Positions 1-64,000 of a stretch of DNA of 64,000 bases are shown one piece after another (position 1 is the first letter of the stretch; the number at the start of each line of letters is the position of its first letter). The notes beneath the pieces are model-generated. The model made no database searches and was not told the origin of the DNA. It saw nothing but the letters and a program-made list of their open reading frames with translations. Origin of the DNA: Inhella inkyongensis (GTDB taxonomy: Bacteria; Pseudomonadota; Gammaproteobacteria; Burkholderiales; Burkholderiaceae_C); contig NZ_CP040709.1 in the NCBI RefSeq assembly GCF_005952805.1, positions 806,001 through 870,000 on the forward strand. Direction: 5' to 3'. The position numbers and the translations under genes are program-made.

Positions 1-2
1 AG

Positions 3-212
3 TTGCAGGCCCATGCGGCCATGATGCAGAAGTTCCCCGACATGGCGCACGACGAGCCCTATATGGCCCATGTGCCGCCCGGCAAGACGGGCGAAATCGT
101 CTGGACCTTCAACCGCCCCGGCGAGTTCCAGTTCGCCTGCCTGATCGCCGGTCACTTCCAAGCCGGCATGGTGGGCACTTTGGTGGTGACACCCAAGGGA
201 GCCAAGCCATGA
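3..212 (+). CDS. Cupredoxin-domain copper protein, C-terminal part (5' end outside window)
   Basis: Only the last 69 or so residues lie in the window; the frame is open to the left edge, so the start is outside. The tail has the type 1 copper ligand spacing of small blue-copper proteins: Cys in FACLIAGH, His four residues later, then Met in AGMVGTL. This is the C-x4-H-x4-M arrangement of plastocyanin/azurin-like domains. The protein probably acts in the periplasm in copper binding or electron transfer. Its stop overlaps the start of the next gene by four bases (ATGA), so the two are co-transcribed and probably translationally coupled. Confidence 0.85.
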   Translation: MQAHAAMMQKFPDMAHDEPYMAHVPPGKTGEIVWTFNRPGEFQFACLIAGHFQAGMVGTLVVTPKGAKP

Positions 213-676
213 AGCCACAAGTCCAAACCGCGCGCCGCCTGTTGATCGCCGCACTCGGTGTCTTGCCCTGGCTGCCGCTGGCGGCCCAAGGTCAGTTGCC
301 CAAGGTGGTGGTGTGGAAGGGGCCGCAATGCGGCTGCTGCAAGGATTGGATTGCCCATCTGCAATCGCAGGGCTTTACGCAGTTCGAGGTGCATGACGAG
401 GGCAATGACGAGGCGCGCAAGCGCCTGAAGATGCCCGTGGCGCTGGGCAGCTGCCACACCGCGCAGATCGAGGGCTATGCCATCGAGGGCCATGTGCCGG
501 CGCGTGAGATCAAGCGCCTGCTCAAGGAGCGGCCCAAGGCCCTTGGCTTGGCGGTGCCGGCCATGCCGGTGGGCTCGCCCGGCATGGACGGCCCGGCCTA
601 TGGCGGGCGGCGCGACCCCTACCAGGTGCTGCTCGTCAAACCCGACGGCAACACCCAGGTCTACCAAAACTACTGA
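209..676 (+). CDS. DUF411 periplasmic metal-binding protein
   Basis: A 155-residue protein with a signal peptide (about residues 1-26, cleavage after an AQG region) followed by a DUF411 domain. The N-terminal CGCC motif in KGPQCGCCKDW looks like a thiol metal-binding or thioredoxin-like site. The C-terminal half carries the family signature GLAVPAMPVGSPGMD. DUF411 proteins commonly sit beside copper-handling genes, which fits the cupredoxin gene it overlaps. Copper binding or thiol chemistry is an inference from the motif and context; no enzymatic role is established. Confidence 0.88.
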   Translation: MKPQVQTARRLLIAALGVLPWLPLAAQGQLPKVVVWKGPQCGCCKDWIAHLQSQGFTQFEVHDEGNDEARKRLKMPVALGSCHTAQIEGYAIEGHVPAREIKRLLKERPKALGLAVPAMPVGSPGMDGPAYGGRRDPYQVLLVKPDGNTQVYQNY

Positions 677-685
677 GGATCGACG

Positions 686-1060
686 ATGAAGAACTTGACC
701 GCTGGACTGGCCCTGGGGCTCGTCGCCCTGGGTGCGCACGCCGAGATCGTTGAGATCCGCTGGGATGCACAAGCCAAGTCGGAGGCCAGCTTCCAAGTGG
801 CGCCCGGCAAGTTCGCGGAGGCCTGCGGCAAGCTCACCAAGGGCCAAAAGGTGAGCTGGTCCTTCGAGTCCGATCGGCCGCTGAACTTCAACATCCACTA
901 CCACGTGGGCAAGAAGGTCGAGTACCCGGCCAAGCAGGCCGATGTGGCGCAGCTGCAGGGCGAGCTGGCCGTTGCGCTGGATCAAGACTATTGCTGGATG
1001 TGGAGCAACAAGGGCAACGCGCCGGCGGCGCTCAAGCTCTTGTTGCAGCGCAGCGAATAA
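686..1060 (+). CDS. Small exported protein of unknown function
   Basis: A 124-residue protein with a clear signal peptide (MKNLTAGLALGLVALGAHA). The mature part has the string NFNIHYHVGKKVEYP, two cysteines, and several His/Trp residues near the C-terminus (DQDYCWMWSNKG). I do not recognise a characterised family. It follows the DUF411 gene by 9 bp with a plausible ribosome site (GAGGATCG), so it is probably the last gene of the copper-related operon. A periplasmic copper-related role is guessed from context only. Confidence 0.8.
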   Translation: MKNLTAGLALGLVALGAHAEIVEIRWDAQAKSEASFQVAPGKFAEACGKLTKGQKVSWSFESDRPLNFNIHYHVGKKVEYPAKQADVAQLQGELAVALDQDYCWMWSNKGNAPAALKLLLQRSE

Positions 1061-1065
1061 ACTCC

Positions 1066-1300
1066 AGCCCGTTGGTGCGCGCGGCCTCCGCTTCTGGAGG
1101 TTGCCGTTCAACGGGAATCAGCAGGACCGTCGCCAGGGAGGCGACCCCCAAGCTGAGCTGCCCCCGCAACGGTAAGTGGACGAACTGGATGGCTTTTGAT
1201 CATCCAGTTCAATTCCTGTCGAAGCCACTGGATGCCCCGCGCATCTGGGAAGGACACAGGGGTCGTTCCATCAGCCCGGATACCGGCCAACAGGGGGGCG
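1066..1300 (+). promoter_or_regulatory. Cobalamin (B12) riboswitch
   Basis: The 290-bp gap before btuB contains the conserved landmarks of the adenosylcobalamin aptamer in order: GCCGTTCAACGGGAATCAG near 1102-1121, GCTGCCCCCGCAACGGTAAG near 1157-1176, the AGCCACTGG...CTGGGAAGG helix near 1222-1256, and the B12 box AGCCCGGATACCGGCC at about 1273-1288. Downstream, GTGCGCC (1310-1316) can pair with GGCGCAC (1345-1351), placing the Shine-Dalgarno-like GGGGAAG (1334-1340) in the loop directly before the GTG at 1352. That suggests translational control of btuB; this last point is inferred, not shown. Aptamer edges are approximate. Confidence 0.95.
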
Positions 1301-1351
1301 TGCCTTCGGGTGCGCCATGAGGTGCGCGGCTGCGGGGAAGCGGTGGCGCAC

Positions 1352-3196
1352 GTGCTTCGACTGCTGTTTTCCTTCATGTCTCGTTTGTTCCCGGGCTGTG
1401 CCCGTCCTGCCGCCGTGGCCGCGGCCGTTTTGCTTTCCTGCTCCACCTTCGCCCAGACCCAGTTCGGGACCGTGGTGCTGACCGCCCAGCGCCAGCCGCA
1501 GCGCATCGATCAGGCCCTGGCCGAGGTCAGCGTCATCGACCGCGCCGAAATTGAGGCGCATGCCGGGCGCAGCCTGGTCGAGCTGTTGGCGGCCCAGCCC
1601 GGCATCCAGTTCTGGGCCAATGGCGGCTTGGGCAAGAGCGGCTCCATCTCTATCCGTGGCCTTGAGACCCGCCACACCCTGGTGCTGATCGACGGCGTGC
1701 GCAGCGGTTCGGCCACCACCGGCACGCCGGCTCTGGACAACCTGCCCCTGGATGCCATCGAGCGCATCGAGATCGTGCGCGGCCCGCTCTCGGGCCTGTA
1801 CGGCAGCGACGCCGTGGGCGGTGTGGTGCAGATCTTCACGCGCAAGGGGGCCCAGGGCCTGCAGACCCGGGTGCGTCTGGCCGCGGGCTCTCATGGCCTG
1901 CGCCAGGCCGGCGCAGGCCTGTCCTTCGGCGCCGGGCCTGTGGATGGCGCCATCGGCCTGCAGGCCCTGCGCGACGACGGTTTTTCCAGCACCAATGCCC
2001 GCGTACCCGTTGGCAGCCACCACCCGGACCGCGACGGCTTTGAGCAGGAGGCCCTGAATGCCCGCCTGGGCCTGAAGCTGGGCGGTGACTGGCGCCTGGA
2101 CGCCCTGGGCCTGCACAGCCGCGGCGAGAGCCAGATCGACGACGGCCCGGGGGCGGACGCGCGTGCGCGCCTGACCAGCCAGGTGGCCTCGCTGCAGGCC
2201 GGCGGCACGGTGCAGGGCAGCTGGCACAGCCAGCTGCGCCTGGCGCGTTCCAAGGAGGGCTACAACACCCTGGTCTCGGCCTCGCCCTGGACCGATTTGG
2301 GCGAGATCCGCACCCAGCAGACCCAACTGAGCTGGGAGAACCGCGTGGCCACGCCCCTGGGCCAGTTGCTGGGGGTGCTGGAACGCATCGAGCAAGAGGT
2401 GCACAAGCCCGCCACCAATTACACGGTGACCGAGCGTCGCATCACCGGCCTGGCCTTGGGCCTGAGTGGTCAGAAGGGGGCCCAGCACTGGCAGTTCTCG
2501 GCCCGTCGTGACCGCAACTCGCAGTTCGGCACCGAGAACACCGGCTCGGCCGCCTATGGCCTGGACTTGAACGAGCATCTGCGCGCCGGCCTGGCCCTGG
2601 GCAGCAGCTTTGTGGCGCCCAGCTTCAACCAGCTCTACTGGCCCGGCTTTGGCAGCCCCACCCTGCAGCCCGAGCGTGGCCAGCACCGTGAGCTCAATGC
2701 CCGCTGGCAGCAGGGCGTGCACCAGGTGCGAGCGGCCTGGTTCCTGAACCGCATCCGCGGCTATATCCCGGCCGGTCCGCGCCCGGCCAATGTCCCGCGC
2801 GCCGAGATCGAGGGCCTGAGCCTGAGCTGGGAGGCCAACTGGAGGGGCTGGGGTTTGAATGCCTCGCTGGAAGCCCTGGACCCGCGCAATGCCGCCACCG
2901 ACAAGCTGCTGTCGCGCCGTGCCAAGGACAGCCTGCGCCTGGGCCTGGAGCGCCAGCTGGGTGACTGGCAGCTGGGGGCGCAGCTGCGCAGCGTCGGCGA
3001 TCGCTATGACGATGCCGCCAACAAGCAGGTGGTGAAGGGGCACACGGTGCTGGACCTGCGCGCCGACTGGCGTCTGGCCAAGGACCTGCGCTTGGGCCTG
3101 AAGCTGAACAACGCCGCCGACCGCGAGTACGAAACCGTCTATGGCTACAACCAGCCGCGCCGCGAATGGTTGTTGAGCCTGCGCTGGGGCGAGTGA
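1352..3196 (+). CDS. btuB: TonB-dependent vitamin B12 outer-membrane receptor
   Basis: TonB-dependent transporter of about 614 residues. A signal peptide ends near residue 35 (STFAQ). It is followed by a TonB box (TVVLTAQR, about 40-47), the plug domain with SGSISIRGL and ERIEIVRGPLSGLYGSDAVGGVVQI, and a long beta-barrel. The plug closely resembles BtuB. The riboswitch upstream and btuFCD downstream fix the substrate as cobalamin or another corrinoid. I prefer the GTG at 1352 because GGGGAAG lies 11 bp upstream and the riboswitch hairpin ends on it; ATG 1376 (606 residues) is the alternative but lacks a ribosome site. The barrel ends in WLLSLRWGE rather than a terminal aromatic residue. Confidence 0.95.
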   Translation: MLRLLFSFMSRLFPGCARPAAVAAAVLLSCSTFAQTQFGTVVLTAQRQPQRIDQALAEVSVIDRAEIEAHAGRSLVELLAAQPGIQFWANGGLGKSGSISIRGLETRHTLVLIDGVRSGSATTGTPALDNLPLDAIERIEIVRGPLSGLYGSDAVGGVVQIFTRKGAQGLQTRVRLAAGSHGLRQAGAGLSFGAGPVDGAIGLQALRDDGFSSTNARVPVGSHHPDRDGFEQEALNARLGLKLGGDWRLDALGLHSRGESQIDDGPGADARARLTSQVASLQAGGTVQGSWHSQLRLARSKEGYNTLVSASPWTDLGEIRTQQTQLSWENRVATPLGQLLGVLERIEQEVHKPATNYTVTERRITGLALGLSGQKGAQHWQFSARRDRNSQFGTENTGSAAYGLDLNEHLRAGLALGSSFVAPSFNQLYWPGFGSPTLQPERGQHRELNARWQQGVHQVRAAWFLNRIRGYIPAGPRPANVPRAEIEGLSLSWEANWRGWGLNASLEALDPRNAATDKLLSRRAKDSLRLGLERQLGDWQLGAQLRSVGDRYDDAANKQVVKGHTVLDLRADWRLAKDLRLGLKLNNAADREYETVYGYNQPRREWLLSLRWGE

Positions 3197-3205
3197 GAGC
3201 GGGCG

Positions 3206-3754
3206 ATGATGAAGGAACTCATCCTCGGCGGTGCGCGCAGCGGCAAGTCGGCGCGCGCCGAGGCGCGCGCGGCCGAATGGCTGGCGGCCGCGCCGGGGCG
3301 GGAGGCATGGCTGATCGCCACCGCCCACGCGGGGGATGAGGAGATGGTGGCGCGCATCGCGCGCCACCGTGAAGACCGGGCGCGCCGTTGCCCGGGACTG
3401 CGCACCCTGGAGGAGCCCGTGGCCCTGGGCGCATGCATCCGCCAGCACAGTGCGCCCGAGCGCCTGCTGCTGGTGGACTGCCTGACGCTCTGGCTCAGCC
3501 AGGCCCTGTTGCCACCGCCTGGCGTGGCGGCGCAGGATCTGGAGGCCTTGCAGGCCGATCTGCTGGCGGCGCTGCGAGCTGCTCCCGGGCCGGTGGTCTT
3601 GGTGTCGAACGAGATCGGTTTGGGCTTGATGCCCTTGCAGCCCGAGGCGCGCGCCGCCGTGGATGCCCTGGGGCGACTGCACCAGCAGGTGGCCGCCGTG
3701 TGCGAGCGCCTGACCCTGATGGTGGCCGGGCAGGAACTGAGGGTGAAGGGATGA
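3206..3754 (+). CDS. cobU: Adenosylcobinamide kinase / adenosylcobinamide-phosphate guanylyltransferase
   Basis: A 182-residue CobU/CobP enzyme. It phosphorylates adenosylcobinamide and then transfers GMP to give adenosylcobinamide-GDP, the activated donor for CobS. The P-loop GGARSGKS is at residues 8-15, and RIARHREDR carries the conserved His (about residue 54) that accepts GMP in characterised CobU. The motif VSNEIGLGLMP is also family-typical. The gene begins 9 bp after btuB and its stop overlaps the btuF start (ATGATG), so it belongs to the riboswitch operon. Confidence 0.95.
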   Translation: MMKELILGGARSGKSARAEARAAEWLAAAPGREAWLIATAHAGDEEMVARIARHREDRARRCPGLRTLEEPVALGACIRQHSAPERLLLVDCLTLWLSQALLPPPGVAAQDLEALQADLLAALRAAPGPVVLVSNEIGLGLMPLQPEARAAVDALGRLHQQVAAVCERLTLMVAGQELRVKG

Positions 3755-4611
3755 TGCGAGCACTGATCTTCATGAGCTTGCTGGCCTTGCAGGGGCTGGC
3801 GATGGCGCAGACCTTGCTGCTGAAGGACGACACCGGCCGCGAGCACCGCCTGGCGCGGCCCGCCGAGCGGGTGGTGAGCCTGTTGCCCTCGCTCACCGAG
3901 TCCGTGCATGCGCTGGGCGCCACGGCGCGCCTGGTGGGGGTGGACCGCTATTCCAATTGGCCCGAGGCGATTGCCAAGTTGCCGCGCCTGGGTGGGTTGG
4001 ACGATGTGCAGATCGAGACCATCGCCGCGCTCAAGCCCGATGTGGTGCTGGCCTCGACCTCGGCGCGCTCGCTGGATCGCCTGGAGGCCCTGGGCTTCAC
4101 GGTGCTGCGCCTGAAGTCCGAGAGCCACGCCGATGTGCAGCGCACCTTGGTCTTGCTGGCACGCCTGATCGGCCAGCCCGAGCGTGCAGATCCGCTCTGG
4201 GCCCGGCTGCAGCAGCAGCTGGACGCGGCGGCCGCGCGCGTGCCGGCGCGCCTGCGCGGGCAGTCGGTGTACTTTGAAATCGGCGGCGGCCCCTATGCGG
4301 CCGGCGCTCAGTCCTTCATCGGCCAGACCCTGGCGCGCCTGGGCCTGCCCAATGCGGTGCCGGCGTCGCTGGGTCCTTTTCCCAAGCTCAACCCCGAGTT
4401 CATCGTGCAGGCGCGGCCCGGCATCGTGATGGGGGCGGAGAAGGAGCAGGCCGGGCTGAAGAACCGACCCGGATGGGCCAGCATTCCGGCGCTGCAGCGC
4501 GGTCGCCTGTGCGCCTTCGCGACGCCGCAGTACGAGATCCTGATTCGCCCGGGGCCGCGCATGGGCGAGGCGGCGGAGTTGATTGCCGATTGTCTGGAGC
4601 GCCTGCCATGA
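3751..4611 (+). CDS. btuF: Cobalamin ABC transporter, periplasmic binding protein
   Basis: A 286-residue class III periplasmic binding protein (helical-backbone metal/B12 receptor). A signal peptide spans about residues 1-20 (LALQGLAMAQ). The mature domain has the hallmark RVVSLLPSLTESVHALGA near its start, then VGVDRYSNWPEAIAKLPRLGG, and ALKPDVVLAS. This matches BtuF, which hands cobalamin to BtuCD. The start at 3751 overlaps the cobU stop, and btuC follows 28 bp downstream. Confidence 0.93.
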   Translation: MMRALIFMSLLALQGLAMAQTLLLKDDTGREHRLARPAERVVSLLPSLTESVHALGATARLVGVDRYSNWPEAIAKLPRLGGLDDVQIETIAALKPDVVLASTSARSLDRLEALGFTVLRLKSESHADVQRTLVLLARLIGQPERADPLWARLQQQLDAAAARVPARLRGQSVYFEIGGGPYAAGAQSFIGQTLARLGLPNAVPASLGPFPKLNPEFIVQARPGIVMGAEKEQAGLKNRPGWASIPALQRGRLCAFATPQYEILIRPGPRMGEAAELIADCLERLP

Positions 4612-4639
4612 GCCGCACGGAGCTTGGGGTGCTGGGGCC

Positions 4640-5686
4640 ATGAACACGCTCGTCATGGCGTCGACCCGCCAAGACCCTGCGCAAGCCCGGCGCCAGCGCC
4701 TGGCGCTGGGCCTGGCGGCCCTCACCCTGCTGGGCCTGCTGGCCGGCTTGATGACGGGTCAGCTCGGGTTTTCGCCGCGCGACTTCTGGCAGCAGTTGCA
4801 GGGGGATCAGGCGCTGCTGATCCTGGGCCAGATCCGCGCCCCTCGCACCCTGGGCGCGGCGCTCACCGGTGGCCTGCTGGGCCTGGCCGGCGCCCTGGCC
4901 CAGGGCCTCTTTCGCAACCCCCTGGCCGATCCCTATCTGCTGGGTTCGGCCGCCGGCGCCGGCCTGGCCGTGGTGTTGGTGATGGCCGGGGCCACCCTGG
5001 GCGGTCTGCAGCTGAGCCTGGCGACGCTGGCCTGGATCGAGCGCGTGGGCCTGGTGGGCGCGGCCTTTGTGGGCGCCATCGCCGGAGTGATGCTGACCCT
5101 GAGCCTGGCGGCCGGCGCCCTGCACACCCTGCGCCTGCTGCTGGCCGGGGTGGTGGTCTCGGTGATGCTGGGTGCGCTGAGTGACCTGATCACCGTGGCC
5201 TCGCCCGACGCGCTGCGCGGCAAGCAGGCCTTCATGCTGGGCAGCACCAGCTTCATCGGCTGGGATGCGGTGCTGCTGCTGGCTCTGGGAGCCGCCGCGA
5301 TGCTCTGGGGCGCCCGCAAGCGCGCGCGTGTGCTCGACGCCCTGACCCTGGGCGAGGACAGCGCCGCCAGCCTGGGCCTGGACTTAAGCCGGCTGCGCCT
5401 GCAACTGGTGGTGCTGCTGGCGGGCTGCACGGCGCTGGCGGTGTCGCAGGTCGGTCTGGTGGGCTTTGTGGGTCTGGTGGCGCCGCATCTGGTGCGCCGC
5501 CATGCCGGCGGTGTGCATGCCTGGCTGCTGCTGGCCAGCAGCGCCATGGGCGCCGTGCTGCTGCTCTGGGCCGATGTGCTGAGCCGTGCGCTGATCGCGC
5601 CGCAGGAACTGCCGGTGGGCGTGGTCACCTCGGTGCTGGGCGGCGGCTATCTCTTCGTGCTGCTGCGCCGAAAGGGCTTGCAATGA
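4640..5686 (+). CDS. btuC: Cobalamin ABC transporter, permease
   Basis: A 348-residue FecCD-family permease with about ten hydrophobic segments. Family signatures include IRAPRTLGAALTGGLLGLAGALAQG and NPLADPYLLGSAAGAG in the first third and GLVGFVGLVAPHLVRR near the C-terminus. It forms the membrane channel of the BtuCDF importer. The stop overlaps the btuD start by four bases (ATGA), indicating translational coupling. ATG 4640 fits the expected length; an upstream in-frame extension would run into btuF. Confidence 0.94.
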   Translation: MNTLVMASTRQDPAQARRQRLALGLAALTLLGLLAGLMTGQLGFSPRDFWQQLQGDQALLILGQIRAPRTLGAALTGGLLGLAGALAQGLFRNPLADPYLLGSAAGAGLAVVLVMAGATLGGLQLSLATLAWIERVGLVGAAFVGAIAGVMLTLSLAAGALHTLRLLLAGVVVSVMLGALSDLITVASPDALRGKQAFMLGSTSFIGWDAVLLLALGAAAMLWGARKRARVLDALTLGEDSAASLGLDLSRLRLQLVVLLAGCTALAVSQVGLVGFVGLVAPHLVRRHAGGVHAWLLLASSAMGAVLLLWADVLSRALIAPQELPVGVVTSVLGGGYLFVLLRRKGLQ

Positions 5687-6459
5687 TCCGCGCCGAGGGC
5701 CTGCACATTGCGCTGGGCGGCCGCGCGGTGCTGCGCGGCGTGGACCTGCAGATCGAGGCTGGCTGGACCGCCATCGTCGGTCCCAATGGCGCGGGCAAGT
5801 CGACGCTCTTGCGCGCGCTGGCCGGGTTGCTGTCACCCCAGCAAGGCAGCGTGCACCTGCAGGGGCGCGAGATGCGTGAGTGGACGGCGCCGCAGCGTGC
5901 CCGCTATCTGGCCTGGATGGCGCAGCAGGGCGAGACCAGTGGCGAACTCAGCGTGCGCGAGACGGTGGAGCTGGGTCGCATCGCCCATCTGGGCCTGGGC
6001 GGTGTGCCCGGTGCGCAGTGTCGCGCGGTGGTCGAGCAGGCGATGCAGCGCTGTGAGTGCAGCGACTGGTCGGCGCGCCGTCTGAATGAGCTCAGCGGCG
6101 GGGAGCGTCAGCGCGTGCTCTTGGCCCGCGCGCTGGCCACCGAGGCGCCGCTGCTGCTGCTGGACGAGCCCACCACCCATTTGGACGCACCCCACCAAGT
6201 GGCGCTGGCGCGCCTGTTTCGGCAGCTGGCGCGCGAAGGGCGGGGCGTGGTGAGCGTGCTGCACGACCTGGGCCTGGCGCTGCAGGCCGACCAGCTGATC
6301 GTCATCGAGGCCGGCCGCGTGCGCGCCGCCGGCCACCCCGCCGACCCGGCCCTGCAGCGCGCGCTGGAGGCCGTGTTCGGCCAGGCCATTCGCGTGCAGC
6401 CCGGCGCCTGTGGCCGCCCGCAAGTGCATCTGAATCTGGAGAACGTGGATGGAGATTGA
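5683..6459 (+). CDS. btuD: Cobalamin ABC transporter, ATP-binding protein
   Basis: A 258-residue ABC ATPase. Walker A GPNGAGKS is at about residues 33-40, the signature LSGGE at 137-141, Walker B LLLLDEP at 157-163, and the switch His in VLHDLG at about 193. It powers the BtuCF importer encoded just upstream. The C-terminus extends past the ATPase core as in FecE/BtuD proteins. Its 3' end overlaps the cobO start by about 10 bases, continuing the tightly packed operon. Confidence 0.94.
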   Translation: MIRAEGLHIALGGRAVLRGVDLQIEAGWTAIVGPNGAGKSTLLRALAGLLSPQQGSVHLQGREMREWTAPQRARYLAWMAQQGETSGELSVRETVELGRIAHLGLGGVPGAQCRAVVEQAMQRCECSDWSARRLNELSGGERQRVLLARALATEAPLLLLDEPTTHLDAPHQVALARLFRQLAREGRGVVSVLHDLGLALQADQLIVIEAGRVRAAGHPADPALQRALEAVFGQAIRVQPGACGRPQVHLNLENVDGD

Positions 6460-7018
6460 AGCCCCCCCGACCGAGCGCGGCTCGCCCAAGGCCGAGGGCG
6501 AGCGCCGCGGCCTGGTGCTGGTGCACACCGGCAACGGCAAGGGCAAGAGCACGGCGGCCTTCGGCCTGGCCCTGCGCGCCTTTGGCCGCGGCAAGAAGGT
6601 GCACATCTTCCAGTTCATGAAGGTGCCCTCGGCGCGCTTTGGCGAGCATCGCCTGTTCGAGCAGATCGGTCTGCCCATCGAGGGCCTGGGCGATGGTTTT
6701 TCCTGGAAAAGCCGCGACCTCGACCACAGCGCCGCCCTGGCCCTGGCTGGCTGGCAGAAGGCTGAAAGCCTGATCCGCGCCGGCGAGCATTTCCTGATCG
6801 TGCTGGACGAGATTGCCTACCCGCTGCGCTATGGCTGGGTGCCGCTGGAGCCGGTGCTGGCCTGCTTGCGCGAGCGCCCCAGCACCGTCTCGGTGGTGCT
6901 GACCGGCCGCCAGATGCCGCAGGAGCTGATCGACCTGGCCGACACGGTGACCGAGATGGCCTTAGTCAAGCACCACTTCCAGGCCGGGGTGCCGGCCCAG
7001 CGAGGCATCGAAGACTGA
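6449..7018 (+). CDS. cobO: Cob(I)yrinic acid a,c-diamide / corrinoid adenosyltransferase
   Basis: A 189-residue CobA/CobO/BtuR-type ATP:corrinoid adenosyltransferase, which adds the 5'-deoxyadenosyl ligand to cob(I)alamin or precursors. The P-loop GNGKGKST is at residues 28-35, followed by the family motifs RGKKVHIFQFMK and LIVLDEIAYPLRYGW. The C-terminus AQRGIED matches the usual ending. Because the operon imports corrinoids, this enzyme probably adenosylates imported precursors. Confidence 0.95.
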   Translation: MEIEAPPTERGSPKAEGERRGLVLVHTGNGKGKSTAAFGLALRAFGRGKKVHIFQFMKVPSARFGEHRLFEQIGLPIEGLGDGFSWKSRDLDHSAALALAGWQKAESLIRAGEHFLIVLDEIAYPLRYGWVPLEPVLACLRERPSTVSVVLTGRQMPQELIDLADTVTEMALVKHHFQAGVPAQRGIED

Positions 7019-7030
7019 GAGCGGAGCGAG

Positions 7031-7050
7031 CAGGGTGCCTGCGCACCCTG
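7031..7050 (+). terminator. Hairpin between cobO and the next gene (no T tract)
   Basis: CAGGGTGC, loop CTGC, GCACCCTG form a perfect 8-bp stem 12 bp after the cobO stop. There is no run of T after it, so it is more likely an mRNA-stability or attenuation hairpin than a strong intrinsic terminator. Confidence 0.4.
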
Positions 7051-7123
7051 CGACCCCGCACGAAGGACTGTGCCCGTCTCGCGGGCGCAGGCTGAGGCGG
7101 AGAGAACGAAGAATGAGTGAACG

Positions 7124-7795
7124 ATGAAAGCTGCCATTTCCTGGAGCGGGGGCAAGGACTCGATGCTGGCCTTGCTGCGCGCGCGCGAACAAGGCTTGGA
7201 GGTCGAGCGCTTCTTCTGCCAGCTGGAGAGCGATGGCGAGCGCAGCAAGAGCCACGGGCTGTCGCGCGCGCATCTGCAGGCGCAGATCGAGGCCCTGGGT
7301 GGGCGTCCGCATTGGGTGGCCGTGAACGGGCCCTTCGAGCCCCTTTATGCCGCCGAGTTGCGCGCCCTGCGCGAGCAGGGGATGGCGGCCATGGTGTTTG
7401 GCGACATCGATCTGCGTGCGCACCGCGAGTGGATCGAACCGCGCTGCACGGCGGCCGGCTTGCAGGCCGTGTTCCCGCTGTGGGATCTGCCGCGCCGCGC
7501 GGTGGCCGAAGAACTCATCGCGCGCGGTGTGCAGGCGCAAGTCGTGTGCGTGGACGCCCAGCGCCTGGATGGAAGTTTTGCCGGCCGCGCCTACGACGCC
7601 CGCTTTTTGGCCGATCTGCCGCCGGGGGTCTGTCCGGCGGGCGAGGAGGGCGAGTTCCACAGCTTTGTCTGGGACGGTCCGGGCTTTGCCGCGCCGCTGG
7701 CCCTGCGCCCCGGCACGCCGCGGCGCGAGGCCAGCACGCCGCCGCTGCGCCCTACCGAACTGGTCTTTTGTATTCCGGAGTTGATGCAAGCATGA
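7124..7795 (+). CDS. N-type ATP pyrophosphatase family protein (diphthamide-synthase-like, MJ0570 type)
   Basis: A 223-residue protein starting MKAAISWSGGKDS: the SGGKDS loop (residues 8-13) is the PP-loop of N-type ATP pyrophosphatases. The family-specific GDIDLRAHREW and the C-terminal EEGEFHSFVWDGP are those of the Dph6/MJ0570 group. Eukaryotic Dph6 amidates diphthine using ATP and ammonia; bacteria lack diphthamide, so this one must use another substrate. It lies inside the cob operon and overlaps the DUF1636 gene by four bases (ATGA). An ATP-dependent amidation in corrinoid metabolism is a reasonable guess but unproven. Confidence 0.88.
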   Translation: MKAAISWSGGKDSMLALLRAREQGLEVERFFCQLESDGERSKSHGLSRAHLQAQIEALGGRPHWVAVNGPFEPLYAAELRALREQGMAAMVFGDIDLRAHREWIEPRCTAAGLQAVFPLWDLPRRAVAEELIARGVQAQVVCVDAQRLDGSFAGRAYDARFLADLPPGVCPAGEEGEFHSFVWDGPGFAAPLALRPGTPRREASTPPLRPTELVFCIPELMQA

Positions 7796-8133
7796 GTGAA
7801 CTGATCGTCTGCACCACCTGCCAGGACGGCCGCGGCCAGGCCCTGTTGGAGCTGGTTGAGAACGAAGCCCTGGCGCGCGACTGCCCAGTGCCCGTGCGCG
7901 GCACGGCCTGCATGGGCGGCTGCTCGCAGGGCTGTACGGCGGCCCTGCAAGGCGCGGGCAAGCATAGTTATTTGTTCGGCGGCTTGACCGTCGAAGAGGG
8001 CGCGGCCGCCGATCTGCTGGAGGTGGCCTTGCAGCACCGGGCGGCGGGGGATGGGCGGCTGGAATGGGCGGCGCGACCCGAGCGATTGAAGTCGGGGTTG
8101 CTGGCGCGGCTGCCGCCGCTGGTGACGGCGTGA
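7792..8133 (+). CDS. DUF1636 cysteine-rich (predicted metal-binding) protein
   Basis: A 113-residue protein with six cysteines in its N-terminal half (C7, C10, C31, C40, C44, C48) in the context IVCTTC ... RGTACMGGCSQGC. This resembles thioredoxin-like ferredoxins, so it may hold an Fe-S cluster or bind a metal. DUF1636 is frequently found near cobalamin genes, as here, but has no proven function that I know of. The start is set by ATGA overlap with the preceding pyrophosphatase-like gene. It is the last gene before the large palindrome. Confidence 0.87.
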   Translation: MSELIVCTTCQDGRGQALLELVENEALARDCPVPVRGTACMGGCSQGCTAALQGAGKHSYLFGGLTVEEGAAADLLEVALQHRAAGDGRLEWAARPERLKSGLLARLPPLVTA

Positions 8134-8150
8134 CTCAATCCGCACAGGGC

Positions 8151-8736
8151 AGCCCGCAGGGGCTTCACCCCTGCACCCGACCCCTTTCTCTTTGCTTCGC
8201 CAAAGAGAAAGGGGGAAAGAGAAAGGCGACCCCCGATGCATACGCCCCTGGCTGCGCCAGGGGTTCCCTGTGGTGCTCGAAGGCCAGGCCCGGCGCGGAA
8301 CGCACTTCGTTCGCTGCGCTCACTGCGTTTGAACGGCCGCGCCGAGTATGTTTACGTGGCGCGCTGACGCGCGCTGGCCTGCCCTTCTGCGCTCCTCGGC
8401 TTGGCATAGGGGGACCCCCAACCGCCAACAGCCGAACAGCCCGTACTTCCAAGAGGTGCGCCGTTTCCCGGGGTCCCCTATGCGCTGCCGAGAAGCGCAG
8501 CGGGCCAGAGCGCGCGCGCAGCGCGCATCCAGCACTAACTCGGCGCGGCCGTTCAAGCGAAGCGAGCTTGCGAGCGCAGCGCGTTCCGCGCCGGCTCTGG
8601 CTCGCGAGCATCGCAGGGGACCCCTTGGCGAAGCCAAGGGGCTGCGCATCGGGGTCGCCTTTCTCTTTCCCCCATTTCTCTTTGGCGACGCAAAGAGAAA
8701 TGGGGTCGGGGTGTGGGGTTGAAGACCCCACGGGCT
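8151..8736. repeat. Large imperfect inverted repeat (two ~265-bp arms) splitting the cob operon
   Basis: This fills the 628-bp gap between the DUF1636 gene and cbiB. The left arm (about 8151-8416) reads almost the same as the reverse complement of the right arm (about 8471-8736), in register throughout around a centre at about 8443.5, with a ~54-nt spacer. Similarity is roughly three quarters by eye. Each arm contains its own strong hairpin: 8181-8194 with 8201-8214 (14 bp) and 8670-8684 with 8691-8705 (15 bp), both built on TTTCTCTTTG. Blocks such as GGAAAGAGAAAGGCGACC look like a family of intergenic repeats, two copies of which sit here head to head. No convincing protein is encoded. Confidence 0.85.
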
Positions 8737-8761
8737 CTCCCACAAGGCAAGCAAGGTCGAG

Positions 8762-9679
8762 ATGAAGCTCGCCCCCGAAGTCCTCGCCGCCACCCTGGCC
8801 CTCACCTGGGCCCTGGACCAATTCGTCCCCGAACCTCCGAATCGCTTTCACCCCGTGGCCTGGCTGGGCGCGCTGGTGGGCCCGATCGGCCGCTGGCTCT
8901 GCGCCCGCCCAGCAGCCCTGGCCCTGATCGGCGGCACCCTGGTGTGGTGGCTCCTGGCCCTGGCCCTGATCCTGTTCGGCGGCCTGCTGACCCTGGCCGA
9001 GCAGCTGTATCTGCCATCCTGGGCCGAGGCCATCGCCCTGGCCCTGCTGCTCAAGCCCTGCCTGGCCGGCCGCATGCTGCATGACGAGGTGGCGGCGGTG
9101 GAGGCGGCCTTGGGCCGCAGCCTGATGGAAGGCCGCCAGCAGGTGGCGCGCCTGTGCAGCCGCGATGTGAACCAGCTCGACGCCCCCGCTGTGCGCGAGA
9201 CCGCGCTGGAGACCCTGGCCGAGAACTTCAACGATTCCCTGGTGGCTCCGCTGTTCTGGTTCGCCGTGGCCGGCCTGCCGGGGGCCCTGGTCTATCGCAT
9301 GGCCAACACCCTGGATGCGATGTGGGGCTATCGCGGCCGCTGGGAATGGGCCGGCAAGTGGGCGGCCAAGGCGGATGACGGGCTCTCGGCCATCCCTGCG
9401 CGCCTGGCGGCTCTGCTGCTGGCCCCCGCCCAGGCCCTGCGTCCGTTGCGCCTGTGGCGCACGGCGCGGCTCACGCCCTCGCCCAATGGCGGTTGGCCCA
9501 TGGGCGCTCTGGCTCTGCAGCTGGGGGTGCGCCTCGGTAAACCGGGGGTCTATGTGCTGAATGCCGAGGGCCGCGTGGCGCAGGCGGCGGATACGGAGCG
9601 CGCGCTGCGCCGCTACCGCCTGGCCGCGCTGGCGACCTGGATGGGCGCGGTCGCCTTGGCCTGGGGGCTGACGCGATGA
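8762..9679 (+). CDS. cbiB: Adenosylcobinamide-phosphate synthase (CbiB/CobD)
   Basis: A 305-residue integral membrane protein that joins aminopropanol phosphate to adenosylcobyric acid. Family markers are PNRFHPVAWLGALVGP near the N-terminus, the central ETLAENFNDSLVAPLFW, and YRMANTLDAMWGY followed by ADDGLSAIPARL. Hydrophobic segments alternate with these loops as expected. An AAGG ribosome site lies just before ATG 8762. The stop overlaps the next start (ATGA). Confidence 0.95.
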   Translation: MKLAPEVLAATLALTWALDQFVPEPPNRFHPVAWLGALVGPIGRWLCARPAALALIGGTLVWWLLALALILFGGLLTLAEQLYLPSWAEAIALALLLKPCLAGRMLHDEVAAVEAALGRSLMEGRQQVARLCSRDVNQLDAPAVRETALETLAENFNDSLVAPLFWFAVAGLPGALVYRMANTLDAMWGYRGRWEWAGKWAAKADDGLSAIPARLAALLLAPAQALRPLRLWRTARLTPSPNGGWPMGALALQLGVRLGKPGVYVLNAEGRVAQAADTERALRRYRLAALATWMGAVALAWGLTR

Positions 9680-10650
9680 CCGTCGCGCGCATCCACGGCG
9701 GCCCCGATGCGCAGGGCGTGGCACGCTGGGACTTTTCCACCTGCAGCCACCCCTTGGGCCCCCATCCTCTGGCCCTGCTGGCCCTGGCGCAGGCCGACCC
9801 CCGCCATTACCCCGACCCCAGCTATGCCGCTCTGCGCCAGCAGCTGGCGGACTTCCACGGCGTGGCGCCCGCGCGCCTGCTGCTGGCGGCCAGTGCCTCG
9901 GAGTTCATTCAGCGCGTCACCGCCGTGGGCCAGCGCCTGGCCCCGGGGGCTGTGGCCATCCCGCAGCCGGCCTATGGCGACTATGCGGCGGCGGCCCAGA
10001 CCTGGGGGCGTGGGGTGGTGGCCGAGGACGCGCCGGCCACCCTGCGCTGGGCGGCCGAACTGCGCAGCCCCGATGGCCTGGCCATCGGCGCGCCGACGGA
10101 CTGCCACACCACACCGACAGTGCTGGACCGCGCCTATGGGCCCCTACGCTTGAGCGCGCGCCAGGCTTGGGGCGATGCAGCGCTGCGCACGGTGTTCCAG
10201 CTCTTCACGCCCAACAAGGCCCTGGGCCTGTGCGGGGTGCGGGCGGCCTATGCGATTGCGCCCGATGCGGTGGACTGGGATGTGGAGGCCTGGTGCGCGG
10301 CTCTGCGTGCGGCCGAGCCGAGCTGGGTATTGGGCGCCCATGGCGTGAGCCTGTTGCAGGCCTGGTGTCAGCCCCGAGTCCAGCAATCCTTGCTGGATAG
10401 CCTGCCCCTTTTGAGTGCGCAGCGGGCCGCTCTGGTGCAGGCGCTGGCGGTACGCGGCTTTGGCGCGCGACCGGGTGACGCACCCTTCGGCTGCCTGCGC
10501 GTGCCGGTCGGCCTGAGTGCCGTGCGTTTGCGTGAGCACGGGGTGGCGGTGCGCGACTGCAGCAGCTTCGGCCTGCCCGGCCATTGGCGCCTGAACGCCC
10601 TGGGCGCTGAGGCCCTGGACGCCTTGTTGCAGGCCCTGGATGAGGAATGA
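9676..10650 (+). CDS. cobD: PLP-dependent L-threonine-O-3-phosphate decarboxylase-like aminotransferase
   Basis: A 324-residue class I/II aminotransferase-fold protein between cbiB and cobQ, the usual place of the enzyme making (R)-1-aminopropan-2-ol phosphate (called CobD in enterics, CobC in some alphaproteobacteria). The PLP lysine is probably K181 in FTPNKALGLCGVRAAY, and LDRAYGPLRL provides the Asp/Tyr pair. The N-P-N-N-P-T-G motif expected about 35 residues before the lysine is degenerate (GAPTDCHTTPT). Because of that I am sure of the family and position but less sure of the exact reaction. Confidence 0.85.
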   Translation: MTVARIHGGPDAQGVARWDFSTCSHPLGPHPLALLALAQADPRHYPDPSYAALRQQLADFHGVAPARLLLAASASEFIQRVTAVGQRLAPGAVAIPQPAYGDYAAAAQTWGRGVVAEDAPATLRWAAELRSPDGLAIGAPTDCHTTPTVLDRAYGPLRLSARQAWGDAALRTVFQLFTPNKALGLCGVRAAYAIAPDAVDWDVEAWCAALRAAEPSWVLGAHGVSLLQAWCQPRVQQSLLDSLPLLSAQRAALVQALAVRGFGARPGDAPFGCLRVPVGLSAVRLREHGVAVRDCSSFGLPGHWRLNALGAEALDALLQALDEE

Positions 10651-10654
10651 ACCG

Positions 10655-12127
10655 ATGAGCCGAACCTTGATCGTCTGGGGCTGCAGCAGCGGCGCGGGCA
10701 AGAGCCTGGTGGCCACGGCCCTGTGCCGCTGGGCGGCGAACCAGGGCCTGGATGTGGCGCCCTACAAGGCGCAGAACATGAGCAACAACGCCCGCGTCGT
10801 GCCGCTGAGCGAAGAAGGCTTTGGTGAGATCGGCGCGGCCCAGTACTTCCAGGCCCTGGCCGCGCGCGTGGCGCCCACGGTGGACATGAACCCGGTGCTT
10901 CTGAAGCCCGAGGCCGACACGCGCAGCCAGGTGGTGCTGAACGGCCGCGTGGCGCGCGAACTGGGGGCCATGCCTTGGCGCGAACGCAGCGGCCAGTTGG
11001 CGCTGGCGGCGCGTGAGGGCTTCGAGCGCCTGAGCGCGCGCCACGAACTCATCGTGGTCGAGGGCGCGGGCTCGCCGGCCGAGATCAATCTGGCGCCGCA
11101 GGATTACGTGAACCTGGGTGTGGCGCGCTGGGCGCGTGAACGGGGCCCCACCCAGGCTCTGTTGGTGGCCGACATCGACCGCGGCGGTGCCTTCGCGCAT
11201 CTGCACGGCACCTGGGCCCTGCTGCCGCCCGATGTGCGCGGCCTGCTGGCCGGCTTTGTGCTGAACAAATTCCGCGGCGACGCCAGCCTGCTGGCCCCGG
11301 CGCCCGAGCAGCTGCAGCAGCTGACCGGCGTACCCCTTCTTGGCGTGCTGCCGATGTGGCGCGACCATGGTCTGCCCGAGGAAGACGGGCTCTATGGGGC
11401 AGGAAGCGGCGGCAGCGAGTCCGACGCGCTCACCCTCACCATCCTGGCCGGCCCTCACATCAGCAATCTGGACGAATTCCAGGCCTTGCAGCGCCTGCCC
11501 GGCGTGCGCCTGCGTTGGGCCCGCCGCGTGGCCGAGGCCCAGGGCGCCGACTGGCTGATCCTGCCCGGCAGCAAGCAGGCCGCCGCCGACCTGGCCTGGC
11601 TGCGCGCCCAGGGTCTGGATGCCCTGGTGCAGGCCCATGCGGCGGCCGGGCGCCCGGTGCTGGGCATTTGCGGCGGGCTGCAGATGCTGGGCGAGCTGCT
11701 GGCCGACCCCGAGGGCCTGGACGGCCCGGCGCAGGTCGCCACGCGCGGCCTGGGCCTGCTGCCCACCCGCACCACCTATGCCGCGCCCAAGCGCCTGCGC
11801 GCCGCAGCGCTGCGCTTTGGCGGGCTGAGCGGGCTCTGGGCGGGCTTGAGCGGCCTGCAGACCCAGGGGTATGAGATCCGCTGCGGCCGCACGGAGTCCG
11901 CGCAGGACGCCGTGGCCTGGGCCGACGACGGTCAGCCCATCGCCTGGCAGCGCGGGTCTGTGCTGGGCCTCTATGCCCATGGCCTGTTCGAGCAGAGCGA
12001 GTTTCTGCGCGCCCTGTTCGGCCAGGCCGTGCCCACCCTGGACCAGGCCCTGGACACCCTGGCCCAGGGCCTGGAGGCGGCCTGTGGCCGCGACACCCTG
12101 TTCCGATTGATGACTGAGAGCTTGTGA
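10655..12127 (+). CDS. cobQ: Cobyric acid synthase
   Basis: A 490-residue glutamine-dependent amidotransferase (CobQ/CbiP) that amidates side chains of adenosylcobyrinic diamide to cobyric acid. The N-terminal dethiobiotin-synthetase-like ATPase domain starts at GCSSGAGKS (about 9-17) and includes APYKAQNMSNNARV. The C-terminal class I glutamine amidotransferase domain has its nucleophile in LGICGGLQMLG (about C339) and the His in LYAHGLFE. ATG 10655 matches family length; an in-frame ATG at 10640 would overlap the upstream gene. Confidence 0.95.
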   Translation: MSRTLIVWGCSSGAGKSLVATALCRWAANQGLDVAPYKAQNMSNNARVVPLSEEGFGEIGAAQYFQALAARVAPTVDMNPVLLKPEADTRSQVVLNGRVARELGAMPWRERSGQLALAAREGFERLSARHELIVVEGAGSPAEINLAPQDYVNLGVARWARERGPTQALLVADIDRGGAFAHLHGTWALLPPDVRGLLAGFVLNKFRGDASLLAPAPEQLQQLTGVPLLGVLPMWRDHGLPEEDGLYGAGSGGSESDALTLTILAGPHISNLDEFQALQRLPGVRLRWARRVAEAQGADWLILPGSKQAAADLAWLRAQGLDALVQAHAAAGRPVLGICGGLQMLGELLADPEGLDGPAQVATRGLGLLPTRTTYAAPKRLRAAALRFGGLSGLWAGLSGLQTQGYEIRCGRTESAQDAVAWADDGQPIAWQRGSVLGLYAHGLFEQSEFLRALFGQAVPTLDQALDTLAQGLEAACGRDTLFRLMTESL

Positions 12128-12177
12128 ACAAATCCGACACCCCCGCTCTGACGCCCGAAAGGGCGCCCCTCGGCGTT

Positions 12178-12217
12178 GCAAATGCTCGCCGTAGCCCCAG
12201 CTACGGCTGCGCTTTGC
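12178..12217. repeat. Imperfect hairpin in the cobQ-cobT spacer
   Basis: The 165-bp gap between cobQ and cobT holds a perfect CCGTAGC / GCTACGG stem with a CCCA loop (12189-12206). It extends outward through an imperfect GCAAATGC / GCGCTTTGC pairing. A smaller CGCCC-GAAA-GGGCG hairpin lies just upstream at about 12149-12162 and a GCCCGCTCGGGC hairpin just downstream. It resembles a REP-like intergenic element. No T tract follows, so termination is uncertain. Confidence 0.5.
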
Positions 12218-12292
12218 GCCTTGATGGACACCCGTTCGGACGCCCGCTCGGGCGCGCCGAATTCATTCACAAGCTCTGAGCGACTCAACCCC

Positions 12293-13333
12293 ATGAATCT
12301 GTTTGACATCCCTTCGCTGCACGACGCCGATCTGCAGGCGCAGGTGCAGCACAAGCTGGACCGCAAGACCAAACCCCTGGGCGCGCTGGGCCGCATCGAA
12401 CAACTGGCGCTGCGCATCGCCTGCATCCAGGGCAGGCTGACGCCCAGCCTGGAGGCGCCGCAGCTCCTGGTCTGCGCCGCCGACCATGGCCTGAGCCGCC
12501 AGGGCGTGAGCGCCTACCCGCGCGAGGTCAGTTGGCAGATGGTGCTGAACATGCTGGCCGGCGGCGCGGCGGTGTCCGTGCTGGCGCGCCAGCAGGGCCT
12601 GACCCTGACCGTGGCCGACTGCGGCGTGGCCCATGTCTTCGAGCCCCAACCCGGTCTGGCGATCTGCAAAGTCGCCGGCCTGGAAGAGGGCACGCGCGAC
12701 GCCACGCAGGGCCCGGCCATGACGGCGAGCGAGTGCGCGCAGGCGCTGGAAAACGGCGCCGCCCTGGCGCGCCGCCTGCCCGGCAAGGCCCTGCTGCTGG
12801 GCGAGATGGGCATTGGCAATACCTCGGCCGCCACGCTCTTGATGCAGCGCCTGACGGGAATGCCGCTGGTCGACTGCGTGGGCCGTGGCACGGGGCTGGA
12901 CGACGCCAGCCTTGCGCGCAAGACCGCCGTGCTGCAGCAGGCGCTGGCCGCCAACTCGCAGGCCCGCGAGCCGCAGCACATACTGGCCGCGCTGGGCGGA
13001 CTGGAAATCGCCACGCTCACGGGCGCGGTACTGGCCGCCGCGCAGCAGCGCCGCGTCATCCTGGTCGATGGCTTCATCACCACGGCGGCTGTGGCCGTGG
13101 CCGCCGCCCTGGCGCCGGCCGTGCTGGAGCGCTGCGTGTTCGCCCACGCCAGCGCCGAGAGTGGGCACGCGCGCTGGCTGCAGCGCTTGGGCGTGCAACC
13201 CCTGCTGGACCTGGGCCTGCGCCTGGGCGAGGGCAGCGGCGCGGCGCTGGCTTGGCCGCTGCTGGTTTCGGCCGTGAATCTGCTGAACGAAATGGCCAGC
13301 TTCGACTCGGCCGGGGTCAGTGAGTCGTGCTGA
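12293..13333 (+). CDS. cobT: Nicotinate-nucleotide--dimethylbenzimidazole phosphoribosyltransferase
   Basis: A 346-residue CobT that makes alpha-ribazole phosphate from dimethylbenzimidazole and nicotinate mononucleotide for the lower ligand. Recognisable motifs are KTKPLGALGRIE near the N-terminus, AADHGLSRQGVSAYP, LGEMGIGNTSAA and, near the C-terminus, LRLGEGSGAALAW, which carry the catalytic glutamates of characterised CobT. The start is ATG 12293 because upstream sequence is the hairpin-rich spacer. The last 17 bases overlap a convergent gene on the other strand. Confidence 0.95.
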   Translation: MNLFDIPSLHDADLQAQVQHKLDRKTKPLGALGRIEQLALRIACIQGRLTPSLEAPQLLVCAADHGLSRQGVSAYPREVSWQMVLNMLAGGAAVSVLARQQGLTLTVADCGVAHVFEPQPGLAICKVAGLEEGTRDATQGPAMTASECAQALENGAALARRLPGKALLLGEMGIGNTSAATLLMQRLTGMPLVDCVGRGTGLDDASLARKTAVLQQALAANSQAREPQHILAALGGLEIATLTGAVLAAAQQRRVILVDGFITTAAVAVAAALAPAVLERCVFAHASAESGHARWLQRLGVQPLLDLGLRLGEGSGAALAWPLLVSAVNLLNEMASFDSAGVSESC

Positions 13334-14291
13334 CGCTAGCCTGCGAAGCTGCTGCGCCTGGGCTGCCTGGCGCAAAGGATTCGGCGCTCTGCTCTCGCCA
13401 GGCGCGTAAGAGCCGCTGATGCAGGATCCTCAGACGGGGCAGGCCATCGGGAATCCGTTCATAGCCCAAGGCCATGGCGGACTGCAGACTTTGGGCGCAC
13501 CAACCCCGGTCTCGACACATGCGCAAGGTGGGCACGGCTTCGGGGCCACAGTTCTGTCCCATGTCACAGGTCAGGAGCAGCCAGGCGTCGGTCAACAGGC
13601 GTTGTTCAAAGGGGCTGGAATAGAACTGTCCGGCAAAGTGCAGGTCGGGTTGCTCTGGCGTGCTACCCAAGCTCAGAAGACTGAAGCTGGCATAGGGGTT
13701 GCCCAGGCGTATGAGGTCTCTCGCCTGGCCAAGCCCGATGGTCTGGTTGTAGCCCGTCGCGATGCTGCGGCCCAGGACTTGCAGATTGGGATCTTTCGAC
13801 AAGACCTGACGCGGGCCGCCGATGGCCAGTTGCATCACGCGTTCTCTTTCCCCTGGGTCCAGATCGCAGGCGGCGCGAAGCAGGGCGTCAGCCTGAAGCG
13901 ACTGCTCCGACTTAGGCGACAGGCTGGACTCGGGCAGGCCGGCACCGTCCAACGTCTCGCCGAAGCATTCGTCCAGAGCGCCCCAAGCACTGATGAAGCC
14001 GCCGGCTTCAGCGTGTTGCAGCGCGAAGTGGACGAAGGCGCGCAGCGATGGCGTGCTTCTTTGCGCTTGTTGAAGCGCAAAGGGCGTAAGCGGGTGCGGA
14101 TTGGGCTGGCGCTGCGGCGCCATGTCCGCAGCCGAGGCCGCAACATGGGCCTCGAGGTCGGAGGGGGACAGCGTGCGGGCGGCAGGGAGAGGCGTGGCAA
14201 CCTCCGGCGTATCGGTGGGGCGGTTCAGACCGATGCCGAAAAGCACCAGAACGAGCGCCAACAGCGCAAGCAATTGGATAGGACGACGCAT
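13317..14291 (-). CDS. Membrane-anchored or exported protein of unknown function, inside the cob cluster
   Basis: A protein of about 324 residues on the strand opposite to cobT and cobS. An N-terminal hydrophobic segment (LLALLALVLVLFGIGL) is followed by a proline/alanine-rich linker and a largely helical region with several cysteines (CFGE, CDLDPGE, CDMGQNC, CRDRGWC). I do not recognise the family. It overlaps the end of cobT by 17 bp and begins only ~38 bp from the cobS start, so it interrupts the co-directional operon. The opposite-strand frame is also long, but this strand gives the more natural protein. A start 12 bases further upstream (14303) is possible. Confidence 0.7.
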   Translation of the reverse strand: MRRPIQLLALLALVLVLFGIGLNRPTDTPEVATPLPAARTLSPSDLEAHVAASAADMAPQRQPNPHPLTPFALQQAQRSTPSLRAFVHFALQHAEAGGFISAWGALDECFGETLDGAGLPESSLSPKSEQSLQADALLRAACDLDPGERERVMQLAIGGPRQVLSKDPNLQVLGRSIATGYNQTIGLGQARDLIRLGNPYASFSLLSLGSTPEQPDLHFAGQFYSSPFEQRLLTDAWLLLTCDMGQNCGPEAVPTLRMCRDRGWCAQSLQSAMALGYERIPDGLPRLRILHQRLLRAWREQSAESFAPGSPGAAASQASVSTTH

Positions 14292-14329
14292 GGCGGGCGG
14301 CATTCTGCCGCTGCATTTGGAGACGTTTC

Positions 14330-15112
14330 TTGACCATTCGATGGACCGAAGAAGTTCGCTTGATCGCCGTCGCGCTGCAGTTCCTGACGCGCTGCCCGGT
14401 GCCGGCGCGCTGGCTGGCGCCTTGGCAGCCGGATTGGCTGAACGCCTGCGTGCGCCACTTCCCCCTGGTGGGGGCGGGCGTGGGCGCCTTCAGCGCCGCC
14501 GTGCTCTGGGGCGCAGCGCAGTTTTGGGGCCCTTGGGTGGCGGCCCTGCTGGCCCTGGCCGCCGGCGCCTGGGCCACCGGCGCCTTTCACGAGGACGGCC
14601 TGGCCGACACCATGGATGCACTGGGCGGGGCGGTGAGCCGCGAAAAGGCGCTCACCATCATGAAGGACTCGCGCATCGGCTCCTATGGCGCGCTGGCCCT
14701 GATCCTCATCACCGGCCTGCGCGCGGCGGCTTTGGCGGAGTTGGTGGCGCACAGTGCCACCGGCGCCGCACTCCTTCTGATCGCCACCCATGCGCTGGCG
14801 CGCAGCCTGCCGCTGGGCCTGATGATGGCGCTGCCCTATGCGGGCGACGCCGAGCACGCCAAGGCCAAGCCCCTGGCGACCGGCGTCCGTGGGCCTCAAG
14901 TACTGCCGGGCCTGCTGTGGCTGGCGCCGCTGCCGCTGCTGATCGGTTGGCCGTCCCTTGTTCAGGCCCTGGCCGTGCTGCTGCTGCTGCTGGGCCTGCT
15001 GTTGCGCCGCTGGTATGCGCGCCGTTTGGGCGGCTACACCGGCGACACCCTGGGCGCGGCTGAGCAGTTGGGCGAAGCCGCTCTGCTGCTGCTTTTTGCG
15101 GCCCGCGTTTGA
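14330..15112 (+). CDS. cobS: Adenosylcobinamide-GDP ribazoletransferase (cobalamin synthase)
   Basis: A 260-residue polytopic membrane enzyme that condenses adenosylcobinamide-GDP with alpha-ribazole (phosphate). Signatures are VALQFLTRCPVP at the N-terminus, GAFHEDGLADTMDALGG with the metal-binding acidic residues, and KDSRIGSYGALAL. The start is a TTG at 14330, supported by a GGAG ribosome site 7 bases upstream and by the position of the conserved N-terminal motif. It is cut off from cobT by the opposite-strand gene, so it may have its own promoter. Confidence 0.94.
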   Translation: MTIRWTEEVRLIAVALQFLTRCPVPARWLAPWQPDWLNACVRHFPLVGAGVGAFSAAVLWGAAQFWGPWVAALLALAAGAWATGAFHEDGLADTMDALGGAVSREKALTIMKDSRIGSYGALALILITGLRAAALAELVAHSATGAALLLIATHALARSLPLGLMMALPYAGDAEHAKAKPLATGVRGPQVLPGLLWLAPLPLLIGWPSLVQALAVLLLLLGLLLRRWYARRLGGYTGDTLGAAEQLGEAALLLLFAARV

Positions 15113-15121
15113 AAGGCTGAG

Positions 15122-15664
15122 ATGCTGATCGCCTACCGCCACCCCAAGCCCATCGGCGCGCAAGGCCTGTGCGTGGGCGCGCGCACCGACCTGGCGGTCG
15201 ATCCGCGCAAGGCCAAGCGCCTGGCGCATCGCATCCGTGCGTGTCAGCGCCGCGAAGCGCTGGCGCGCGAGGTCTGGACCTCCGACCTGCGGCGTGCGGC
15301 GGATGTGGGGCGTTGGCTGCGGCGCTGGGGTTGGCGTCACCTTATCGATGCCCGCCTGCGTGAGCTGGACTTCGGCGCCTGGGACGGCAGAGCCTGGGAC
15401 GCCATCGCTGAGCCCGAAATCCGTGCTTGGAGCCGCGCCCTGGCCGATGTCCGCCCGGGGGGCGATGGTGAGACGGTGGGCGCCCTGGTGGATCGGGTGG
15501 TTGCGGTGTGCGCCGCAGCCGAGGGGCGGCGCATGAGCCTGTTGGTCACCCATGGGGGCTGGCTGTCCGCGCTGAAGTGGCGGATGCTCCAAGCCGGTGA
15601 GCGTGTTGATGCTGCGAACTGGCCTTCCGCCCCGGCCTACGCAGAGGCGGTGCGCTGCAGCTGA
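15122..15664 (+). CDS. cobC: Histidine phosphatase family protein, probable alpha-ribazole phosphatase
   Basis: A 180-residue histidine phosphatase located directly after cobS, the position of CobC, which removes the phosphate from alpha-ribazole phosphate or adenosylcobalamin phosphate. The phosphohistidine would be H7 in AYRHPKP; the usual RHG is RHP. The second catalytic His is H144 in LLVTHGGW. Supporting motifs SDLRRAADVG and ELDFGAWDGRAWD match CobC-like enzymes. It starts 9 bp after cobS, so the two form one unit. Confidence 0.85.
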   Translation: MLIAYRHPKPIGAQGLCVGARTDLAVDPRKAKRLAHRIRACQRREALAREVWTSDLRRAADVGRWLRRWGWRHLIDARLRELDFGAWDGRAWDAIAEPEIRAWSRALADVRPGGDGETVGALVDRVVAVCAAAEGRRMSLLVTHGGWLSALKWRMLQAGERVDAANWPSAPAYAEAVRCS

Positions 15665-15724
15665 GTCAGCGGGCAGCGTCGCGTGTCGCTGGCTGTTCGG
15701 GGACAGGCGCGTTGGGGTTCGCGT

Positions 15725-16264
15725 TCAAGCGGGCAACTCGAAAGAGAGCTCCTTCAGGGGCATGGCGCCGCCCAGCGCCTGCTCTCCCCAATCGCTGCCC
15801 GCCCATTGCGACTGCGAATGGAGCACGGCGATTTGTAGCGATTCCAACCAGCACAGGGCCTTCGAGTACGGGTCCGATGCGTCTCGCTGCGCCAGCAAGG
15901 TCAGCACCAGGCGGAGTTCGCCGTTCTGGCTGATCGGCACGGCGCAGCCGCCGCTCAGGGGTTCGCTGGGCTGCTCAGGAATCAGGCTGATGCGACGTCC
16001 GTTGGCCCATAGCAGCAGTTGGGCGCGCGCTTGTTCTCCTTGCCGATGGCAGGCGCCATGCACTTGGATGTTGGCCCAGCCCGGTCCGTCAAAGCGCGCA
16101 ATGCCGCAGGCGCGACGGGCGGCCAGCAGCGCCTCATCCATTGCGGTGCTGCGCGCTGTCAATCCGTCGAATTGAACGGTCACGCCCTCGCCATCGGCGT
16201 GATGGCATCCCTGCAAGCTGAAGTGGGTGCTTTCGAAATGGATGGATTCGATGTGCATGGACAT
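15725..16264 (-). CDS. Unknown protein divergent from a LuxR-type regulator
   Basis: A 179-residue soluble protein with no signal peptide or membrane segment. It starts MSMHIESIHFESTHFSLQGCH and has a mixed alpha/beta-looking composition with several Trp and Cys residues (WANIQVHGACH, CWLESLQIAVLHSQ). I do not recognise the family. It is divergently transcribed from the LuxR-type gene at 16411 across a 146-bp gap, so the two may be functionally linked. Confidence 0.65.
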   Translation of the reverse strand: MSMHIESIHFESTHFSLQGCHHADGEGVTVQFDGLTARSTAMDEALLAARRACGIARFDGPGWANIQVHGACHRQGEQARAQLLLWANGRRISLIPEQPSEPLSGGCAVPISQNGELRLVLTLLAQRDASDPYSKALCWLESLQIAVLHSQSQWAGSDWGEQALGGAMPLKELSFELPA

Positions 16265-16410
16265 GCGGCCTCCCTGGCTGTGTGTGGGTCCTTTGACGGA
16301 CTGTGCGTGGGGCGCTGGGCGGCGTCACCCCCCTGGCGGGGGGCAAATGCTCCAGCTTCTCCTCCGCATTGAGGAGGCGTGCGGCGCTGGGTCTTCATAG
16401 AGTGGGCGCC

Positions 16411-17547
16411 ATGAACGGCGATCGCTTTGGGCCACGGCGGCGGATGGCACAGCTGCATGCGCTGTGCCAGGCAGACTTGGCGACGGCGGACTTTTTGCAG
16501 GCGTTTTTGGAAGCCTTGCATGCCGTCATTCCCAGCCAGCGCAATCTGTTTGATCTGACAGATTCACAGGGCCAGCTGCTGCACTACTACTGCGAAGGGC
16601 TGATTGACACCCGGATTGCGCAGATCTACTTCGAGCACTTCCACAACCGCCGTGAAGCGGAGTGCATGCCAGCCTTTGCCACCCTGGCCTCGGCGCCGGC
16701 TGGGGTGCGCAGTGCGCGACCCCTGATGTCGCGCGAGTTCTTCCACTCAGCGCTCTACAACGAGATCTGGCGTCCGCAGGGCTTTCACAGCCGCGTCGAG
16801 GGCGTGGTGCGCGCCACTGACGGGCGCCTATTGGGCAGTCTGGTGCTGTACCGGGGGCCGAGTGACCCCGACTTCTCGTCGGGTGACGAGCAGACCCTGG
16901 CCACGATCCTGCCGTGGATCGCTAGCGCCCTGGTCCGGGCCGAGACGCGGGAGGTCGGCAGGGCGCAACGATTCCTTCCGACACCGCAACGTGAGGAGTA
17001 TTTGCTGTTGTCCGAGGCCGGACAGCTCAGGGCGGCATCGGAAGGCGCTCTGGGCCTGCTCTTGCAAGCCGACGCTGGCCTGACCCTGAACGGGCTGCGA
17101 GACGGCGAGCTGGGTATCCGCTGGGCGTTGGATCGCTTGTTTCAGCGCATATCGCTCACCCCGGGTGATCGTTCACAGCCCTTGCTGGGCGCGGGGGAGT
17201 CTTTTCGTGCCGTGACGCTGATCAATGCCCATGGCCGCTTTGTGGTCGAGGTGCGCAGCCTGCAATCGGGGCAGGGTGGGGCGGAGCGTTTGCACCAGGT
17301 CTGTTTGCGCCGCCATGAGCCGCAGACCGTCAGCCTGCATCGGGCACTGCGGCAGCTGCCGCTGACGGCCGGGCAGTTTCAAGTGTGTCGTGCGCTCTAT
17401 GAAGGGCAGACCCTGGTCGACTTGGCGCGGCAGCAGCGTGTAGCTCACAGCACCGTGGTGGACCACACGCGAAAGATCTATCGCGCGCTGGACGTTTCAG
17501 GCGTGGGTGAACTGCGCCAATTGATCGATGACGCGATGCGACCCTGA
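16411..17547 (+). CDS. LuxR-type helix-turn-helix transcriptional regulator
   Basis: A protein of about 378 residues. The C-terminal ~65 residues form a LuxR/GerE DNA-binding domain: LPLTAGQFQVCRALYEGQTL, then DLARQQRVAHSTVVDHTRKIYRALDV. The N-terminal 300 residues form an alpha/beta, GAF-like sensor region (residues about 20-160, RNLFDLTDSQGQLLHYY and VVRATDGRLLGSLVLYRGP) whose ligand is unknown. ATG 16411 is preferred because upstream codons run through a GC-rich hairpin region and an uncharacteristic leader. Confidence 0.85.
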   Translation: MNGDRFGPRRRMAQLHALCQADLATADFLQAFLEALHAVIPSQRNLFDLTDSQGQLLHYYCEGLIDTRIAQIYFEHFHNRREAECMPAFATLASAPAGVRSARPLMSREFFHSALYNEIWRPQGFHSRVEGVVRATDGRLLGSLVLYRGPSDPDFSSGDEQTLATILPWIASALVRAETREVGRAQRFLPTPQREEYLLLSEAGQLRAASEGALGLLLQADAGLTLNGLRDGELGIRWALDRLFQRISLTPGDRSQPLLGAGESFRAVTLINAHGRFVVEVRSLQSGQGGAERLHQVCLRRHEPQTVSLHRALRQLPLTAGQFQVCRALYEGQTLVDLARQQRVAHSTVVDHTRKIYRALDVSGVGELRQLIDDAMRP

Positions 17548-17565
17548 TCGACCCAGTGAAGGCGT

Positions 17566-18033
17566 TTAGCTCGCTGGGCCAATGACCTTTACAAAGATGG
17601 CCATGGAGGCGTTGGAATCGATGCGCTGCCACCCACAGCGCTCAAGCAATGAAGCCGATGTGGCCGTGGCGCAGAAGAGGCGCGGCAGGCGCAGGCTTCG
17701 CGCCTGCGCTTCCAGGCCCAGTAACAGCGCGCGGCCGATGCCCTGGCGGCGCAGGGCCGCCGGCACCACCGCCGCGCCGGCCCAGGGGCCGAGCGTGGGA
17801 TGGCTGGCGAAGGGCTCGGTCTTGATGGCCGCGAAGCCGCAGGGGTGTCCATCCCGCAGGGCCACCAGCCCCAGCGGCAAGGCGCCTTCGCGGGCATAGG
17901 CCCGCAAATCCGCCGCTGCATCACCCCTGCCGTCCGGGCCATAGTGGCCCGGCCATTCGGCCTCGAACCAGCTCTGCAGCAGCGGCAGCAGGTCGAGGCG
18001 TTGGCCCAGTGGAGTGATGTGGAGCGCTTGCAC
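17566..18033 (-). CDS. GNAT-family N-acetyltransferase
   Basis: A protein of about 155 residues with the GNAT fold: WFEAEWPGHYGPDGRGD near the N-terminus, LPLGLVALRDGHPCGFAAIK strand pair, then the acetyl-CoA binding loop VPAALRRQGIGRALL (Q/RxxGxG/A) and a C-terminal ERCGWQR segment. The substrate is unknown. I place the start at GTG 18033, eight bases after the stop of the upstream barrel protein gene; sequence further upstream belongs to that gene. The two genes are probably co-transcribed. Confidence 0.8.
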   Translation of the reverse strand: MQALHITPLGQRLDLLPLLQSWFEAEWPGHYGPDGRGDAAADLRAYAREGALPLGLVALRDGHPCGFAAIKTEPFASHPTLGPWAGAAVVPAALRRQGIGRALLLGLEAQARSLRLPRLFCATATSASLLERCGWQRIDSNASMAIFVKVIGPAS

Positions 18034-18041
18034 GCGCGGGA

Positions 18042-18752
18042 TTAGAAGCTGTAGCGCGTGTTCAGCGAGTAGGCGGTGACGCGGCCATCGCCGATTTCGG
18101 TCTTCTGACGATGCGCAGCGGCACCGAAGCTCCAACCCTTCAAGGCGGCCGGCTGGTAGCGCACGCCTACACCCAGCAGCGGACGCTCGCGGCGTGCGTC
18201 GCTCAGTTCGGCCAGCATCGTCCATTCATGGTTCAGCTGGTAGCCATAGGCCACGCTGCTGCGCCAGTTGCGCTCGCCGCCGTGCGGCAGTTCGCGCAAC
18301 AGGCTGGCGTGGAACTCGTGGGCGCCGCTGCGCTGGGTCATGGCCAGGCCGATTTCGCCGCCGTCATAGTCCCATTCGCCTTGGCTGCGGGTCTGACTCA
18401 GGGCGCCGACCAGGCTGACCGTGGGGCCGTTCTGACCGAGGCTGAGCAGCTTGTACTTGCCCTGCAGGCCGAAGCTGTGGGCGCTCTCGCCCAGGGCGCT
18501 GCCGCGGCTGACGCTCAGGCCGAGCTGGAAGCCATGGCCGAGGCCGCAGTCACCACTCAGGGTCTGGGTGTTGGCGTGTTCGGCGGCGGCACCGGGCACG
18601 CCGACGCGGAGGCGGCGCAGGGCCAGATCGGTTTGGCAGCTGCCCGACTGCAGCACGTCGGCATCCGGGGTCAGCAGGGGCGGGGCGGCCAGGGCGGCAG
18701 TGGAGGCAGAGAGGGCAGTGAGGCCCGCCAGGGCCAGGGTCGAGAAGCGCAA
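18042..18752 (-). CDS. Small outer-membrane beta-barrel protein (putative)
   Basis: A 236-residue exported protein with a signal peptide (MRFSTLALAGLTALSASTAALA). The mature part shows alternating-residue beta strands, many Gly and aromatic residues, and ends in a C-terminal Phe (AYSLNTRYSF), the recognition signal for outer-membrane insertion. A Cys pair (SGSCQTDLA and SGDCGLG) may form a disulfide. The family is not recognised and no transport or enzymatic role can be read from sequence. Confidence 0.75.
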   Translation of the reverse strand: MRFSTLALAGLTALSASTAALAAPPLLTPDADVLQSGSCQTDLALRRLRVGVPGAAAEHANTQTLSGDCGLGHGFQLGLSVSRGSALGESAHSFGLQGKYKLLSLGQNGPTVSLVGALSQTRSQGEWDYDGGEIGLAMTQRSGAHEFHASLLRELPHGGERNWRSSVAYGYQLNHEWTMLAELSDARRERPLLGVGVRYQPAALKGWSFGAAAHRQKTEIGDGRVTAYSLNTRYSF

Positions 18753-18878
18753 TTGGGGCTCCGTGGGTTGAGAACGGAGCGAATGCTGCAGGGTTCGGGT
18801 TTGTACTGATGTGCCGCTGCGACCAACTGCAAGAACCGGGGTGGAAAGTGCGAAAGCCGGGGCGGGAAATGGCGGCGA

Positions 18879-19265
18879 TCAGGGGCCCCAGCGCTGCCAG
18901 ATCACCCAGCCCCAGACGGCCGCTGCAAACAGCAGGGTGAACAGCACGGCCGCGCTGCCCAGGTCTTTGGCGCGGCCCAGCAGCTCGCGGCGCTCCAGGC
19001 TGATGGCATCGGCCAGGGCCTCCAGGGCGGAGTTCAGCAGCTCGACCACCCAGATCAGCAGCACCACGCCCACCAGGGCCAACACCTCGGGACCGCTGCG
19101 CCCCACCCAGGGGGCAGCCAACAGCAGGGGCAGGCCCAGGGCCAGTTCCTGGCGGAAGGCGGCTTCGTTGCGCACGGCGGCGCGCAGGCCTTGCAGCGAG
19201 TAGCCCAAGGCCTTCCAGACGCGCAGCAGGCCGCCTCGGCTTTTCATGGACGAGATGTCATTCAT
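18879..19265 (-). CDS. dgkA: Diacylglycerol kinase
   Basis: A protein of about 128 residues, the usual size for prokaryotic DgkA, with three transmembrane helices. The hallmark motifs are RNEAAFRQE near the N-terminus and VVELLNSALEALADAISLE, which contain the active-site glutamates and asparagine. It phosphorylates membrane diacylglycerol to phosphatidic acid. Its start overlaps the end of the histidine kinase gene by eight bases, so it is the third gene of the regulator-kinase operon. EptA, encoded divergently, releases diacylglycerol, which this kinase would recycle. Start at 19247 is an alternative. Confidence 0.93.
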   Translation of the reverse strand: MNDISSMKSRGGLLRVWKALGYSLQGLRAAVRNEAAFRQELALGLPLLLAAPWVGRSGPEVLALVGVVLLIWVVELLNSALEALADAISLERRELLGRAKDLGSAAVLFTLLFAAAVWGWVIWQRWGP

Positions 19266-20553
19266 GCGGGGGTCCCAGTTCGAGGGCGACGGCAAAACCC
19301 TGGGCCTGGGGCGGCAGACGCAGGCGGCCGCCGTGGGCGCGGGTGACCAAAGCGGCCAGGCGCAAGCCCAGGCCCTGGCCGCTGGCGTCGGCGGCAGCGG
19401 CGCTGTCTTGCAGCGCAGCCTCCAGGGCTACGCGCTCGGCCTCGGGCATGCCGGGGCCGTCGTCGCACACCAGCAGGCATTGCTCGCTTGGCCATTCCAG
19501 CCACACCGAGCGCGCGCCATGGCGCTGTGCGTTGTCCAGCAGATTGAGCAGGGCCGCGGCCAGCAGCTCGGGGTCGGCGCTCAAACGCCGGCCCCCTGGG
19601 GTGCTGCGCAGGCTCAGGCCCGGGGTTGGCAGCTCGCTCAGCAACTGCGCGGCGTCCAGCCACTGGCGCTGCACCGCCTGCTCGCTGCGAAACAGCCGCA
19701 GCAGGGCCAGCACCAGGCGTTGCAGGCGGGTGGTGGATTCGCGCAGCAAGCGCAGGCGTGGCAGGGTTTCGGGTGCGGCTTCCTTGAGCGCCACCGCCAG
19801 CTGAGCGTCCATGCCGGCCAGGGGGGTGCGCAGCAAGTGGGCGGCCTGCGGAGCGAAGGCGCGTTCGAAGGCCAGCCGTTCGCTCAAGTGCTCACCCAGG
19901 GTCCGCAGTGCGCGGTGGATCGGCGCCAGTTCGGCGCGTTCGGGCTCGCCCAGCGCATGAGCCAGCTGCTGGGGTGCCACGCCTTCGTGGGCCAGTTGCT
20001 CCAGGCGCTCGGACAGGCGGCCCAAAGGGCGCAGTTCCTGGCGCGCGCGCAGGGCCAGCAGCGGCAGACCCAGCAGGGCCACCCCCAGGCTGGATAGCGC
20101 GACCATCCACATCACCTCTTGCAGCGCCTCGCGGCGCTCGGCACGCGTCTGGCCCACCACCAGCCACAGGCCGCCGGGCTGATCCAGTGGCCTGGCATAA
20201 AGCCGCCAGGGGCTGGCATTGGAAAAGCCCGCCGGCGGACGGGCCTGACCCAGGGCCGGGTAGTCGCCCGGAGATTGCTGCAGCAGTTGGCCCTGGGCAT
20301 CCAGAAGCCACCAGGCGTAACGCAGTTCGCCGCTGGCTTGGGGGCTCGGGGCGCGGACACCCACGGGGCCGAGGTTGGCCAGCGCCGGCGCCAGGCCTTC
20401 GGCACTGGCACGCAAGGCGTCATCCAGCAGTTCGTCTACCTCTTCGTCCACTGCCAGCACGGCGGCTGCGGCCACGGCCAGGGCCCACACCAGGGCGCCC
20501 AGTCCCAGGGTCCAGGCCAGGCCGCGCAGCAGCGAGCGGGGGGCTGCCATCAA
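19258..20553 (-). CDS. Sensor histidine kinase, PmrB/QseC-like
   Basis: A 431-residue two-component kinase: a transmembrane helix at about 12-34, a short periplasmic domain, a second helix at about 147-168, HAMP-like linker, then the kinase core. The phospho-acceptor is H239 in AAHLLRTPLAG; the residue after H is Leu rather than the usual Glu. The N-box is LLNLLDNAQRHG (N341), the G1 box DDGPGMP (364-370), and the G2 box GQGLGL (392-397). The gene overlaps the response regulator by four bases and dgkA by eight. Control of the eptA promoter is inferred from context. Confidence 0.92.
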   Translation of the reverse strand: MMAAPRSLLRGLAWTLGLGALVWALAVAAAAVLAVDEEVDELLDDALRASAEGLAPALANLGPVGVRAPSPQASGELRYAWWLLDAQGQLLQQSPGDYPALGQARPPAGFSNASPWRLYARPLDQPGGLWLVVGQTRAERREALQEVMWMVALSSLGVALLGLPLLALRARQELRPLGRLSERLEQLAHEGVAPQQLAHALGEPERAELAPIHRALRTLGEHLSERLAFERAFAPQAAHLLRTPLAGMDAQLAVALKEAAPETLPRLRLLRESTTRLQRLVLALLRLFRSEQAVQRQWLDAAQLLSELPTPGLSLRSTPGGRRLSADPELLAAALLNLLDNAQRHGARSVWLEWPSEQCLLVCDDGPGMPEAERVALEAALQDSAAAADASGQGLGLRLAALVTRAHGGRLRLPPQAQGFAVALELGPPHE

Positions 20554-21218
20554 GGGGTCTCCAAGGCGCAGCGGTAGCCCAGGCCGCGCAGGGTTTCGAT
20601 GGCGCTGCGGCCGAGCTTGCGGCGCAGGTTGGCGATGTGCACTTCCAGGCTGTTGCTGCTGGCGGGCTGGCCATCAAAGCCCAGGGCCAGGGCCTCCAGG
20701 TCGGCCTTGCTGACCCAGCGCCCGCTGCGCAGCAGCAGGGCTTCCATCAAGGCCCATTCGCGTGCGGTCAATTCGACCTTCTGGCCTTGCCATTGCGCGC
20801 TGCGCGTCTGCAATTGCACTTGGGCGCCGCCTTGCAGGGTCAAGGCGCCTTCGCTGGGCAGCTGGCGCCGCACGCAGGCGCGCAGGCGGGCCGCCAGTTC
20901 CTCCGGGGCGAAGGGTTTGACCAGGTAGTCGTCGGCGCCGCCGTCCAGGCCCTGGATGCGGTCGTTCAGGGTCTCGCGCGCGGTCAACATCAATGCGGGC
21001 GTGCGCAGCCCTTGAGCGCGCCGGGCCTGCAGCCAGTCCAGCCCCGAGCCGTCTGGCAGTTGCCAATCCAGCAGCCAGGCATCGAAGGGCTCTCCGCGCA
21101 GGGCTGCGCTGGCCTGGGCCAGGGTCGGGCACCAGTCCACCACCTGGCCCTCGGCGCGCAGAAAGGCGCGCAGGCCATCGCCCAGCACCCAGTCGTCTTC
21201 CACCAGCAGGATCCGCAT
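20550..21218 (-). CDS. OmpR/PhoB-family response regulator, PmrA/QseB-like
   Basis: A 222-residue regulator with a receiver domain (acidic pocket VEDD at 7-9, phospho-acceptor D51 in LLDWQLPDG, conserved K101 in DDYLVKPF) and a winged-helix DNA-binding domain (VELTAREWALMEALLLRSGR, then NSLEVHIANLRRKLG). OmpR-family regulators bind tandem direct repeats, and the gap just upstream of this gene contains such an array. The array lies between this gene and eptA, so autoregulation and eptA activation are both likely. Confidence 0.93.
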   Translation of the reverse strand: MRILLVEDDWVLGDGLRAFLRAEGQVVDWCPTLAQASAALRGEPFDAWLLDWQLPDGSGLDWLQARRAQGLRTPALMLTARETLNDRIQGLDGGADDYLVKPFAPEELAARLRACVRRQLPSEGALTLQGGAQVQLQTRSAQWQGQKVELTAREWALMEALLLRSGRWVSKADLEALALGFDGQPASSNSLEVHIANLRRKLGRSAIETLRGLGYRCALETP

Positions 21219-21256
21219 GGGTCGGATTCTGCGGGCGGCGGGGCCACTACCGGCGT

Positions 21257-21295
21257 CTTCAGCTTCGCTTCAGCCGGGCTTCAGGCCGGCTTCAG
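21257..21295. promoter_or_regulatory. Four tandem CTTCAG repeats with 11-bp period (candidate PmrA-type operator)
   Basis: CTTCAG occurs at 21257-21262, 21268-21273, 21279-21284 and 21290-21295, each separated by exactly five bases. OmpR/PmrA-family regulators bind direct repeats one helical turn apart; the enteric PmrA box is two YTTAAK hexamers with a 5-bp spacer. Four copies could bind two dimers. The array lies in the 99-bp gap between the response-regulator gene (minus) and eptA (plus). Confidence 0.8.
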
Positions 21296-21317
21296 GCTGC
21301 CCCATTGCAATGACGCC

Positions 21318-22967
21318 ATGTCGTTCCCCTCTGTGTTGTCCTGGCGTCTGCCGGTCTCGCGCTTCCGTGCTGAACTCTCGCCCGAGAGTTTGCTGCTGCT
21401 GTTCTCTTTGTACTGGGCGTTGGCGGCCAACCGCCCGGTTTGGGGTGCCGTGCATCAGGGCCTGGGGGCGGGCCGTCTGCTGGGCGTGGTGGCGCTCCTG
21501 GCATTGATTCACTACCTGGTGTTGGCGCCTTGGATGGCCGTGCGGGTGAGCCGACCCCTGCTGCTGGCCCTGAGTGCGGTGGCGGCTTTGGGCAGCTATT
21601 TCACCCAGAGCTTGGGCGTGGTGCTGGACCCGGCCATGATGCGCAACCTCATGCGCACCGACTGGCGTGAGGCGCGGGAACTGGTGGGGCCAGGGTTGCT
21701 CGGTCATGTCGCTGTGTTGCTGCTGCCGGTGGTGTTGGTGCTGGTCCAAGTTCGGCCGGTACGCTCGCGCACGGGCTGGGCGGGGATGCGTCGGCGTCTG
21801 GGCTGGTGGCTGACGGCGCTGCTGGGTGCCCTGGTCCTGCTGTGGGTGCTATTCCAGCCGCTCTCGGGCCTGATGCGCATGAACAAGGGCCTGCGCTACC
21901 AGATGCTGCCAGTGGCGCCGTTGTGGTCGTTGCCGCGCAGCGTCTGGCAGGACATGAAAGAAGCCCAAGCGCCGCGCCAGCCCATTGGCCTGGATGCCAA
22001 GGCGGGTCCGACCTGGGCGGCAGCGCAAAGGCCGCGCGTGCTGGTGTGGGTGGTGGGCGAAACCGTGCGTGCCGCCAACTGGGGCGCTTACACCCTGCCC
22101 GAAGGAGGGGTGCGAGATACCGCTCCGTTGACCGGGATTGAGCCGCAGTGGCTGCGCTTTCCGCGCATGACGACTTGCGGCACAGATACCGAGACCTCGC
22201 TGCCCTGCATGTTCGCGCCCACCGGCCGACGGGCCTATGACGAGGCGCAGATCCGCGGACAGGAGTCCTTGTTGCATGTGCTGCAGCGGGCCGGCGTGCA
22301 AACGGAGTGGTGGGATGCGCAGTCCGGCTGCAAGGGCGTGTGTGCCGAGTTGCCGCAGCGGCGCCTGGATTGCGGCGAGTTGTGCGACCGCGAGCTCTTC
22401 GCCGGCCTGGCGCCTAAGCTACAGGCGATCCGCCAGAGCGGGCCGGGCACCCATCTGCTGGTGCTGCACATGCTGGGCAACCACGGGCCGTCCTACTACC
22501 GGCGCTACGGATCGGAGCATGCGCGCTTCCAGCCGGCTTGCCAGTCTGATGACCTGGGACGTTGCAGCCAGGCGGAGATACGCAATGCCTACGACAACGC
22601 ATTGCTGGCCACCGATGCGCTGTTGGCCGACGCCCTGAAGCAGCTTCGGGCCTTGCAGGGGGAGATGGATGTGGCGCTGCTCTTCACGCCCGATCACGGT
22701 GAATCCCTGGGCGAGAAGGGGCTCTTTCTGCACGGCATGCCCTTCAGCTTTGCGCCGCGCGAGCAGACCGAAGTGCCGATGCTGTTCTGGCTGAGCGAGG
22801 GGTGGCGCGCCACGCGGGGCTGGTCCGCCGATTGTTTGAGTCGCCTGCCGAAAGGCAGCGCTCCGCAACACGATCATTTATTCCATACCGCACTGAACCT
22901 GCTGGACGTGCGAACCGCCTTGTACGAGCCGACATGGGACCTGCTGCAGCCATGCGCGGCACGCTGA
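21318..22967 (+). CDS. eptA: Phosphoethanolamine--lipid A transferase
   Basis: A 549-residue inner-membrane enzyme of the EptA/MCR family, which moves phosphoethanolamine from phosphatidylethanolamine to lipid A and lowers binding of cationic peptides. About five N-terminal helices precede a periplasmic sulfatase-fold domain. Metal and catalytic residues are visible: E248 in VVGETVRAANWG, nucleophile T291 in CGTDTETSLPCMF, H389 in LGNHGPSYY, D459-H460 in TPDHGESLGE and H472 in LHGMPF. Paired cysteines match the family's disulfides. The start at 21318 follows the regulator array directly. Confidence 0.95.
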   Translation: MSFPSVLSWRLPVSRFRAELSPESLLLLFSLYWALAANRPVWGAVHQGLGAGRLLGVVALLALIHYLVLAPWMAVRVSRPLLLALSAVAALGSYFTQSLGVVLDPAMMRNLMRTDWREARELVGPGLLGHVAVLLLPVVLVLVQVRPVRSRTGWAGMRRRLGWWLTALLGALVLLWVLFQPLSGLMRMNKGLRYQMLPVAPLWSLPRSVWQDMKEAQAPRQPIGLDAKAGPTWAAAQRPRVLVWVVGETVRAANWGAYTLPEGGVRDTAPLTGIEPQWLRFPRMTTCGTDTETSLPCMFAPTGRRAYDEAQIRGQESLLHVLQRAGVQTEWWDAQSGCKGVCAELPQRRLDCGELCDRELFAGLAPKLQAIRQSGPGTHLLVLHMLGNHGPSYYRRYGSEHARFQPACQSDDLGRCSQAEIRNAYDNALLATDALLADALKQLRALQGEMDVALLFTPDHGESLGEKGLFLHGMPFSFAPREQTEVPMLFWLSEGWRATRGWSADCLSRLPKGSAPQHDHLFHTALNLLDVRTALYEPTWDLLQPCAAR

Positions 22968-23677
22968 CGCGCCCGACCTTCTTGTTGGCCTTGGGGCTGG
23001 CCTGCGCGCTGGGTTGGGACTTCAGCGGATTGGACCTGCATGTCGCGCGTCACCTGGGCAGCGCCCAGGGCTTTGCTGCCCAGCATGCGTTTTGGGCCGA
23101 GACCCTGTTGCACGATGGGGTGCGCAAACTGTTGGGCCTGGCCGTCGTGCTGAGCGCGGCGCTGATATGGCGCCGCGAGGGGCGTGCACGCCGGGTTGGC
23201 GCGCTGCTGGCGGCCTTGCTGGCCACCCTGGCGGTCAATGCGCTGAAGGCCACCAGCCTCACCAGCTGTCCGTGGAGCCTGGCCGAGTTCGGCGGTGAGC
23301 CCGGGGTCGAGTGGGTGTCGCACTGGCAGTGGGCGGTGGCCGATGGCGGTCCGGGACACTGCTTTCCCTCGGGCCACTCGGCCGGCGTGTTCGCTCTGTG
23401 GTGCCTGGTGCCGGCCTGGACCGAACAGGCGCGCTGGCGGCGCCTGGCCTGGCTGGCCGTGGGTCTTTTGGGGGCGGCCGCGTCGGCCGCGCAGTGGGCA
23501 CGTGGCGCTCACTTTGTCAGCCACAGCCTGTGGTCGGCCTGGGGCTGCGCAGCCTGGGCTTTTGCGCTTCAGCTCGCCATGGAGAAGGGCTTATGGGCCA
23601 GGAACTCCTTGACCGGCCCGAGTGTGAACCGATTGGGCGACTGGTTGGCCGGCAGCTGGGCGCGGATGCGGGTGTGA
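22952..23677 (+). CDS. PAP2-family membrane phosphatase
   Basis: A protein of about 241 residues with five or six hydrophobic segments and the type 2 phosphatidic acid phosphatase motifs: KATSLTSCPW (C1, with Cys in place of the usual Arg), CFPSGHSAG (C2), and WARGAHFVSHSLWSAW (C3, containing the catalytic His). It overlaps the end of eptA by 16 bases, so the two are coupled. Relatives next to eptA dephosphorylate lipid A or undecaprenyl pyrophosphate; which applies here cannot be read from sequence. ATG 22934 is a second possible start. Confidence 0.87.
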   Translation: MRGTLTRPTFLLALGLACALGWDFSGLDLHVARHLGSAQGFAAQHAFWAETLLHDGVRKLLGLAVVLSAALIWRREGRARRVGALLAALLATLAVNALKATSLTSCPWSLAEFGGEPGVEWVSHWQWAVADGGPGHCFPSGHSAGVFALWCLVPAWTEQARWRRLAWLAVGLLGAAASAAQWARGAHFVSHSLWSAWGCAAWAFALQLAMEKGLWARNSLTGPSVNRLGDWLAGSWARMRV

Positions 23678-23773
23678 CAGCGTCAGCGCCGGAAGTCGCG
23701 TTTTCCGTTCATCAATAGGTGCCCAATCGGCCTCCAGGCCTCAGACCGGGGCGCTGCGAGAGGTCCTTGGTCT

Positions 23774-23977
23774 TCAGCGGGCGTTCTCGACCACCACCGT
23801 GGGCAGGGTCACGATCGGCGTGCGCTGGCCCAGGATTTCCACGGTCTCCAGCTGGACCGGCACCACCGGGGCCGGCGGGACGGCGGGCTCAAACACCAGG
23901 GCCACCGTGGCGGTGATGGCAGTCAGGGCCACCATGGTGCCCAGGGTCATCACTTCGGAGATGCGGTGCAAATTCAT
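23774..23977 (-). CDS. Small membrane-anchored protein with a TLPTVVV motif
   Basis: A 67-residue protein with one hydrophobic segment (about residues 11-30), a proline-rich stretch (PAVPPAPVVPVQ), and a C-terminal IVTLPTVVVENAR. A good ribosome site (GGGAG, 7 bases upstream) supports translation. The PTVVV string recurs in the neighbour at 24367 and resembles the TonB box of TonB-dependent receptors. Function unknown. Confidence 0.6.
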   Translation of the reverse strand: MNLHRISEVMTLGTMVALTAITATVALVFEPAVPPAPVVPVQLETVEILGQRTPIVTLPTVVVENAR

Positions 23978-24075
23978 GGCGGACTCCCAAAGTCATCGCA
24001 CAGGCGACAAGTTCATCTTGAGCCTTTGGCGAGCGAATTTCCAGTGCCATTCGATGCGCATCTCCTTCGGAGCGG

Positions 24076-24104
24076 AAAAAAAGAGCCCGGCGCAGGGCCG
24101 GGCT
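24076..24104 (-). terminator. Intrinsic terminator (minus strand)
   Basis: On the minus strand AGCCCGGC, loop CCTGC, GCCGGGCT form a perfect 8-bp stem followed by CTTTTTTT. It lies 62 bases beyond the stop of the small gene ending at 24166 and would end minus-strand transcription before the next small gene. Confidence 0.85.
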
Positions 24105-24165
24105 GGACAGGAGGACCCCCACGACCACAGCTCGAGCGCAGCGGTGGGGCTGTCAATGGATGGGT

Positions 24166-24348
24166 CTATGGCTGGATCGATGACTCGGGCTTGGGCTGAT
24201 CGGGTGCGGGGGCGGCGCTGATCTGTTCGTGGTCGGCCGGGTTGAGCCAGCCGATCTGCGCCAGTGCCGCGCCCGACAACAGGGTCAGGCCGACCATGGC
24301 CAGCGCTGCCAGCAGGTCGCTGAGCAGGGGCGGAAGCTTGGTTTTCAT
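24166..24348 (-). CDS. Small membrane-anchored protein of unknown function
   Basis: A 60-residue protein with one hydrophobic segment (LAALAMVGLTLLSGAALAQ, possibly a signal peptide) and a short polar, proline-rich tail (DQPKPESSIQP). Its hydrophobic segment resembles that of the neighbour at 24367 (VAMAGLTLASALTLGA), so the two may be diverged duplicates. A terminator follows. No ribosome site is obvious and function is unknown. Confidence 0.5.
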   Translation of the reverse strand: MKTKLPPLLSDLLAALAMVGLTLLSGAALAQIGWLNPADHEQISAAPAPDQPKPESSIQP

Positions 24349-24366
24349 GATGGGTCGCCGCGAGGC

Positions 24367-24639
24367 TCAGCAGACCGCCGTGGGGGTCTTGTCGCAGGCC
24401 GCAAGCTGAGTCGCGGCATCGGCACGCTTGGCCGTCACGACCACGGTGGGCAGGCGATGCACGGTGGCCACGCTGCGGCTGCCGGTGATCACCACCGTGG
24501 GCAGCACCGTCAGCACCGGGGCTTGGGCCTGGTGGGCGTTGGCTGGGGCGTAGGCGCCCAAAGTCAGCGCGCTGGCCAGGGTCAGGCCGGCCATGGCCAC
24601 AAAGCTCAGGACATCGGCGACTCGGCTGCTGCTGTTCAT
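24367..24639 (-). CDS. Small exported protein with two TonB-box-like PTVV(V/I)T motifs
   Basis: A 90-residue protein starting at ATG 24639, chosen because AGGAG lies 7 bases upstream. An N-terminal hydrophobic segment (signal peptide or anchor, ending near ANA) is followed by two repeats: VLPTVVITGSRS and RLPTVVVTAKR. Both look like the TonB box of TonB-dependent receptors, yet there is no barrel. Two cysteines occur near the C-terminus (AACDKTPTAVC). Function unknown. Confidence 0.65.
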   Translation of the reverse strand: MNSSSRVADVLSFVAMAGLTLASALTLGAYAPANAHQAQAPVLTVLPTVVITGSRSVATVHRLPTVVVTAKRADAATQLAACDKTPTAVC

Positions 24640-24784
24640 GGTGGGCTCCTGGGGGTTCAGCGTTGCGATGACTGAACTGTGCAGGGACCTGCCTTGGCGC
24701 GCAGCAGGGATGCGATGAGCTGCGGAAATGCTGCGGTGAACCGCCAGCCAGCGGCGCTGATCAGTTGTCGGGCTCTTTGCCAAT

Positions 24785-25561
24785 TCAGTTGCCCAAGTAG
24801 GCGCAAGTCAGGTAGCGCAGCTGCAACTTCCCGTCTTGTGCATGCTGGGCAAAGACCGCTTGCAAGGCCTGCTCGGCGGCCTGGCCTGCCGGTGCGGTGC
24901 GGGCCGGCATGTAGGAGCGGCTGAATGCCAGGGCCAGCAGTCCGGCCCAATCCAGCTGTTGCTGATGAGGGCCGTCCCAGTGCTGCACGGCGCCGCGCAA
25001 AAAGCCGGGAACCTCGGCGCGTTCATCCTGGTTCAACTGGCTGGCTCGCTTGGCGCCGCCGAAGCGGGCAAAAACCTCATCCAGGGCCTGGTTCAGGGGA
25101 TCGTCCTCGATCCGGTCGTTCCAAATCAGGGCCACGAGGGCACCGGGCGCCAGCACGCGGTCGAACTCACGCCGTGCGGCGGGCAGGTCAAACCAGTGAA
25201 AGCACTGTGCGGCGCAGATCAGATCGACGGATTGGTCAGCGCAAGGCAGGGCTTCGGCCTGCCCTGCCGCACTGCGGTAGCCCGGCAGGTGGCTCAGCCG
25301 GGCATCACAGGCCGCGCGCATGGCGGCATCGGGCTCCACCGCCAGCACGGGCCAACCGGTGGCCAACAGGCCCTGGGTCAGCAAGCCGGTGCCGGCGCCC
25401 AGGTCCACCACGCGGGCATGGGGTAGCGACTGCTGGCGCAGCCAGTCCAGCAGGGCGGCCGGATAGTCCGGCCGCGAGGCGACGTAGTCCGCCACCTTGG
25501 CGCTGAACAAGCCCGTCAGGTTGGGCCCAAAGGCCGCCCGCAAGCCGTCCGCGCTGCTCAC
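24785..25561 (-). CDS. Class I SAM-dependent methyltransferase
   Basis: A 258-residue methyltransferase with the Rossmann motif I VVDLGAGTGLLTQGL (about 51-65), motif II acidic LAVEPD, and motif post-II QAEALPCADQSVDLICAAQCFHWF in pieces. This arrangement is that of the UbiE/type 11 methyltransferases. The N-terminal GLFSAKVADYVASRPDYP matches a common group acting on unknown small molecules. Its start overlaps the end of cphA by four bases, but a role in cyanophycin metabolism is not evident. Confidence 0.88.
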   Translation of the reverse strand: MSSADGLRAAFGPNLTGLFSAKVADYVASRPDYPAALLDWLRQQSLPHARVVDLGAGTGLLTQGLLATGWPVLAVEPDAAMRAACDARLSHLPGYRSAAGQAEALPCADQSVDLICAAQCFHWFDLPAARREFDRVLAPGALVALIWNDRIEDDPLNQALDEVFARFGGAKRASQLNQDERAEVPGFLRGAVQHWDGPHQQQLDWAGLLALAFSRSYMPARTAPAGQAAEQALQAVFAQHAQDGKLQLRYLTCAYLGN

Positions 25562-28128
25562 TCGGCGCAGCGCTTGCGCAGATGGGCCAGGGCTTCTTCG
25601 ACCTGATCGACCAGCACCAGGCAGAGATCCCCTTCGTTCAGACCGGCAAGGGCGTGGTCGATGGCGACGAACTCGCCCTGGATCTCGTCGATCTTGCGCG
25701 TGCGCACGGCGCCTTCCAGACCCTTGCGCAACAGCCCCACCACTTCGCCATCCTCCCGGCCGCGCTGGCAGGCGTCCTGGTAAAGCACCACGGTGTCAAA
25801 GGCGCTGCCCAGGATTTGGGTCTGCTCGATGATGTCCTGGTCACGGCGATCGCCTGCGCCGCTGATGACGACACAGCGCGACTTCGCGGGCAGGGCGTCG
25901 ACGGCGGCCACCAAGGCGCGCATCGCGTCGGGGTTGTGGCCGTAGTCGGCGATCACGGTGGCACCCTTGAACTCCATCACATTGAAGCGGCCAGGGGCGT
26001 TGTCGCCATCGCTGTTGAAGCTGGCGAGACCCCTGCGGATGGCATCCCAGGCCAGGCCGGCGCCCCAGGCGGCGGCTACTGCGGCCATCACGTTCTCAAC
26101 CTGGAAGCCCAGCAGGCCGCCGCGGGTGATGGGGATGTCGCGCAGCGCGATGGATTCGCGCCAGGCGCCGTCGCTGGCGACGATGGCACCGTCATCCACG
26201 AAGACACAGCGCCGACCTTGGGCGCGGTGTGTGGCCATCAGGGGCAGGTGGCGGTCGGCGCAGAAGTAGATGATCTGGCCGGGGCATTGCCCGGCCATCG
26301 CCGCCACCAGCGGGTCGGCGGCGTTCAGCACCGCGTAGCCCTCGGGGGCCACGTTCTGCACGATTACGGACTTCAGGCGTGCGATGTCCTCGACCGTCTC
26401 CAGGTAGTTCAGTCCCAGGTGGTCGCCGGCGCCGACATTGGTGACCACCGCCACCTGGCAGCGGTCGAAGCCCAGGCCCTCACGCAGGATGCCACCGCGC
26501 GCGCATTCGAACACCGCGGCCTCGACATCGGGGTGCATCAGCACATTGCGCGCGCTCTTCGGGCCCGAGCAATCGCCGCTGTCGATCTGGCGCCCGTCCA
26601 CATAGACCCCATCGGTGTTGGTCATGCCGACCTTCAGACCGGTGGTGGCGAACAGATGGGTGATCAGGCGCGCCGTGGTGGTCTTGCCATTGGTGCCGGT
26701 GACCGCCACGACCGGAATACGGCCGTTCTCGTTCTTGTCCGAGCCATAGATGCTCTGGATCACGGCCTTGCCCACATTGCGGCCCTTGCCGTAAGAGGGC
26801 GAGAGGTGCATGCGCAGGCCCGGCGCGGCGTTCACTTCCACGATGCCGCCGCTGACCTCTTCCAGCGGGCGCATCACGGTTTCGGCCACCACGTCCACGC
26901 CGCAGACGTGCAGGCCCACGATTTGCGCGGCCGCGATGGCGCGCTGCGCCACCTCGGGGTGCACGTCGTCGGTCACATCGGTGGCGCTGCCGCCGGTGCT
27001 CAGGTTGGCGTTGTTGCGCAGGATCACGCGCTGACCCTTGGCCGGTACGGCATCGGGCGTCAGGCCCTGCATTTCCAGCCGGGTGATGGCAATGTCGTCC
27101 AGGCGGATCTTGGTCAGCGAGGTGGCATGGCCATCGCCACGGCGCGGGTCCTCGTTGACCTTGGCCACCAGCTCGCGCACGGTGTGTACGCCATCGCCGC
27201 TGACCTGGGGCGGGTCGCGGCGGGCGGCTGCCACCAATTGATTGCCCACCACCAGCAGGCGGTAGTCGGAGCCGGGCAGGAACTTCTCGACCATCACCTC
27301 GCCGATATCCTCGGCGGCCTTGTAGGCGGCCTCGAAGCCTTCGCGGGTGCTGACGTTCACCGTCACACCCTTGCCCTGGTTGCCGTCCTGCGGCTTGACC
27401 ACCACGGGCAGGCCGATCTCCAGCGCGGCTTCCCAGCCGTCATCCACGCTGTCCACCGGGCGGCCATGGGGCACGGGCACGCCGGCCGATTGCAGCAGAC
27501 GCTTGGAGAGGTCCTTGTCCTGGGCGATTGACTCGCTGACCGCGCTGGTGGCATCCACTTCGGCGGCCCAGATGCGGCGCTGCTTGTGGCCCCAGCCGAA
27601 CTGCACCAGCGAGCCTTGCGTCAGGCGGCGGTAGGGCACGCCGCGCGCAGTGGCGGCGTTGACGATGCTGCCGGTGGAGGGGCCGAGGCGCACGTCCTCG
27701 TCAATCTCGCGCAGTTGCTTGATGACGGCGTCGTCGTCCCAGTCGTTGCGGCCGTCCAGGGCGGCTTGCACCAGCTTGACGGACTCGTCGAAGGCCAGGC
27801 GGCCGACGTCCTCTTCCGAGTACTCCACCACCACCTGATAGTGGCCGGCCGTGGGCGTGCGGTGGGTGTGGCTGAAGGTGACCGGGCAGCCGGCCTGGGC
27901 CTGCAAGGCCAGCGCGGCCTGCTCCAGCACCTGGGCCAGGCTGACGGGCTCGCGCTTGGGGCTGTGCAGCGGGCCGATGCCAGGGAACAGCGCGCGCAGG
28001 CGGTCCTCAAAGCCGGGCAGATCGTTGATGTCGGACTCGGCCGGGGTGCACACCACCACGGCCTCGATGGCGATGTGGCGGCTCCAGATGTTCGGGCCGC
28101 GCAACGCGCGGATGCGGGAGATTTCCAT
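25558..28128 (-). CDS. cphA: Cyanophycin synthetase
   Basis: An 856-residue CphA1-type enzyme that polymerises Asp and Arg into cyanophycin. Order: an N-terminal domain (about 1-160), an ATP-grasp domain (about 200-470, with PVVVKPQDGNQGKGV and GIVEVNAAPGLRMH), then a Mur-ligase-like domain with an intact P-loop GTNGKTTTARL (about residue 480) and a C-terminal domain containing VIADYGHNPDAM. In characterised CphA the ATP-grasp domain adds Asp and the Mur-like domain adds Arg. Both ATP sites look intact. It lies 17 bp after the second cphA-like gene on the same strand. Confidence 0.96.
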   Translation of the reverse strand: MEISRIRALRGPNIWSRHIAIEAVVVCTPAESDINDLPGFEDRLRALFPGIGPLHSPKREPVSLAQVLEQAALALQAQAGCPVTFSHTHRTPTAGHYQVVVEYSEEDVGRLAFDESVKLVQAALDGRNDWDDDAVIKQLREIDEDVRLGPSTGSIVNAATARGVPYRRLTQGSLVQFGWGHKQRRIWAAEVDATSAVSESIAQDKDLSKRLLQSAGVPVPHGRPVDSVDDGWEAALEIGLPVVVKPQDGNQGKGVTVNVSTREGFEAAYKAAEDIGEVMVEKFLPGSDYRLLVVGNQLVAAARRDPPQVSGDGVHTVRELVAKVNEDPRRGDGHATSLTKIRLDDIAITRLEMQGLTPDAVPAKGQRVILRNNANLSTGGSATDVTDDVHPEVAQRAIAAAQIVGLHVCGVDVVAETVMRPLEEVSGGIVEVNAAPGLRMHLSPSYGKGRNVGKAVIQSIYGSDKNENGRIPVVAVTGTNGKTTTARLITHLFATTGLKVGMTNTDGVYVDGRQIDSGDCSGPKSARNVLMHPDVEAAVFECARGGILREGLGFDRCQVAVVTNVGAGDHLGLNYLETVEDIARLKSVIVQNVAPEGYAVLNAADPLVAAMAGQCPGQIIYFCADRHLPLMATHRAQGRRCVFVDDGAIVASDGAWRESIALRDIPITRGGLLGFQVENVMAAVAAAWGAGLAWDAIRRGLASFNSDGDNAPGRFNVMEFKGATVIADYGHNPDAMRALVAAVDALPAKSRCVVISGAGDRRDQDIIEQTQILGSAFDTVVLYQDACQRGREDGEVVGLLRKGLEGAVRTRKIDEIQGEFVAIDHALAGLNEGDLCLVLVDQVEEALAHLRKRCAE

Positions 28129-28145
28129 CGTGCGGTCTCTCTTGT

Positions 28146-30320
28146 TTATTGGGCCGAGGGGATGAAGGTTTCCAGGCCGGCGGCAATCAGTTCGGGCGAG
28201 ATGCCCAGGGCCCAGGCGGCGGCCACGGCGGCCAGGGCCGAGCGGGCCTCGATCGCCATGCCGGCCTCATTGCAGCGGCGCAGCAGCGAATCGACGTTCG
28301 CGCCCACGCCCTCGCCCTGCGGGCCCACCAGCCAGGCTTGGCCGGCACGCAGCACCACCGCGCGGCCTTCGCCGTGGCGGTGCGCCACCAGGGGCGCAGC
28401 ATCTTCGCGGGTGCTGTAGAAGATCACCTCGCCGTCGCAGAGTTCGGCCATGCTGGCCACCTGCTCGTCCTCGGCATTGAGCACGGCCGCACCTTCGGGC
28501 AGCACCACATCGACCTGGGTGCGCAGCACCTTGAAGAGTTGGGCGGTCTCGTGCACATCGTGGCGATGCAGGGCCTCGCTGAGCGTCAGGTCGGTGACGA
28601 TGCCGACCAGGCAGCGGTCATAGGCCAGGCCGTCGCCCAGGATGGAGCTGGCGTCGTTCTCGGCCACCACGGCATCGACCCGGCGGTTCATCAGCAGTCG
28701 GTGCGCGGCGTCGAAGGGCCGACGGATGTGGCGTTCCACCTGGCGTGGCCCCAGGAACAGGCCGGCGTGGCAGGCCAAGCCCACCTGGCGACCGTGCAGA
28801 TGCAACAGCCAGGCCACCAGGCGCGCAATCGGCGTGGTGCCCTGGGTGCCGGTGACGCCGACGATGGGGATGCGGCCGCTCTCGTCCTCGGCAAACAGAT
28901 GGTCGACGATGGCCTGCCCCACGGGCTGAGGCACGCCCTCGGCGGGCTTCAGGTGCATCAGCAGGCCGGGGCCGGCATTGACCTCGACGATGGCGCCGTT
29001 TTGCTCTTGCAGCGGACGGCCGATGTCCTCGGCCACCAGGTCGATGCCGGCGATGTCCAGCCCCACGGTGCGGGCCGCCAGGCCCACGGCGTGCGCCACT
29101 TCGGGGTGGACCTCGGCCGTGCAGTCAATGGCCACATTGCCGTTGCGCTGGATCAGCACACGCTGGCCATGGGCCGGGACGGATTCCATGCGCAGGTTCT
29201 GGCGCGTCAGTTCGAGCTGGATCACCGAGTCCTCGGCGATGTTGACGCGGTTGAGCGGGAAGTCCTCGGTCAGGCCCCGACGCGGGTCGGTGTTGATTTG
29301 TTGATCCACCAACTGCACGACGGTGTGCTTGCCATCGCCATGCACCCAGGCGGATTCACCGCGCGCCGCGGCCACCACCTTGCCGCCCACCACCAGCAGG
29401 CGGTGTTCGTTGCCGGGGATGCAGCGCTCAACCAGCACCTCGGAGCCCTCGGCATCGGCCAGCGCGAAGGCGGCATGCACATCGGCCTCGGTCTGCAGAT
29501 CCAGGGTGACGCCGCGGCCATGGTTGCCGTCACTGGGCTTCACCACCACCGGCAGACCCAGGTCCTGTGCGGCCTCCCAGGCCTCGGCCGGCGTCTTGGC
29601 CACCACGCCGGTGGGCACGGGCACGCCCACGGCCTGCAGCAGGGTCTTGGTCAGGTCCTTGTCGCGGGCAATGCCCTCGGCAATGGCCGAGGTGCGGTCG
29701 GTCTCGGCCGTCCAGATGCGGCGCTGCTTGGCGCCATGGCCCAGTTGCACGAGGTTGCCGTCATTGAGGCGGATGTGCGGAATGCGGCGCTCGGTGGCGG
29801 CGGCCACGATGGCGGCCGTGGAGGGGCCGAGATAGCAGTCGTCGATGGTGTCGCGCAAGCGGGCCACGGCCGCCTGCACGTCGAAGCCCTCGTCATTGAT
29901 CGCTGCCATCAAGAGCGCATGGCCTTCCTTGAGTGCCGCGCGTGCCACTTGTTCGTCGCGAGCGCGGAACACCATGCGGTAGACGCCGCGCTGGGTGGTC
30001 GAGCGGGTCTGGCCAAAGCCCGTGGGCATGCCGGCCAGGTTCAGCAGTTCGATCACCACATGCTCCAGCACATGACCCATCCAAGTGCCTTCGGTCAGAC
30101 GCTGCAGGAAGCCGCCGCGCTCGCCTACGCCGCAGTGGTGCTCCACGAGGTTGGGCAGCCAGGCCGTCAGGCGTTCGTTGAGCCCTGGCAGCTGGTGGGA
30201 GGGGTGGTCCTCCAGCTCGCCCAGGTCCAGCCAGGTTTCCAGGCAGGAGCGGTAGGTCCAGATGTTGGGGCCGCGCAGATAAGTGATGCGCAGCAGTTGG
30301 ATGTCGTTCTTCTTGCTCAT
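28146..30320 (-). CDS. Second cyanophycin synthetase-like protein with degenerate Mur-ligase P-loop
   Basis: A 724-residue homologue of CphA encoded directly upstream of it. The ATP-grasp half is well preserved: PVVVKPSDGNHGRGVTLD and AIVEVNAGPGLLMHL. In the Mur-ligase-like half the P-loop is GTQGTTPIARL, lacking the lysine of GTNGKTTT, and the C-terminal domain is shorter than in CphA1. Only the Asp-adding half would therefore be expected to bind ATP normally. Paired cphA genes occur in several betaproteobacteria, and such partners may work on primers or dipeptides; that is inference. The start at 30320 follows the conserved LLRITYLRGPNIW N-terminus. Confidence 0.9.
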   Translation of the reverse strand: MSKKNDIQLLRITYLRGPNIWTYRSCLETWLDLGELEDHPSHQLPGLNERLTAWLPNLVEHHCGVGERGGFLQRLTEGTWMGHVLEHVVIELLNLAGMPTGFGQTRSTTQRGVYRMVFRARDEQVARAALKEGHALLMAAINDEGFDVQAAVARLRDTIDDCYLGPSTAAIVAAATERRIPHIRLNDGNLVQLGHGAKQRRIWTAETDRTSAIAEGIARDKDLTKTLLQAVGVPVPTGVVAKTPAEAWEAAQDLGLPVVVKPSDGNHGRGVTLDLQTEADVHAAFALADAEGSEVLVERCIPGNEHRLLVVGGKVVAAARGESAWVHGDGKHTVVQLVDQQINTDPRRGLTEDFPLNRVNIAEDSVIQLELTRQNLRMESVPAHGQRVLIQRNGNVAIDCTAEVHPEVAHAVGLAARTVGLDIAGIDLVAEDIGRPLQEQNGAIVEVNAGPGLLMHLKPAEGVPQPVGQAIVDHLFAEDESGRIPIVGVTGTQGTTPIARLVAWLLHLHGRQVGLACHAGLFLGPRQVERHIRRPFDAAHRLLMNRRVDAVVAENDASSILGDGLAYDRCLVGIVTDLTLSEALHRHDVHETAQLFKVLRTQVDVVLPEGAAVLNAEDEQVASMAELCDGEVIFYSTREDAAPLVAHRHGEGRAVVLRAGQAWLVGPQGEGVGANVDSLLRRCNEAGMAIEARSALAAVAAAWALGISPELIAAGLETFIPSAQ

Positions 30321-30406
30321 GGGCAGGCCTAAGGGCTCAGAGATGGGGCGAATTCTGCGCTGATCTTGGAGGGCACAATTCCGCGCATTCAACAACAAGA
30401 CGCGCC

Positions 30407-32713
30407 ATGCAGCCCTTTCCGATCAGCGACTCCCTGCGCCAGCATTCACTCTGGGCCCCCTTGCAGGCCGAGTTGGCGGCGGGCGAGAACGTGGTGGCGG
30501 CGGCCGGCGTTGACCTGAACCGCGCGCTGCACTTCGACAGCGGCCTGCTGGCCCTGGTGCAGGGTGGGGGGCGTTTCCGTTTGCTGGCCCTGGGCGGTGA
30601 TGGCCGCCAGAGCCACGAGCTCAAGCCTGGACTGTCCCTGCGCTGCCATGACCATGCGGGTCTGGGCTGCCTGGAGTTGTGCCGCCCCGATGGCCGCGCG
30701 CAGCACTGGCACTTCACGCTGGCCGAACAACTCGGCATCACGCGCTTGCAGGACGCCTTCGCGCAGGCGCAGGAGGAGCTGGCCGGCCAGCCCGCTCTGC
30801 CCAGCACCGATGACGCCGAGCTCTGCCCCACTTGCCAGGCCCCTTTGCCGCCCGACAGCGAGGAGTGCCCAACCTGCCATCGTGAGCTGCACACCCCGCC
30901 TTCCACCTGGGTGCTGCTGCGGCTGTGGCGCTTCGCTAAGCCCTATCAGGGCCAGCTGCTGCTGGGCTTCCTGCTGATGATGGGCGCGACCGGGGCCACC
31001 CTGGTGCCGCCCTATCTGACCATGCCGCTGATGGACAAGGTGCTGATCCCGTTCCAGAACGGCCAGCCGATTGACACCTCGCTGGTGGGTCTGCTGCTCG
31101 CCGGTCTGTTTGGCGCGGCCCTGGTGAGTTGGTTGCTGGGTTGGGCCAAAACCTACATCCTTGCGCTGGTGTCCGAGCGCATCGCAGCCGATCTGCGCAC
31201 CGCCACTTTTGAACACCTGCTGGGTCTGTCGCTCGAGTACTTCGGCAACAAGCGCACAGGCGATTTGATGGCCCGCATCGGTTCGGAAACGGATCGCATC
31301 TCGGTGTTCTTGAGCCTGCATGCGCTCGACTTCATCACCGATGTGCTGATGCTGACCATGACGGCCACCATCCTGTTCAGTATCCACCCCGGCTTGGCGC
31401 TGGCCACCCTGATTCCGCTGCCCTTCATTGCCTGGCTGATTCATCTGGTGCGTGATCGCCTGCGCACCGGCTTCGAAAAGATCGACCGGGTCTGGGGCGA
31501 GGTCACTTCGGTGCTGGCCGACACCATCCCCGGCATTCGCGTGGTCAAGGCCTTTGCCCAGGAGCGGCGCGAGGCGCAACGCTTTCGCGCCGCCAATGCC
31601 GCCAATCTGGCGGTGAACGACAAGCTGAACAAGACATGGAGCCTGTTCGGCCCCACCGTGGGCCTGCTGACCGAGTTCGGTCTGCTGGTGGTCTGGGCCA
31701 CCGGCATCTGGCTGGTCAGCCAGGGTTCGGTGACGGTGGGTGTGCTGACCGCCTTCCTGGCCTATATCGGGCGCTTCTATGGCCGCCTGGACTCGATGAG
31801 CCGCATCGTCTCGGTGACGCAGAAGGCGGCGGCGGGTGCCAAGCGCATCTTTGACATCCTGGACCATGTCTCCAACGTGCCCGATCCGGCCCAGCCGGTC
31901 GAATTCGGTCAGGCCAAGGGTGCGCTGTCGCTCCAGGGCGTGCACTTCCGGTATGGCAGCCGCTCGGTGATCAAGCGCCTGGACTTGGACATTCGCCCCG
32001 GCGAAATGATCGGTCTGGTGGGCCACAGCGGCTCGGGCAAGAGCACCCTGGTGAACCTGATTTGCCGCTTCTACGACGTGACCGAGGGCTCGATCCGCGT
32101 GGATGGCGTGGACCTGCGGCGCATCCGCGTGGCGGATTACCGCCGCCATATTGGCCTGGTGCTGCAGGAGCCCTTCCTGTTCTTTGGCACCATTGCCGAG
32201 AACATTGCCTATGGCAAGCCCGACGCCACCCGCGCCGAGGTGGTGGCCGCCGCACGCGCCGCGCATGCGCACGAGTTCATCCTGCGCCTGCCCCATGGCT
32301 ACGACAGCCTGGTGGGCGAGCGCGGCCAGGGCCTGTCGGGCGGTGAGCGCCAGCGCATTTCGATTGCGCGCGCGCTCTTGATCAACCCGGCGCTCTTGAT
32401 CCTGGACGAGGCCACCTCGGCGGTGGACACCGAGACGGAAAAGGAAATCCAGAAAGCGCTGGACAACCTGGTCAAGGGCCGCACCACCATTGCCATTGCG
32501 CACCGGCTTTCGACTCTGCGCAAGGCCGATCGACTGGTGGTGATGGACCGCGGCGAGATCGTCGAGGTGGGTGGGCACGACGAGTTGATCGCCGCCCAGG
32601 GCCATTACTGGCGCCTGTGGGAGGCGCAGGCGCGTCGCGCCGAGGAGCATGAAGAAGGTGACGGACTGATGGTCGTGGCGCCGAATCCCAATCAACACAC
32701 TGTGAGTGCCTGA
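30407..32713 (+). CDS. Cyanophycin-associated ABC transporter (fused membrane and ATPase) with zinc-ribbon N-terminus
   Basis: A 768-residue protein divergent from the cyanophycin genes. Residues 1-165 form an unusual N-terminal domain ending in a zinc-ribbon-like pair (CPTC at 140-143, CPTC at 154-157). Then comes a six-helix ABC exporter domain (about 170-480) and an ATPase with Walker A GHSGSGKS (about 539-546), signature LSGGE and Walker B LLILDEA. This domain order plus a following DUF1854 gene is typical of transporters found with cphA. The cargo is unknown. Confidence 0.9.
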   Translation: MQPFPISDSLRQHSLWAPLQAELAAGENVVAAAGVDLNRALHFDSGLLALVQGGGRFRLLALGGDGRQSHELKPGLSLRCHDHAGLGCLELCRPDGRAQHWHFTLAEQLGITRLQDAFAQAQEELAGQPALPSTDDAELCPTCQAPLPPDSEECPTCHRELHTPPSTWVLLRLWRFAKPYQGQLLLGFLLMMGATGATLVPPYLTMPLMDKVLIPFQNGQPIDTSLVGLLLAGLFGAALVSWLLGWAKTYILALVSERIAADLRTATFEHLLGLSLEYFGNKRTGDLMARIGSETDRISVFLSLHALDFITDVLMLTMTATILFSIHPGLALATLIPLPFIAWLIHLVRDRLRTGFEKIDRVWGEVTSVLADTIPGIRVVKAFAQERREAQRFRAANAANLAVNDKLNKTWSLFGPTVGLLTEFGLLVVWATGIWLVSQGSVTVGVLTAFLAYIGRFYGRLDSMSRIVSVTQKAAAGAKRIFDILDHVSNVPDPAQPVEFGQAKGALSLQGVHFRYGSRSVIKRLDLDIRPGEMIGLVGHSGSGKSTLVNLICRFYDVTEGSIRVDGVDLRRIRVADYRRHIGLVLQEPFLFFGTIAENIAYGKPDATRAEVVAAARAAHAHEFILRLPHGYDSLVGERGQGLSGGERQRISIARALLINPALLILDEATSAVDTETEKEIQKALDNLVKGRTTIAIAHRLSTLRKADRLVVMDRGEIVEVGGHDELIAAQGHYWRLWEAQARRAEEHEEGDGLMVVAPNPNQHTVSA

Positions 32714-33174
32714 TGGACTGGACCCTTAGCCGCGACGCCTTTGGCAAGCTGGTGCTGACCGATGCCCAGGGCCAGGCCCATGTGGGCGTGAGCCCTGTGC
32801 GCGCTCATCCCATCAGTGCGCCGGATGAAGGCCTGAGCCTGATCGGCCCCGATGGGCATGAACTGGCGTGGGTGGAGCGCCTGTCGGCGCTGCCGGCGGC
32901 GCCGCGCGAATTGATCGAGTCCGAACTGCGCAGCCGCGAGTTCCATCCCGAACTCAAGCGCCTGGTGGCGGTCAGCACCTTTTCCACGCCCAGCCAATGG
33001 ACGGTGGAAACCGATCGCGGGCCGTTGCAGTTCGTCCTCAAGACCGAGGAAGACATCCGGCGTCTGGACGAGGGGCGACTCTTGATCGCCACCAGCCATG
33101 GACTGCAACTCTTCATCGCCGACCGCTGGGCCCTGGACCGCGGGTCGCGACGGCTGCTGGAGCGCTTCCTGTAA
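32713..33174 (+). CDS. DUF1854 protein associated with cyanophycin metabolism
   Basis: A 153-residue soluble protein that starts on the last base of the ABC transporter stop codon (TGATG), so translation is probably coupled. DUF1854 features are LIGPDGHELAWVERL, LRSREFHPELKRLVAVSTFSTP in pieces, and LIATSHGLQLFIADRWALD. The family is found with cyanophycin-linked ABC transporters and has no known activity. A strong bidirectional terminator follows. Confidence 0.9.
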   Translation: MDWTLSRDAFGKLVLTDAQGQAHVGVSPVRAHPISAPDEGLSLIGPDGHELAWVERLSALPAAPRELIESELRSREFHPELKRLVAVSTFSTPSQWTVETDRGPLQFVLKTEEDIRRLDEGRLLIATSHGLQLFIADRWALDRGSRRLLERFL

Positions 33175-33183
33175 GGCAAAAGA

Positions 33184-33207
33184 AAACGGGCTCCGAGGAG
33201 CCCGTTT
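33184..33207. terminator. Bidirectional intrinsic terminator
   Basis: AAACGGGCTCC, two-base loop GA, GGAGCCCGTTT form a perfect 11-bp stem 9 bases after the DUF1854 stop, followed by CATTTT on the plus strand and TTTTC on the minus strand. It separates two convergent genes. Confidence 0.9.
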
Positions 33208-33229
33208 CATTTTGGCTTGTGCTGAGTGC

Positions 33230-35239
33230 TCAGTGCGCAATGCGCTCCGGGCGACCTTCATGCAAGTGGTGGCGTTGGCGCTTCATTTCCTTGCGGAACA
33301 GGCCAAGCTCCTCGCGGGTCGGCAACGGGCCGCCGGCGGCGAAGGGCTTGCGCATGGCTTCACCGTCCAGCACCATATTGGCGGACCAGCTCTCGCCGGC
33401 TCGCATGGGCGTTGGAGCTGGCAGCAGGCCAATCTCGGTCAGGTCGAACCAGGGCGCCATCTCGCTCAGGATCAAGCGAGCACGCGCATGCATCCGGGTG
33501 TCGCCGATGCGGCCGCGCTGGCCCCATCGAACCATGATGGTGCGGCCGGTATCGGAGGCCTGGATGGCGGGCGTGATGGCGACGTCGCGGCGATAGCCCA
33601 GGCGGCGCGCCAGTAGCACTTCTTCAAAAGTCATTGCAGCGTCCTCGTTGGGCGAGGAGTAGGCGTACTCGTCGGTGGCCAAATCGGGAGCGAAGAAGCT
33701 GATGATTTGTTCGGGGGTGTATGCGTTGTGCGCGGCTGTGGCCTTGACGCCCTGGAATTTCACCTGGCCCAGCGATTTCATTTCGGCCGAACGCAAAGGG
33801 TACTGACCCTCTGCGTGGTCGGAGACGAGCTGATTGGCGTTGTAACGCGGCTCGATGGTGCCCCAAAGGGTCTTGCTGCCATTGAGTGCGCCGTAAGTCG
33901 CTGGCGGCACGAAGTCCAAGGCATGAGCCAGTTCGTGGTACATCAGCGGGCCGGCTTCGGCCAGCAGATCAGCAATCGGGCGGCTGACGCGCTGATTCGG
34001 GTCGTAGTAGCTGTAGATGCTGGCGTTGCTCTTGGTGTAGCGCCAGAGCATGTCGTACTGCAACTCCCGGCCAAACGCGCCCCGGTAGTCCGGGGCTTCG
34101 TTGATGGTGTCGCGCTCCTCGGGGGTAAGCCAGAAGTTATCTGCGTCCAGATGGATGGCACCGGTTACCCCAAAGTAGAAAGAAGGCCGAACCTGGGCGC
34201 CGATGACCACGGCGGTGGTCGACATCAGCATGCGGCGGAAGTCGCCATGGGTGTCATGCGCCTCCAGGAAGCGACGGAAGTTCGCGCCCATCCAGTCGTG
34301 CGAGACGAGCACGCGGTTCATAACCTGGTCGATGGTGGGCAACTGCCCCTGGGTCTCTTGGGCCAACAGTGGTAGTCGGCTCAAGGTGCAGAGGTCGGCC
34401 TCTTGCTGGCTGGCGTCAAACACACAGGGCACCAAGTTGGCGGCATGCGGGCCGTTGGCCAGATAGGGGTAGACGCGGGAGATATGTTGCTTCGGCCACA
34501 GATGGGTCTTGCTGGTTGAGGGCGCCTGTTCGTGGCGCTCTACCAGTACCGTCGCTTCGGCGCTGTCGCTGCGGCCATTGACCTGTGCAGTGACGCGCAG
34601 ACGGATGGGGGTGTCCTGGCCGACGGTCGGCGCCGTGAAGTACGCCACCAGCGGATCCTGGGTGTCCAGGGTCACGGTCGGGCCTTCGATCTGGGTCCAG
34701 CGCAGGTTGTTGGCGCTGACGCCGGCAGCCGGCCAGGCGCGGATGGAAACCTTGCCGCCCATGCGCACGCTGTGGCTGGTGCGGGCCACCACCAAGGGGG
34801 CGGCGCTGGCTGCGGGCACATCCAAACTGACCTGGCGCGTTTGCGGCTGGTTGTTGGCGTCTGTGAAGCTCACGCTGAAGCCATAGTGACCGCTTTGCGG
34901 GGCCTCGAAGGCCATCATGGGCGAACGATGCGCAGTGATCGATACGCTGGGGCCTTCGGTCTGCGTCCAGCTCAGGTTCTTCAGGCTGCCGCTGGATTCG
35001 CAGTTCAGGATGCCCACGGCGCCCAGGCGACCCGCGCTGCTGGGGGCATGCTGGACCAACTGAATGCCACTGTTGCTGGTGCAGGCGCTGCTAGCCACCG
35101 GGGTCGGCGTGGGGGTTGGCGCCGGATTGGGGGTCGGAGCGCTGGAGCCTCCGCCACCACCACAGGCACTCAGCAAGACACTCAGTCCTGCCACCACAAA
35201 CCCATTCAATCCACTTCTCAAGACAGCTCTCCCGGCCAT
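33230..35239 (-). CDS. Secreted lipoprotein with PKD/REJ-like domains and an HELAH zinc-metallopeptidase motif
   Basis: A 669-residue protein from ATG 35239. The lipobox LSAC puts the lipidated Cys at residue 26, followed by GGGGGSS and a TP-rich linker. Two immunoglobulin-like repeats follow, marked by LSWTQTEGPSVSI and LRWTQIEGPTVTL. The C-terminal half contains MYHELAHALDFVPP: HELAH at 435-439 is an HExxH zinc-protease motif. A later acidic stretch (SSPNEDAAMTFEEVLL) could supply the third ligand. I do not recognise a named family. A surface or outer-membrane-anchored metallopeptidase is the best reading. Confidence 0.8.
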   Translation of the reverse strand: MAGRAVLRSGLNGFVVAGLSVLLSACGGGGGSSAPTPNPAPTPTPTPVASSACTSNSGIQLVQHAPSSAGRLGAVGILNCESSGSLKNLSWTQTEGPSVSITAHRSPMMAFEAPQSGHYGFSVSFTDANNQPQTRQVSLDVPAASAAPLVVARTSHSVRMGGKVSIRAWPAAGVSANNLRWTQIEGPTVTLDTQDPLVAYFTAPTVGQDTPIRLRVTAQVNGRSDSAEATVLVERHEQAPSTSKTHLWPKQHISRVYPYLANGPHAANLVPCVFDASQQEADLCTLSRLPLLAQETQGQLPTIDQVMNRVLVSHDWMGANFRRFLEAHDTHGDFRRMLMSTTAVVIGAQVRPSFYFGVTGAIHLDADNFWLTPEERDTINEAPDYRGAFGRELQYDMLWRYTKSNASIYSYYDPNQRVSRPIADLLAEAGPLMYHELAHALDFVPPATYGALNGSKTLWGTIEPRYNANQLVSDHAEGQYPLRSAEMKSLGQVKFQGVKATAAHNAYTPEQIISFFAPDLATDEYAYSSPNEDAAMTFEEVLLARRLGYRRDVAITPAIQASDTGRTIMVRWGQRGRIGDTRMHARARLILSEMAPWFDLTEIGLLPAPTPMRAGESWSANMVLDGEAMRKPFAAGGPLPTREELGLFRKEMKRQRHHLHEGRPERIAH

Positions 35240-35334
35240 GCAGCGCCCGTAGGCGCACAGATGAAACTGCGCCCTTGGCGCAAAAAAGCGAAAACGCGCC
35301 CTGCGGCGCGAAAGGGCGCGAGTGTCGCCAGGGG

Positions 35335-35356
35335 CGGCTAAAGATCGGCTAAAGAT
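35335..35356. promoter_or_regulatory. Perfect tandem 11-bp repeat (candidate response-regulator site)
   Basis: CGGCTAAAGAT is repeated exactly twice (35335-35345, 35346-35356). On the minus strand this reads CTTTAG-N5-CTTTAG, one base per hexamer different from the CTTCAG-N5-CTTCAG array at eptA and close to the PmrA box. It lies 95 bp upstream of the lipoprotein gene (minus) and 125 bp upstream of the acyltransferase (plus). Confidence 0.5.
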
Positions 35357-35480
35357 TTGCAAGCCGGCGACAAAACCTGCCTCCTTCTCGTGAAGGATTG
35401 ACGTGGCCCCGGGAAGGAGCGGGGGCGGGGCGGCCAGAATGGCGGCCTTTCCTGCTGTTCCGGGCTCCGTGCCCACTGCC

Positions 35481-36374
35481 ATGCTGTCTTGGATTCCTGC
35501 GCCCCTGCTGGGTGTCATCAGCGCGCTGCTGCTGGGTGTCAACACCATCGTCTGGTGCACGCCGCTGTTCGCGCTTTCGATCCTTAAATTCGTATTGCCC
35601 TGGGCGGTCGTGCGCCGGCTCATCGACCCCTGGCTGAATCGCATTGCCAAGAGCTGGATTGCCTGCAACAGCGCCTGGATGCTGCTGACCCATCGCGCCC
35701 GTTGGGACGTTCAGGGCCTGGAGGGACTCAAGAGTGGTGGCTGGTACATGGTGAATTGCAACCACCAGAGCTGGGTCGACATCTTTGTGCTGCAGCGCGT
35801 CTTCAATCGCCACATTCCCTTCCTGAAGTTCTTCCTCAAGCAGGAACTGATCTGGGTGCCGATGATCGGCCTGGCTTGGTGGGCGCTGGACTTTCCCTTC
35901 ATGCGCCGCCATGGCAAGGCGGCCCTGCGCAAAAACCCCGAGCTGCGCCACCAAGACATGGAGACCACGCGTCGCAGTTGCGCGCGCTTCGCCTTGGTGC
36001 CCACCAGTGTGATGAACTTTGCCGAGGGCACGCGCTTCACCCCAGCCAAGCATGCCCAACAAAGCTCCCCCTATCGGCATCTGCTCAAGCCCAAGGGTGG
36101 CGCGCTGGCACTGGCGCTCAATGTGATGGGCGAGCGCTTTCGCGCGCTGCTCGATGTCACCATCGTCTACCCCGATGGGGTGCCGAGTTATTGGGACATG
36201 GCCTGCGGTCGCATGGGGCGGGTGATCGTGCGCGTGCAGGAGCGCGAGGTGCCGGCCGCCTTCTTGCAGGGCGACTACAGCGAGGACCCCGAGTACCGCA
36301 AGGAGTTCCAGGCCTGGCTGGGTCAGATCTGGGCCGAGAAAGACCAGTTGATCGAATCCTTGCGACAGCCCTGA
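35481..36374 (+). CDS. Lysophospholipid acyltransferase family protein (YihG-like)
   Basis: A PlsC-family acyltransferase of about 297 residues. N-terminal hydrophobic helices (LLGVISALLLGVNTIVW) precede the catalytic HX4D motif in NCNHQSWVD, then FLKQELIWVPMIG and the glycerophosphate-binding FAEGTRFTP. It resembles E. coli YihG, which acylates lysophospholipids at the inner membrane. ATG 35481 is chosen because it begins right before the first hydrophobic helix; ATG 35439 is an in-frame alternative. Confidence 0.87.
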   Translation: MLSWIPAPLLGVISALLLGVNTIVWCTPLFALSILKFVLPWAVVRRLIDPWLNRIAKSWIACNSAWMLLTHRARWDVQGLEGLKSGGWYMVNCNHQSWVDIFVLQRVFNRHIPFLKFFLKQELIWVPMIGLAWWALDFPFMRRHGKAALRKNPELRHQDMETTRRSCARFALVPTSVMNFAEGTRFTPAKHAQQSSPYRHLLKPKGGALALALNVMGERFRALLDVTIVYPDGVPSYWDMACGRMGRVIVRVQEREVPAAFLQGDYSEDPEYRKEFQAWLGQIWAEKDQLIESLRQP

Positions 36375-36598
36375 GCAAACCAAGGGGTTGCACGCATTGC
36401 GCGATGGGGCTGTGACTTTTAGGGCGGGCCCGTAACAGGAACAAGATCGGCTCAGGCCCCTCTAACTGGCGGGGTCCTCCAAGGCCTAGGCACCGGGCGG
36501 CGCGCGACGCGGGTGTCTTGGGTTTTGGGGCCTCTGCATCCGCCCGGCGCGGCTGGGTGGCTGCGGTGGTGATCCTCAACTTGTTCAAGGAGAGCACC

Positions 36599-37045
36599 AT
36601 GCCCCGTACCCTGACTTCTGCCCTTGCCCTGTTCGCCCTCGGTGTGAGTGCGGCTCAAGCCGCCGAGCCTTCGCTGGATCGCGTCGAGGTCTCCGGACCC
36701 TCCCAGCTGCGTGTCGATGTGCGCGCCGCCTGTCCCGCCATGAGTGAGTCTCTGGCTGAAGACCTCGCCCGCGCCATCTATCGGGTGGGTCGGGATGCTG
36801 AATTCGAGGTGCACTTCAATCTGCACGGTGGCCAAGTCCAGGAGGTTGAAGCCAAGGGCCGGGCCTTCGAATATCGTGGCGCCGTACGCAATGCGGTTCG
36901 TCAGCTGGAATGCCGCGATGCCGTGGCTCAGACCAAGCCGCAACGCTTCGGCTTCGTGTTGGCCATTCGGACCGGCGAAGAGGATGGCCCGGCCCGCTAT
37001 GCCATCAGCGAACTGCCCGCACCCACCTTGGCACGCGCGGACTGA
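36599..37045 (+). CDS. Small exported protein of unknown function
   Basis: A 148-residue protein with a signal peptide (MPRTLTSALALFALGVSAAQA) and a ribosome site AAGGAG seven bases before ATG 36599. The mature part has two cysteines (RAACPAM and LECRDAV, possibly a disulfide) around a basic/acidic, beta-rich stretch (FEVHFNLHGGQVQEVEAKG). Not recognised. It is monocistronic and followed by a strong terminator. The 224-bp upstream gap shows no gene. Confidence 0.72.
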   Translation: MPRTLTSALALFALGVSAAQAAEPSLDRVEVSGPSQLRVDVRAACPAMSESLAEDLARAIYRVGRDAEFEVHFNLHGGQVQEVEAKGRAFEYRGAVRNAVRQLECRDAVAQTKPQRFGFVLAIRTGEEDGPARYAISELPAPTLARAD

Positions 37046-37136
37046 AGTCGAGGCGTCTTCGCTCTCTGGTAAAGGCGAGTCGTCTGGAGTGTCAAGCCAG
37101 CGGCAGCCGCCCGCACGTCCTACGCGAGGCCTGAAA

Positions 37137-37168
37137 GCAAAGAGCCGGCCCAGGGGCCGGCTCTTTGC
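37137..37168. terminator. Bidirectional intrinsic terminator
   Basis: GCAAAGAGCCGGCCC and GGGCCGGCTCTTTGC form a perfect 15-bp stem with a two-base loop, flanked by CATTT on the plus side. It lies between the convergent genes ending at 37045 and 37188. Confidence 0.85.
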
Positions 37169-37187
37169 ATTTCAGGGTGCTTGAAGC

Positions 37188-37550
37188 TCAGGGCGTCGGG
37201 GTCTCGCTCTTCAACTTGCCCTTGCGATAGCTGAATTGGTGCTCTTCCACGGCCGGCTTGCCGGCGGCGGTGGGGTTGGCAGCCAGCACCTTGGCGGGGT
37301 CCAGGCTGGCCAGATATTGGTTGTACTGGCCTTCGCTGCAGGCCACCTTGGCGCCCTTGCGGGCTTCGCCGCGCAACTCGCCCTTGTGATAGTTGAACTG
37401 GAACTCATTGGCGCCGGCTGCGGCCACGGTCACCGGGTTCTTGGCGGCGCATTCGCTGCGCAGTGCGGCGTCGCCCGAGGCGGCAAAGGCCGTCAGGGGC
37501 AGAAAAGCGGCGGCCACCAGGGCGGCGCGGTGAAGGGGGGCGAATTTCAT
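37188..37550 (-). CDS. Small periplasmic protein with duplicated FxYxKGxL motif
   Basis: A 120-residue protein with a signal peptide (APLHRAALVAAAFLPLTAFA) and a clear AGGAG ribosome site before ATG 37550. The mature part contains two similar motifs: EFQFNYHKGELRGEARKG and, at the C-terminus, EHQFSYRKGKLKSE. A pair of cysteines (SECAAKN, ACSEGQY) lies on either side of the first copy. Family and function not recognised. Confidence 0.72.
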   Translation of the reverse strand: MKFAPLHRAALVAAAFLPLTAFAASGDAALRSECAAKNPVTVAAAGANEFQFNYHKGELRGEARKGAKVACSEGQYNQYLASLDPAKVLAANPTAAGKPAVEEHQFSYRKGKLKSETPTP

Positions 37551-37709
37551 GGGGTACTCCTGGGCGGGCGTTCGAGTCGACGTTGGGTCGGGCATTCGGT
37601 CGGGCGGCCGATCCAAGCAGCCACGGGCGGGAATTTACCGTCTGCCCGGTTTTTGCGCATCGGGGTCGGCCCCGCGCTGAGGGGGCGGCTGCGGTGAACT
37701 ATTGCCGGA

Positions 37710-38396
37710 TTACAAATCTGAAGGCTGAATCCAACACCACTGGCCTGGCGCCAAGCCGTCCGGAATGGTCTGGCGCCCGAAGCCGCTGCGGTGCAGGGCC
37801 TCGACCCGGTTGCCCACCGCCGCCACCATGCGCTTGACCTGGTGGTAGCGCCCACCCGTGAGGGTCAGGCGCAAGAGAGTGGGTTCGATCAACTCCGCGC
37901 CCTGAGCCTGGATGGGCTCCGGGTCGTCGTTCAAGACCACGCCGCTCAGCAGTTGCTGCCGCGCTGCTTCGTCCATCGGGTGTTTGAGCGTCGCCTCGTA
38001 GATCTTCGGCACCTTGCGCTTGGGATGCGTCAGGCGGTGGATCAAGGCGCCGTCATCGGTCAGCAGCAGCAGGCCGGTGGTGTCTTCGTCCAGCCGCCCC
38101 ACGGGCTGCAGGCCGCGCACCCGCAAGGGGCCGGGCAAGAGGCTCAGTACGCTGGGGTGGTGCTTGGGCTTCAGGCTGCATTCATAGCCGGTGGGCTTGT
38201 GCAGGAGCACCAGGGCCTTGTCGCAGTAGGGCCAGGCTTGGCCGTCGACCTCAAAGACCAGACCCTCGGGTTCGAATTCTTCGTAGGGGTCGGTGCAGAC
38301 CCGGCCCTGGATCGTGACCTGACCGTGCACGGCCATGCCGGCGCATTCGTGCCGGGTGCCAAAGCCCTGGCTAAAAAGGAGTTGCTGAAGTTGCAT
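37710..38396 (-). CDS. rsuA: 16S rRNA pseudouridine synthase, RsuA family
   Basis: A 228-residue pseudouridine synthase. The N-terminal ~60 residues form an S4-like RNA-binding domain, followed by the catalytic domain with GRLDEDTTGLLLLTDDG, where the Asp of RLD is the catalytic residue. VPKIYEATL and GGRYHQVKRMVAAVGN are further RsuA/RluB-family motifs. It probably modifies U516 of 16S rRNA. Confidence 0.9.
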   Translation of the reverse strand: MQLQQLLFSQGFGTRHECAGMAVHGQVTIQGRVCTDPYEEFEPEGLVFEVDGQAWPYCDKALVLLHKPTGYECSLKPKHHPSVLSLLPGPLRVRGLQPVGRLDEDTTGLLLLTDDGALIHRLTHPKRKVPKIYEATLKHPMDEAARQQLLSGVVLNDDPEPIQAQGAELIEPTLLRLTLTGGRYHQVKRMVAAVGNRVEALHRSGFGRQTIPDGLAPGQWCWIQPSDL

Positions 38397-38480
38397 GGGC
38401 GCATGCTAGGGCCAGGCCGATGGCGTCTGGAGGGGGCTCTCTAGAATCCCGCACCTTTCAGAATTCAGCAGGACCCCACC

Positions 38481-39659
38481 ATGAACCTCCCCGGCCTCGA
38501 CTTCCAACTCGGCGAAGACATTGACGCCCTGCGCGACGCTGTGCGCGCCTTTGCCGACGCCGAAATCGCGCCGCGCGCGGCCGAGATCGACCGCAGCGAC
38601 CAGTTCCCGATGGACCTGTGGCGCAAGATGGGCGAGCTGGGCGTGCTGGGCATCACCGTGCCGGAGCAGTACGGCGGCGCCGACATGGGCTATCTGGCCC
38701 ATATGGTGGCGATGGAAGAGATCAGTCGCGCAAGCGCCTCGGTGGGCCTGTCCTACGGCGCGCACAGCAATCTGTGCGTGAACCAGATCAAGCGCAACGG
38801 CAACGACGCGCAACGCGCGAAATACCTGCCCAAGCTGATCAGTGGCGAGCATGTGGGCGCTCTGGCCATGAGCGAACCTGGCGCCGGCTCCGACGTCATC
38901 AGCATGAAGCTCAAGGCCGAGGACAAGGGCGGCTACTACCTGCTGAACGGCAGCAAGATGTGGATCACCAATGGGCCGGACGCCGACACCATGGTGGTCT
39001 ACGCCAAGACCGAGCCCGAGCTGGGTGCGCGTGGCGTCACCGCCTTCATCGTCGAAAAGGGCATGAAGGGCTTCTTCACGGCGCAGAAGCTGGACAAGCT
39101 GGGCATGCGCGGCAGCCACACCGGCGAGATGGTGTTCCAGGACGTCGAGGTGCCGGCCGAGAACATCCTCGGGGGCCTGAACCAGGGCGCCAAGGTGCTG
39201 ATGAGCGGCCTGGACTATGAGCGCGCCGTGCTGGCCGCCGGCCCCATCGGCATCATGCAATCGGTGATGGACAACGTGGTGCCCTATATCCACGACCGCA
39301 AGCAGTTCGGCCAGAGCATCGGCGAGTTCCAGCTCATCCAGGGCAAGGTGGCGGACATGTACACCGTGCTGCAGGCCGGCCGCTCGTTCTGCTACACCAT
39401 CGGCAAGAACCTGGACAAGCTGGGTGCGGCCCATGTGCGCCAGGTGCGCAAGGACTGCGCGTCCGTCATCCTCTGGTGCGCCGAGAAGGCCACCTGGATG
39501 GCCGGCGAAGGCGTGCAGATCTTTGGTGGCAACGGCTACATCAACGAGTACCCGTTGGGCCGCCTGTGGCGTGACGCCAAGCTGTATGAAATTGGTGCGG
39601 GCACCAGCGAGATCCGCCGCATGCTGATCGGGCGTGAGTTGTTCGCGGAGACGATGTGA
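38481..39659 (+). CDS. Isovaleryl-CoA dehydrogenase
   Basis: A 392-residue acyl-CoA dehydrogenase. FAD-domain motifs are [13 protein letters not shown] and [12 protein letters not shown]; the catalytic base is the Glu in [14 protein letters not shown], the position specific to isovaleryl-CoA dehydrogenases. The C-terminal [20 protein letters not shown] and [16 protein letters not shown] complete the family pattern. It acts in leucine catabolism. The usual partners (methylcrotonyl-CoA carboxylase) are not adjacent here. Its stop overlaps the next gene's start. Confidence 0.93.
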
Positions 39660-40033
39660 TGGTGCTGGCCTTTGGCGCGTTGATGGTGATCCTGGGCCTG
39701 CTCTCGGGTGGGGTGCTCACCGCCGCGGCGCTGGGGGCCACCGCCCTGCAGCCGGGCTGGACGGCCTGGCTGGCCTATCCCGGCTTGATCCTGCTGGGCT
39801 ATGGGCTCTTCGTCATCCCGGCCAATGCTGGCCCCATCCATCTGCTGACCAAGGGCAGTGGCGCGCTGTGTCTGATGCTCGGCATGGTGGCCATTGCGGT
39901 GCTGGTGCTGCGTTCGCTGGGCATCCTGGTGTTTGAAGGCGGCACCTTCACCTTGTGGTGGGTGTTTGGCTGTAGCCTGGTGCTGGGGCCGCTGGGGTGG
40001 TTGGGCTCCCGCGTACCCAAGCAGGGCGCATGA
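39659..40033 (+). CDS. Small polytopic membrane protein
   Basis: A 124-residue protein with about four hydrophobic helices (ALMVILGLLSGGVLTAAALGA, YPGLILLGYGLFVIPA, LCLMLGMVAIAVLVLRSLGILV in pieces, WWVFGCSLVLGPLGWLG). It starts on the last base of the dehydrogenase stop and overlaps the following GNAT gene by four bases. Function not recognised. Confidence 0.75.
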   Translation: MVLAFGALMVILGLLSGGVLTAAALGATALQPGWTAWLAYPGLILLGYGLFVIPANAGPIHLLTKGSGALCLMLGMVAIAVLVLRSLGILVFEGGTFTLWWVFGCSLVLGPLGWLGSRVPKQGA

Positions 40034-40554
40034 GCGAGTCGATCGAGCTGGGGCGGCGCGGCTGGACATTGAGAGCCTGGCGTGCCGACGATGCCGCCAG
40101 TCTTCAGCCACTGGGCAATGACGAGCGCATTGCGCGTTGGATGGCCGACAGTTGGCCCATGCCTTACACGGCTGCGGACGCCCAGTGGTGGGTAGAAACC
40201 GGCTCGCGGGAGTTTGGTTCTTGCTGGGCGATCTGTCTGAACGACCGGCCGCAGGGCGGCTGCGGCGTGAATCCAGGGTTGGGCTTTTTGCGTTGCAATG
40301 CAGAGATCGGCTGGTGGCTGAACCCCGACCACTGGGGCCAAGGACTGGCAGTCCAGGCGGGTCGGCATTGCATTGAGCACGCTTTGGCCCAAACAGAGAT
40401 CACCCGCATTTTTGCTGCCGTGCACGGAGGGAACGAACGCTCTATGCGCGTTGCCGGCAAGCTAGGCATGACGCTAGAGGGCGTGCAGCGCCAAGGTGCG
40501 ATCAAGCAGGGGCGGGTGATTGACCGCCATATCTACGCCATCTACCGCGCATGA
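40030..40554 (+). CDS. GNAT-family N-acetyltransferase (RimJ/RimL-like)
   Basis: A 174-residue acetyltransferase of the RimJ-like branch: LGRRGWTLRAWRADDAASL near the N-terminus, GWWLNPDHWGQGLAVQAGR as the acetyl-CoA loop, and NERSMRVAGKLGMTLEG near the C-terminus. Substrate unknown. Starts by ATGA overlap with the small membrane protein and ends by ATGA overlap with the carbonic anhydrase gene. Confidence 0.88.
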   Translation: MSESIELGRRGWTLRAWRADDAASLQPLGNDERIARWMADSWPMPYTAADAQWWVETGSREFGSCWAICLNDRPQGGCGVNPGLGFLRCNAEIGWWLNPDHWGQGLAVQAGRHCIEHALAQTEITRIFAAVHGGNERSMRVAGKLGMTLEGVQRQGAIKQGRVIDRHIYAIYRA

Positions 40555-41216
40555 GCCAAGAGCTTTCCGAACTGTTCGACAGCAACCGCGCCTGGGCCGC
40601 CGCCCAGGAAAAGCGTCAGCCCGGCTTTTTCACGCGCCTGCTGGGCCAGCAGACGCCGCAATACCTGTGGATAGGCTGCTCCGACAGCCGCGTGCCGGCC
40701 AATGATCTGGTGGGCCTGCTGCCGGGCGAGCTGTTCGTGCATCGCAATGTGGCCAATCTGGTGGTGCACACCGACCTCAACGCGCTCTCGGTGATCCAGT
40801 TCGCGGTGGATGCACTCAAGGTCCAGCACGTGATCGTGGTCGGTCATTCACAGTGCGGCGGCGTGAAGGCCGCGCTGGCCGGCGCCCGGGTGGGCCTGGT
40901 GGACAACTGGTTGCGCCATGTGCAGGACGTGCGCGACCAGCATGCCGCCTTGCTGGAGCAGGTGCCCGAGGCGCTGCGGGTGGATGCCCTGGTGGAGCTG
41001 AATGTGCTGGAGCAGGCGCGCAACGTCTGCCACACCACCATCGTCAAGGATGCCTGGGCGCGCGGCCAGAGCGTGGTGGTGCATGGCTGGGTCTACGGCC
41101 TGCACAACGGCCTGCTGCAGGACTTGCGCATCACCGCCGCCGGGCCCGACGATGTGCTCCCGGCCTACCGCGCCGGCCTGGAGCGGGTGACGCGCCGCTA
41201 CGTCGTAGAGGGCTGA
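40551..41216 (+). CDS. can: Beta-class carbonic anhydrase
   Basis: A 221-residue enzyme that interconverts CO2 and bicarbonate. Zinc ligands are visible: Cys in IGCSDSRVPAN, and His/Cys in VVGHSQCGGVKAAL; the Asp-Arg pair follows the first Cys. FVHRNVANLV is also family-typical. Length matches E. coli Can. Confidence 0.95.
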   Translation: MSQELSELFDSNRAWAAAQEKRQPGFFTRLLGQQTPQYLWIGCSDSRVPANDLVGLLPGELFVHRNVANLVVHTDLNALSVIQFAVDALKVQHVIVVGHSQCGGVKAALAGARVGLVDNWLRHVQDVRDQHAALLEQVPEALRVDALVELNVLEQARNVCHTTIVKDAWARGQSVVVHGWVYGLHNGLLQDLRITAAGPDDVLPAYRAGLERVTRRYVVEG

Positions 41217-41288
41217 GCCCAGAATTGCGAAGGCTGGGCCATTGGCTCGGGCTAGGCTAGAGCCCTTACGCATCTGAAGGGCCTGCCG

Positions 41289-43034
41289 ATGTTTCCGCAC
41301 CAGCTCAACGACCCCCGCGCCTACGAGATTGCGCAGGCCCTGCTGGGCGGCTTCAACCGCCACTACCGGCTGTTCCGCGAGACCACGGCCCTGGCCAAGC
41401 AGCGCTTTGAGCGCGCCGACTGGCATGGCCAGCAAAAGGCCCAGGCCGAGCGCATCGCCTTCTACGACCAGCGCGTGGGCGAGTGCGTGGAGTTGCTGGA
41501 GCTGGGCTATGAGGCCTCGCAGCTGCCGATGGAGGTCTGGCAGCAGATCAAGCTGCACTACATCGGCCTGCTGACCAACCACCTGCAGCCCGAGCTGGCC
41601 GAGACCTTTTTCAACTCGGTGTGCACGCGCATCCTGCACCACAGCTACTTCCACAACGACTTTCTCTTCGTGCGTCCGGCCGTCAGCACCGAGTACATCG
41701 AAAACGACGAGCCCGCCGCCAAGCCCACCTACCGCGCCTACTACCCCGAGCCCGGGAAGCTGGGCGAAACCTTTCGGCGTATCGTCACCAACTTCCAGCT
41801 CAAGACCCCGTTCGAAGACCCGGCCCGCGATGCCGCCCATGTGGTGGCGGCGGTGGAGCGCCAGATGGGCGGCGTGAAGTGGCGCACCAACTTCCAGGTG
41901 CAGGTGCTCTCCAGCCTGTTCTATCGCAACAAGGGCGCCTATGTGGTGGGCAAGATCATCAACGGCTTTCACGAGACGCCCTTCGCCCTGCCCATCCTTC
42001 ACGGCAGCAAGGGTTTGATGATTGACGCCATGCTGTTCGGCGAGGACGACCTCTTGATGCTGTTCAGCTTCGCCCGCGCCTATTTCATGGTGGACATCGA
42101 AGTGCCGGCCGCCGCCATCCAGTTCCTGCGCAGCCTGATGCCCCGAAAGCCGCGCGCCGAGCTCTACAACGCCATCGGCCTGCAAAAGCACGGCAAGAAC
42201 TTGTTCTATCGGGACCTGCTCTACCACCTGCGCCATTCCAGCGACAAGTTCCGCATCGCCCCCGGCATCAAGGGCATGGTGATGCTGGTGTTCGACCTGC
42301 CCAGCTTTCCCTTCGTGTTCAAGCTGATCAAGGACTACTACCCGCCGCAGAAAGACACCACGCGCGAGCAGATCCAGGGCAAGTATTTGCTGGTCAAACA
42401 GCACGACCGCGTGGGACGCATGGCCGACACCCTGGAGTACAGCAATGTCGCCCTGCCGCGCCGCCGCTTCGAAGACGAGCTGATCAAGGAGCTCAAGACC
42501 TTCTGTCCCAGCCTGCTCGATGACAGCGGCGAGGACATCGTGCTCAAGCATGTCTACATTGAGCGCCGCATGGTGCCGCTCAACATCTACCTGCAGGACG
42601 CCGACGAGGCCCAGCGCGAGCACGCGGTGCTGGAGTACGGCAATGCCATCAAAGACCTGGTGGCCGCCAACATCTTCCCTGGCGACATGCTGTGGAAGAA
42701 CTTCGGCGTCACCCGCCAGGGCAAGGTGGTGTTCTACGACTACGACGAGATCGAGTACCTGACCGACTGCAACTTCCGCAAGGTGCCGGCCCCCCGCTGC
42801 GAGGAAGACGAGATGAGCGGCGAGATCTGGTACGCCGTCAACAAGGGCGATGTCTTCCCCGAGACCTTTGGTCCCTTCCTACTCGGCCACCCGGGCGTGC
42901 GCGAGCCCTTCGTGAAACACCACGCCGACCTGCTGGACCCGGCCTTCTGGCAGGGCTGCAAGGACGCCATCTTGGCGGGGCATGTGCATGATGTGTTTCC
43001 CTATGACGCCAGCCGGCGCTTTGCGCGCGGTTAA
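41289..43034 (+). CDS. aceK: Isocitrate dehydrogenase kinase/phosphatase
   Basis: A 581-residue bifunctional enzyme that phosphorylates and dephosphorylates isocitrate dehydrogenase to direct carbon into the glyoxylate shunt. Family features: [20 protein letters not shown] in pieces, [22 protein letters not shown] (kinase ATP-binding region), [17 protein letters not shown], and [31 protein letters not shown] (catalytic loop) in pieces. aceA and aceB are not adjacent. The start follows a 72-bp gap with no clear promoter. Confidence 0.95.
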
Positions 43035-43053
43035 GCCGAACGAACGAATCGCG

Positions 43054-44874
43054 ATGACGCTGCGTTATTCCTCTGTCTTGTTGCTGGTGTTGCTCGCGTG
43101 CTCCGGCCCTGGTGCGGCGCAGACCGCAGGCGCTTATCGCTGGATTCACTCTGCTTCGCTCGACGTGCGCGAGTCGCAGTCGCCCAACAGCAAGCTGCTG
43201 CACAAGATGGGGCAGGGCCAGCGCTTGGTGTTGTTGCGCAGCGTGGGCGCTCAGTGCGAGGTGCGGGAGGGCGACACCCCCGGCCGGCCGCAGCCCCCAG
43301 GGTTCGCGCCCCCCCTGAAAGGTTGGGCGCCCTGCGCCAACTTGGCCGCTCAGCCCCTGCCCATGCCCGATGAGCGTTGGGTGGCCAGCGGCCCTCTGCT
43401 GGTGCGCACGCAGGCCGCAGCGGATGCGCCCGTGCAGGCGCGCTTGCAGCAGGGCAGTCGAGTTCAACTGATCACGCCCGGGCCGGAAGAGGGCTACTGC
43501 GAGGTGGGCTTCGGCGGCTTCTACAGCCCCGCGCCCGATTCGCAGCGCGGCTTCGTGGCCTGCCGTTTCTTGAGCCCCCGCTGGGTGGCGACCGCACGCG
43601 CGGGCGAGGCGGGTGTGCCGGCAGAACGACGCTGGGTTGCCGGGGCCGGGGTGTTGCTGCGGGCGGCGGCGCAGCCCCAGGCCGAGGTGCTGGCGCGCCT
43701 CCCGCTCAACACCGAGATGAATTTGCGCATTCAGCCAGCGCCCGATGCGAGCTACTGCGCGGTTCAGACCCAGATCCCCACGCAGCCGCCGCAAGACGGC
43801 TTTGTGGCCTGCAAGCTGCTGGCCCGCTCACCCGTGGCGCCGGAGCGCATTGGCGTGCGCGCATGGGAGCGCTGGGGCGCTCAGGAGAGCAACCCAGAGT
43901 ACAACCCGCGGCAGTTGTTCGCGCTGGAGCCCAGCTGGGACTGGATGGCGCATTACGAGACCCAGCAGGGCCATCTGTGTGAAGGGGCGCATTGCCCGCC
44001 GCGCGATCCGGATTTCGAGACCGAGCGAGGCCGCATGCGCCAAGCCCTGCATGGACAGATGATCGCCGAGCGCGAGCCGCCGCCGCCCCTGCGCAGCCTG
44101 GCTGAGTTGGACGGCAACGAATGGACGTCTCAGGGGCCGCCGGACTTTCCGCGGCAGGGGCCGCTGGCTGCCGCCCGCATGAAGGCCTTCCTGGCTGCCT
44201 TGCCCTTGCAGACGCCGGCGCCCTCCTGGTTCCGTTCGGAGGCCGAGCTGGCCAGTCCCGCCACACCCCTGGCCCAATTGGCCGAGCGTTTCAATGCCCA
44301 ACAGCGCTGGTACGTGGGCGCGCTGCTGAATCCCCAGGAGTGGGCCGAGGCGCGCATCGAGCGTCTGACCAAACCCTTGGTGAGGGTGGAGTTGTTCAGC
44401 GATGGCCGGGTGCGCGCGCAATCGCAGCTGCCGCAGAAGGTGCGGCGCGAATGGCGCCCGGATGTTGATTACATGTGCGATGACTGGCCGGGCGAAGGCT
44501 TTGCCTTTGGCGACATGGATGCCGCCACCGCCAAGCGCAATGGCTGGCAGGCCCCGTCCGCCAGCCCGCGTCGACTCTTCTGGTTTTACAGCAGCCGCCC
44601 CCTGACCTCGGCAGCAAAGGCTCTGGGGGGCGCGGAGCGCGTGGCGCTGAAGCGCGAGCAGCACGGCTTCACCCGCCTTGAGCTGCGCCGCTTTGACCTC
44701 GATGGCGATGGACAACCCGACCTGCTCTGGGCCGAGGCCACCGGGCGCGCTGCGGGTCCGCTGGACGGGCCGCCCAAGCACGACGACCCCTGGTTGCGCC
44801 TGTTGTTCGTCAATCTGGCCGGGCAGTGGAAGCTGCTGGGCAGTGATGTGATGTCCTATGGCTGCGGCTGCTGA
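43054..44874 (+). CDS. Large exported SH3-like repeat protein ending in YGCGC
   Basis: A 606-residue protein with a signal peptide (SSVLLLVLLACSGPGAAQ; LACS could also be a lipobox). Three SH3-like repeats fill the N-terminal half; each begins with a phrase like SLDVRESQSPNSKLLHKMG, GPLLVRTQAAADAPVQARL or GVLLRAAAQPQAEVLARLP. The C-terminal part contains an FDLDGDGQPDLLW calcium-loop-like segment and ends KLLGSDVMSYGCGC. It is a paralogue of the protein at 49062. Function unknown; cell-wall or periplasmic binding is guessed from the SH3 repeats. Confidence 0.8.
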   Translation: MTLRYSSVLLLVLLACSGPGAAQTAGAYRWIHSASLDVRESQSPNSKLLHKMGQGQRLVLLRSVGAQCEVREGDTPGRPQPPGFAPPLKGWAPCANLAAQPLPMPDERWVASGPLLVRTQAAADAPVQARLQQGSRVQLITPGPEEGYCEVGFGGFYSPAPDSQRGFVACRFLSPRWVATARAGEAGVPAERRWVAGAGVLLRAAAQPQAEVLARLPLNTEMNLRIQPAPDASYCAVQTQIPTQPPQDGFVACKLLARSPVAPERIGVRAWERWGAQESNPEYNPRQLFALEPSWDWMAHYETQQGHLCEGAHCPPRDPDFETERGRMRQALHGQMIAEREPPPPLRSLAELDGNEWTSQGPPDFPRQGPLAAARMKAFLAALPLQTPAPSWFRSEAELASPATPLAQLAERFNAQQRWYVGALLNPQEWAEARIERLTKPLVRVELFSDGRVRAQSQLPQKVRREWRPDVDYMCDDWPGEGFAFGDMDAATAKRNGWQAPSASPRRLFWFYSSRPLTSAAKALGGAERVALKREQHGFTRLELRRFDLDGDGQPDLLWAEATGRAAGPLDGPPKHDDPWLRLLFVNLAGQWKLLGSDVMSYGCGC

Positions 44875-44890
44875 ATCTGAACTGTTGTTA

Positions 44891-45814
44891 ATGCATGAAC
44901 TGAACTTCCCCGCGTTCGACGGCCCAGCCGAGTTCGACGCCCTGCACGATCAGCCGCAACGCTGGCTGCCCCTGTTGACCGAGCTGGCCCACGGCCTGGA
45001 TTTGCGCGGTGCGGTGCAGCCCCTGGGCGAGGGCACGGTGCTGGTGGCGGGGGTGGGTGCGCAGCAGATCCTGAAGCTCTACCCTCCCTTCCTGCGCGAC
45101 CACTGGGCTTTCGAGCGGGGCCTGCTGCAACGATTGCAGGGGCGCCTGAGCGTGCCCACCCCCGAGTTGCAGGCCACTGGTGAGCAGCAGGGCTGGGCCT
45201 GGACGCTGATGAGCCGGCTGCCCGGCCAGCCCTTGAGCCAGCGCTGGGCGGGGTTAGACGAGGCGCGCCGCTGCGCGCTGTTGCGCCAGATCGGCGCGCT
45301 GGCCGCGCAGGTCCATGCGCTGCCGGTGGGCGATCAGCCAGCGCTGGCGCCGAGCTGGGCGGACTTTCTTGCCCGCCAGCGTACCGGTTGCATGGCGCGC
45401 CAGCGCCGCACCGGCCTGCCTGAGCATCTGCTGGCGCAGGTCGAGGACTTTGTGGCCGGCCCTGTTCCTGAGGGGCCGGACGTGCTGCTCACCGGAGAGT
45501 ACACGCCTATGAACTTGCTGGTGGACGCCGAGGGTGAACGCTTGACCGGCATGTTCGACTTCGGCGACGGTCTAGTGGGGCCGGCCGCCTACGACTGGGG
45601 CGGGCCGCTGTGCTTTCTGGCCGCCGGCCATGCGGGCCGGGTGGCGGCCTTCTTCGAGGGCTATGGTCAGCCCTTTGACGAGGCCGCGCGGCTGACGCAG
45701 TTGCGCTTGCTGCTGCTGCACCGCTACAGCCATCTGCCCATCCAGTTGGGCAGTTGCCCGGGTTGGGAACAGGCGGCCAGCCTGCCGGAGTTGGCGCGGC
45801 GGATCTGGCCCTGA
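44891..45814 (+). CDS. Aminoglycoside phosphotransferase-fold protein with altered catalytic loop
   Basis: A protein of about 307 residues with the APH/choline-kinase fold. The nucleotide region GTVLVAGVGAQQILKLY is near the N-terminus. The catalytic loop reads LLTGEYTPMNLLVD (E203, N208), so the canonical HGD is TGE, with Glu replacing the catalytic Asp. The metal-binding DFGD is intact at about residue 223. It might phosphorylate a small molecule. No close neighbour suggests a substrate. An in-frame ATG at 44858 would overlap the upstream gene by 17 bases. Confidence 0.8.
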   Translation: MHELNFPAFDGPAEFDALHDQPQRWLPLLTELAHGLDLRGAVQPLGEGTVLVAGVGAQQILKLYPPFLRDHWAFERGLLQRLQGRLSVPTPELQATGEQQGWAWTLMSRLPGQPLSQRWAGLDEARRCALLRQIGALAAQVHALPVGDQPALAPSWADFLARQRTGCMARQRRTGLPEHLLAQVEDFVAGPVPEGPDVLLTGEYTPMNLLVDAEGERLTGMFDFGDGLVGPAAYDWGGPLCFLAAGHAGRVAAFFEGYGQPFDEAARLTQLRLLLLHRYSHLPIQLGSCPGWEQAASLPELARRIWP

Positions 45815-45820
45815 GCGCGA

Positions 45821-47971
45821 TCAGCGCTTCTTGGGGGTGGGTGTTTCGGCCAGTGCGCGCCGCAGATAGTCCTCGCGGCTGGGGGGCTGCAGGGCGTCGG
45901 TCTCGCTCAGGCCCAGACAGGTGCTTAGCGCCTGGAAGTCGCATTGCAAGGCCAGGGCCTGGGTGAGCGGGTGCTGCTTGGGCAGGGGCATGAAGTCCGC
46001 CGTTTTGCCCGGCGCGCCGCCCTGCCAGAGCTTGCCAGGCTCGCGGGTGGCGCTGCCTTCCCACTCCAGCTCCAACCACAGGGCCTGGCCCTGCCACTGC
46101 ACCGGCAGCAGCGGGCCCAGCGGGGCCGATTCCAAGGGCTTCAAGGCGGTCTGGCCCGGCTCCCAGAGCCAGGCGCGGCGGTCGCCATCGGCCAACGGCT
46201 GAAAGCGCTCCAGGCCGGCCTCGAAGCTGCGGGATTCGAATTCGCGCCGGCCCGTGCCCTGGCCGGCCAGGGCCAGCAGGGCGCATCGGCCTGAGCCCAG
46301 GTCCACGGTCTGCAACTCGTCGGCCTGCTGCAACTCGGCCAGCAGGCTGCGTGCGGGTTTGAGGAGGGCCGGGCAACTGGGCTTGCGAATCGTTGGCGGG
46401 TCGGCGGCCGGGGCCTTGCGCAGCCAGCCTTCCTTCAGTGCCAGCTGGACGGCGGGCTCCTCGTCTTCTTCGTGGGCTGCGGCCACCCAGCGCGGGGCCG
46501 TGGGCCGGGCGCCCAGGGCCTTGAGCCCTTGCAGGCGTTCCAACGCGCCGTCCATGCGGCCCAGCCCATTGGGGTAGCTGTCGGCCTGGGTCTGGGCATC
46601 GCCTCCAGGGCCTACCGCCCAGGGGGCCAGCAGCCAGTCCATCCAGGCGGCGGCCACCTCGGGGCGCTGGGCCTTCACCACCGGCCAGGCTTGCTGCAGT
46701 TGCGCCGGGTTGGATGTTTGGCGCAGCCATTGGGCCCACCAGATCGGGGCCGGCTGGAAGCCTCGCTTCAGCCAGGCGCCCCAGTGCGCAAGCGGCACGT
46801 AGTCCAGCCATTCGGTCGCGCGGCGCGTCAGGCGGCTGGGCAGGCGTTCGTTCAGCAGGGCCCAGCGAGCCTCGGCCTCGGAGCCGGTCGGCCCCCAATG
46901 GGCCAGGGCTGCATCCAGATGCGCACCCAGGATGTCGGGCTGGACGGCCGCCAGCGCGCTGCGCGTATCGGCCAGGGGCCAGCGCGCGGCCAGGCGCAGC
47001 CAGGCTTGCAGGCCCTCGGGCTGCGCCAGGGCGGCGCGCAGGGCTTCGGGCGGAATGGCGCGGGCTGCGGCCAGTTGCACGGGTTGCGGGGCGGCGTGCA
47101 GGGCCTCAAGCCAGCGCGCGCTGGCCTTGGGTTCGGACCAGGGCTTGGCCAGGCCCAGCGTCAGCCATTGCGTCAGCGTGGCGGCATCTGCGGCGCGCGG
47201 GCTCAGGCGGGCCAGCACCGGCTGGCCCAGGGCCTGCTCCACGGCGCGCCAGTCGTCCAGCTCCGCCGCCCAGTTGGGCGCGCTGAATTGAGGGAACAGG
47301 CGCGGGCAGTCCCAGGTCTCGGCCTGCAGGGGCCGCAGAGCCTCTGCCGCGCCGGCCTGTGCCGCCATGCTCTTCAGCGGCGCCAGTTGGGTGCTGCACA
47401 TGAATTGGCGGAACAGGCGGCGAAACAGCTCGGGCTGGGTCTGTGCTGAGGGGAGCGGCCAGCCGCCCTGCAGCAGCAGCGCCTGCTGCTTGGGCTGGCT
47501 GTGTGTCCAGATGCGCTGCGCCAATTCGGTGGGTGGCAGGGCCTGCACCTTGGGGTGTTGTTGCAGGTGTTGCAGCAGGGCTGCCAGCGACTGCTGCACC
47601 GCTAGCCCCAGGGTGTCGGGCAGTGGCGCGTTCTGGGTGCCTTCCGCCTGGATGGGCAGCAGGGGGTCGGCCCCATGGGCCAGCAGCCACAGCGCCAACA
47701 AGGTCAGGCGGGCCTGCACCGCATGTTGCAGCGGCGTGCCCAAGCTGGCGTAGGCGTTCACATCGCCGCCCTGGCGCTGCTGGGCTTCCAGGTAGGCGAT
47801 CAAACCGGCCTCGCCGCTCTTCAACCCGGCGGGGGGTTTGGGTTTGTCTGCCGACTTCGGCTGCACCCGGGGGTGGGCCAGCACGGCTTGCAGCAACTTC
47901 TGGGTGGCGGGTGCAGGTTGAGCCTGGGCCATGCCCAGGGTCACGGAGAGCAGCAGGGGGATGAGGCGCAC
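45821..47971 (-). CDS. Exported ankyrin-repeat-containing protein of unknown function
   Basis: A 716-residue protein with a signal peptide (MRLIPLLLSVTLGMAQA). A short ankyrin-like stretch occurs near residues 68-105 (GDVNAYASLGTPLQHAVQA and LLALWLLAHGADPLLP). The rest is helical and rich in Ala, Leu, Gln and Trp, with scattered cysteines. The last ~200 residues are more beta-rich. The family is not recognised. It is convergent with the APH-like gene, whose stop is six bases away. Confidence 0.75.
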   Translation of the reverse strand: MRLIPLLLSVTLGMAQAQPAPATQKLLQAVLAHPRVQPKSADKPKPPAGLKSGEAGLIAYLEAQQRQGGDVNAYASLGTPLQHAVQARLTLLALWLLAHGADPLLPIQAEGTQNAPLPDTLGLAVQQSLAALLQHLQQHPKVQALPPTELAQRIWTHSQPKQQALLLQGGWPLPSAQTQPELFRRLFRQFMCSTQLAPLKSMAAQAGAAEALRPLQAETWDCPRLFPQFSAPNWAAELDDWRAVEQALGQPVLARLSPRAADAATLTQWLTLGLAKPWSEPKASARWLEALHAAPQPVQLAAARAIPPEALRAALAQPEGLQAWLRLAARWPLADTRSALAAVQPDILGAHLDAALAHWGPTGSEAEARWALLNERLPSRLTRRATEWLDYVPLAHWGAWLKRGFQPAPIWWAQWLRQTSNPAQLQQAWPVVKAQRPEVAAAWMDWLLAPWAVGPGGDAQTQADSYPNGLGRMDGALERLQGLKALGARPTAPRWVAAAHEEDEEPAVQLALKEGWLRKAPAADPPTIRKPSCPALLKPARSLLAELQQADELQTVDLGSGRCALLALAGQGTGRREFESRSFEAGLERFQPLADGDRRAWLWEPGQTALKPLESAPLGPLLPVQWQGQALWLELEWEGSATREPGKLWQGGAPGKTADFMPLPKQHPLTQALALQCDFQALSTCLGLSETDALQPPSREDYLRRALAETPTPKKR

Positions 47972-48098
47972 GGCAGCAGGAGCGAGGACAGCAGGCGGGC
48001 ATTCTGGCCGTCCCGACGCTTGATCTTTTTTTCACACCCCCTGCCTAGGCTGGCGTTTCTTGATGCGGTGGGCGAAGGCCCTTGGAAGCATGAATTCG

Positions 48099-49022
48099 AT
48101 GGCGAAACTTAGATGGAGGCGGTGGGTGGGCGGTGCTTTGGGGCTTGCCGGGCTGCTCGGCGTGCTGTGGTGGAGCTTGTTTGGGCTCAAGCCCTACGAC
48201 ATCAGCCCAGCCGAATTGCAAGCCCGTTACGCACTGCCTGCACCCGCACCGCTGCGGGTGGAGCGGCGCGCCGGCGATGGGCATAGCGAAGAGCTGGTTC
48301 TGCACAGTTTTGACGGCAGCCAGGCTGTGGGTCGCATCGTCTACCCCAGCGATCCGGCCATTGCCACCCAGCCTTTTCCCCTGCTGATCGGGTTGCACGC
48401 CATGGGGCGCGCTCACCAGCGCTGGTGGAGTGAGAGTTTCAAGGGCCGACCGACTTTGGAACAGACCCATCGCATCACCGAAGCGGCCCTGGCCCAGGGC
48501 TATGCGGTGATGGCCATCGATGCCCGCCTGCATGGCTTGCGCAAGGATGCCAAGGGGCCGGCCAGCAAGCTGATGTGGGACCTGCACCTCTGGGGCGCCC
48601 GCGAGCCCTATGAGCGGATGCTCATCGACACCGTGCGCGACCACCGCCTGTTGCTCGACTGGGTGCTGACGCAGCCGAGCCGCTTCGACGCGCGGCGCAT
48701 TGCCGTGGCCGGCTACAGCATGGGGGGCCAGCTAGCCCTGTTGTGGGGCGGGCTGGACGCTCGCATCCGCGCCATCGCCGCCATCGTGCCGCCGCATGTG
48801 GACGACAAGGTGGCGGCGGTGTCGCCCCAGCGCCTGCTGGCCGGTCTGGCGGACAAGCGGGTGTGGTTGCTGACGGCGGACGACGACGAGCACGCCAGCG
48901 CGGCGCAGAACCAAGCCCTCTACGAGGCCTTGCCGACGGCGGACAAAAAGCATCTGCGCTTCGCCGGAAACCATTTGCTGCCGCCGAGCTATGTGGCGCA
49001 GTTGCAGGGCTGGCTGCCCTGA
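48099..49022 (+). CDS. Alpha/beta hydrolase with N-terminal membrane anchor
   Basis: A protein of about 307 residues. An N-terminal hydrophobic segment (GGALGLAGLLGVLWWSLFGL) anchors it to the membrane or exports it. The hydrolase domain has the nucleophile elbow VAGYSMGGQLAL (Ser), an Asp probably in LLTADDDEHAS, and His in FAGNHLLPPS. Substrate unknown; dienelactone-hydrolase/esterase type. GGAAG lies 10 bases before ATG 48099; ATG 48090 is also possible. Confidence 0.82.
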   Translation: MAKLRWRRWVGGALGLAGLLGVLWWSLFGLKPYDISPAELQARYALPAPAPLRVERRAGDGHSEELVLHSFDGSQAVGRIVYPSDPAIATQPFPLLIGLHAMGRAHQRWWSESFKGRPTLEQTHRITEAALAQGYAVMAIDARLHGLRKDAKGPASKLMWDLHLWGAREPYERMLIDTVRDHRLLLDWVLTQPSRFDARRIAVAGYSMGGQLALLWGGLDARIRAIAAIVPPHVDDKVAAVSPQRLLAGLADKRVWLLTADDDEHASAAQNQALYEALPTADKKHLRFAGNHLLPPSYVAQLQGWLP

Positions 49023-49061
49023 GGCGCAGCCAGCGCGCACGTCCAATGGCACAGTGCTGGG

Positions 49062-50711
49062 ATGTTGACCCGCGCATGCGCACTCCTTCTGCTGTCCGCC
49101 GGGCTCTTGGGTCTTGCTCACGCGGCACCACCCCCCTCGCTCCAGCGCTGGGTGCGGGCCGATGACCTGCGGGTGCGCGAAGGCCCGGGCCCTGAACAGC
49201 GTGTGCTGGGGCTGCTGCAGCGCGGCAGTCGCCTGCAACTGTTGGAGCAGAGCGGGGACTACTGCCTGGTGGAGGGCGAGGGCCAGTACGGCCATGTGGC
49301 TTGCGAGTACCTGAGCACCGAGCCCGTGGCATGGCCAAGAGCGGGGCAGGGCGATGTGCCGGCCGACCGGCGTTGGGTGGTGGGTGCTGCCGTCACGCTA
49401 CGGGCCGGCCCCCAGCGCGAGAGCGAGGCCATCGGGCGCCTCGCCTTGAACCAAGCGGTGCAATGGCGGGCGCAGGCGGAAGGCGGCAATGCAGGCCGCA
49501 ATGCAGCCAGCAATGCAGGCTATTGCGAGGTACAGCCGCTGGACCGCGCCGGCCTGCCTCAGGGCGAGCCCGGCTTCACGGCTTGCCAATACCTGGCCGC
49601 GGAGCCGCTGCGTGTGGCGGCCCTGCTCGGCGGGGTGGCGGGCAGCGAGTCGCCTGCGGACCGGGCGCGTGCCTTTTGGTTGCGCCCCAGTTGGCCGGCG
49701 CTGCGGGACTACGCGCAAGCCTTGGCCTCCAAGCTACCGCCCGGCTTCAGCGGTCCGTGGCCGGTGGATGCCGAGCTGGAACGCATGAAGGCTCACTTGG
49801 CCTTGGGCCTGAAAGGCCCCAAGCCGGAACCCCTACCCGATTGGGAGGCCCTCAAGCGCCTGGCGGCCGCAGCGGCGCAGGCTCTGCCGCTTCCGGAACA
49901 GCAGCCCGATGCTCAGCAAGCCGCCGCACGCTTGCGTGAGGTCTTGGGCCTGGACGGGGCGCATGCGCTGGGTCTGGTGCAGGCCCTGGAGCTGCCCCGC
50001 GTGTCGCCGTCCTACTTCCGCAGCGAGCTTGAATTGGCCCCGCCCTCCGAAGCGGCGCCGGCCCTGGCCGGGCGCTTCGAGGGCATCTACCGGGTGCAGT
50101 TCCGCAAGCGGCCCCTGCGGGAGGAGTCGGGCGCCGGTCTGTATGACATGACCAGCCGGACCGAAGCCCTCACCCGAGCGGTGACACGCGTGCAGCTCTT
50201 TCGCGAGGGGCGGCTGGAGAGCCAAGCCAGTCACGCGCGCGCGCAGGAGACCCTTTGGTACGAGGTGGACGGCCCCATGTGCGAGGGCTGGCGCGGGGGC
50301 TTTGCCCACGGTTCGTCACCGCCCTCGGCCTGGAAGTTTTTTGACCTCGTCGATGTCAACGGCGGGGCCAGAAAGGCCCGCGAGCAAGCGGAGCATCGGC
50401 AGGCCCCCGGTCGTCTCTATGCCTTCTACACGGCCAAGCCCTTGCCCTTGGCGCAGGCAGTGCGAACGGAACAGGCGCACAAGCTGGACCGCCAGGCCAC
50501 CGGCTTTGTGCGCGCCACACAGCTGAGTTACGACCTGGACGCCGATGGCGTGCCGGACCTGCAGGTTTGGGAAGGCGTGGGGCGAGGACCAGGACATCTG
50601 GGGGCCGCGCCGCAGACGGACGACGCCTGGTATCGCCTGGTGTGGGTGAACATCCAGGGGGCCTGGAAGGTCCTGGGCGTTGACGCCTTCGACTACGGCT
50701 GCGGCTGCTGA
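49062..50711 (+). CDS. Exported SH3-like repeat protein ending in YGCGC (paralogue of 43054)
   Basis: A 549-residue protein with a signal peptide (CALLLLSAGLLGLAHA) and two SH3-like repeats (DDLRVREGPGPEQRVLGLL and VTLRAGPQRESEAIGRLAL). Like its paralogue at 43054 it has PADRRWVVGA-type spacers, a YFRSELEL segment, a Cys-containing MCEGWRGGFAHG segment, YDLDADGVPDLQVW, and a final KVLGVDAFDYGCGC. A short NAGRNAASNAG tandem interrupts the second SH3 repeat. Function unknown. Confidence 0.8.
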   Translation: MLTRACALLLLSAGLLGLAHAAPPPSLQRWVRADDLRVREGPGPEQRVLGLLQRGSRLQLLEQSGDYCLVEGEGQYGHVACEYLSTEPVAWPRAGQGDVPADRRWVVGAAVTLRAGPQRESEAIGRLALNQAVQWRAQAEGGNAGRNAASNAGYCEVQPLDRAGLPQGEPGFTACQYLAAEPLRVAALLGGVAGSESPADRARAFWLRPSWPALRDYAQALASKLPPGFSGPWPVDAELERMKAHLALGLKGPKPEPLPDWEALKRLAAAAAQALPLPEQQPDAQQAAARLREVLGLDGAHALGLVQALELPRVSPSYFRSELELAPPSEAAPALAGRFEGIYRVQFRKRPLREESGAGLYDMTSRTEALTRAVTRVQLFREGRLESQASHARAQETLWYEVDGPMCEGWRGGFAHGSSPPSAWKFFDLVDVNGGARKAREQAEHRQAPGRLYAFYTAKPLPLAQAVRTEQAHKLDRQATGFVRATQLSYDLDADGVPDLQVWEGVGRGPGHLGAAPQTDDAWYRLVWVNIQGAWKVLGVDAFDYGCGC

Positions 50712-50715
50712 TCGC

Positions 50716-51453
50716 TCAGCCTTGATGCCTCTTGAGCAGGGCCGACCAGCGGCCGCTGCGATGCAGGCGCTCGATGGCCGCCAGGATGGCGGCTTGCCCA
50801 GGCCCCGGCCGTTCGGCCACCAGGCAACGGGTTTCGACCTCGTGCACCACGCCCAGCGCGCGCAGGCGAAGGGGCTCGGGTTGACTTCGGTTGTGCGCGG
50901 CCAGCGCGTACTCACTGACGATACCCAGCGGCGTGCGGGCGCGGCTCAGCTTGGCCAGCAGGGTGGCCTGATTGGGGGCGTCGTCACGCAGCAGGCGGCC
51001 GCGCGCCATGTCGGCCTGCAGGGTGGGGTAGAGGTAGCCATGCACCGTGCCGATGCGCCAACGGGACTGGGCTTGGTAGGCCGCCCAGTCCGCCGGACCA
51101 CCAGGGGCGGCCACCAAAAGATCGCGCATCACCACCACTGGGGCGCTCCAGCGCTGGGGCTCTACCGGCTCGCCCCACCAGTCGGGGTGGATCAGGCAGT
51201 GCAAGTCCACTTCGCCCTTGGACATGGCCGCCGGCGTGCGCAGCGAGGGCAGCTCCACCCAGCGCAGCGTGAGCTTCATTTCGGCCGCGAGTGCCTGCAT
51301 CAGCTCGGGCAGGATGCCTTGCGGGGGCCGGCCCCTCTGACGCACGACAAAGGGCTCACCCCAGGTTGTGCTCAGGGTGACGCGCAGCTCACTCGTTCCC
51401 TGGGGCTTGGCGCTCAGAGGCGCCAATGCAGCCAGGACCTCCCGTCGATCCAT
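50716..51453 (-). CDS. Periplasmic-binding-protein-like (family 3) protein
   Basis: A protein of about 245 residues matching the solute-binding protein family 3 fold: LRVTLSTTWGEPFVV near the start, GILPELMQALAAEMKLTLRW, and SKGEVDLHCLIHP. The N-terminus MDRREVLAALAPLSA is a poor signal peptide, so export is uncertain. There is no permease or ATPase gene next to it. It may be an orphan sensor or binding protein. Confidence 0.75.
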   Translation of the reverse strand: MDRREVLAALAPLSAKPQGTSELRVTLSTTWGEPFVVRQRGRPPQGILPELMQALAAEMKLTLRWVELPSLRTPAAMSKGEVDLHCLIHPDWWGEPVEPQRWSAPVVVMRDLLVAAPGGPADWAAYQAQSRWRIGTVHGYLYPTLQADMARGRLLRDDAPNQATLLAKLSRARTPLGIVSEYALAAHNRSQPEPLRLRALGVVHEVETRCLVAERPGPGQAAILAAIERLHRSGRWSALLKRHQG

Positions 51454-51474
51454 GCGCCGCAGTGTAGGCAGCTC

Positions 51475-52830
51475 CTACCGAGGCCGCAGGTGAATCGGCG
51501 GACTCGCTTGGGGCCTGAGCGTCACGCCCAGCTCGACCTTGGGGATCTCGCTGTCCAGGCGCGTCAATTCGTAGCGTTGCAGCAAGCTGGCGGCAATCAC
51601 CGTCATCTCCAGTTGCGCGAAGTGCTGGCCCAGGCAGACGCGCGGACCCAAGCCGAAGGGCCAGTAAGCGCCACGGGGCACTTCCGGGGCGCCGGGCAGA
51701 AAACGCTCAGGCTGAAAGCGTTCGGGTGCGGGCCACCAGCGCGGGTCGTGGTGTTGCACCCAGGGCGTCAACCGCACCAGGGTGCGGGCCGGCAGGCGGA
51801 TGCCCTGGAATTTAATGTCGCGCGTCAGCCGGCGCGTCATCACGGCAGCCGCGGGCGGGTAGAGGCGCATGGCTTCCTTCAGCGTGGCGTGCAGATAGGG
51901 CAGCTCATGGCTCGGTGTGGGGGCTTGGCCCGCAAGCACCGTGTCCACCTCCGCGCGGGCGCGCGCCTGCACCTCGGGGTGGCGGGCCAGTAGCAGGCTC
52001 CACCACAGCAGGGCGGTGGCGGTGGTTTCGTGGCCGGCCTGGAAGCTGACGATGATTTGATCGAACAGCTCCTGTTCGCTCAGGGCCGCACCGCTATCGG
52101 GGTCGCGCAGCGCACGCAGCATGGCCAGCAGGTCGCTATGGCCGGCGTCATCCGGGCGTGCCATGCCGGCGCGGATCAGTTCGTGCAAGGTGCGCAGGGC
52201 GCGACGCTTGGCGGCCTTGCCGGGCAGCGGCAGCCAGTCGGGCAGGGTCATGGGCCAGAACATTTCGCGAAACACGGTGGCGCTCAGCACTTGCGTGGCC
52301 GCGGCGCAGCGCGTGGTTTCCGGTCCCGCGCTGCGGCTGAACAGGGTGCGCAGAATCACATCCATGGTCAGGTGGTTGAACAGCGCCGCCATGTCCTGCT
52401 CGCCCTGCAGGCCGTCCAGGGCGGCGCGGGTTGCGTCCACCATCAGCTCGCAGTAGCCGGCCACCTTCTTGGGGGTGAATGCGGGCATCAACATGCGACG
52501 TTGGCGCTGCCAGGTCGCGCCCTCGGTGACGAGCACGCATTGCCCCATCCCTTCGGCGAATACCTCGGGGCCGCGCTCCCAGCGGATCAATGCGTCCGCA
52601 TGGTCGATCAGGATCTGGCGCACGCCCTCGGGATGAAAGACATCGACCGCGTGTTCATGCAAGAGGCGCGTGCGCACCAGATCGCCATGGGCCTGCAGAC
52701 CCTGGGTGTAGCCGAGGTAGTCGCGGCGCATCGCACGCAGCAGGGGCAGGCCCCACCAGCGATCCTTCGGTCCGGGGAGGTCACGCCAGTGCGGCGTGGG
52801 CGACTCGGTCTGCATCAGGCTGTGGTTCAT
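51475..52830 (-). CDS. Cytochrome P450
   Basis: A protein of about 451 residues with the full P450 signature set: I-helix FQAGHETTATALLWW, K-helix ExxR in LKEAMRLYPPAAA, and the heme-binding loop WPFGLGPRVCLGQHFA with its thiolate Cys. A PERFQPERFLPG meander is present. It resembles bacterial fatty-acid/terpenoid hydroxylases. Redox partners are not adjacent. It is divergent from an AraC-family regulator across 97 bp, which may control it. An in-frame Met further upstream (52896) is less likely. Confidence 0.93.
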   Translation of the reverse strand: MNHSLMQTESPTPHWRDLPGPKDRWWGLPLLRAMRRDYLGYTQGLQAHGDLVRTRLLHEHAVDVFHPEGVRQILIDHADALIRWERGPEVFAEGMGQCVLVTEGATWQRQRRMLMPAFTPKKVAGYCELMVDATRAALDGLQGEQDMAALFNHLTMDVILRTLFSRSAGPETTRCAAATQVLSATVFREMFWPMTLPDWLPLPGKAAKRRALRTLHELIRAGMARPDDAGHSDLLAMLRALRDPDSGAALSEQELFDQIIVSFQAGHETTATALLWWSLLLARHPEVQARARAEVDTVLAGQAPTPSHELPYLHATLKEAMRLYPPAAAVMTRRLTRDIKFQGIRLPARTLVRLTPWVQHHDPRWWPAPERFQPERFLPGAPEVPRGAYWPFGLGPRVCLGQHFAQLEMTVIAASLLQRYELTRLDSEIPKVELGVTLRPQASPPIHLRPR

Positions 52831-52927
52831 GGGGCCATGCTGCCGCTCCGGGGCTGCGAGGTCTTGAACGAAAACGACATGGCCCGGGTGTGGCAATCAG
52901 GCGGCCCATAGACGGCAAACTGAGGCC

Positions 52928-53761
52928 ATGTTGAATGACGATGGTGCCTATCTGTGGCTGCCGCCGCTGGACCTGGCCGGCTGCACGCGCGGCGCGATGT
53001 TGCGCGACACCACGGGCCTGCCGGTGCAGCCGCGGCGCAGCTACTTTCCGGCTTCGGCCATGGCCAGCCTGGTGTGGTTCTTTGAGGGCGAGACCTGGAC
53101 CCAGCCCTTGCCGGGCTTTGCCTCCGAGCGCGAGGAATGTGCCCCGCCCATCATCCTGGCCGGTCCCTATACCTTGCCGCTGTGCTCACGCCAACCCCGA
53201 CCCATTCGCGTGCTGCAGTTGCTGCTGCAGCCTGATGCCTTGCACAGCCTGACGGGGCTTAATCCGGGGGAGCTGGTCAACACCAGCGTGGATGCCCGCA
53301 GCGCCTTGCCTGGCGACTGGGCGGATTGGGCGCAGGCCGTGCTGGACCTGGGTGACCCTTGGGCCGCGCTGCCGGCCATCGAGGCCTTTCTGCGTCCGCG
53401 CTGGCAGGCTGTGGGCGCCGACCGCCCGGCCGTGCGGCGCTACGCCGACTGGATGGAGGCCTTGGCCCTGCGTGCCGCCGAAACGGCCGGCGGCAAAAGC
53501 CTGCGGCAGTTCGAGCGCCGCATCAAGTCCTGGGCGGGTCTGCCCATGCGCGAACTGCGCGGCTTGGCGCGCGCCGAGGCCGCTTTCCATCTGGGAGCGG
53601 CCGGCGTGAATTCCCTGGCCGAGCAGGCGGTGGACGCCGGCTACGCCGATCAATCCCACCTGACCCGCGAGACCCGGCGCATCACCGGCTTCCCGCCGGC
53701 CGAACTGGCCCAGCGCATCCGCGCGGACGAGGCCTTCTGGCTCTATCGGCTCTGGATGTAG
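52928..53761 (+). CDS. AraC-family transcriptional regulator
   Basis: A protein of about 277 residues with a C-terminal AraC helix-turn-helix region (NSLAEQAVDAGYADQSHLTR, then ETRRITGFPPAELAQRI) and an N-terminal ~200-residue effector domain containing LWLPPLDLAGCTRG and FFEGETWTQPL. It is divergent from the P450 gene, so P450 control is a fair guess. Its last 19 bases overlap the end of the convergent PRPP-synthetase-like gene. Confidence 0.87.
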   Translation: MLNDDGAYLWLPPLDLAGCTRGAMLRDTTGLPVQPRRSYFPASAMASLVWFFEGETWTQPLPGFASEREECAPPIILAGPYTLPLCSRQPRPIRVLQLLLQPDALHSLTGLNPGELVNTSVDARSALPGDWADWAQAVLDLGDPWAALPAIEAFLRPRWQAVGADRPAVRRYADWMEALALRAAETAGGKSLRQFERRIKSWAGLPMRELRGLARAEAAFHLGAAGVNSLAEQAVDAGYADQSHLTRETRRITGFPPAELAQRIRADEAFWLYRLWM

Positions 53762-54627
53762 AGCCCCTGCGCCAGCAGGGGCGCAATCGACACCGCATTG
53801 CTGGGGTGGGCGATGCAGTCGGTGCTCCAGATCTGACCCACGCCAGCCGCGCGAACGCGGGCTTCGGCATCCTGGGCGAACAGGGCATGGGTGACGGCCA
53901 CGTCGACCGAGGCGGCGCCCGCCGCTTTGAGCAGCCGGGTGGCTTCGATCAGGGTGCCACCGCTGCTCGCCACATCGTCCAACAGCACCACGGTGCGGCC
54001 CGCAAAGCTCCGCGGCGGCAACTGGATGAGTACCTGCCGGTCGCCCTGCCGGGTCTTGCTGCAGACGGCCCATTCCAGATCCGCGGCTTGACCCGCCGCG
54101 CTGACCCATTGCTCGGCCTCGCCGTCCGGCGCCAGCAGCAGGGCGCCCGGGCGCTGCGTGGCGACGAACTGGCCCAGCAGCGGCGCGGCCGAAAGGGAGA
54201 CGCCGCCGCGCAGCACTTCGTCCAGGCGCTGGATGCGGTGCAGATGCGGATCGACGGTGAGCACTGCATCGAAGGCGGTGCCCAGCAGCGAGCCGATATG
54301 GCGCTGGCTGACCACCTCGCCGGGGGTGAAGGCGATGTCCTGGCGCATATAGCCCAGGTAAGGGCTGACCAAGCTCAGGCGCTGAGCGCCCAACTCACGG
54401 CTGCCCGCGGCCACCAGCAGCAACTCCGCCAGCCGATCGTTGGCCCGCTGCAGGCCACGCAGCAGCACCGTGTGCGCCGGCAAGCTGGGGGGCAGGCGCA
54501 GCCGGCTCTCGCCGTCGGGGAAGCGGTGGCTGTCGACCCAGGCGAGCGGGCAGTTCAGCGCGGCGGCCAGGGCTTGGGCCAGCGCGGCCTCGTCGGGCCA
54601 GGCGAGCAGGAGTTCGGGACGTTTCAT
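53743..54627 (-). CDS. Ribose-phosphate pyrophosphokinase-like protein
   Basis: A 294-residue PRPP-synthetase homologue. Both half-domains are recognisable: [16 protein letters not shown] and [18 protein letters not shown] in the first, [11 protein letters not shown] in the middle, and the PRPP-binding loop [17 protein letters not shown] in the second. It is shorter and more diverged than housekeeping Prs (about 310 residues). It overlaps the phosphorylase gene by four bases (ATGA), so the two proteins are made together and may act on the same ribose phosphate. Confidence 0.88.
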
Positions 54628-56144
54628 GCTTGGGGTGTGATGCTGAAGCCGCTGTCGGCCTCGGCCAGTTGACGGGCAAAGGCCAGGTCGGCCTCAAAGC
54701 GCGCGTGCAGGCGGTAGAGAACCTGTCCGGCCTGCACCGCATCGCCCAGGCGCACGGCCAGGTCGATGCCGGCCTCGGGCACCTGGGGTGCGCCGGCCAG
54801 GCGGGCGATGCGCGCCAGGCGCAGGTTGTCGGCGGCCGTCACCACGCCCGTGCGCGGCGCGGTGATGTCCAGTTGCAGCGGCGCCACCGGCAGTGGGCCG
54901 GCGCGCTCGCCTTGGGCCTGGATGATGGCCTGCATCTGAGTCAGCGCGCGGCCGCTGTCCAGGATGTCGCGGGCAATGCGGTAGCCGTCGCCGCCACGCA
55001 CATCGGGGTCGAACTCGATCATGCGGGCCGCCAGCCACAGCGCCTTCTGGCGCAGGTCTTGGGGTGCGCTGGGGTCGTTGCGCAGCACCTGCATCACATC
55101 GCGCGCCTCCAGCGCCGGGCCGATGCCGCGGCCGATGGGCTGGCTGCCGTCGCTGACCATCACCTCCAGCTGCAGGCCCAGGCGGGTGGCCACATACTCG
55201 AACAGGCGGCGCAGGCGCTGCGCCTCGGGCAGGCTGTGCACCTTGGCACTGGGGCCTACCGGAATGTCCAGCACCAGATGGGTGGAGCCGGCGGCGATCT
55301 TTTTGCTCAGGATGGAGGCCACCATCTGGCCGGGTGAGTCGATGGCCAGTGGGCGCTCCACCGCGATCAGGATGTCGTCGGCCGGCGAGAGGTCGGCCGT
55401 GCCCCCCCAGGCCAGGCAGCCATGCGTCTGGCGCACGATGGCCTGCAGGCGCTCCAGTGGCAGTTCCACTTCGGCCAGCAGCTCCATGGTGTCGGCCGTG
55501 CCGGCCGGGCTGGTGATGGCGCGCGAGCTGGTCTTGGGACACCACATCCCGTGCGCGGTGACGATGGGCACCACCAGCATCGAGGTGCGGTTGCCGGGGA
55601 TGCCGCCAATGCAATGCTTGTCCACCACCGGCCCGGCGCCAAACTCGGAACGCCAGTCGATGCGCCGGCCGGCGGCGATCATGGCCTCGGTCAGGTGCAG
55701 CACCTCGCCGCGGTCCAGTTCGTACTGCTGCGTGGCGACCACGAAGGCGGCCAACTCGATCTTGGAATAACGCGCGGCGGCGATGTCGGCCATCACCGCA
55801 TGCAGTTCCTCGCGGCCCAGGCGCTCGCCGGCGATCTTGCGCCGCAGAGCGGCCAGCGAGGGCGGGGGCTCGGCATGCTCGATGCGTGCCGCGTGGCCCT
55901 CCTCGACCTGCAGGCGGGCAAAGGCCTCTTCCGAGAGACCCAGGTCGCAGGGCGGCACGATCTGCGCGTCCGTCACCACATTGAGCACCGCCGCGATGGT
56001 CTGACCATTGGCGTGCACGGTGACCTTGGAGAGCGCCTGAAAGCCTTCGGCGCGCACCACCGGGCAATCGCGGTGCAGGTAGACAACGTTCTCGCGCCAG
56101 GTGTCGATGCCCACGCGGCGGATGTGCAGGCTGGGGGATTGCAT
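54624..56144 (-). CDS. Thymidine/AMP phosphorylase family protein
   Basis: A 506-residue protein of the long (about 500-residue) pyrimidine/nucleoside-phosphorylase class. An N-terminal ~90-residue domain precedes the phosphorylase core ([36 protein letters not shown] in pieces, [20 protein letters not shown]). Classic DeoA is about 440 residues; this longer form resembles archaeal AMP phosphorylase, which makes ribose 1,5-bisphosphate. An FNR-like box lies 35 bp upstream. The actual substrate cannot be told from sequence. Confidence 0.87.
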
Positions 56145-56178
56145 GCGGGGCACTGTAGCCAGCGATGCCCGGCACAGG

Positions 56179-56192
56179 CTGATCTGCATCAA
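56179..56192 (-). promoter_or_regulatory. FNR/CRP-like box upstream of the phosphorylase gene
   Basis: On the minus strand the sequence is TTGATGCAGATCAG, a nine-of-ten match to the FNR half-sites TTGAT-N4-ATCAA. It lies 35 bp before the phosphorylase start (56144) and about 100 bp before the divergent serine hydrolase. Oxygen-dependent control is inferred only from the match. Confidence 0.55.
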
Positions 56193-56292
56193 GGCCGCTC
56201 CATCGGCTGGATCTGCAGGCTGTCGCATCCGTCTGGCCGCGGAGTCCGGGCCTTTGCATGCTGCGCGCCTCTTTCAACTTGCCCGCACGTCC

Positions 56293-57957
56293 ATGACCTT
56301 TGCTCGCACGCTGTTGCCGCTGGCCGCCGCCTTGGCCCTTTGTCCTGCTCATGCCGCGGAGCCTGCACTGGACAGTGCGCGCATCGACGCGGTCTTCTCC
56401 GCCTTCACGGACAGCACGCCGGGCTGTGCGCTCAACATCAACCGCCATGGGCGCAGCGTGTACGCCAAGGGCTATGGCCTGGCCGATCTGAACCATGGCG
56501 TGCCGATCCGCCCCGACACGGTGTTCGACATCGGGTCGACTTCCAAGCAGTTCACGGCCTTGTCGCTGCTGCTGCTGGAGCAGGACGGCAAGCTCAAGCT
56601 CGACGACCGACTGGATCAGCACCTGCCCGAACTGGCCACGACCTTCGCGCATCCCATCACGCTGCGCCAGTTGCTCAACCACACGGCGGGCTTGTCGGAC
56701 TACAACATCCTGCTCAGCCTGGCCGGCCACGGGGAAGCCGATGTCACCGGCAACGAAGAGGCCCTCAAGGTCATCCGCGCCGTTCCCGAGCTGATGTTCA
56801 AGCCCGGCACCCAACAGGCCTATAGCAACACCGGCTACTTCCTGGCCGCGCTGGTGGCCGAGCGCGTCAGCGGCCAGAGCCTGGATGCCTTTTTGCAGGC
56901 GCGGGTATTCAAGCCCCTGGGCATGAAGGACAGCCATGTGCGCACCGACCACACGCAAGTCGTGGCTCGCCGCGCCAGTGCCTATGCGCCGGGCGAGACG
57001 GGTTTCGCCATCGCCATGTCCAACTGGAACCAGGCCGGAGATGGCGCCATCCAGAGCACGGTGCAGGATCTGGCGCGCTGGGATGCCGAACTGGCCTCCC
57101 CCAAGGTGATCGCGCCGGCCTTGATCAAGGCGCTGCGCACGCCCGGTCAGCTGGCCGATGGCAAAGCGATTCCTTATGGCTTGGGCCAGTCGGTCGACAG
57201 CTACAAGGGCGTAGCGCGCGTTCATCACAGCGGCGCCTGGGCCGGCTACCGGGCGCTGACCGCGCACTACCCCGAGCAAGGTCTGGGTCTGGCCCTCACT
57301 TGCAACGGGGCCCAGATCAACCCCGACCAACTCGGTACCCGCTTGGCCGATGTGCTGCTGGGCCCGGCATTGACCTCGTCAACCCCGGCCGCCTCAGGTG
57401 CTGTGTCGGCGCCGGTCGCCGCCGCGACGGACTTCAAGGCCTTGGAGGGGCGCTATCTGGACATGGCCCAGGCCCGCGTGATCCGCATCGAGCCCCATCC
57501 GCAGCAGCCGGGGCAGTGGGCCTTGGTGACCGGACCGGGTGTGACCCAGTTGGTGGGCTTGGGGGCGCGGGAAGTGCAGACCGTCAGCGGGCTGACCCGA
57601 CTGAGTCTGTCGACCGATGGCCGCGAGATGGAACTGCGCCGCCCGCGCGAAGGCAGCCGCAGCGTGCTCAAGCGTCTGGGGCAGAACCCGCCGGACGCCG
57701 CCCAGCGGCAGGCCTGGGTGGGGGCCTATCGGCACCCGGGCTTGGGCACCGCCTGGACGGTGGAAGCCACGGCCGATGGCAAGTTGCGCCTTAAGGGGCG
57801 TGGCCTGCCGCCGGACAACGAGCTGGAGTTGGTGGGTGACGATCTGGCGCTGAACGACGCCTTCGTGCTGCAGCTGCAGCGCGATGCCAAGGGCCGCCCG
57901 CAGGCCTTTGTGCTGCGCAACGCCCGCCTGCCGGAGCTGCGTTTCGAGCGCGGTTGA
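56293..57957 (+). CDS. Serine hydrolase (class C beta-lactamase family)
   Basis: A 554-residue exported protein with a signal peptide ending near PAHA. Its beta-lactamase/D,D-peptidase-like domain has the SxxK nucleophile in DIGSTSKQFTAL, the YxN motif YSNTGYF, and the third motif HHSGAWAGY. A C-terminal domain of about 150 residues (ALEGRYLDMAQARVIR onward) is a lipocalin-like extension common in this family. Substrate unknown: esterase, peptidase or beta-lactamase. Confidence 0.88.
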   Translation: MTFARTLLPLAAALALCPAHAAEPALDSARIDAVFSAFTDSTPGCALNINRHGRSVYAKGYGLADLNHGVPIRPDTVFDIGSTSKQFTALSLLLLEQDGKLKLDDRLDQHLPELATTFAHPITLRQLLNHTAGLSDYNILLSLAGHGEADVTGNEEALKVIRAVPELMFKPGTQQAYSNTGYFLAALVAERVSGQSLDAFLQARVFKPLGMKDSHVRTDHTQVVARRASAYAPGETGFAIAMSNWNQAGDGAIQSTVQDLARWDAELASPKVIAPALIKALRTPGQLADGKAIPYGLGQSVDSYKGVARVHHSGAWAGYRALTAHYPEQGLGLALTCNGAQINPDQLGTRLADVLLGPALTSSTPAASGAVSAPVAAATDFKALEGRYLDMAQARVIRIEPHPQQPGQWALVTGPGVTQLVGLGAREVQTVSGLTRLSLSTDGREMELRRPREGSRSVLKRLGQNPPDAAQRQAWVGAYRHPGLGTAWTVEATADGKLRLKGRGLPPDNELELVGDDLALNDAFVLQLQRDAKGRPQAFVLRNARLPELRFERG

Positions 57958-57984
57958 TTCCGGGTGTTTTGACGGTCAGCGCGC

Positions 57985-58009
57985 CAGTCCAGACCGTGGG
58001 TCTGGACTG
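57985..58009. terminator. Hairpin between convergent genes
   Basis: CAGTCCAGACC, loop GTG, GGTCTGGACTG form a perfect 11-bp stem midway between two convergent stops (57957 and 58018). No T tract follows, so it may act with Rho or as an mRNA-stabilising end. Confidence 0.6.
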
Positions 58010-58017
58010 AGGCCGGG

Positions 58018-58869
58018 TCAGTGTGAGCCCAGGTCGCCGGGTTGGTAGATCCAGGGCAGCGGGCTGTTGTGCAAGGCCGGAAGCAGCGCCTGGGTCTTCA
58101 GGCCGGCCAGGCTCTGGAACTCGCGCCGCATGTGGCTGGCATCGCAGTAGCCCAGCCGTAGCGCCAGATCGTCGAGGTCGGCGGCGCGTCGCATGCGTGG
58201 TTGGCGCTCAAGGGCCTTCAGGCCCTGATGGAGTCGCAGCAGGCGCAGTACCCTCTTTGGGGGCGCGCCCAGGTGCCGCTGTATCAGCCGTTGCAACTGA
58301 CGCGCGCTCACGCCTTGCTGTCGGGCCCAAGTGTCGACATCCGTTGGCAGTGGGTCCGTCGGTAGCACGGGGGCAGACCAGGGGCGTCGGCTGGCCACGC
58401 CCTGCAACCACCCTTGCACCCAGTTCTCCAGATGCCAGACCTGTCGGGCCAGGCTCACCGGTTCTTGCAGTCCCCGCAGCAGTGCCTGTCCGTCGATCAT
58501 CGGGAACTGGCCCACCAAGGCCTCCCGATGATCCACCCAGCGCACCGCCGGCTCATTCAAGGCCCAGGGCAGCACCCCGGGCTTGAACAGCATCGTGCTC
58601 ACGGCCGGCTCGCCCCCATAGCTGCGGCGCACGGGCCGCAAGCGCGGGCCACTGAACTCCAATGGAGCCAGGGCCTGTCCGGACTCCGCGTCCATCAGGC
58701 TGCCGGCACTCACGATGGTGAGTGCGCCGAATAGATGGGCCGGAAAGCCCTGCTCCTGCGGGGGCGGTGGAGCGGCGGGGTCGGGCCGTCGCAGCGCGAT
58801 GGCGTGCACATAAGGCGCCAGGGCCTCACCCGGTGTGATGAGCCAGACCCGGCTGCCTCGCAGACCCAT
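58018..58869 (-). CDS. AraC-family transcriptional regulator
   Basis: A 283-residue regulator with a C-terminal AraC domain: VSARQLQRLIQRHLGAPPKR (first helix-turn-helix) and DDLALRLGYCDASHMRREFQ (second). The N-terminal half (ITPGEALAPYVHAIALRRPD, then AHLFGALTIVSAG) is a diverged effector domain. It ends 60 bp from the convergent serine hydrolase and begins three bases from the end of the DUF1501 gene on the same strand. Confidence 0.85.
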   Translation of the reverse strand: MGLRGSRVWLITPGEALAPYVHAIALRRPDPAAPPPPQEQGFPAHLFGALTIVSAGSLMDAESGQALAPLEFSGPRLRPVRRSYGGEPAVSTMLFKPGVLPWALNEPAVRWVDHREALVGQFPMIDGQALLRGLQEPVSLARQVWHLENWVQGWLQGVASRRPWSAPVLPTDPLPTDVDTWARQQGVSARQLQRLIQRHLGAPPKRVLRLLRLHQGLKALERQPRMRRAADLDDLALRLGYCDASHMRREFQSLAGLKTQALLPALHNSPLPWIYQPGDLGSH

Positions 58870-58872
58870 CGT

Positions 58873-60207
58873 TCAACCCCCCATAAAGCCCAGGTCCTGC
58901 GGCGCAAACGCCGGCAGATTGGGAAACGCATTGGCCAGTCCTTGCGCATCGGCACCGAACCAGCGTGCCAGTGTGGCGCCAAATTGCTCCAGTGAGGTGC
59001 TGGGAATCAGCGCGCCGCGGCTGCCGGAGTCGTCGGGGCCGCCCAGGGCCGGGAAGGGGAAGCGGCCGTAGACCTGGCCGCCGCGCACCGCGCCGCCCAG
59101 CACCAGGTGGTGGTTGCCCCAGCCGTGGTCGCTGCCGCTGCCGCTGGGCTGCAGGCTGCGGCCGAACTCACTCTGGGTGAAGGTGGTGACCGATTGGGCC
59201 AGGCCGAGCTCTTGCGTGGCGGCGTAAAACGCCGCCAGGGCCTCGCCCACCTGGCGCAGCAGATCCCAGTGCTGCCAGCTCTGGGCGCCATGGGTGTCGA
59301 AGCCACCGATCTGCACAAAGAACACTTGGCGCCGCATGCCCACGCTTTGGCGCAGGGCCATCACCCGGGCCACTTGCTGCAGTTGGCGGCCCAGATCGGT
59401 GCCGGGGAAGACGGTGTTGATCGTTCCCGAGCCACCGCTGCGCAGCAGCGCGCCCAGGCTGAGGGCATCGCGTCGCACCTGGTTGGCGGCCTGCACGAGG
59501 CGGGCGCCGCCGTCCAAGGCCAGGATCTCGTTGAGGGCCTGGCTGCGGGCCGCGCTGGCTGTGGCCGGCCAGGTGTTCATGCCGTCGGGTTCGAGATTGA
59601 AGCCCGGGATCAGGCTGGCGGCGGGCACCTGAACGCCATTGGTGAACAGCGCCGCGCCCGACATCGAGACGGCGGCGGGAAAGCGCGCGCTGCCGTTGCG
59701 ACTCAGCACGGCATCGGCGCACCGCCCGCCCCAGCCGGTGCCGCCGCCACTGCCATTGCCGGCTTGGGTGAGTTGGGCCTGGTCGGGGTGCGAGAAGAGC
59801 TGGGCCGGCAGGGTGGCGGTGCCGGCCAGCATTTGCGCGCGGGTGGTGGGCGCCAGCAACGGGCCCATATTGGCGATGGCCGCCAGTCGGCCCTGTGCCC
59901 AGAGCGGGTGGATGGCCTGCAGGCCGGAGTTCAGGGCGAAGGCCTGGCCTTGCGGGGTGCGAATCGGCAACAGGGTGGCCGAGCCATCGGGCAAGGCCAG
60001 CGCGCCGCGCAGTCGCCGGTACTCGGCGTAGGCGGTGGCTTCTTGTGGCACCAGCAGGTTGTGGCCGTCGCAGCCGCCGGCCATGAAGACGCAGACTAGG
60101 GCCTTGTAGTCTTCGGTGCTTTGCGCCTGGGCGCTGAGGGCGGGCGCGGCGGTTAGCGCGCAGGCCGCGCGCAGCAGGGCGCGGCGGGTGGTGTGGGGAG
60201 TTTTCAT
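58873..60207 (-). CDS. DUF1501 secreted protein
   Basis: A 444-residue DUF1501 protein (sulfatase-like fold). The N-terminus TTRRALLRAACALTAAPAL looks like a twin-arginine export signal. Family motifs are LVCVFMAGGCDGHNLLVP, VQIGGFDTHGAQSWQH, TTFTQSEFGRSLQPSGS and DHGWGNHHLVLGG. Function is unproven. It is encoded 82 bp after a DUF1800 gene on the same strand, a pairing seen widely in bacteria. Confidence 0.92.
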   Translation of the reverse strand: MKTPHTTRRALLRAACALTAAPALSAQAQSTEDYKALVCVFMAGGCDGHNLLVPQEATAYAEYRRLRGALALPDGSATLLPIRTPQGQAFALNSGLQAIHPLWAQGRLAAIANMGPLLAPTTRAQMLAGTATLPAQLFSHPDQAQLTQAGNGSGGGTGWGGRCADAVLSRNGSARFPAAVSMSGAALFTNGVQVPAASLIPGFNLEPDGMNTWPATASAARSQALNEILALDGGARLVQAANQVRRDALSLGALLRSGGSGTINTVFPGTDLGRQLQQVARVMALRQSVGMRRQVFFVQIGGFDTHGAQSWQHWDLLRQVGEALAAFYAATQELGLAQSVTTFTQSEFGRSLQPSGSGSDHGWGNHHLVLGGAVRGGQVYGRFPFPALGGPDDSGSRGALIPSTSLEQFGATLARWFGADAQGLANAFPNLPAFAPQDLGFMGG

Positions 60208-60289
60208 GGCGATTCCTTTTTGCCGGATGCCCGCGCCGGGAGCGCGGGACTTGCGGTGGGCGTGCAGCGCTTGAGGGTGGGTCTATCGA

Positions 60290-62407
60290 TCAGTGCTGGA
60301 CCGCATGGAAGCCGGACAGCAGCGTCAGGTACAGGGCCGTGCGCAGGCGCTGGGTGGCATCGGGCTGGGCATTGATGGCCGTGGCCAGGCTCTGGCGCAT
60401 GGCGGCCGGCATGCGGCCCCACAGCAGGTTCTGGTCCACGGCATTGATCAGCGCGGTGGTGTCCGAGGCGACGGCCGTGTAGGGAGTCAGATCGATCCGC
60501 ATCTGCGTGCCCGGTTGGCTCAGCAGGCCCCACAGGACGTTGCCACGCAGGGTGGCCTCGGTCGGGGTGTAGATCTGGAACTCGGGCGCGGCCAGCGTGC
60601 TCTGCGGCAGCCGGAAGAGTTGGGCGTAGTGGCCGAACACCGAGGGCGGGGTCAGGGGGCGCTGACCGGTGCGACCGAGTTCCCAACTCAGGTTGTTGCC
60701 GGCCTGGAAGCCGCCGCCCAGCGCGCGCAGGGTGGCGGCGAGGTGTTGCAGCGGATCGCGCAGGCGGCCGTCGTTCGGGCCCAGGGCGTCGTTGCGGGCT
60801 TCAGGGTCGAGCAGGATGGCACGCACCACCGCGCGCAGATTGCCGCGCTGGCCCTGGCCGTCGTTGGTGAACACGGTGGCCACGCGCTGCACATAGGCCG
60901 GGCTGGGATTGCTTTTGACCAACTGACGGATCAGGCGCAGGGCCATGAAGGGCGGCACATTGGGGTGTTGGTAGACGCAGTCCAGGGTGGCGCGCAGGTC
61001 CGCTTCGGCCCCTTGGTTGGCCGGCAGATTGCAGCCCAGGAAGCTCTTGGCGCGCAGGTCATGGTTGATGTCGCGCGGCACCAGCGGGGCGCTGAAGTTC
61101 TCCCAGTTGTTATTGCCGCTGCCGGTGTAGGTCCAGCCGGTCAGGGCCAGGGCCACCTGCTGCAGGGTGGCTTGGTCGTAGGTAGGCTGAGGGCGGCCGG
61201 CAAGATCCAGCTGGGGTGTGCCATCCATGTTCAGGCGCACCAGGCCGATGCTGAAGAGCTGCAGCAGTTCGCGGGCAAAGTTTTCGTTGGCGGCCGAGCC
61301 CCCCAGGGGGCGGTTGCTGTTGGCCAGGTCCAGGTATTTGCCCATCTGCGCGCTGCGCGTCACCTCCTCCAGCAGGGTGCGGTAGTTGCCGAAGGCATGC
61401 CGGCTCAGGGTGCGCAGGTGCGGCACCAGTTCATCGGGGTAGATGTTCTTGTTGGCGGAGATCACCAGCACCTGGGCCAAGGCGTAGGCCACGCGCTGGC
61501 GCAGTTGATCGGGAGCGTCGGTCAGGCGTTGCAGGAACTGCGCCGCCACCGCGTTCATGCTCTGGCCGCCCGGGTTGTCGATGGCTGTCTCGGGCATCAG
61601 GAACTGCTGGTTCAGCCAGGCCTCGGTGCCCAGCTGACGCAGCTGCGCGACGGAGCTGGCATTGGGGCCGAAGCTGGCTTGTTCCAGGAAGCGCGCGGCG
61701 GCCAGAGAGGCGGTGCCGGTGCCCGGCGGGACAGGCGCTGGGGCTGGGGCTGGGGCGGGAGCGGGCGCTGGAGCCGGAGCCGGTGTGCTGTCGACCGCCA
61801 GCCGCAGCACCTCCGATCCGATGGCGCCCGCTCCGGTGGCCCAGACCTGCACGGCCTGCGTGCTGCCGGCCCACGTGCTGGGGGCCACGCCGCTGACGCG
61901 GATCTGCGTGGCCGAGAGCCACTGCGGGCTCAGGGTCTGGTCGCCCACGCGCACGCTCAGGCCATTGGCCGGGAAGGCGGCGCCATTCAGGGTCAGGGTG
62001 TAAGCCCCCAGCGGCAGGCGGCTCGGCAGACTGCCCCAGAGCCGCGGCTGCACCTGCGTGATGTTCAGGCGCACGCTGCCCTCGCGGTCCGGGTAAGCGG
62101 TGCTGCGAGCACTCACCGTCACCACATTGCTCGGCTGGGGCACCAGAGCCGGCGCGGTGTAGCGGCCCTGGGCGTCGATGGTGCCCACCAGCGCATTGCC
62201 GCCCGGCAGGCCATTGACCCGCCACTCCACGCTGCTGGGCGAGAGCGGCACGTAGGCGGTGAGCTGGCGCTGGCTGCCCACGGGCAGGCTGCCGTCGCTG
62301 TAGACGGTGATGGTTTGCGCTTGGGCGGTGCTGAGCAGGATCAGGCTCAGTCCCAATCCCCCCAAGCTCAGAACGGGCGGGCGGGGGCAGCAGAGGGGCA
62401 GTGGCAT
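60290..62407 (-). CDS. DUF1800 secreted protein with proline/alanine linker
   Basis: A 705-residue protein from ATG 62407, preceded by a strong AGGAG ribosome site. After the signal peptide (LSLILLSTAQA) come two immunoglobulin-like domains (about 30-200), then a linker of about ten PA repeats, then DUF1800: ARFLEQASFGPNASSVAQLR, RELLQLFSIGLVRLN, ALTGWTYTG and LRLIRQLVKSNPSPAYV. It is paired with DUF1501 downstream. The two are probably exported together; the role is unknown. Confidence 0.92.
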   Translation of the reverse strand: MPLPLCCPRPPVLSLGGLGLSLILLSTAQAQTITVYSDGSLPVGSQRQLTAYVPLSPSSVEWRVNGLPGGNALVGTIDAQGRYTAPALVPQPSNVVTVSARSTAYPDREGSVRLNITQVQPRLWGSLPSRLPLGAYTLTLNGAAFPANGLSVRVGDQTLSPQWLSATQIRVSGVAPSTWAGSTQAVQVWATGAGAIGSEVLRLAVDSTPAPAPAPAPAPAPAPAPVPPGTGTASLAAARFLEQASFGPNASSVAQLRQLGTEAWLNQQFLMPETAIDNPGGQSMNAVAAQFLQRLTDAPDQLRQRVAYALAQVLVISANKNIYPDELVPHLRTLSRHAFGNYRTLLEEVTRSAQMGKYLDLANSNRPLGGSAANENFARELLQLFSIGLVRLNMDGTPQLDLAGRPQPTYDQATLQQVALALTGWTYTGSGNNNWENFSAPLVPRDINHDLRAKSFLGCNLPANQGAEADLRATLDCVYQHPNVPPFMALRLIRQLVKSNPSPAYVQRVATVFTNDGQGQRGNLRAVVRAILLDPEARNDALGPNDGRLRDPLQHLAATLRALGGGFQAGNNLSWELGRTGQRPLTPPSVFGHYAQLFRLPQSTLAAPEFQIYTPTEATLRGNVLWGLLSQPGTQMRIDLTPYTAVASDTTALINAVDQNLLWGRMPAAMRQSLATAINAQPDATQRLRTALYLTLLSGFHAVQH

Positions 62408-62605
62408 CGTGAACTCCTGGGAGTAGCGGGCAATGCGCCTGGAACAGCAACCACCGTGCCAGGTCTGCCTAGCGGCAGGTCTCATCGTCTTGACGGCCCA
62501 TCGGCATCCGATCGGCGAAAAAACGCGACACGGCTCGCGCGCAGCGCCCGCCAGGCAGTGACCCAAATGGGCGCCTGGCGACAGAACTGGGCGCCCTGGC
62601 CGGGC

Positions 62606-62619
62606 TTGACGCAGTTCAA
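62606..62619 (+). promoter_or_regulatory. Possible FNR/DNR-like box upstream of SUMT
   Basis: TTGACGCAGTTCAA is an imperfect match to the FNR palindrome (TTGAT-N4-ATCAA), 52 bp before the GTG start of the SUMT gene. It shares the GCAG spacer with the box at 56179. The rest of the 264-bp gap (62408-62671) holds a small CTGCC-TAGC-GGCAG hairpin and no gene. Confidence 0.4.
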
Positions 62620-62671
62620 GGAAGCCCGACGGGGGGCTGGACAAGATGCCGGCATCCCTGTGGAGCTGCCT

Positions 62672-63508
62672 GTGAGCGATCTGCGCGAACCCCTGCAATT
62701 TCTGAAGGCTCCGGCACCAGCGCCCGCGTTCGCCCCTGGCCATGTCACCCTGATGGGCGCCGGCCCCGGCGACCCCGATCTTCTGACCGTGAAGGCCGCG
62801 CGCATCCTGGCGCAGGCCAAGCTGGTGCTCTACGACCAATTGGTGGACATGGCCATCCTGAACCTGTTGCCGGCCGACGCGGATCGGGTGTTCGTGGGCA
62901 AGGCGGCGGGCCGCCATTCACTCAAGCAGGACGCCATCATCGAGTTGATGCTGCAGCTCGCCTTGGCGGGGCGTTCCCTGGTGCGGCTCAAAGGCGGCGA
63001 CCCCTACATCTTTGGGCGCGGTGGCGAAGAGGCCCAGGCCTTGGTGCAGGCCGGCGTGCCCTTCGAGGTGATCCCGGGCATCAGCGCGGCCCAGGCCGCA
63101 GGTGCGCTGGCGGGCATGCCGCTGACGCACCGTGACCATGCGCAGACCTTGATCTGGACCACCGGCCATTTGCGCGAGGACGGCCAGGGCGAACCCAGTG
63201 TGGATCTGGACTGGGATCTGCTGGCCCGACCGCGTCAGACCGTGGCCATCTACATGGGCCTGGGCGCCTTGCCGGTGATCAGTCGCGAACTGATCGCCCA
63301 GGGACGCAGCCCGGACACCCCGGCTGCGCTGATCGAGCGCGCCAGCCGACCGGAAATGCGCACCGTGGTGGGCACCTTGCAGAGCCTGCCGTCATTGGCG
63401 CTGACCGAAGGGGTGAAATCCCCGGCGCTGATCCTCATCGGGGACGTGGTGATGCTGCACCATGCCTTGGCCACTCCTGTCAGCGCCGGGGCGGGTGTCT
63501 CGCGGTAG
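62672..63508 (+). CDS. cobA: Uroporphyrinogen-III C-methyltransferase (SUMT)
   Basis: A 278-residue SUMT that twice methylates uroporphyrinogen III to precorrin-2, the branch point to siroheme, heme d1 and cobalamin. Motifs are VTLMGAGPGDPDLLTVKAAR, VLYDQLVD, LVRLKGGDPYIFGRGGEE in pieces, and VIPGISAAQAAGALAGMPLTHRD in pieces. The start is a GTG at 62672 with GGAG about six bases upstream. It is a single-domain enzyme. It lies far from the cob operon, so it may serve siroheme or heme d1 rather than B12. Confidence 0.93.
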   Translation: MSDLREPLQFLKAPAPAPAFAPGHVTLMGAGPGDPDLLTVKAARILAQAKLVLYDQLVDMAILNLLPADADRVFVGKAAGRHSLKQDAIIELMLQLALAGRSLVRLKGGDPYIFGRGGEEAQALVQAGVPFEVIPGISAAQAAGALAGMPLTHRDHAQTLIWTTGHLREDGQGEPSVDLDWDLLARPRQTVAIYMGLGALPVISRELIAQGRSPDTPAALIERASRPEMRTVVGTLQSLPSLALTEGVKSPALILIGDVVMLHHALATPVSAGAGVSR

Positions 63509-63613
63509 CGCCTGACGGGACGCGGGGGCGCGCCAGCCAGCGCTTGTGAAGACCCCCTTGGCAAGCGGGAGCAGAGTCCGCAGCATGCCGGCATCGTGTT
63601 GCGAAGACCTGCC

Positions 63614-64000
63614 ATGACCCGACTCTGGATGCCCGCCTTGCTGCTGAGCTACGCCCTGCTGCTGCTCATGGGCCCACAGCTCATGCCCCTGATCCAAAAA
63701 GCCGTGGCCGCGAGCGGCGCGCCTGCCACGCCCCACGCCCATCCCTTTGTGGACACGCGCGCCTGGCTGGGCCTGCCCAATGCGGCCGACACCCTGAGCA
63801 ATCTGCCCTTCGCGGTGCTGGGGGGCTGGCTCCTGCTGCGCCTGCGCCGGGTGTTGTTGAGCCGGGTGCAACACCGATGCCTCAGCGTGCTGGCCTGGGG
63901 CTTGTTGCTCACGGCCCTGGGCTCCGGCCTCTATCACTGGGCGCCCACGGCGCAGACCTTGGTGGCCGATCGCCTGGGCATGGCGGTGCTGTTCGCCGGC
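63614..64000 (+). CDS. Ceramidase-like (CREST superfamily) membrane protein, N-terminal part
   Basis: The first 129 residues of a gene that runs off the right edge. Two or three hydrophobic helices are visible. The motif GLPNAADTLSNLPFAVLGGW followed by GSGLYHWAPTAQTLVADRLG has the conserved D/S and H of the CREST (alkaline ceramidase/PAQR) superfamily of membrane hydrolases. The full reaction cannot be judged from the partial sequence. Confidence 0.75.
   Translation, partial: MTRLWMPALLLSYALLLLMGPQLMPLIQKAVAASGAPATPHAHPFVDTRAWLGLPNAADTLSNLPFAVLGGWLLLRLRRVLLSRVQHRCLSVLAWGLLLTALGSGLYHWAPTAQTLVADRLGMAVLFAG

Follow-up and report, generated by a model that had tools for sequence, protein, structure and literature searches.

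The Pho box of PhoB is made up of direct repeats of 11 bp that replace the -35 element. According to published passages on the PmrA box of Klebsiella pneumoniae, two hexamers lie 5 bp apart and are bound head-to-tail (PMC3973317), and the enteric PmrA boxes (Salmonella, K. pneumoniae pbgP) are presented there as 11-bp repeats with head-to-tail binding of an OmpR/PhoB-family regulator (PMC3973317, PMC4660055). The two-component system CarRS of Vibrio vulnificus is described as activating an eptA and dgkA operon together with its own operon (PMC10433830), and the mcr-1-hpap2 and mcr-3-dgkA modules are reported to link a lipid A transferase gene to PAP2 or dgkA (PMC7559476).

The window, i.e. the whole stretch of 64,000 nucleotides analysed here, contains an array of four direct repeats with the same 11-bp period in the 99-bp gap between the gene of a PmrA-like regulator (20550-21218, minus strand) and the eptA start codon (21318, plus strand), in line with the location given in the preliminary description. 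The array resembles the Pho box in repeat length and predicted activation class, whereas its half-site and genes differ. Compared with the enteric PmrA box, the window shows CTTCAG instead of CTTAAG, a difference already pointed out, and four half-sites instead of two, and its regulator scores under the PmrA model cut-off. As with CarRS, a two-component system accompanies eptA and a diacylglycerol kinase gene; however, the motif proposed for CarRS in the available text is GACAN6TACA, and dgkA belongs to the eptA operon in V. vulnificus, whereas it stands behind the kinase gene in the window (PMC10433830). The PAP2/dgkA linkage of the mcr modules is also shared, the window having both kinds of neighbour, but those modules are described as mobile and the window locus is chromosomal with its own two-component system (PMC7559476). 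No description of a CTTCAG or TTCAG operator, or of a leaderless eptA, was found among the matches listed from open-licence PubMed Central, where the two listed papers containing CTTCAG deal, judging by their titles, with an acetylome and with plant microRNAs; one may be in print elsewhere.

The repeat array and its neighbouring genes

The features of the locus are as follows.

18879..19295, minus strand: diacylglycerol kinase (DagK); Pfam DAGK_prokar 105.2 bits
19258..20553, minus strand: sensor histidine kinase; best NCBIfam model PmrB NF008025, 64.7 bits, cut-off of 314 not reached
20550..21218, minus strand: OmpR/PhoB-family response regulator (222 aa), presumed to bind the array; PmrA as best NCBIfam model
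21226..21231, minus strand: possible -10 of the regulator gene, CAGAAT; weak, read from the sequence
21257..21262, plus strand: half-site 1, CTTCAG, distal from eptA
21268..21273, plus strand: half-site 2, CTTCAG
21279..21284, plus strand: half-site 3, CTTCAG; forms the -10-proximal pair together with half-site 4
21290..21295, plus strand: half-site 4, CTTCAG; the -10-like hexamer follows after 10 bp
21306..21311, plus strand: TGCAAT, predicted -10 element for eptA; offset of 10 bp kept in relatives
21318..21320, plus strand: eptA start codon and predicted transcription start, 6 nt after the -10
21318..22967, plus strand: eptA-like phosphoethanolamine-lipid A transferase, 549 aa; Pfam EptA_B_N 96.7 bits, Sulfatase 151.5 bits
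22952..23677, plus strand: PAP2-family phosphatase; Pfam PAP2 48 bits (protein taken as 22802-23677)

The four hexamer starts (21257, 21268, 21279 and 21290) can be read directly from the sequence with the 11-bp period previously noted. The "identical 5-bp spacers" of the preliminary description are identical in length but not in sequence (CTTCG, CCGGG, GCCGG). Both strands of the window hold 52 CTTCAG hexamers in total, and all the pairs spaced 7-59 bp apart belong to the array; as calculated from how frequent the hexamer is, the expected number of four-hexamer runs with the 11-bp period is 3.5e-9 for the window and 2.2e-7 for the genome. Because pairs with up to two mismatches are not enriched in the window (8 vs 4.85 expected), this improbability rests on the exact run. 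These data confirmed the four CTTCAG hexamers as a genuine feature that chance does not explain. The array conforms to the PmrA box definition of two direct-repeat hexamers with a 5-bp spacer, here extended to four half-sites; the half-site type given for PmrA, CTTAAG or NTTAAT (PMC3973317, as far as its text was available), was found in none of them, all four reading CTTCAG.

The proteins were assigned from domain and family-model matches. The eptA product carries the EptA_B_N and Sulfatase domains of an EptA-type protein, both above cut-off; it reached 405 bits with the NCBIfam phosphoethanolamine-lipid A transferase model (cut-off 500) and stayed under the curated NCBIfam cut-offs of the EptA and MCR families. 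The PAP2 ATG overlaps the 3' end of eptA, and therefore the two genes probably constitute one operon. The regulator matches Response_reg (79.5 bits) and Trans_reg_C (62.3 bits) above both cut-offs, which places it in the OmpR/PhoB family, and its best model is that of PmrA (NCBIfam NF007928), with 196.8 bits against a cut-off of 330. The DagK gene overlaps the kinase gene and would thus probably come third in the regulator operon. EptA-type enzymes set diacylglycerol free, a substrate that DagK can recycle; besides the regulator and kinase, this operon therefore probably encodes the recycling enzyme for the diacylglycerol from EptA.

Repeats, predicted promoter position and start codon in relatives

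Among 399 genomes of the family, 72 yielded a total of 73 regulator loci (E<=1e-57), and all 73 were inspected. Of these, 35 carry exact arrays of at least two CTTCAG copies no further than 200 bp upstream of the regulator (36 arrays); 25 loci have two copies, 4 have three and 6 have four. All 36 arrays are oriented towards the divergent gene; a reversed pair also occurs close by in L025 and another 895 bp away in L199. When the intergenic region was aligned among relatives, a check suggested in the preliminary description, the repeats turned out to be kept in every locus with a divergent eptA (29/29), always reading towards eptA, 25 of them exact and 4 degenerate (L093, L102, L189 and L191). 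PAP2 is the divergent gene in 9 loci, 6 with CTTCAG arrays and 3 (L031, L210 and L215) with TTAAG-type pairs. The other 35 loci comprise 4 with exact arrays, 6 with degenerate or mixed pairs (L184, L186, L201, L202, L203 and L030), 3 with TTAAG-type pairs (L206, L208 and L209) and 22 in which no pair could be recognised in the 250 bp preceding the regulator; in many of these 22, as judged by eye, another gene lies directly upstream on the regulator's strand. Genus g127 is among the groups that have PAP2 instead of eptA as the gene divergent from the regulator.

The comparison with relatives supports the earlier proposal that direct repeats one turn apart form an operator of the OmpR/PmrA type that serves eptA. 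Half-sites 3 and 4 represent the sole pair kept in nearly all array-bearing relatives, and the array is long enough for the two dimer sites that had been envisaged, a number of dimers that is itself presumed.

The distance between the array and the predicted -10 is also fixed in relatives. A Y....T hexamer begins 10 bp after the last CTTCAG in 31 of the 36 exact arrays, as against at most 8/36 at any of 44 other offsets; this count is the unbiased figure, because the position scoring of sites included the -10 and thus favours phased sites. The more restrictive ...AAT appears at the same offset in 22 of the 36 arrays and in at most 2 at other offsets. Across the 36 arrays, the 10 bases in between are hardly conserved and are followed by YNNaaT, whose fourth base is A in 29 arrays, fifth base A in 25 and sixth base T in 33. 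Departures from Y....T include L022 (AACAAT), L025 (GACACT), L028 (CATAAA) and the inner pair of L100; L089 departs as well, its extra degenerate fourth hexamer, CTTCAT, being accompanied by an 11-bp shift of the -10. The -11 A is usually the best conserved base of a -10, and only 9 of the 36 arrays have an A as second base; the promoter on its own would therefore be very weak, unless the hexamer has been misread.

In 27 of the 29 eptA loci, the first in-frame eptA start codon lies 5-8 nt past the -10, the distance being 6 or 7 nt in 25 loci; in 8 of the 9 PAP2 loci the first start lies 5-9 nt past it. The exceptions are L102 (25 nt), L189 (81 nt) and L215 (34 nt). Since the offset between array and -10 is kept in L102 and L189 despite their distant start codons, the conserved hexamer would be a promoter element and not a ribosome site. 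With the usual distance of about 7 nt from a -10 to the transcription start, the start codon would be the 5' end of the mRNA, which predicts a leaderless eptA messenger. Both the fixed -10 and the probable leaderless mRNA are additions to the preliminary description.

A similar arrangement, CTTAAG-N5-CTTAAT-N10-CACGAT, precedes the EptA homologue at the Salmonella locus L131, so that the window shares with this enteric PmrA box the position fixed 10 bp before a -10-like hexamer; in contrast, the presumed PmrC start lies, by eye, about 30 nt past the -10 there and 6 nt past it in the window. L138, the second of the two enteric EptA loci inspected, has only a TTAAG pair on the other strand and does not share this geometry, and L120 and L125 showed neither a pair nor an EptA match. 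PhoB/PmrA-style activation of eptA is predicted from the spacing.

We consider it likely, from the sequence, that the array is a PmrA-box-like operator through which the linked regulator would activate eptA from this -10, giving a leaderless eptA-PAP2 mRNA. A further step would be that one set of half-sites drives both eptA-PAP2 and the regulator-kinase-DagK operon, in keeping with the earlier idea of control in both directions. Phasing is almost without exception on the eptA side, whereas the distance varies on the regulator side. There, an extended -10 (TGnTAnnnT) was found in 30 of 48 scored loci, compared with 0.5 in shuffles, and 17 of the 30 lie 10-11 or 21-22 bp from the array; however, the other 13 lie at other distances, and the element is absent in 18 of the 48 loci, including the window, whose best candidate, CAGAAT, is 7 nt before the regulator ATG and 25 bp from the array. 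Moreover, the array may not activate both ways because a head-to-tail dimer is directional. Autoregulation of the regulator operon is plausible from these sequences, and we give slightly less than even chances to a true bidirectional switch, which is compatible with activation of eptA by the linked regulator and would extend it.

Spelling and presumed ligand of the proposed operator, and further sites

Six distant orthologs of the regulator (50-55% identity; L031, L206, L208, L209, L210 and L215) have TTAAG-type pairs, four of them, by eye, with a -10-like hexamer at the same position or shifted by 1 bp. In the accessible passages on K. pneumoniae PmrA, the bases are contacted by Asn188, Asn196 and Arg210 and hydrophobic contacts are made by Thr187, Val192 and His195 (PMC4660055), and His193 and His195 were proposed as specificity determinants (PMC3973317). 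The window regulator has Ala (residue 196) at the position of His195 when the L131 helix STNTLEVHIHN is placed on the PmrA numbering. From 175 regulator loci, 63 with a TT(A/C)A pair upstream were retained, and 4 mixed ones were left out of the test; among the unmixed loci, His or Tyr goes with TTAA in 9/9 and other residues go with TTCA in 50/50. On the unrooted tree one change suffices for each trait, spelling and helix residue, and the Fisher p value of 8e-11 is for that reason not a fair measure; the tree shows one correlated split of operator base and helix residue, not a repeated co-change. The enteric TTAAG hints that CTTCAG may be the derived spelling.

With its CTTCAG spelling, the array had been put forward as a possibly lineage-specific operator. 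The spelling does differ from the enteric one, but related TTCA pairs are also found upstream of a separate regulator clade of the same family, with the helix ...EVFIS... (L035, L036, L042, L044 and L038), and at L297 an eptA gene beside a regulator of this clade is preceded by an exact CTTCAG pair in the same phase. A paralogous OmpR-family regulator might therefore be the main ligand of a true operator, or several paralogs might share it, in a genome that gives at least 49 scored regulator matches. We find this unlikely, because exact arrays stand directly upstream of the regulator's own orthologs at the 35 loci reported above, among them the 6 with divergent PAP2, and because the array is absent in G060, a genome of the window's genus with no regulator match at E<=1e-60. 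In G060, eptA (L283; 65% identical) lacks the repeats and has a different kinase-like gene directly upstream in the same direction, which suggests that the original control of eptA was replaced in this genome.

EptA was also searched in 38 regulator-bearing genomes chosen for having no adjacent eptA and in 39 genomes without a regulator ortholog. The former gave 30 eptA loci, one of which, L253 (G250), proved adjacent to the regulator, and 5 of the 30 have an exact CTTCAG pair towards eptA. Four of these five belong to one genus, g127 (G131, G221, G290 and G351), where the regulator lies beside PAP2 and eptA lies on another contig, all four eptA genes being preceded by CTTCAG-N5-CTTCAG-N10-TACAA(G/A); in the fifth, G340, eptA is on the same contig 2 kb away. 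The remaining 25 loci have no exact pair, with degenerate or mixed pairs in L253, L277 and L281. In the genomes without an ortholog, one of 27 eptA loci, the already mentioned L297, has an exact pair.

The genome scan for CTTCAG-N5-CTTCAG that had been recommended gave, with up to one mismatch, 29 matches vs 9 for the reversed-pattern control, including six exact pairs of which three are the array itself. No convincing further target was found in the own genome. When the pair was combined with C/T....T (up to two mismatches), there were 47 matches vs 18 in the control, and a full match was restricted to the array and position 3199777 (L006). The latter site, one of five YTTCA-type matches in the own genome besides the array, has a nearly identical counterpart in a genus relative (G061:C7:38013, L312) and is therefore perhaps coding; the longest ORF overlapping it has no Pfam match. 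Two other exact pairs lie between genes of the isocitrate/isopropylmalate dehydrogenase and semialdehyde dehydrogenase types (L004) and inside a Methyltransf_4 ORF (L005).

An exact triple CTTCAG at 11 bp, scanned for in the 399 genomes with the reversed pattern as control, occurs in 17 genomes, the reversed pattern in 1. By our own count, its 29 overlapping matches correspond to 19 places: 10 adjoin regulator orthologs, 1 precedes an eptA gene without the regulator nearby (L065) and the other 8 lie elsewhere, several being plain tandem repeats. A family 2 glycosyltransferase gene (L076, G290:C20) and an acyltransferase gene (L070, G058) were discarded as targets because the array faces away from them. 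At L055 (G222:C69:12965-13003), four CTTCAG with differing spacers and a CGCCAT 10 bp on are flanked by MarR-type and peptidase S15 genes; that genome gave no match to the regulator at E<=1e-57. L062, L068 and L058 are perfect or near-perfect 11-bp tandem repeats containing CTTCAG, have no regulator or eptA by tblastn, and look like chance resemblances.

Two further explanations concern the nature of the array. It might repress eptA by covering the promoter, whose -10 region it abuts; we judge this very improbable, since the array ends 10 bp short of the -10 and does not cover it, the window sequence shows no -35-like hexamer upstream, the same geometry precedes the Salmonella EptA homologue, and PmrA is an activator in Salmonella. 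A neutral short tandem repeat arising by slippage, as the plain repeats with identical spacers and no regulator at L058, L062 and L068 (and similarly L069 and L070) might suggest, can practically be dismissed, because the three spacers here differ, relatives keep the hexamers and their spacing but not the spacer letters, and the phase to the -10 is fixed.

Proposed mechanism and meaning

Taken together, the array is a sound, well-conserved regulatory element which, judged by its sequence, would be a PmrA-box variant in class II position. According to the activation model preferred here, the kinase would phosphorylate the adjoining response regulator, and the phosphorylated form would bind consecutive CTTCAG half-sites as head-to-tail dimers. 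The dimer on the half-sites nearest eptA would replace a -35 element and recruit RNA polymerase to TGCAAT, and the second dimer site upstream would add affinity or cooperativity. Transcription would then begin at about the A of the eptA ATG.

As to the meaning for the family, we give roughly even chances to a wider reading, in which its lipid A modification is switched on by a PmrA-type operator with a spelling of its own, acting on leaderless targets (eptA and PAP2) and with the number of half-sites, from two to four, setting the threshold. As part of this joint reading, TTCAG would be recognised by a helix in which the position of the PmrA His is taken by a small residue or by Phe. If this is true, the fixed distance between operator and start codon would place activation and translation start in one 40-bp cassette, which could also serve eptA genes on other contigs. 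The resulting grammar, CTTCAG-N5-CTTCAG-N10-YNNNNT-N6..7-start, offers a means of finding eptA-type targets, and leaderless mRNAs would be predicted for an envelope-modification enzyme. The TTCAG and TTAAG operators with their matching regulators provide a natural pair for learning how PmrA-type helices select their target sites. The bacteria concerned form a large, environmental group, and the literature searched says little about how their intrinsic lipid A modification is regulated.
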